Part shown: positions 1-21,267 of the stretch, piece after piece | Numbering within the stretch: position 1 is the stretch's first letter | Layout: every line of letters starts with the position of its first letter | Source: a virus | Virus record (IMG/VR): IMGVR_UViG_3300025759_000853 | Coordinates: 1 to 21,267 of that record | Strand: one strand, 5' to 3' | Length of the DNA: 21,267 nucleotides | Position numbers and translations under genes: made by a program | Notes under the pieces: generated by a model | What the model was told of the DNA's origin: nothing | What the model saw: the letters and a program-made list of their open reading frames with translations, nothing else | Database searches by the model: none

Positions 1-261
1 AATTGATTCGGTGTATAGTATATCAATAGCTACCACGTCTTCTCTCCCTTTTGGAATACCGTTAATAACTATATTTTCTATATCATTAACCATAAACTCA
101 TTAAACCCCTTTTCGTACCTACTTTGGTAATCTGTTACTTCTTTAGATACAAATTGGACCTCCGAAAACGGGGCATAAGGAGAATATTCACCATCATCAT
201 ATTTCCATCTATAACTGATATAAGGGAATATTTCTTCAAAAGGTTTTATTTTTTCTGCCAT
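1..261 (-). CDS. Nozzle-like tail protein, C-terminal piece (partial, runs off the left edge)
   Basis: An open frame starts at ATG 261 and stays open through 87 codons to base 1, so the 3' end is missing. It starts 12 bases after the stop of the 1301-residue gene, behind an A-rich leader (TTAATTAATAAAAAAA). The protein starts MAEKIKPFEEIFPYISYRWK and continues with YDDGEYSPYAPFSEV and, near residue 78, VVAIDILYTES. An arrangement of F-P-x-x-S-Y-R-W-x-Y-x-D-G-E-Y-S-P-x-x-P-F-S-E is, as I recall it, a conserved block in the middle of the large stabilisation/nozzle protein (P22 gp10/T7 gp12-like beta-propeller) of many marine podovirus-like phages. There it follows the block that here sits at the start of the upstream gene. 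I infer that this gene supplies the remaining propeller strands. The coding call is strong; the functional call is from memory of the family. Confidence 0.6.
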   Translation of the reverse strand, partial: MAEKIKPFEEIFPYISYRWKYDDGEYSPYAPFSEVQFVSKEVTDYQSRYEKGFNEFMVNDIENIVINGIPKGREDVVAIDILYTESI

Positions 262-273
262 TTTTTTTATTAA

Positions 274-3200
274 TTAAACGCGGTTGTCAGGAAAGTTACT
301 ACCAAATTTTATCTTAATAACCCCTACGCTAAAATCTTCAATTATGGCCATAGTTGCTGCGCCCGAGCCGTATGTGGGATTTTCAATTGCCTTGGCAAAA
401 GCAGCTTTTTTGTATTCTGGAATAATCCAAAAACTATGATTATACACTCTAGACCAGCCTTTAAAATTTGAAGGAAACCTTATGGTATTACCATGCTTTA
501 TAACGTTATATGGCAACTTAAAGTTATTCGGCATAATTAGATATTTTAAGCGGCTAAAATAAGTATTTGCATTTATTTCTTCACCAATTTGAGCATAAAT
601 AAACCAATCGTTAGGATATGATATTTTAGCTTCTATATAAGGGGGGTTATAAGATCCAAAAAAAGCTACTTCTCTTTGCTCAGGGGTTAAAACACTAATG
701 CCGTTTTTAGTTACTTCTGCCACCGAATTATACCCATTTGCATAATAAATTGTATCTATGCTAGTGCTGAGAGCTTTTTGGCTTGGAATAACAAATTCTT
801 CTACTGTATTAGAATATTTAAATGTTCCATCGTCATACCTTATAAAACCAATTGCATAAAAAGTTTTTCCCGCATTTGTGGACGGAAAAGCATTAGATGG
901 CAATGGAATAGTATATGTAGCGGTTTTACCATCAGAAGAAAAATTTATTTCTCTTTCAGTAAGTTCTTTTGAGCTTGTAGTCCATCCTGATTGTCCTCCT
1001 GTACTATTAAATGCATTTAAAAAATCATTTACATTACTAGGCTTAGTTCCACCTTGTTTGTTTATGTAATAAGCGCCTACGCTTTCTATTTGTGGTATTC
1101 CAGCAACATTAGTTTCTTTATCCCAAACAATAGAACCAGAAATGCCATTATTAGTATCTGATCCGTAATTGGAACTATTATTACTTAATCCCATGTTGGT
1201 TAAAACAGGCGGTGTTAATTGAAAAGATTGTATCTCAGGTTCAACAACAGGAGCATTTTTAGCGTTATCTATTAGTTTATAGTCTGAAATAAATGTTTCG
1301 CCTGTTTCATTAACAACTACAAAAAATGAATAATAATAATCAATTGTATCTATAGGAGCTTTTTTCTGGCCAAAGAAAAAACTTTTTTCTCTAATAGACC
1401 TTTTTATACTGGTATCATTGTCTAAAAAAGTTAACCTATTTGTAGGGTCAGCCATAGTTGCAGCATTACCTGCTTGATTGCTAAAAGGGTAGGGAAACTC
1501 GCTTGCGGCTTTTAAATAATAACCTTTTGTTGTAACGCTATAATCTTTTGATCGTATTGTTAATTTACCTTCTAAATAAGCTCGGCTTCTATCAAAATAT
1601 TGCCGACCCGCTCTTTCTTTGCCAATTGCTTCAACTAATGGCGGTGGCGTTGCGGTAGTTATAACGGTGGCATCTTTAGGTGTAGTAAAAGAAAAAACAC
1701 TACCCCACTTTTTATCGTTTATTACTTTGTTTAAACTTTCAGAATTATTTACCGTTCTATCATTATTAGAATTAACTGTTTGTACAGGATTAGAAAATGC
1801 TGCGATATAATATGTTGTTTCAGCTGTTAATCCCGTAATGTCTGCCTCAAAATTTAAAAAATCATTAGCAGATTGATTAAGATGATTATTAGCTTCCGTT
1901 AATGTAATATCTGTAGCAGTGTGTTTTGTAGCAGAAGTAGCCCAAGTATCTAAGTCAGGGCTTCTACCATCATTTTTTATAGACGCTACTTGAGTATTTG
2001 AATTTGGAAAAGGTGGTGCAGTAGATATATAAAACCCAATATCGCTAAGATTCTTTCCATAATTATGTAACCGCCCTTTTAATGTAACGCTTTCATGGTC
2101 TAAATCTGTAAAAGATTCACTTTGAATATTTTTAGTAAAAACCCTTGGCCCGCCAATAATATTTGGGTTTACAGTAGTATTTTTATTTGATATATCGCTA
2201 AATCTATTTACTGGATTAGTATAATAGGTAACGCCATCAACAATAATGTACCCAACTGCCGACCAATTTTCGTTTTGAGGTTTGATACCTTCTTCTAATA
2301 AGTTATAATACTCAGAAAAATTTATATTTTCAATTTCAATTGGGCTTGTGTTTTCATATCTACCGACTTTAGTACTATCACCATTTGCTGAAAAAGTAAA
2401 ATCATTTTTAGAAACTTTTGTTGAAATTGAATTAGAGTTATTTATTATTTGATCTTTTGTTGTCCAAACACCATTTGAGGACTGCTTTATTTCATCAGAA
2501 GTTGACGGCCTAGATACTATTATTCCTATATCATCAATATTAAGCGTTTCATCAATACCCGTAACGTCTAAATCATAATCTAATAGTATTGTATCTTTTA
2601 TACCATTAGCGTCTGTTGAATTAGGTTTTAACCTCCAGTCTAAATTACTTATATAAAAATTAGGTTTTTCCGGAACTTTTGGTAATTCAAATTGTTTAAT
2701 ATCCGAAACAGTTTCTCCTACCGAATTAATTATATATGTAAAATAATAAACACTTTCTTCAGGTTTTAAATCAATATAGTCATTTACATTTAATTTAATA
2801 CCTCCGCCATTTTCAAAATCATATTCGCTAATAGGCACTTTATACGAAGACCCGTCTGTAGATTCGTTGCCAGTATAAGTTTTGTTTAAAATATCAAAAG
2901 CTTTAGATTCTTCTTTACTAAAATAAAAACCTATTTCTGTAGCTTCTTCTGACCCATTAATTACGCTAGATTTATTGCCTTCATAAAAACCTCGTAAAAA
3001 AGCATCTCCTGAAAAATTACTTTCAGTTACATTTAAAGTTTTTATAACTGGTTTTACAAAACCATTTGTTTTAAAAATATTTGGAGCAGTTGAAGACGTA
3101 GATAAACTGTCTCCATATGTAACTCCGTTCTTATTTTTAATATATGGTACCCAATAGTAATGTTTATTAGGTAAAGGATAGTCTTCAACAATTATTTCAT

Positions 3201-4179
3201 TATCAATAAATTCACCTGGAATAATAGATCCTTCATCTATTAACTCTTGCACCGTAGGCGCAGGCTCATTTGTATTTATTCTAGGTTGAGAAATATAAAT
3301 ACCAACTTCATCTGGTGGTATCCCGCCCGTATTTTTTACAATAGACTTCCATTGGAATTTTTCCGAGCCTGGTATTCTTACGGGGGCTATTGATTTAATT
3401 TCGCTTGCGACTGTCGTAGATGCATTGTTATCTAAAATTTCCACTTTAGCTATATCTCCGTATACTTTTTTATTTTGGCCTTTTAATTTGCTAAAAGGTA
3501 CAGCATAGAGATCTCCAGTAGTTAAATTTGCGTCATAGTGAGGAGACGTTGTGTCTGTTTTTACTATAGTATAGTTACCTTTAGTTACATTATTATCTGC
3601 TTCAACATCAATTGAAGAAACTTGATGGGAATCACCACTTTCTATCCCCTCTATTAATTCATCTACAGTCTCAGCAGTCGTTGACCATATAAAGCCTGAT
3701 TCCTCAACAATTCCATTGCCGTGCTTTGTTTCGCTAATTAATTCAATTCCGTCTAATGTATTTCCCTCTATTGAAAAATCTATAAGTCCTAAAGAAGGGT
3801 CTTCAGATTTATTATTATTTTCATCTATTATTTCAAAATCGGAATCATTTAGCGCTTCGTCTATAACTAAGTCGCCACCTCCAGTACCAAAATTTTCATT
3901 TAAAGTAATTGTTTCTGCTTTTTTACCTGATGCAGAAGGATGGTCCTTTATTACTGTTATATCTCTTTCTTCAAATACGCGATTATAAATATGAGTTGTG
4001 CCAGAAGAATGATCTACTGGAATGTCTTTAAATTCACCAGTAGTTGCTGTGCCTCTAAACTTTTCAATATTTATTTTTTTAGGCTCGTTTTCCCCGTCGG
4101 TATAAAATAACATGTTATCAACTATGTTGATTCCAGTAATTAATCTATTTGGACTAAAATTTAAAATTTTACTTGCCAT
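274..4179 (-). CDS. Giant nozzle-associated tail protein with tandem FN3-like domains
   Basis: A 1301-residue virion protein. Residues 1-80 (ILNFSPNRLITGINIVDN, then LFYTDGENEPKKINI, then DITVIK near 73-78) match, from memory, a conserved propeller block of marine-phage stabilisation/nozzle proteins. About seven divergent beta-sandwich-like units follow, at roughly 140-255, 260-366, 373-500, 505-663, 670-834, 845-972 and 980-1132. Several share a mid-domain G-[FYI]-x-[FYI]-S motif (GFIWS, GIYIS, GFYFS, GIIVS, GFYIS) and a late aromatic strand followed by N-x-x-G (FTYIINSVGE, VVVNETGE). Unit 5 ends in the FN3-like TTYYIAAFSNP and FSFTTP. Residues 1133-1301 are a separate C-terminal domain that I do not recognise. 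No signal peptide or membrane segment is evident. The gene starts 2 bases after the upstream stop and ends 12 before the next start. Likely role: part of the tail nozzle carrying surface-exposed Ig-like domains. The FN3 call is moderate and the nozzle call rests on the N-terminus. Confidence 0.58.
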   Translation of the reverse strand: MASKILNFSPNRLITGINIVDNMLFYTDGENEPKKINIEKFRGTATTGEFKDIPVDHSSGTTHIYNRVFEERDITVIKDHPSASGKKAETITLNENFGTGGGDLVIDEALNDSDFEIIDENNNKSEDPSLGLIDFSIEGNTLDGIELISETKHGNGIVEESGFIWSTTAETVDELIEGIESGDSHQVSSIDVEADNNVTKGNYTIVKTDTTSPHYDANLTTGDLYAVPFSKLKGQNKKVYGDIAKVEILDNNASTTVASEIKSIAPVRIPGSEKFQWKSIVKNTGGIPPDEVGIYISQPRINTNEPAPTVQELIDEGSIIPGEFIDNEIIVEDYPLPNKHYYWVPYIKNKNGVTYGDSLSTSSTAPNIFKTNGFVKPVIKTLNVTESNFSGDAFLRGFYEGNKSSVINGSEEATEIGFYFSKEESKAFDILNKTYTGNESTDGSSYKVPISEYDFENGGGIKLNVNDYIDLKPEESVYYFTYIINSVGETVSDIKQFELPKVPEKPNFYISNLDWRLKPNSTDANGIKDTILLDYDLDVTGIDETLNIDDIGIIVSRPSTSDEIKQSSNGVWTTKDQIINNSNSISTKVSKNDFTFSANGDSTKVGRYENTSPIEIENINFSEYYNLLEEGIKPQNENWSAVGYIIVDGVTYYTNPVNRFSDISNKNTTVNPNIIGGPRVFTKNIQSESFTDLDHESVTLKGRLHNYGKNLSDIGFYISTAPPFPNSNTQVASIKNDGRSPDLDTWATSATKHTATDITLTEANNHLNQSANDFLNFEADITGLTAETTYYIAAFSNPVQTVNSNNDRTVNNSESLNKVINDKKWGSVFSFTTPKDATVITTATPPPLVEAIGKERAGRQYFDRSRAYLEGKLTIRSKDYSVTTKGYYLKAASEFPYPFSNQAGNAATMADPTNRLTFLDNDTSIKRSIREKSFFFGQKKAPIDTIDYYYSFFVVVNETGETFISDYKLIDNAKNAPVVEPEIQSFQLTPPVLTNMGLSNNSSNYGSDTNNGISGSIVWDKETNVAGIPQIESVGAYYINKQGGTKPSNVNDFLNAFNSTGGQSGWTTSSKELTEREINFSSDGKTATYTIPLPSNAFPSTNAGKTFYAIGFIRYDDGTFKYSNTVEEFVIPSQKALSTSIDTIYYANGYNSVAEVTKNGISVLTPEQREVAFFGSYNPPYIEAKISYPNDWFIYAQIGEEINANTYFSRLKYLIMPNNFKLPYNVIKHGNTIRFPSNFKGWSRVYNHSFWIIPEYKKAAFAKAIENPTYGSGAATMAIIEDFSVGVIKIKFGSNFPDNRV

Positions 4180-4181
4180 AA

Positions 4182-4430
4182 TTATATTTCTGTATATTCT
4201 ACAACTACAAAGCCATCATTTTGCCTTATATTATTAATTTTTTCAAGGCTGTCTATACTTAATAAATCTTCTATATATAGTTCCGTTCCAACATTTATTA
4301 TGTCGCCTTCCGAAAAATTAATATTTAAATTATATTTATTTTTAATAGAATCTATTCTAATATTTGAGCTTGGTGTAAAAATAGTTTTTACATTTATTTC
4401 GCTATCTGGATATAAAGTTATATTTGCCAT
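4182..4430 (-). CDS. Small beta-rich protein between the nozzle pieces
   Basis: An 82-residue protein starting MANITLYPDSEINVKTIF and ending in a beta-like GFVVVEYTEI. Its ATG overlaps the stop of the 573-residue gene by one base (TAATG), and its own stop is 2 bases before the next start, so it is probably translated by termination-reinitiation. It alternates hydrophobic and polar residues as expected for beta strands, with GDIINVGTELYIEDLL in the middle. There is no membrane segment, signal peptide or cysteine. I do not recognise the family. Its place between two genes carrying nozzle blocks suggests a structural or assembly role in the same tail part, which is inference from position only. 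Confidence 0.6.
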   Translation of the reverse strand: MANITLYPDSEINVKTIFTPSSNIRIDSIKNKYNLNINFSEGDIINVGTELYIEDLLSIDSLEKINNIRQNDGFVVVEYTEI

Positions 4431-6151
4431 TATGGTGTATATGTTATATTTACAGTAGGCGTTGATCCAAGCAATTCTGGTGTGCCTACAAAAATTATCC
4501 CAGGCACTATTCCAAACATTGCTGTAGAACTATCTTCAACGTAATAATCAAAATCTACCCCTTCTGTTTTTCCAGTAACTGTTACTGTTAAATTTTCAGG
4601 ATTAAAAGAAGACTTAAAAGCTGTATCAGCTACAGCTGTCAATAACGTATTTGAATCATTTAAAGGTATTATAGCTTGGGCCGTTTCTCCCGCTGCCACT
4701 GGCCCTAAAATATATGATGCCAAAGGGTTGGGTGCCGTATTGTATTCATACTCCCCTGAATCTAATTTACCTACAAAAACTCCTGATAAATTTAAGTTGA
4801 GAGTTGATGTGTAATAAGTTCCAGACGGTGTTCCATTATTTATTCTAATAGTTTTTGCTGTTATTCCAGATATACTTGGCACCCCTATTTCATAACTAGT
4901 ATTAGCTGCAAAACCCGTTATATATACGTTAGCTCTTGCACCGATCGCCCCTTGAATGGCAGAGGCAAAAATTAACCCAGAAGGCGTTGAAGTAAAACTT
5001 GCAGAACTACTCAGGCTACTTACGTCTGTAGCATTTGCATATGCCCCATCAGAGGCTGGTGCAGAAATATTTAAATAACAGTCCCCACTGGTTTTGAAAA
5101 AACTACCGTAGCCCGTATTCCTGTGATCTGTCTCATCGGTTAAATTACCTGAAACTGTGTCTTCTATAACAGGCACAACAACATATTCAGTACCACTTAT
5201 TCTGTTAATAGGAGGTGGTGTATCTGTTGTAAAAGTTAAAACAGATCCATCTGTAGTCCCAACAGAATTTGTTGCAAAAGCCGCATAACTTATTAATTTA
5301 GATGACGGCAACGAGGTTATATCTGCTGTAAAATTATTTTTTATTGGCGTAACTGATGTTGAAAGATTTGTAATCCCCGCGCCACCAGTTTTTAATTCAT
5401 TAATTGTTAACGCAGTTCCGCCGGTATTGTAGCCATAATAAAATCCCTGTGCTGTAACTCCCACACTATTATTAGTTAATGAGCCCAATAATGTAGCAGT
5501 TGTTTCTGTTTTAGAAATAATATTTTTAGTTATAACCTCAGGTGCTAATTTACTTGGTTGGGATGCTGTAACAGTACCAATAAGCAATTCTCCTTGATTA
5601 GTATAAGGGTTAGGCGCTGTTAATCTTGCTGTTATTTGTCTTGATACAGCACTACCAGTTTCGTTGGCTGAAAAATCTTCAGTTATAGCCTCAACAGAAT
5701 TTGCACCTATTCTAGCTGTTAATGATATAGACCCATCTTGTGCTACAGATCCAGTAACCCCAGCATCTTCAAATGCTAAATTTATGGTTTCCACAACAGA
5801 AGCTTTTACACTATCTATTAATATAGTGTTTACTTCGTTAGCTTCAATATCATATTCAAAAATACCGTCGGCTTTATCACCTGTAACAAAATAATATATT
5901 TTTTTTTCCTCTGGATGCGGATAACTTCCAACAACAGTAGCGTTAGGATTTGTGGCAGAAGTTAAACCATATATACTTTGATTAGCAATTAATTCATTGC
6001 CTTTCAAATTTTCAATAGCGCCTACATTCCCATCTTCTGAAAAATCAACGCTAATATTTAAAGCATCTCTATATTCACCAGGAGGCAATATTTTTTCCTC
6101 AATATCTCTATTTATTTTAGCCTTAGTGAACGTTCTTTTACTTTCTGCCAT
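4430..6151 (-). CDS. Nozzle-like tail protein, N-terminal piece with an FN3-like domain
   Basis: A 573-residue virion protein. Residues 1-113 resemble the N-terminal blade of P22 gp10/T7 gp12-type nozzle (stabilisation) proteins of marine phages. The blocks are ILPPGEYRDALNISVDFSED (21-40), GAIENLKGNEL (44-54), and IYYFVTGDKADGIFEYD (85-101) before NTILIDS. In the homologs I recall, this strand leads directly into the LNFSPxxLITGIN block, which here starts the gene two further on. Instead, residues 115-200 form a beta-like region. Residues 203-309 form a Bacteroidetes-style FN3-like domain (PEVITKN, TETTATLLGSLTNNSVG, GFYYGYNT, FATNSVGTTDG, LTFTT). Residues 315-573 form a Ser/Thr/Gly-rich beta region that I do not recognise. 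The leader is A/T-only before ATG, six bases after the connector gene's stop. The protein is probably at the distal end of the short tail. The nozzle call is moderate; the FN3 call is firmer. Confidence 0.6.
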   Translation of the reverse strand: MAESKRTFTKAKINRDIEEKILPPGEYRDALNISVDFSEDGNVGAIENLKGNELIANQSIYGLTSATNPNATVVGSYPHPEEKKIYYFVTGDKADGIFEYDIEANEVNTILIDSVKASVVETINLAFEDAGVTGSVAQDGSISLTARIGANSVEAITEDFSANETGSAVSRQITARLTAPNPYTNQGELLIGTVTASQPSKLAPEVITKNIISKTETTATLLGSLTNNSVGVTAQGFYYGYNTGGTALTINELKTGGAGITNLSTSVTPIKNNFTADITSLPSSKLISYAAFATNSVGTTDGSVLTFTTDTPPPINRISGTEYVVVPVIEDTVSGNLTDETDHRNTGYGSFFKTSGDCYLNISAPASDGAYANATDVSSLSSSASFTSTPSGLIFASAIQGAIGARANVYITGFAANTSYEIGVPSISGITAKTIRINNGTPSGTYYTSTLNLNLSGVFVGKLDSGEYEYNTAPNPLASYILGPVAAGETAQAIIPLNDSNTLLTAVADTAFKSSFNPENLTVTVTGKTEGVDFDYYVEDSSTAMFGIVPGIIFVGTPELLGSTPTVNITYTP

Positions 6152-6157
6152 TTAATT

Positions 6158-7108
6158 TTAATGTTTAATCCATTTAGCTTTGCCTCTTAACACTTGAGCA
6201 AGCTCTTGCAAGTTATAATTACTTAGTCGTATTTTTGCATTTCGCATTTTAGCACTAGCTTCTTTTTTATACAAAGGAGCTAATTGAGCACTAGCGGGTC
6301 TAAGCTTTGATAAATTATAAAGCATATATGCGTATAGAGCATCTTCCGCTAGTTTAGGTACATATACATCAGATAAATCGCCATTGTCAGCAATGCCATC
6401 TGAAATATAATCTACAACAACTAAATCTTGTTGTCTGCTACCTAACGACCCATCAAAATAAATTAATCCATTTGGTTCGTCTAATATGTATGTAGCGCCA
6501 GCATTCATTTCTTCGGGAATACCGCCATATCTTTTATTAAAATACGAAAAATTATCATTATTATAGTTTGAATAATAATAATCTTGTGCTGATTGTGTTA
6601 TATTTGCTGGATTTGTTGAATCCTGGAATCTTTCAAGCATCGAAGCCTGATCAGCAACAACAAGCCCACCATCTTCATCAAAAGTATAATTGTACTCGTT
6701 ATCTTGCACAGGAGCAGTTGGATTGCCACTTTTTCGTTTTCTCAATAAAACATTTTTAACACCGTCTTCACCTACATGCGACACCTGTACTAAAGACACA
6801 TAATCTTGCGGCAACATCACTGTTAGCGCATCCCCGACTTCAACTTCAATACTCTTTTCACTATGCAATATATCATAACTAAACTCTTGCACCCCTCTTT
6901 GTGCCCAAAAGTCTACTTCATAACGAGGCACCTTAGCTAATGCTTTGTCTTCCCCTATGTACGCAACAATAAAGTTATTTATAACATCCTCTAAGCTTGT
7001 TCTTCTGTAATAACCCAATCCTTTAAAGTCAGCTGGAATATTTGCAGTGTCGCCTTGCTGGTCTGCATAGTAAGCTCTTTCGTTATATAGTTTTCTTGTT
7101 TCTGCCAT
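6158..7108 (-). CDS. Head-to-tail connector / neck protein
   Basis: A 316-residue soluble protein between the head genes and the nozzle-like genes. Its layout fits the adaptor family of short-tailed phages (T7 gp11/P22 gp4-like). There is an N-terminal helical part (about 36-80, SLEDVINNFIVAYIG and DFWAQRGVQEFSYDIL). A beta segment follows with the typical VMLPQDYVSLVQVS (about 97-110), then a central loop rich in Tyr and Asn (YYYSNYNNDNFSYFNKRYGG). A C-terminal helical part (about 244-316) is rich in Ala, Leu and Lys and holds AEDALYAYMLYNLSK and RNAKIRLSNYN. The helix / LPxDY strand / C-terminal helix order is the main evidence. Its ATG overlaps the stop of the upstream gene by one base (TAATG), suggesting coupled translation. 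By analogy it would form a ring under the portal. Assignment to a named family is from pattern memory. Confidence 0.55.
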   Translation of the reverse strand: MAETRKLYNERAYYADQQGDTANIPADFKGLGYYRRTSLEDVINNFIVAYIGEDKALAKVPRYEVDFWAQRGVQEFSYDILHSEKSIEVEVGDALTVMLPQDYVSLVQVSHVGEDGVKNVLLRKRKSGNPTAPVQDNEYNYTFDEDGGLVVADQASMLERFQDSTNPANITQSAQDYYYSNYNNDNFSYFNKRYGGIPEEMNAGATYILDEPNGLIYFDGSLGSRQQDLVVVDYISDGIADNGDLSDVYVPKLAEDALYAYMLYNLSKLRPASAQLAPLYKKEASAKMRNAKIRLSNYNLQELAQVLRGKAKWIKH

Positions 7109-7812
7109 TATCGTTCAGATTGAATTATTTGTTGTTCTTTAGCTGCTGCTGCCTGAGCTACATCTGCTGCCCTTATAATAACGCCCGCGTAGGCTAATAT
7201 TTTAATAACTAATTCAGGAAACTCAGAACTGTGAAGCTCAAAGTTTTGATAATCACTAGCGCCTGTATTTGCTATAATTTGCCCAGCTGTTGTACCTCCA
7301 ACCCATTTTGGTTCCGCAGGCTTCCTAATATAATTTATTAGTATTTCTGTTATACCTGTAGTTGGATATATTACAAGCCCCGATTCATGCCTTACATACA
7401 ACGGGTTTTTTACCGTTGGCTTCATTAAAGGTGATCGGTTTAAATATAGTATATTTTTATTTGTAGTTTCATCTACATATATACCACCTGTAGATACGCT
7501 GCTTAATCTATAAAAATTAGTAGGGTAAGCATAATAACTGCTTGTTGTGTTACCTTCCGCATTTGAAAAAGTGCTAGTAGCTATTGTTTCTTCGTTTTCA
7601 AATAAAGCAATTTTTTCTTCTGTATTTCTTCTAATATCAGAATACTCCGAATCATTTGACACTACATAATTTCTTAAAGAAAAATAACTTTCAAATATTT
7701 CACTTTGAGCTTGAAGGGCAAGTGTATTAAACTCCTGCGGCACAATATAACCTCTATTTTCTTTATTAAGGATATTTAAAACTGTTTTGTAAACATTATC
7801 TATACTTACCAT
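7108..7812 (-). CDS. Probable neck / head-completion structural protein
   Basis: A 234-residue soluble protein starting MVSIDNVYKTVLNILNKENR. Residues 1-60 look helical, with GYIVPQEFNTLALQAQSEIF, an arrangement I recall as conserved in marine phage virion proteins at this locus. The middle is beta-like and contains YAYPTNFYRLSSVS and a P-L-x-V-R-x-E-S-G-L-x-I-Y-P segment. The C-terminus is helical (SSEFPELVIKILAYAGVIIR, then an Ala/Gln-rich end). A central beta part enclosed by terminal helices again resembles portal-adjacent ring proteins. It starts 21 bases after a strong hairpin and its stop overlaps the next start (TAATG), so it is probably co-translated with the next connector-like protein. 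No enzymatic motif is seen. Structural role is inferred from position and layout; which ring it forms cannot be told. Confidence 0.5.
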   Translation of the reverse strand: MVSIDNVYKTVLNILNKENRGYIVPQEFNTLALQAQSEIFESYFSLRNYVVSNDSEYSDIRRNTEEKIALFENEETIATSTFSNAEGNTTSSYYAYPTNFYRLSSVSTGGIYVDETTNKNILYLNRSPLMKPTVKNPLYVRHESGLVIYPTTGITEILINYIRKPAEPKWVGGTTAGQIIANTGASDYQNFELHSSEFPELVIKILAYAGVIIRAADVAQAAAAKEQQIIQSER

Positions 7813-7833
7813 TATTTATGTTATTTATTAGAT

Positions 7834-7861
7834 GGTTATAGCTAAACGAATAGCTATAACC
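7834..7861 (-). promoter_or_regulatory. Perfect 10-bp intergenic hairpin
   Basis: In the 56-base gap between two genes, the arms GGTTATAGCT and AGCTATAACC form a perfect 10-bp inverted repeat around an 8-base loop. On the transcribed (minus) strand the stem ends 21 bases before the next ATG. It is followed by ATCTAATAAATAAC rather than a U-tract, so it is not a canonical intrinsic terminator. It could be an RNA-processing or mRNA-stability element, or a weak attenuator. Because it is a palindrome, a protein-binding site is also possible. The structure is seen directly; the function is inferred. Confidence 0.5.
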
Positions 7862-7868
7862 TAGTATT

Positions 7869-8594
7869 CTATGAAAGCTTTTTAACAATTGCCTTCATAA
7901 CGTCAACACCTTCATCTGTTTTAAAGAATCGTGCAAACGCAGTATATGGATGCTCTTCAAAAGGTACTGTTAAAATCTTTTTGCCGTTTGATGCCCATTT
8001 AAATACTGTGTTATTATCAGTTAAATGAACTATTCCAGCTTCTACACACCTATTTGCTAAATTACGTAATTTAATATCCTCATCATTAGCTACCTCAATA
8101 AATAGCTTAGGATTATTTTTAGCGAATAAATAACAGTCTCTTTTAATTTCTTTTGAAGACATTTTGCTTACGTCGGAACCAATTTCAGTTCTAAGTATTG
8201 CTTCCAAATGCTCTATATCTAATTCTTGAACAAGTTTCATGGCCTGCAATTCAAACTCAATTGTTTCAACTTCATCAATAGCCTCTTGTACTTCGTCAAT
8301 TTCTTCATAAAGATCATCTTTTTTAGGATGATATATTGACATAAGTTGTTGAAGCATTACATCAGTTCTAGGAACATATAATACACCATTCCTAAATGTA
8401 ATATGTGATAGCCTTGCAAATTCATCTTGTTCGTCTCTAAACAAAGAATTTTGATTAGTAGCATATCGTATCTCACGATTAATTTTTTTATCTTCATCAA
8501 ACCATAAAATACCTTTTGATTTGATGGTATATGTCAGCGGAGATAAACCGCCTTTAAGGACATATGTTCTATCCTTTACTTCCCAATTTTTCAT
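7869..8594 (-). CDS. Conserved phage protein of unknown function, next to the capsid gene
   Basis: I place the start at ATG 8594, giving 241 residues beginning MKNWEVKDRTYVLKGG. A longer frame opens at 8645, but its extra 17 residues are translated from the stem-loop after the capsid gene and are hydrophobic and unlike the rest. The protein has LSPLTYTIKSKGILWFDED, REIRYATNQNSLFRDEQDEF, and a Glu-rich helical middle (EIDEVQEAIDEVETIEFE). Then come MSSKEIKRDCYLFAKNNPKL and a C-terminal VFKWASNGKKILTVPF with a helical end. The EIRYATNQ...DEQ block is, as I recall, typical of a family found beside capsid genes in marine phages, without a known function. The C-terminal half could be a winged-helix-like domain. 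A hairpin bounds it on each side, which may set its expression apart from the capsid and connector genes. It ends in TAG. Confidence 0.6.
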   Translation of the reverse strand: MKNWEVKDRTYVLKGGLSPLTYTIKSKGILWFDEDKKINREIRYATNQNSLFRDEQDEFARLSHITFRNGVLYVPRTDVMLQQLMSIYHPKKDDLYEEIDEVQEAIDEVETIEFELQAMKLVQELDIEHLEAILRTEIGSDVSKMSSKEIKRDCYLFAKNNPKLFIEVANDEDIKLRNLANRCVEAGIVHLTDNNTVFKWASNGKKILTVPFEEHPYTAFARFFKTDEGVDVMKAIVKKLS

Positions 8595-8623
8595 AATATA
8601 ATTTAATAAAATAAATAAGAGTA

Positions 8624-8643
8624 GGGGCGCTTTAACACGCCCC
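8624..8643 (-). terminator. GC-rich stem-loop after the capsid gene, possible attenuating terminator
   Basis: Starting 17 bases after the capsid stop, the transcript can form a 6-bp all-GC stem (GGGGCG / CGCCCC) with the 8-base loop TGTTAAAG. It is followed by a U-rich but interrupted stretch (TACTCTTATTTATTTTATT). In such an AT-rich setting an all-GC stem stands out. It could terminate part of transcription, keeping capsid mRNA more abundant than downstream messages, or protect its 3' end. The U-tract is imperfect, so full termination is unlikely, and the downstream genes have no visible promoter. Confidence 0.45.
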
Positions 8644-8660
8644 ATCCCTTATATTAATGA

Positions 8661-10112
8661 TTAGTCTTTCAATAAGAAGAAGTTGTTCGCTCCTTGAGTA
8701 ATCAAACATCTTTCAGATAGGAAAGAAACTCTCATCTCGTCAGTAGTAGAAGTGTAAGCTCCACCTACAGAACCAGTGATCCAAGTTTTCATTTTTCTAT
8801 CATCAGTTTCAGATGCTCTATAACGAATATGCAAGAAAGGTCTTTTAATATTTTGACCTAGTTGCTGATCGTATACAGTTGATGTACCAGCAGGAATAAT
8901 AACACCTTCAATATCACCAAATCCACCTCTTGTAGCAAAATCATTTAGATATTTCCAGTCAGTTTTATAGAAGTCATAAGAACCTCTTCTAAACCCTGCA
9001 AATCCCAAATTAAGCGCCATTTCTTCAGAATTGTTAAATACACCATAAGATGTACCGCCAGATCCATAAGAATTCTTAGTAGCTAGTCCATCATCAATAG
9101 ACAAAGACAAATCTCTATCTGCATAGATCATATTTTCTTCAATAGCACCATTTTTATCTAGTTGCTTAAGAATAGTATCAAAGTCAGAAAGATCAGTATC
9201 TGCAGAAAGATCTGTAAATACATTCCCTCTATCTTCTAGAGCAGCAAATAGCCCTTCAGAACCAGTAATGTTTGATGGGAAACCAGATCCAGCTGCACCA
9301 GCTTTTTCTACAGCTTCTACCATAGCCATTTCTAGATAATCTTCAAATCTCTGACGAGTTTCGTGCTCAGATTTTAGGTACCATAGGTAACCAGAAGCTC
9401 CGTTTTCAGAAGTAACTTCAATCCATCCAATTTGTGCAGTATCAGATCCATTAACAGCGTAATTATCTTTTAGGATAATTGGCTTGTTAGTGTAAGAGCT
9501 GTAAGATGCGTCAATTGAACCATCCATTCCATCAGTGCCTTTTGCAAACTCAGAACCATAAACAAGTACAGTTGCGTGATCGTAAGAAGCAGCACTAGTT
9601 ACAGCATTAAAGTTAGCAGCAGTATAACATACGGCAGTAAAAGTACCAGTATCCCCAGCAGCAGCAGCACCAGCTACAGTTACAACACCTTTAAGTACGG
9701 GTCCAGTGGCAGCGCCAGCTGAAGTTTGTCCTTGTACCATAATAGTTTGTCCTACACGCACAGCAGGAGCAGCACCAGCAGCATAAGCTACAGCATCAGG
9801 GTTTGCAGCAAAGTTTACAGTAAATACTACGGTGCCATCAGCGCCAGCAGTTGCTAAATCTACATCTTCATAACGAATATGTAGTCTACCTTGCTCAACC
9901 CATCTGATTTCGTCAGATGCAGAAGGCATCTCAGCAGACACCATACGCAAGAAAGAAGAGATAGAACGATTTCCGTAAATCTCAGCTTCTTTTTCGTATA
10001 CGTCTGGTAAAAATTGTTTTGTAAAGTCAAAATCGGTAATATAGTTACCTTGGAATAACGTCCCTTTACTAGGCGAGGGAGTTAAGTTTTCAATTCCAGT
10101 TGTTAAAGCCAT
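8661..10112 (-). CDS. Major capsid protein
   Basis: A 483-residue protein just after an acidic scaffold-like gene and before connector genes, which is the usual place of the major capsid protein. It begins MALTTGIENLTPSPSKGTLF, continues QGNYITDFDFTKQFLPDVYE, and has EIRWVEQGRLHIRYEDVD near 68-85. A Gly/Ala/Val-rich insertion at about 86-190 (VRVGQTIMVQGQ, LKGVVTVAGAAAAGDTGTF) looks like a beta-barrel-type accessory domain. The helical spine EHETRQRFEDYLEMAMVEAV (about 249-268) fits the long helix of the HK97 fold. The C-terminal part includes HIRYRASETDDRK and ends SERCLITQGANNFFLLKD. The coding sequence is visibly less AT-rich than its neighbours, consistent with a highly expressed gene. 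The leader is A-rich (GACTTAAAAA) with no Shine-Dalgarno. The capsid call rests on position, size and layout; no catalytic motif exists to confirm it. Confidence 0.8.
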   Translation of the reverse strand: MALTTGIENLTPSPSKGTLFQGNYITDFDFTKQFLPDVYEKEAEIYGNRSISSFLRMVSAEMPSASDEIRWVEQGRLHIRYEDVDLATAGADGTVVFTVNFAANPDAVAYAAGAAPAVRVGQTIMVQGQTSAGAATGPVLKGVVTVAGAAAAGDTGTFTAVCYTAANFNAVTSAASYDHATVLVYGSEFAKGTDGMDGSIDASYSSYTNKPIILKDNYAVNGSDTAQIGWIEVTSENGASGYLWYLKSEHETRQRFEDYLEMAMVEAVEKAGAAGSGFPSNITGSEGLFAALEDRGNVFTDLSADTDLSDFDTILKQLDKNGAIEENMIYADRDLSLSIDDGLATKNSYGSGGTSYGVFNNSEEMALNLGFAGFRRGSYDFYKTDWKYLNDFATRGGFGDIEGVIIPAGTSTVYDQQLGQNIKRPFLHIRYRASETDDRKMKTWITGSVGGAYTSTTDEMRVSFLSERCLITQGANNFFLLKD

Positions 10113-10123
10113 TTTTTAAGTCT

Positions 10124-11338
10124 TTATTGTTTTAGTTTAATTCTTAGTTTTGAACTAGAATCTCCTGAAACAACTTTAAATTTTTGGCCAGATTTTGTTT
10201 GTATTGTACCTTCTTGTCGAGGCGTCATATCAATGTTTTTAGCTTCTTTAGCATTTTGTCTTAGGGCATCGGCACGGCCTTGCTCATAAAAATGCTGGGC
10301 TATTTTATCTGCATTCCTTGCTGCAAATAAAGCTTTGTGATAACCAGCGACATTCCCAATTTCACCTTTATCATTCATAAATGGTTTGATAAAGTTAGAA
10401 ATATCAGATTGCAAACGTTTTGTTTCATTAATATTATTGACTTTATATCTATATTTATTATCTCCAACTTGGAAATCAAATCCTTTAAAGTCATTATTAA
10501 ATACAGAATCTGTTCTTTCTAAAAAAATCTGGTTTAGTTGTTTGTTTAATTCTTGTTCCTTTGTATATCCACTATAAGCTTCGTAAGCTTCTTGGTATTC
10601 AGAAGGAATTTCTTTTTGGCGGTTTAACTTAAGATCCGCGTAATACTTTTCCTTATGATTTTTAAAAAACTCACGAGCATTATGTAGTTCTTCTTTAAAA
10701 GCGCGTTTTTTAGCGCGAATTTCTCTTGGGTCGTCTTCCTCCTCGCTATATGAAAAATTATCTTCCATGTATTCACTAATTTCTTGCGAGTCCCAAGGTT
10801 TTGATTGAGAATAATATTGCTTTAATAATTCACCTTCAGGCAATTTAGAAATATCCCTATTCATATTAACATAATCTTCTAGGGAGCCTCCAGTATCATT
10901 CATAAACTCTAAAAGTTTATCTATGCCTTCTGGTAACTCTACTTGTGGTTGTTCCACAGGCTTTGGTTGTTCATTTACTTTTGCGGCATTTTCATCAACA
11001 TTAGGCTGATCTTTTACTTCCGCAGGTTCCTCTTCAGTGATGATCTCAATCGGCGAGTCGTTTTCCGTATCTTCTCCGGTAGAGCTTTCATCTTGCTCTT
11101 CGGCGTTTTCTTTTTGAACTTCTTCGCTAGTTGTGGATTCGTCGCGTACAGGAACCTCATCTGTGCTTTGCTTCTGAAGGGCATCTAAATCAATTTTTGG
11201 TGTTTCTTCTGATTCTTTACCTGCAGATTCTGGAGTTATTTCTCCTTTTTCTACAGCTTTGTCAAGAACCGCTTGCTCTGTTTGTTGTTTTGTTTTAGGC
11301 TCGTCTTCGACTACGCCTTTAACTGTCCATTTTGCCAT
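10124..11338 (-). CDS. Acidic scaffold-like protein
   Basis: A 404-residue, strongly charged protein between portal and capsid genes, the expected place of the scaffolding protein that shapes the procapsid. Residues 1-140 are low-complexity and rich in Glu, Asp, Gln, Pro and Thr, probably disordered (DEPKTKQQTEQAVLDKAVEK, then EEQDESSTGEDTENDSP). The middle (about 140-350) is helical and contains IDKLLEFMNDTGGSLEDYVN, a block typical of such proteins. An acidic patch NFSYSEEEDDPREIRAKKR and coiled-coil-like Lys/Glu segments follow. The C-terminus is short and basic (SSKLRIKLKQ), matching the usual capsid-binding tail of scaffolds. It starts ATGGCAAAATGG after an A/T-only leader and ends 11 bases before the capsid start. 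No protease motif is seen. Confidence 0.7.
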   Translation of the reverse strand: MAKWTVKGVVEDEPKTKQQTEQAVLDKAVEKGEITPESAGKESEETPKIDLDALQKQSTDEVPVRDESTTSEEVQKENAEEQDESSTGEDTENDSPIEIITEEEPAEVKDQPNVDENAAKVNEQPKPVEQPQVELPEGIDKLLEFMNDTGGSLEDYVNMNRDISKLPEGELLKQYYSQSKPWDSQEISEYMEDNFSYSEEEDDPREIRAKKRAFKEELHNAREFFKNHKEKYYADLKLNRQKEIPSEYQEAYEAYSGYTKEQELNKQLNQIFLERTDSVFNNDFKGFDFQVGDNKYRYKVNNINETKRLQSDISNFIKPFMNDKGEIGNVAGYHKALFAARNADKIAQHFYEQGRADALRQNAKEAKNIDMTPRQEGTIQTKSGQKFKVVSGDSSSKLRIKLKQ

Positions 11339-11368
11339 AATTTAATAATATATAATAATTTAAAAATT

Positions 11369-13729
11369 TTACCTTGGCTCAAATCTGCTAAGGTCAATAC
11401 CACCTAATACGTCATTGCCTGAAGACTCAAAACCCTTCCTTGGTTCTGGATTAGATGGAGGTTTTTGCAATTCAATTTGTTTTTTAGCGTCAAGCTCCAT
11501 TTCTTTAAGCTTTACATTTAAATCAAATTCATATTGCATTAGATCTTTTTTAGTTGCCGCTTCTCTTTCTAATTTTTTAACATCAAGCTCTGCTTGCAAT
11601 TGAGCTAATTTACCTTTAGCCTCAACCTTTAAGTTTTCTGCTTGAGCCTTAGCTAATTCAGCAGCTTGAGCAGCTTGTGCGTTTGCTTGAGATTGTGCAG
11701 CTATATTTCTTTCCGCTTTTAATTGGTCAGTAGCTTCTTTTTTAGCTCTTCTATATTTTAATAATTGATTAGCTAGTTTTATATTTTTAACTTGTCTAAT
11801 ATCAATTACATCTTCTAAATGTATTTGATCCCTTGAAAGAGCAGCTTGTATATTATTTTCCACTAGCTGTTTTTCTTCTTGATCTGGATCTAATTCTAAG
11901 AAAATTCCAAAGTCATGTATATGAAGTTTATCCATTTCTTTTAATGCCCCTACACTGAACCTACCAATACCCCCAATCATTGCATCTCTTTGTGGGTGGT
12001 ATTCTAATACGTCCTTAATACGTATAGATATTGCCTCAGCTAACGAAGATGTTATATATAATGAGCTATGCAATATATGCCTTGTTGCTGTATTTGAATT
12101 TGCAGCCGCAAGCTTTTGAACACCTACGAGCGCATAGGGATCTGGATCGCTACCATCTCTAGCTTCGTTTAAACCAGTTACGTCCCTTAGCATTTGTAAA
12201 TAATAATTATATGCTTGGATTAATAACTGAGTTTGTTGGCCGCCGCCCCCTGGCAATTCCTGAATTGGCACCTTGCCTCCATTCATATCACCGTCTTGGG
12301 TCATTGACCTACCTATAATAGATCCTGTTTGGAAGTATAGGTTTAAAGCCTCTTGTGGATTATAGTTTGTTCCATTACCAAGATCAATTTCAGCTAGACC
12401 GTCAGCATCTACATAAACACCAGAAGGCGTCATTCTTTGTATTACTTGCTGTAATTTTAAATGAGTTAGCTGTATAAGATCAGCATAAGTTACCATTCGG
12501 CTAACTAAACTTTCGATTTTCCCTTTATACATTCTAGGGGCGCTAACAATGTAATTCATCATTACACGGTTAACATTAGAACTAGGGCGCACCATATTAG
12601 ATGCTTTTTTCCACTTAAGTAGTTTATTAGACCCTAAGACCATTACGCCTTCGTATATGACCTCTTGTGCCTGTGCTACTTTTTCAAATCTTGTTCTTTG
12701 GTCTTTAGGCGGATTAAAAGTATCATCTTTTTTAATTGCTTTTAAAGCCCCAGAAGCAGTTTCTTTTATTTTATATACACTTTGTTCCCAGCTTTTCCAA
12801 TTAAAATATAATACAGTAAGAGTATTAGTATCTACTGTATCGTTAGAATCGTTGTTTGTATAATCGTAATTATTATAATTTGAAGATTGTTTTACTATTT
12901 GATCAAATTCTTCATCGGTTAATTCTGGAAATTGTTTTTTAAGTTCGTTAGATTTTATTTGTTTAACTTCACCAAAATAGTATACGTCTTCAAAATTAGG
13001 ATCTTCTGTGTATGAATATATTAAATTCGCAGGATCTACATACTCTAATTTAATACCATCTGTATTATTAAAAGTATGTTTTGTTGCCGCAATACCAAGC
13101 ACAGTTTGATCGTAATCAATTCTTTTCTTTAGTTCTGGATAATTATTTCTTTTAAAAACATTATCAATTGCTTGTTCCTGCGCTATTTCAATAGATTGTT
13201 TATAACCAATCTGCATATGCAGCTCAAGTTCTTCTGCATTAGAAGGCAGATCTTCTTGCTTAATATTTCGCACATCAACACCAAGCTTTTCATCTATCTC
13301 TGTAATCAAGTCCTGAGTATTCATATCCTCAAGGATCATTTCAACAAAATTAGTTCTTTCTTTTACAGAGGTTGGATCCTGTGCAAATGCTTTTATTGTA
13401 AACAGCCTGTCTTGCATGCCATTTACAACAATATCTACAAATTTAGGTATAATAGGTACTGGCTTCCAATCTAAGTTCAAATATGATAAATCTCCATTTA
13501 CTGAAAATTCATCTTTATATTTTTGAACAGACTGCTCTCCTCGCGCATATAGTCTCAATCTATGAAACTCACGCTGATTTTGTAAAAATCTACCCGTCCC
13601 AGAGTTTTTTCTAAACCATTCGTTTTGTATACCTCTGGCCACTTCCATCCCATAAGCTTCGCTTGCTTTTTCTGCGTCGCTTACTGATTGGCTGGGAAAT
13701 TGGGTAACTTGTCCTGTAGCTTCTGCCAT
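11369..13729 (-). CDS. Portal protein with a coiled-coil C-terminus
   Basis: A 786-residue protein directly after the large terminase gene, 2 bases past its stop. Portal rings form the DNA entry vertex and dock the terminase and the tail. Supporting features are the N-terminal LYARGEQSVQKYKDE, the WKPVPIIPKFVDIVVNGMQD block, and MVTYADLIQLTHLKLQQVIQ in the middle. Also present are DPANLIYSYTEDPNFEDVYY and, in the C-terminal half, the portal-like VTGLNEARDGSDPDPYALVG followed by KLAAANSNTATRH. From about 662 to 755 runs a long Ala/Gln/Lys/Glu segment (KAERNIAAQSQANAQAAQAA, then AELDVKKLEREAATKK), predicted coiled coil. The last 31 residues are Pro/Gly-rich. The length is large for a portal but normal for this kind of phage, and the extension could form a barrel reaching into the capsid. 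Confidence 0.8.
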   Translation of the reverse strand: MAEATGQVTQFPSQSVSDAEKASEAYGMEVARGIQNEWFRKNSGTGRFLQNQREFHRLRLYARGEQSVQKYKDEFSVNGDLSYLNLDWKPVPIIPKFVDIVVNGMQDRLFTIKAFAQDPTSVKERTNFVEMILEDMNTQDLITEIDEKLGVDVRNIKQEDLPSNAEELELHMQIGYKQSIEIAQEQAIDNVFKRNNYPELKKRIDYDQTVLGIAATKHTFNNTDGIKLEYVDPANLIYSYTEDPNFEDVYYFGEVKQIKSNELKKQFPELTDEEFDQIVKQSSNYNNYDYTNNDSNDTVDTNTLTVLYFNWKSWEQSVYKIKETASGALKAIKKDDTFNPPKDQRTRFEKVAQAQEVIYEGVMVLGSNKLLKWKKASNMVRPSSNVNRVMMNYIVSAPRMYKGKIESLVSRMVTYADLIQLTHLKLQQVIQRMTPSGVYVDADGLAEIDLGNGTNYNPQEALNLYFQTGSIIGRSMTQDGDMNGGKVPIQELPGGGGQQTQLLIQAYNYYLQMLRDVTGLNEARDGSDPDPYALVGVQKLAAANSNTATRHILHSSLYITSSLAEAISIRIKDVLEYHPQRDAMIGGIGRFSVGALKEMDKLHIHDFGIFLELDPDQEEKQLVENNIQAALSRDQIHLEDVIDIRQVKNIKLANQLLKYRRAKKEATDQLKAERNIAAQSQANAQAAQAAELAKAQAENLKVEAKGKLAQLQAELDVKKLEREAATKKDLMQYEFDLNVKLKEMELDAKKQIELQKPPSNPEPRKGFESSGNDVLGGIDLSRFEPR

Positions 13730-13731
13730 CT

Positions 13732-15966
13732 TTATTGTATTATTTTACTTTTTAATCCTGAATTATTATATTTTGAAAATCCAAAATCTACTTTTTTCTT
13801 TTCTCTTATACTACGCGGAGAATATAAATGTCTTTGGCAAGCCATTATAGCTAGTCCGCTGCTAATAGATGCGTCGTATTTTGTTCTATTGTTTACATTA
13901 AATTTAGCCCAGTCTTGCAATGTTCTTTGAAAATACATATTACCGTAGTCTCCATTTTCATGCATACCAACATGGTTTTGTATATAAGATTCAATTGCAG
14001 ACGCGTGAGCTTGCCTTATATCTTCAGAGCTATTAGGTATACCACCTAATTCTTTTTCAGTTACAGATAATTTATTAAATAATTTATCAGGCCTATTCAT
14101 AGAATAACCTCTATAGCCTCTTCTTTTAAGATAATATAATAATCTAGGTTTGTTATTTTCTGCCAATATAGGCATTCCGTAAAAAACGATTGCCATTAAT
14201 ACATCTTCAAAAAATATTTCAGCAGTTTGTGGTCTAGCCACATATTCTAAAAAAAATTGTGAACTAGGAACATCTGGATGCATACTAAACGCTGTTAATC
14301 CATGCAATGCCCCATTTGAACCGCCACCGTCAACTGTTCCGCTAATATCATAGCTATCACAGCCAAATGCTCCAAATTCTTTATTCCCAGGATACTTTAT
14401 TCCATTTTTAGTTTCAAAAGCATTTTGCATTTGTAGACTTGGTATCCAAGATAATTTAAATCTTCCGTTTTTGTTAGGATGCCACTCTACTTTAGTATCT
14501 TTTACACCGTTAGCCCATTGAAAAGAGCCTGTTGTAACATAGCCGCTTAAAACCATTTCTTCATTATAATCTATTTGCTCATATATTTTTGCAAGATTAA
14601 ATATTGAATCTTTGGTTTCGTCTCTAAAAGCATGCTGTTCTGTTCTTGGAAATTGCCTATAAAATTCATTTAAAGCGTCAGAGTTATTTTTAAGCCCATC
14701 TGCTTCATTCTCCCAATGCTCGATGACTCCAGTATAGACATTTCCTCCGTCGATCCCTTCAACTGGTTCTTCAGGAGTATCGAAGACAGGAAATCCATAT
14801 TTATTGATGAATCCTTCGTAGTTCCATTCCATAGGAATGAACAAAGCGTATAATCCACTAGGAGTCTGCCCATTGCGATTTCTTTTTGTTTTTGTAAGGT
14901 CTGAGTCATCATAAAGTTTTTTAAAGTTTTCTCCTCCTTTATCTAAAGCATTGGAGGTTGACCCCATCATACATTTGCCAACAACTCTAGCGCCTAACCT
15001 TAAACAAGTTTTAGTTACACGCCAGTTATTTAATATATTATCTGGTTTATCCCATTTTCCCGATTCATCGTGAACTAATAATTTTAATTTTTCTCCATCA
15101 TAACTATTGTCGCCAGTATTTTTCCAGTCAATAGTCGTATCCAGACCTTCTTCTGATTGCTCAGTTTTTACTTTAAAACTATTTCTAGTAAGTTTAGAGG
15201 CTGGAAGCCTATAAGATAATTCTGTTTTTGGTTTGTCCATTCCATCTTGTATAGGCTTAAAGAAGAATGGGTAATTTGATGATATAGGGACTACTTTGTC
15301 TGTAAACATTTTTTTGGCATCAGACCCGGACTTTGATAATATACCGAATCTTGAGTCTCTTGATATTGTAGCCACGTTAACAGTTTCTGATGATGCCATG
15401 AAGCTAAAGCCAGACCGTCTGTTTTTGAGGTAACACATTCCATAACATCTTTCGTCTGCTTTGCAAGCTTCCCAGAAATAATAGAATAATTTGTTTGACT
15501 GTCTAAATTCGGGTGCACCAACGTCAATTTTTGTCCAGTTGAGGTACATATAGTGTGACCCTGTAAGGTAACACGGCTCCCCATCGCACATGAACCAATA
15601 ACCATCATTACGCCTATTAAATTCAATTTCAATATAATCGTAGTATTCTTCTTTAATATCATCTGGAAAAGATTTAAATTCATGTATTGATTTAATCTTA
15701 TTTAAAGATCCTGGCTTTTGTCGTTTTCTAAATACTTGATTTTCTTTTTTTAAATCTTGCCCATCTATTTTTTCAGGTGCTAAAGGCAAGGCTATCTTAA
15801 GTCCTTGAATCTCATATATTTCACCAATAGTACCGTCTTTGCTAATTACAACACAATCTAAATCTTTATTGTACCCGTAATTATATTTTTTATATTTATT
15901 ATTTCTTTTAACTTCTTTGGTGTTAATATGGTCTGTATTTATATTATACAGTGTTTGTTTATACAT
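13732..15966 (-). CDS. terL: Large terminase subunit (DNA-packaging ATPase/nuclease)
   Basis: A 744-residue motor protein that pumps DNA into the procapsid and cuts it. Residues 1-170 are an N-terminal extension. The ATPase domain has a degenerate Walker A at 181-188 (KNRRSGFS) and Walker B at 294-301 (LKLLVHDE, catalytic Glu301). The coupling motif is MGSTSN at 334-339. The nuclease domain, with an RNase H-like fold, has an acidic strand at about 534-540 (FGCDSYD, Asp537) and a second acidic residue at about 603 (PILAENNKP). The C-terminus is basic. The ATG overlaps the stop of the small upstream gene by one base (TAATG). The portal gene follows after 2 bases, in the usual terminase-portal order. 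Two other minus-strand open frames lie inside it and are only shadows. Confidence 0.88.
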   Translation of the reverse strand: MYKQTLYNINTDHINTKEVKRNNKYKKYNYGYNKDLDCVVISKDGTIGEIYEIQGLKIALPLAPEKIDGQDLKKENQVFRKRQKPGSLNKIKSIHEFKSFPDDIKEEYYDYIEIEFNRRNDGYWFMCDGEPCYLTGSHYMYLNWTKIDVGAPEFRQSNKLFYYFWEACKADERCYGMCYLKNRRSGFSFMASSETVNVATISRDSRFGILSKSGSDAKKMFTDKVVPISSNYPFFFKPIQDGMDKPKTELSYRLPASKLTRNSFKVKTEQSEEGLDTTIDWKNTGDNSYDGEKLKLLVHDESGKWDKPDNILNNWRVTKTCLRLGARVVGKCMMGSTSNALDKGGENFKKLYDDSDLTKTKRNRNGQTPSGLYALFIPMEWNYEGFINKYGFPVFDTPEEPVEGIDGGNVYTGVIEHWENEADGLKNNSDALNEFYRQFPRTEQHAFRDETKDSIFNLAKIYEQIDYNEEMVLSGYVTTGSFQWANGVKDTKVEWHPNKNGRFKLSWIPSLQMQNAFETKNGIKYPGNKEFGAFGCDSYDISGTVDGGGSNGALHGLTAFSMHPDVPSSQFFLEYVARPQTAEIFFEDVLMAIVFYGMPILAENNKPRLLYYLKRRGYRGYSMNRPDKLFNKLSVTEKELGGIPNSSEDIRQAHASAIESYIQNHVGMHENGDYGNMYFQRTLQDWAKFNVNNRTKYDASISSGLAIMACQRHLYSPRSIREKKKVDFGFSKYNNSGLKSKIIQ

Positions 15967-16214
15967 TATTTAATACGATTTTCTACACCTAAAAATTTTA
16001 TAGATTCTTTTTCAGATTCTTTCTTAGTATCATTTATTTGTTCAATTTTATCTACTATTTTAAAAGAATCTTCTATTGCCGCCCATTTTGCTTGAGCAGC
16101 TATTTTTGCTTTTTCAGGGTCCAAGTCAGCTAAATCAATTTTTTGTCTTATAACTTTATCCAATTCAATTAAAGCTTGCTCAGCCGCCTCGATTATTTTT
16201 TTGCGCCTATCCAT
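15966..16214 (-). CDS. Small helical protein upstream of terL, possible small terminase
   Basis: An 82-residue protein, almost wholly helical and charged. It contains RRKKIIEAAEQALIELDKVI, the segment DLADLDPEKAKIAAQAKWAA, and DSFKIVDKIEQINDTKKESE. The stop overlaps the terL start (TAATG), and the start lies 8 bases inside the GroES-like gene, so translation of the three is probably coupled. Position immediately before the large subunit is where small terminases usually lie, and an oligomer-forming helical protein would suit. It is, however, shorter than typical small subunits and I cannot see a helix-turn-helix DNA-binding motif. The small-terminase role is therefore a positional guess. Confidence 0.6.
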   Translation of the reverse strand: MDRRKKIIEAAEQALIELDKVIRQKIDLADLDPEKAKIAAQAKWAAIEDSFKIVDKIEQINDTKKESEKESIKFLGVENRIK

Positions 16215-16767
16215 ACTTAATTGTTATATCATTTGATTTAACTCTATACATTTTTTTCCCCTCTATATTAAACTCATATTCAGAAACAGGAGTAAAGCCT
16301 ACCACGTCTCCACAGGCTAATCCTAATGACCCCAGATACTCATTACTATATACAAGCTCTCCAGCTAATTCTTTTTCGCTTAAAACGCTCCATTTTGAAT
16401 CTTGTTTTATTGGTGTTACAAAACAAAATTCAGGCATTGCCTTCCATTCATTATTTCTTTTATAAGCAAATAGCTGATCAGAATATACTGTATATGTATT
16501 ATCGTCAATATACGACCCAGAGTTTCTTTCATTGCCTCTTACGTCAAACCATCTGCGAAATACATTATGATGCACTATTACATCATCGCCTGGCTTAACT
16601 GGGGTTTTTATATTTATAGGAACGCTTATTACTTTACCAACCCTATTTACAAAATGATAATCTCTTTCTGTTATTTCGGTATTAAGTATAAGTTCTTTAT
16701 CCCCTACGCTTTTTTTATTATTGTATCGATCTTTAGTAGATATAATATAATTGTATAGTGATCTCAT
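16207..16767 (-). CDS. GroES-like co-chaperonin-type protein with two barrel halves
   Basis: A 186-residue soluble protein. Two segments each resemble the Cpn10/GroES barrel pattern G-x-V ... GD-x-V ... Y-x-V-x-x-x-[DQ]-[IL]. The first has VGKVISVP (43-50), KPGDDVIVHHNVF (58-70) and YTVYSDQLFAY (92-102). The second has LAGELVY (134-140), ACGDVVGF (151-158) and NIEGKKMYRVKSNDITIKY (167-185). Co-chaperonins encoded by phages (T4 gp31, RB49 CocO) help host GroEL fold the capsid protein, and a location among head genes would fit. As I recall, proteins of this kind are widespread in marine phages and often end in a longer tail; this one stops at IKYG. The mobile loop that binds GroEL is not obvious. 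The ATG overlaps the preceding stop (TAATG). Confidence 0.55.
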   Translation of the reverse strand: MRSLYNYIISTKDRYNNKKSVGDKELILNTEITERDYHFVNRVGKVISVPINIKTPVKPGDDVIVHHNVFRRWFDVRGNERNSGSYIDDNTYTVYSDQLFAYKRNNEWKAMPEFCFVTPIKQDSKWSVLSEKELAGELVYSNEYLGSLGLACGDVVGFTPVSEYEFNIEGKKMYRVKSNDITIKYG

Positions 16768-16985
16768 TAATAATCTAAATTGTATTCTATAGAAACAGCC
16801 ATATTGCCGTTAAAATGTTTCCAAGGTAATTGTGCGCCGTCTTTTTGTATATATATAGCGTACCCATTATCTTCTTCTAATATATCACAAATTGTGTGCC
16901 CGCCGTAAACTTCTTGCCCTACAGAATAATGCATGGCTTCATTCTTATAGTCTTGACCAATAGATATTTTTCTAATTAATTTCAT
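16767..16985 (-). CDS. Small conserved phage protein, function unknown
   Basis: I choose ATG 16985, giving 72 residues starting MKLIRKISIGQDYKNEAMHY. An upstream ATG at 17021 lies inside the peptidase gene and would add 12 residues of overlapping coding sequence. The chosen start is 10 bases after the peptidase stop, behind an A/T-rich leader. The protein has VGQEVYGGHTICDILEEDNG, AIYIQKDG, LPWKHFNGN and VSIEYNLDY, an alternating beta-like pattern. There is no membrane segment. I recall similar proteins in marine phages but no function for them. The stop overlaps the next start, so it is translationally coupled to the GroES-like gene. Confidence 0.6.
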   Translation of the reverse strand: MKLIRKISIGQDYKNEAMHYSVGQEVYGGHTICDILEEDNGYAIYIQKDGAQLPWKHFNGNMAVSIEYNLDY

Positions 16986-16995
16986 TGTAGTTATT

Positions 16996-17328
16996 TTAAT
17001 ATGTCCATATTGAAGTAACACGGGATAAGTCTAATCCAAGATGTACAAAATTTGATTTTCTTGATATACCAATTCTTTTACAACCTAAATTTATTGCCGC
17101 TTCTACTATTTCATAAACAGGTGTACCACCAATAGCAGCAACATCAATAGCTAAGCCTGTTGTATGTTCACCCGGACTTTTTTTCTTTGCTTCAATAGGA
17201 TGATCTGGCGATCTATATCCAGAAGTGATTATAAGTTCTGCGCCAATAGCTTTTTCAAGATTGTTTGCAAATTCTATCATTCTAGGATTTAAATCTTCTA
17301 AATTTACATTTGATTGCGCTTTTTTCAT
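16996..17328 (-). CDS. M15-family peptidase, probable endolysin
   Basis: A 110-residue peptidase of the M15 family (D-Ala-D-Ala carboxypeptidase / L-Ala-D-Glu endopeptidase type), which cuts cross-linking or stem peptides in peptidoglycan. The family signature is visible as SGYRS (36-40, Arg39), SPGEHTTGLAIDV (51-63, with His55 and Asp62 as likely zinc ligands), and NFVHLGLD (93-100, His96 as the third ligand). It has no signal peptide, so export would depend on the holin. It is short, a bare catalytic domain without a wall-binding module. The start is fused to the stop of the small membrane protein gene (ATGA). With the holin and membrane protein upstream it makes up a lysis cassette. Confidence 0.8.
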   Translation of the reverse strand: MKKAQSNVNLEDLNPRMIEFANNLEKAIGAELIITSGYRSPDHPIEAKKKSPGEHTTGLAIDVAAIGGTPVYEIVEAAINLGCKRIGISRKSNFVHLGLDLSRVTSIWTY

Positions 17329-17477
17329 TTCTTAAGCTTTTGATATATATTTATACTTGTATATCCTATAGTTAATAATAGAACAATAGTCTGTAGCAGT
17401 GGGTTGATACCTTCTACGAATGGAGAACTTGCTATTAATGCCGTTATGTTTATGCCGTATATTTTTAAATCTGTCAT
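17325..17477 (-). CDS. Small single-pass membrane protein in the lysis cassette
   Basis: A 50-residue gene, short enough to be overlooked. It reads MTDLKIYGINITALIASSPF, then a hydrophobic stretch LLQTIVLLLTIGYTSI (about 27-42) and a basic end INIYQKLKK. The hydrophobic stretch is a likely membrane segment, and residues 9-20 may form a second, weaker one. It begins in an ATGA overlap with the holin stop (bases 17477-17474) and ends in an ATGA overlap with the peptidase start (17328-17325). This double coupling is the main evidence that it is real. Possible roles are a second holin, an antiholin-like regulator or a spanin-like accessory; the sequence does not choose between them. It is not a lipoprotein (no Cys). 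Confidence 0.7.
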   Translation of the reverse strand: MTDLKIYGINITALIASSPFVEGINPLLQTIVLLLTIGYTSINIYQKLKK

Positions 17478-17890
17478 TTGTGTCGATTATTACCCATAAT
17501 CTTTTCCGCTCCTCGCGAACCAAAATATCCTATGAATACAATAGTTAATAATTCTTTAACTGTATCTAATTCTTTTATTTCTAAATACCACCCAATTACA
17601 AAAGCAACTGTTAAAAAAACTAAAGTTAGAGGGCGAACATTAGAAGCTAGCCACGTGCCTGAATTCGCATCAGCAACCCATCTTCTGGTTATACCATCCA
17701 TTTCAGCTCTTTCAAGTTCAAGCTTTTTTAATGCTATTTCTTTATCCTCGGCGCTCATGTCAGAACCACCAATTATAGCTTGTATAACATTGCCAACCGG
17801 TGTGTCTTCTGCTATTGCGCCAACTACAGAAGGAATTTTTTGTAATAAAAATTTACCGACCGCAGTTTCTTTAAATTTTTTTTTAGCCAT
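17474..17890 (-). CDS. Holin of the 3TM (GTA holin-like) family
   Basis: A 138-residue membrane protein of the type called holin of 3TMs. The signature RRWVADANSGTWLASNVRPL, at about 69-88, is followed by a hydrophobic segment LTLVFLTVAFVIGWYLEI and a second one TVKELLTIVFIGYFGS. The N-terminal region (about 13-40, LLQKIPSVVGAIAEDTPVG) is amphipathic and may be the third segment. The C-terminus is basic (EKIMGNNRHK). Holins permeabilise the inner membrane at a set time, letting the endolysin reach the wall. Its stop overlaps the start of the 50-residue membrane protein (ATGA). Start: ATGGCT behind an A/T-only leader. Confidence 0.78.
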   Translation of the reverse strand: MAKKKFKETAVGKFLLQKIPSVVGAIAEDTPVGNVIQAIIGGSDMSAEDKEIALKKLELERAEMDGITRRWVADANSGTWLASNVRPLTLVFLTVAFVIGWYLEIKELDTVKELLTIVFIGYFGSRGAEKIMGNNRHK

Positions 17891-17906
17891 TAAATTTAAA
17901 ATTAAT

Positions 17907-18155
17907 TTATTTAGCCTCTACAACCTCTATGGGTTCGTCATCGGTTGATTTTTCTTTTTCAATAGAAGATTTTAAAGCGCTAATAAAAGCATCTTTTCCA
18001 AAAACTAATTGCTGCAAGTTAAACTCGCTTGATTGGATTTTGCGTTGCAAATCAGCTATATGATTTACAATAATTTGTTGTTCGTTTGTTAAATCTTCAA
18101 AGTTGTGTTCTACATCATCAATAAGAATGGTGTTCTTTTCTTTTTTTTCAGCCAT
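17907..18155 (-). CDS. Small coiled-coil phage protein (DUF6447-like)
   Basis: An 82-residue protein. The short beta start TILIDDVEHNFEDLTNEQQ is followed by a long amphipathic helix (IIVNHIADLQRKIQSSEFNL, then VFGKDAFISALKSSIEKEK) and an acidic end. The pattern, I-x-I-D-x-x-E-[YH]-x-x-E-D-L then a helix ending A-F-I-x-A-L, is one I associate with a small family of unknown function found in marine phages (from memory, DUF6447). It lies between tail-fibre-region small genes and the holin. No membrane or DNA-binding feature is visible. Function unknown. Confidence 0.6.
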   Translation of the reverse strand: MAEKKEKNTILIDDVEHNFEDLTNEQQIIVNHIADLQRKIQSSEFNLQQLVFGKDAFISALKSSIEKEKSTDDEPIEVVEAK

Positions 18156-18180
18156 TTTATTAAAATTTAAAGGTTAATAA

Positions 18181-18504
18181 TTATTCCGCGCCAATTGTTT
18201 TGGTAACCACGGTTGGGTTTACCTTTTCTGCTATCTGCGCATCAATAGCATCTTTTTTAGCTTGTACTTCATCTTCACCCATTGCTGCTTCTACCCAGCC
18301 GTTTATATCAGCTTCAGTAATATCCGCAAATGCAGTAAAGTTTGAAAGATCAGAAGTATCTAAAGCAATAGTTCCGTAGGTACTCCCTACATTGCCATCT
18401 GTATCTTCCCCCGTAAGTCTCCAATGTACGTTGAAGATCACGTCTGTTTCTCCTTCAAGCGAAGGATAAGTGTCAACTGTTGTGTTGTTCCAAGTGTAAG
18501 TCAT
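18181..18504 (-). CDS. Small phage protein, tail-region, function unknown
   Basis: A 107-residue protein. Residues 1-50 look like beta strands (MTYTWNNTTVDTYPSLEGET, VIFNVHWRLTGEDTDG, YGTIALDTSD). The second half is helical (FTAFADITEADINGWVEAAM, then DEVQAKKDAIDAQIAEKVNP). The W-R-[LV]-x-G-x-D arrangement with a D-I-T-E-A-D-[IV]-x-G-W-V block is, as I recall, very common in cyanophage and other marine phage genomes beside tail-fibre genes, with no known role. The position is the same here. Start: ATGACTTACACT after an A-run leader. Possibly a tail-fibre accessory or assembly factor, inferred from neighbours only. Confidence 0.6.
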   Translation of the reverse strand: MTYTWNNTTVDTYPSLEGETDVIFNVHWRLTGEDTDGNVGSTYGTIALDTSDLSNFTAFADITEADINGWVEAAMGEDEVQAKKDAIDAQIAEKVNPTVVTKTIGAE

Positions 18505-18511
18505 TTTTTTA

Positions 18512-18880
18512 TTATTCAGTTATTAAATCCCAGGAAAGTGTGTTTTCATTCCATTTATATTCTTGCCCATCATTTGGTTTAGATACAGGTGCTTCCCAAG
18601 AGCATGTATTTTCATTTAATCCCCAACTTTCAAAAGGCTTTGGAGGAATAAAAGCATCTCTAGTAATATCAAACGTATAATCTTTTGCCGCAAATCTTTT
18701 CCTGAATGAGCCATTATATGAAGTCTGGGCCCAATTTGTTTCATTGCCAAATAATGATTTACAAAAATCAATACCTAATGATTCTTCTTCTTCATTATTA
18801 TTATTTGTTATTACTTCATTATTAACAACTATAACCCTTTGAACTATATTATCTTGATTTAATTCTGCAAAATGTGCCAT
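18512..18880 (-). CDS. Small tail-associated phage protein
   Basis: A 122-residue protein starting MAHFAELNQDNIVQRVIVVN. It has an acidic loop (NNNNEEEESLGIDFCKSLFG), then WAQTSYNGSFRKRFAAKDYT and AFIPPKPFESWGLNENTCSW, and ends YKWNENTLSWDLITE. The A-x-I-P-P-K-P-[FY]-x-S-W-x-L-[ND]-E-x-x-C-x-W block is highly conserved in proteins beside tail-fibre genes of marine phages, as I recall, and has no assigned function. A tail-fibre tip or attachment role is plausible from this location. It starts 2 bases after the stop of the glycine-rich protein gene. Confidence 0.65.
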   Translation of the reverse strand: MAHFAELNQDNIVQRVIVVNNEVITNNNNEEEESLGIDFCKSLFGNETNWAQTSYNGSFRKRFAAKDYTFDITRDAFIPPKPFESWGLNENTCSWEAPVSKPNDGQEYKWNENTLSWDLITE

Positions 18881-18882
18881 AA

Positions 18883-19860
18883 TTATGTTGTATAAGTTCC
18901 AGAACCTGTAAATTTTAAAATAGTGTCTGTACCATCAGTAGTTACCGTTGGTGAACCGGTTGTTGTGCCAGAATATGATGCGGTTGGTAATCTTAAAATA
19001 ACAACTCCAGAACCACCGGAAGCCCCGTAAATAGAAGAATCTTCATCACCGCCGCCGCCGCCGCCGCCGCCTGTATTAGCAGTACCAGCTGTTGGCATTA
19101 TGCCGAATACGGTTCCCTGTTCTCCATCACCTCCGGTTCCGCCGCCACCAGAGCCTCCTGATCCACCACCATTACCATCACCCGATCCGCCGCCACCACC
19201 GGAATATGTAATTGAAGTTCCAGTAATTGAATCAGCGCGTCCGGATCCGCCATCACCTCCAACATTACCACCGGGCGAATCACTACCAGCGGTTCCAGCT
19301 CCACCGCCACCGCCTCCACCGTCGCCGCTATCGCCATTTCCACCGTTATTTCCATATTGAGTAATACTTGCGCCGGAATTAGTAGCAAGCCCGCCATCTT
19401 CACCTCTTGATCCACCTCCACCACCAGAAGCACCATCTCTACCAGTTCTTGGATCAGAACTTGAAGCATTATTTCCACCACCACCTCCGCCGGTAGCGGT
19501 AGGTGGGGTTATGCCCGAAAAAGAAAAATAACTTGCGTTCCCATTATTTTGTGCAGTATTATGGTCAGTAACAGATACTCCACCTGCACCTACAGAAACC
19601 GTAATTGTAATACCAGCAGCTGAAATTGTTTCAACTCCTTCATCAACTGAACTTACAAATCCCCCAGCTCCACCGCCTCCAGCTTCATCATTAGTTCTTG
19701 AATACCCGCCAGGACCACCCCCACCAATAACAAGGAAATCTAAATCATATGCGGTAAATGCGTCTGGCCAAATCTGTGTTGATCCAGCGTATACTTTTGA
19801 TAATTGAGAGCCGCCTTTATATATAGCGGAAAGTGATGAAGTATTTCGATGTATTGCCAT
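18883..19860 (-). CDS. Glycine-rich adhesin-like tail protein
   Basis: A 325-residue protein of three parts. Residues 1-33 (TSSLSAIYKGGSQLSKVYAG, then STQIWPD) form an attachment segment of a type repeated in phage tail proteins. Residues about 38-275 are extremely rich in Gly with Ser, Asn and Asp, interrupted by short strands (LDFLVIGGGGPGG, ISAAGITITVSVGAGG, SITYSGGGG), as in polyglycine-II type adhesins such as the T4-like phage gp38. Residues 276-325 end with SGGSGVVILRLP, then PTVTTDGTDTILKFTGSGTY, the canonical C-terminal strand set of glycine-rich phage domains. The gene overlaps the fibre stop by one base (TAATG), so fibre and adhesin are probably made together. Likely role: receptor recognition at the fibre tip, inferred from architecture. 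Two other open frames here arise from the GGN-rich composition. Confidence 0.7.
   Translation of the reverse strand: MAIHRNTSSLSAIYKGGSQLSKVYAGSTQIWPDAFTAYDLDFLVIGGGGPGGYSRTNDEAGGGGAGGFVSSVDEGVETISAAGITITVSVGAGGVSVTDHNTAQNNGNASYFSFSGITPPTATGGGGGGNNASSSDPRTGRDGASGGGGGSRGEDGGLATNSGASITQYGNNGGNGDSGDGGGGGGGAGTAGSDSPGGNVGGDGGSGRADSITGTSITYSGGGGGSGDGNGGGSGGSGGGGTGGDGEQGTVFGIMPTAGTANTGGGGGGGGDEDSSIYGASGGSGVVILRLPTASYSGTTTGSPTVTTDGTDTILKFTGSGTYTT
19049..19071 (-). repeat. CCG/GGC trinucleotide run in the adhesin gene
   Basis: Seven uninterrupted CCG units plus CC (23 bases on the plus strand) encode eight consecutive glycines of the adhesin. Whole-unit slippage keeps the frame, so the run could vary the length of the glycine segment between isolates. 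Confidence 0.8.
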
Positions 19861-21267
19861 TATGTAATAAAATATATTGTATTTGCATCAGGGGTCAAAG
19901 CATCATATTGAGACTGGGTGCCTGACCAATATTTCAGTGGTGATCCACCATTTTGATTATCTGTACTAGGAGCGGGTGGTACGTCAATCCAATCAGTAGC
20001 ACTTCCAGTAGAGCTCAAGAGCTGGCCACTAGTCCCAGATGAGTTTGAAGAATCATAATACGCCCCTGTTACCCTAGCATTTCCTGATACGTGTAATTTC
20101 TGACTCGGACTCGTAATACCTATTCCTACGTTGCCTGAAGAGTCTATGCGCATTCGTTCTATGCCTGCGGTTGAAAATTTAATAGCGGCAGACTCTCTAT
20201 TCAAAAAGTGAACTTCTGAATCATCTTCAAGAATCATTACAAATCCATCACTTGACGTAGTCCCTGAATTTGAGTTTATTAATGCTATCCTTGAATCAGT
20301 TGCTCCATATACAGTTAGGTTGGTAAATGGACTCGTAGTACCTATTCCTACATTCCCCCCGCTCGTTATGCGCATTCGTTCTTGAAATTCTGTTAGCAAC
20401 CGCAAATAAGATGTGCCACTTGTGCTATTAGTTCCTATGTCAAATCCGGCAGTAGTTTGTGAATAAATATTTGTGTATTGACTACCTGTAAATTGAATTT
20501 CGTTAATTGCGTTTTGATTTGGAATTTCAATTTGACCTGCGCTTGTGATTTTCATTCGTTCGGTATTGCTTGTACCAAAAAGAATAGGCGCACTCATTCT
20601 TTGCCACAGAAGCATAGTATCATTTAATCCAGAACCATACCCCAAATAGCCTTTATTTCCTGTTGGGTCATCAAAATTAATTGTATTACTACCACTTCCT
20701 CTTGCGGCCGTAGTTTCTAATCTTAAAATTTCACCTGAGCCCTTAATATGTAATTCAGCGCCTGGACTAGTAACACCTATTCCTACATTCCCACTCGAGG
20801 TTATACGCATTGCTTCGGAATCGACAGAACCCCCGCCGCCACCAGTTCTAAAGACTAATTGGCCAGAGCCCACAGTTGCTCCATAAGCTCTTATTCTTAA
20901 ATCATCCCCTGCCCTATCTAATACGCCTGCGCTTGTTTGAGATGTAGTTAAAGGGCCTTCCCACACAATAGCACCATTAACTTCAAGTTTTTCGGTTGAA
21001 GGTGTTTTACCTATTCCTACTCTACCAGAAGAGTCTATGCGCATTCGTTCTGAACCAGCAGTTTTAAAAGCCATCTGACCATAAGTAGTAGTAGGGGCAT
21101 CAAAAGTTACTAAATCATCAATAGCGACTACTTGACTCGTGCTTACAGTAAGCCCTCTTCCCGAAGTAAAACCTAATTCTAAATGCTTTACGGTAGCAAA
21201 TCCTGTTGAAGAACCACCGTTTACGTGAAGTGGCGCAGCAGGAGTCGTAGTCCCTATTCCCACTTTA
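19860..21267 (-). CDS. Tail fibre protein with repeated shaft modules (partial, cut at the right edge)
   Basis: The reading frame is open to base 21266, so the gene continues past the window. A GTG at 21263 is only a codon inside the repeat, not the start. The visible part (468 codons) is built from modules of about 60-85 residues, each with a hallmark like RMRIDSSGNVGIGTTSP followed by a short strand (KLHVSG, ELHIKG, KLEVNG). Counted from the GTG, modules begin near residues 74, 152, 237, 297 and 371, with part of one at the edge. The motif is typical of tail-fibre and other virion proteins of marine phages. Many such proteins end in a self-cleaving S74 chaperone. This one does not. It ends in YWSGTQSQYDALTPDANTIY and FIT, a short C-terminal signature I recall in other tail proteins. 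The protein probably trimerises as a fibre shaft. Start site and N-terminal tail-binding domain are not in view. Confidence 0.8.
   Translation of the reverse strand, partial: KVGIGTTTPAAPLHVNGGSSTGFATVKHLELGFTSGRGLTVSTSQVVAIDDLVTFDAPTTTYGQMAFKTAGSERMRIDSSGRVGIGKTPSTEKLEVNGAIVWEGPLTTSQTSAGVLDRAGDDLRIRAYGATVGSGQLVFRTGGGGGSVDSEAMRITSSGNVGIGVTSPGAELHIKGSGEILRLETTAARGSGSNTINFDDPTGNKGYLGYGSGLNDTMLLWQRMSAPILFGTSNTERMKITSAGQIEIPNQNAINEIQFTGSQYTNIYSQTTAGFDIGTNSTSGTSYLRLLTEFQERMRITSGGNVGIGTTSPFTNLTVYGATDSRIALINSNSGTTSSDGFVMILEDDSEVHFLNRESAAIKFSTAGIERMRIDSSGNVGIGITSPSQKLHVSGNARVTGAYYDSSNSSGTSGQLLSSTGSATDWIDVPPAPSTDNQNGGSPLKYWSGTQSQYDALTPDANTIYFIT
20137..20160 (-). repeat. Direct repeat in the fibre gene, copy 1
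   Basis: This 24-base stretch is identical to 21028-21051, encoding the same RMRIDSS part of two fibre modules. Partial matches recur in the other modules (for example around 20365-20380 and 20800-20815). The identity of the two copies, 0.9 kb apart, makes recombination that deletes or swaps modules possible. Confidence 0.75.
21028..21051 (-). repeat. Direct repeat in the fibre gene, copy 2
   Basis: Identical over 24 bases to 20137-20160; see that entry. The matches stop exactly at the module boundary on both sides. Confidence 0.75.

Follow-up and report, generated by a model that had tools for sequence, protein, structure and literature searches.

The 21,267-bp virus record IMGVR_UViG_3300025759_000853, analysed at its full length and referred to below as the window, raises the question of whether one tail protein can be divided among several genes. 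The nozzle, or muzzle, is a core and usually single-chain gate of short-tailed phages. An earlier note on this DNA had proposed that a single nozzle polypeptide is distributed here over the open reading frames (ORFs) at 4430-6151, 274-4179 and 1-261, with starts 0-12 bases after a stop codon. The coordinates agree with the ORFs found on the minus strand, and the conserved blocks quoted lie in the places assigned to them; a stop codon precedes the ATG of the 274-4179 ORF by 2 nt and that of the 1-261 ORF by 12 nt. The three genes are designated N, M and C.

The N gene (4430-6151, minus strand, 573 aa) is assigned the nozzle N-terminus and propeller blade 1, followed by a 455-aa decoration. Its nozzle block comprises approximately residues 1-118 (5798-6151, minus strand), as indicated by a profile match, the block map and purifying selection. 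The M gene (274-4179, minus strand, 1301 aa) starts with blade 2 and the first strand of the IG1 domain, placed by alignment and the block map at approximately residues 1-92 (3904-4179, minus strand), and continues into a decoration of ~1,200 aa. Large domains are thus added at the break points, as had been suggested, and both decorations are Ig/Fn3-like in appearance. Between N and M lies a fourth ORF, absent from the earlier account (4182-4430, minus strand, 82 aa, dN/dS 0.23 against contig L010), the start of which overlaps the upstream N stop as TAATG. An ORF of 67-84 aa is kept at this place in many split relatives and is absent from L020, L025, L029 and L072, in which N is 866-930 aa long. 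The M stop is separated from the C start by an AT-rich spacer of 12 nt (262-273, minus strand). The C gene start (1-261, minus strand, 87 aa) is cut by the window end and enters IG1 at its second strand; the full-length counterpart in L010 has 1034 aa and extends over blades 3-7 as far as the C-terminus.

The order of transcription on the minus strand is tail-fibre-like and small genes, terminase, portal, scaffold-like protein, major capsid protein, a 258-aa protein, two ring/adaptor proteins, N, the 82-aa ORF, M and the C start. The probable large terminase (13732-15966, minus strand) and the portal (11369-13729, minus strand) were named by position and synteny, and neither ORF has a Pfam match; the scaffold-like protein was named in the same way. 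The major capsid protein (8661-10112, minus strand) belongs to PHROG_13704. The adaptor/ring protein at 7108-7812 (minus strand) matches PHROG_14543 (E 6e-40) and Pfam SU10_adaptor with E 2.6e-5, slightly short of the Pfam cut-off. The ORF at 6158-7108 (minus strand), a probable tail ring/adaptor virion structural protein from its PHROG_13977 match (E 2e-34) and synteny, adjoins the nozzle genes upstream, likewise in intact relatives. Both the window order and the synteny of relatives therefore put the nozzle directly after the ring/adaptor genes of a portal-to-nozzle cluster. Elsewhere in the window, the region 16996-17328 encodes a Peptidase M15 domain (PF08291, E 4.8e-10), a likely endolysin, and the region 18883-21266, upstream of the terminase, encodes a tail protein rich in glycine (PF21722) as well as a fibre that carries Phage_tail_C (PF24243) at its tip.

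Profile matches and alignments assign all three pieces to one family and in the right order, and not to unrelated families. The profile PHROG_14478 (1474 positions) matches N at 2-128 (E 8e-19) and the C start at 191-265 (E 7e-11), with the M block falling between, and the C protein of L010 matches the profile with E 2.6e-89. Concatenated N 1-145, M 1-100 and C 1-87 align in order and with gapless joints to single intact proteins from five isolate or complete phages. This tiling and alignment bear out the proposed division of one nozzle polypeptide among genes, and intact loci show the same block order. Cultured phages of Cellulophaga, Flavobacterium and Maribacter carry the intact counterpart as a single polypeptide. 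In tblastn searches, the N and C queries both matched the same single gene, with shared synteny, in Cellulophaga (phi38:1, Calle) and Flavobacterium (elemo) phages; additional matches were to phi46:3-group Cellulophaga phages for the N query and to Panino and ctfjg026 for the C query. The M protein, the conserved part of which is short, had no tblastn match in isolate phages. The residues beside the new starts have been retained: intact L036 has ADKEILPFEEIFP at the place where the C protein of L010 starts MADKVKPFEEIFP.

As judged from profile comparison and structure prediction, the protein is a muzzle/nozzle of the crassvirus type. Alignment of the intact-homolog profile with the PhicrAss001 gp44 family using hhalign gave a probability of 98.3% (E 1.8e-14) for the N-terminal part and 99.5% (E 2.7e-23) for the C-terminal part. 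An AlphaFold2 model of residues 1-960 of the intact relative L053 (pLDDT 75, pTM 0.72), superseding an earlier one from 25 sequences (pLDDT 49), has its best PDB fold matches in two chains of the PhicrAss001 tail, 7qol_P (E 3.6e-24) and 7qok_A (E 5e-24); the next matches were tail proteins from cyanophage A4 and from SU10. The beta-propeller fold match is that of this intact relative, not of the split chains, and the window pieces are linked to the gp44 family by way of intact relatives. Pfam crAss_MUZ matches intact L042 (E 4e-13) and is reached by neither the window N protein nor that of L010. By capsid protein, the phage records that come nearest are ctfjg026, Panino and the elemo/Cellulophaga phages; in the taxonomy lines of five of these, Crassvirales is not named.

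PhicrAss001 gp44 (PDB 7qok, 7qol, 8ckb) consists of a ring-joining domain and a seven-bladed propeller, in which blades 2 and 3 are separated by IG1 and blade 3 contains IG2, and its length variation results from insertions into the crass and IG2 regions (PMC10172136). The split proteins share with it homologous N- and C-terminal propeller parts and the succession of ring protein and muzzle. However, gp44 is one chain, whereas the split nozzle is interrupted behind blade 1 and within IG1, and new domains are attached to the free C-termini of N and M. The PHROG_14478 proteins of marine Bacteroidota phages (phi38:1 gp97, elemo phages, Panino and ctfjg026) are direct homologs with the same synteny, but each is the product of a single ORF of 946-1612 aa, in which neither break point carries such a large domain. 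The former description of the protein as P22 gp10/T7 gp12-like was right as to the nozzle; the nearest known structure, however, is the crassvirus muzzle, and T7 gp12 and P22 gp10 are more distant. T7 gp12 comprises a seven-bladed propeller gate and a jelly-roll platform (PMC6702177). Both the T7 gp12 and SU10 nozzles are single-chain, and the PDB sequence search with the family profile found no significant match and no sequence relation to them.

The positions of the breaks were compared with the L053 model and with gp44. Break 1 corresponds to the loop 113-125 of the model, between a four-strand unit (64-112) and the strands from 126-147, and would lie between propeller blades 1 and 2 if the blade numbering is transferred from gp44 (PMC10172136). 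Break 2 corresponds to the loop 186-199, which joins the strands 180-185 and 200-208; by alignment with gp44 it falls at about residue 177-185, at the boundary of the first and second strands within IG1, a domain spanning 163-292 in gp44 (PMC10172136). The idea of one partitioned beta-propeller consequently holds for break 1, between blades, but not for break 2, which cuts the Ig-like insertion domain and not the propeller sheet. Likewise, the block at 1-261 does belong to the same polypeptide, but the gp44 alignment makes it a part of IG1 instead of the propeller. Intact distant homologs have insertions at the break-1 site (L183, L190) and, in many of them, insertions of 120-190 aa at the break-2 site, so both loops tolerate insertion.

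The distribution of the split was studied by mapping the blocks on 132 loci. Intact nozzles were found in 68, and 27 records including the window are split with identical breaks, two of which (L011 and L017) stop short of break 2. Every one of a further 79 loci, some on contigs of the first set, has a single ORF. A Bacteroidetes MAG contig (L220) is likewise split (N 675 aa, a 73-aa ORF, M 1114 aa and C 1027 aa), which brings the contigs sharing the three-gene layout with the window to 26 from IMG/VR and one from a MAG. The comparison with related genomes that had been recommended shows the split forms to be one clade and nearly all other relatives to be single-chain: outside this clade, all complete loci have a single ORF, except the half-split L045 and the frameshifted L113. 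Within the clade, the neighbouring ring proteins are down to 63% identical to that of the window. A search of eight split records of 31-65 kb with the full-length profile gave exactly three matches (~1-112, 103-181 and 172-1143) and no intact nozzle copy. Two simple disruptions were also observed. In L113 (9644-12012), inside an intact clade, the nozzle lies in overlapping ORFs, probably through frameshift errors or decay, and in L021 (6491-7709) the N block is broken within the block, unlike in the near-identical L022, probably by a frameshift error.

The tree of the C part points to a stepwise history. Intact L036, L042 and L047 branch first, followed by L045 (support 99) and then by all fully split members (support 100). 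L045 has a separate N and a fused M+C, with a 543-aa ORF between them, and the nozzle tree is thus a staircase leading from the intact form through N|MC to N|M|C. In the ring-protein tree, the split members are grouped and one change is needed, whereas the concatenated ring and capsid protein tree needs four changes; the backbone trees disagree. The four changes are what transfer of the nozzle set from one backbone to another would produce; in agreement with this, some pairs are 94-99% identical in their ring proteins and only 49-79% in the three nozzle blocks. The ring gene is mosaic. An independent fission in L045, considered from the ring-protein tree and its non-homologous N decoration, was dropped, since the nozzle tree makes this locus sister to the split clade. 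A third fission has occurred within the N decoration, where L069 and L013 have at the same point a 25-nt insert composed of TAA, an AT-rich leader and ATG, yielding ORFs of 208 aa and 369/376 aa. The separate decoration ORFs are located at L013:6467-7576 and L069:11607-12737; the decoration remains fused in L016, the ring protein of which is identical to that of L069. Five nozzle ORFs are present in L013, L014 and L069.

The M decoration is a part of the locus that near-identical phages exchange. In L009, the ring genes upstream are 97-100% and N is 87-100% identical to those of the window, but nucleotide identity drops to ~65% over the M decoration, between roughly codon 110 and the stop of M, and is back at ~95% at C; most of the flanking sequence shows 95-100%. 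Against L010, dS is 1.27 in the M decoration and ~0.08-0.26 around it. Such a diverged M decoration within near-identical flanks indicates allele exchange of one module. Pairwise distances are correlated among the three nozzle blocks; however, the M decoration, which lies between them, correlates best with the C start, so that linkage alone could explain the correlation of the blocks. Fn3 was detected in four of the 21 M proteins scanned, the window M not being among the four. The M C-termini of L032, L022 and L030 appear by eye BACON-like (carbohydrate-binding), with no supporting Pfam match.

The most convincing explanation, which we regard as very probable, is stepwise gene fission, after which the chains would rebuild one hexameric gate in trans and display exchangeable, probably receptor-binding domains. 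The ancestor would have been a one-chain muzzle/nozzle with a ring-joining domain, a seven-bladed propeller, IG1 and IG2. Successive fissions would have left the ring-joining N-terminus and blade 1 to N, blade 2 and the first IG1 strand to M, and the remaining IG1, blades 3-7 and the C-terminus to C, each break occurring in an insertion-tolerant loop and the upstream pieces gaining a long C-terminal domain. The chains, most likely in six copies each, would re-associate through the inter-blade and strand-pairing contacts of the single chain itself and restore a gate at the end of the tail. The added Ig/Fn3-like domains probably protrude and bind host surface sugars or receptors. On balance, though with more reserve, we favour the reading that three separately translated chains make up the gate propeller, that a donated strand completes one Ig-like domain and that fission turned loop insertions into exchangeable host-recognition subunits.

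Misassembly or gene decay confined to a single contig is the least credible alternative. Simple frameshifts do appear to break L113 and L021, but the breaks of the window recur in 27 other contigs (26 from IMG/VR and the MAG contig), and all three blocks are under purifying selection, with dN/dS against L010 of 0.12 for the N block, 0.06 for M and 0.04 for C. This agrees with the organised partition, as opposed to decay or sequencing error, that the earlier note had seen in the locus. Post-transcriptional or post-translational joining of the chains, whether through recoding, read-through, an intron or a split intein, is also very unlikely. M and C share a frame in the window, by chance; among relatives the offsets from N to M and from M to C take the values 0, 1 and 2 and the intervening ORFs vary. 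The varying offsets exclude a fixed recoding site and, together with purifying selection, argue against error, decay or recoding, and frameshifts joining the frames do not account for offsets that vary and for ORFs that intervene. The Rfam search found no intron, and the M and C starts, a few residues ahead of their blocks, leave no room for an intein half.

Improbable, though less so, is a working gate formed by C alone, five-bladed or differently closed, with N and M as decorations that use their blades as docking tags. Most family-conserved positions are indeed in C (profile ~172-1143), and variable decorations dominate N and M. However, the blades of N and M are full-length and strongly conserved at the dN/dS values given, their joints with the intact protein are gapless, and the conserved N-terminal segment of the nozzle resides in the N block.

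The clade-wide, multi-gene form of a known structural protein is new. In the literature covered, from which most subscription journals were absent, none of the papers listed describes a muzzle or nozzle divided among genes. The series runs from intact nozzles to nozzles with one, two and three breaks and includes a living intermediate and a 25-nt fission event; it presents a large structural protein being partitioned while its parts stay under selection. Since the new C-termini carry fast-changing surface domains, host range may be tuned by the swap of a single gene. The breaks also offer ready-made split points for the reconstitution of a beta-propeller from fragments. A different enlargement was observed in L047 (9428-15064), where an intact nozzle contains an insertion of ~480 aa inside the blade 1 region, bordered by the linkers VPAVPAVPE and IPAIPAIPG and absent from the close relative L036.
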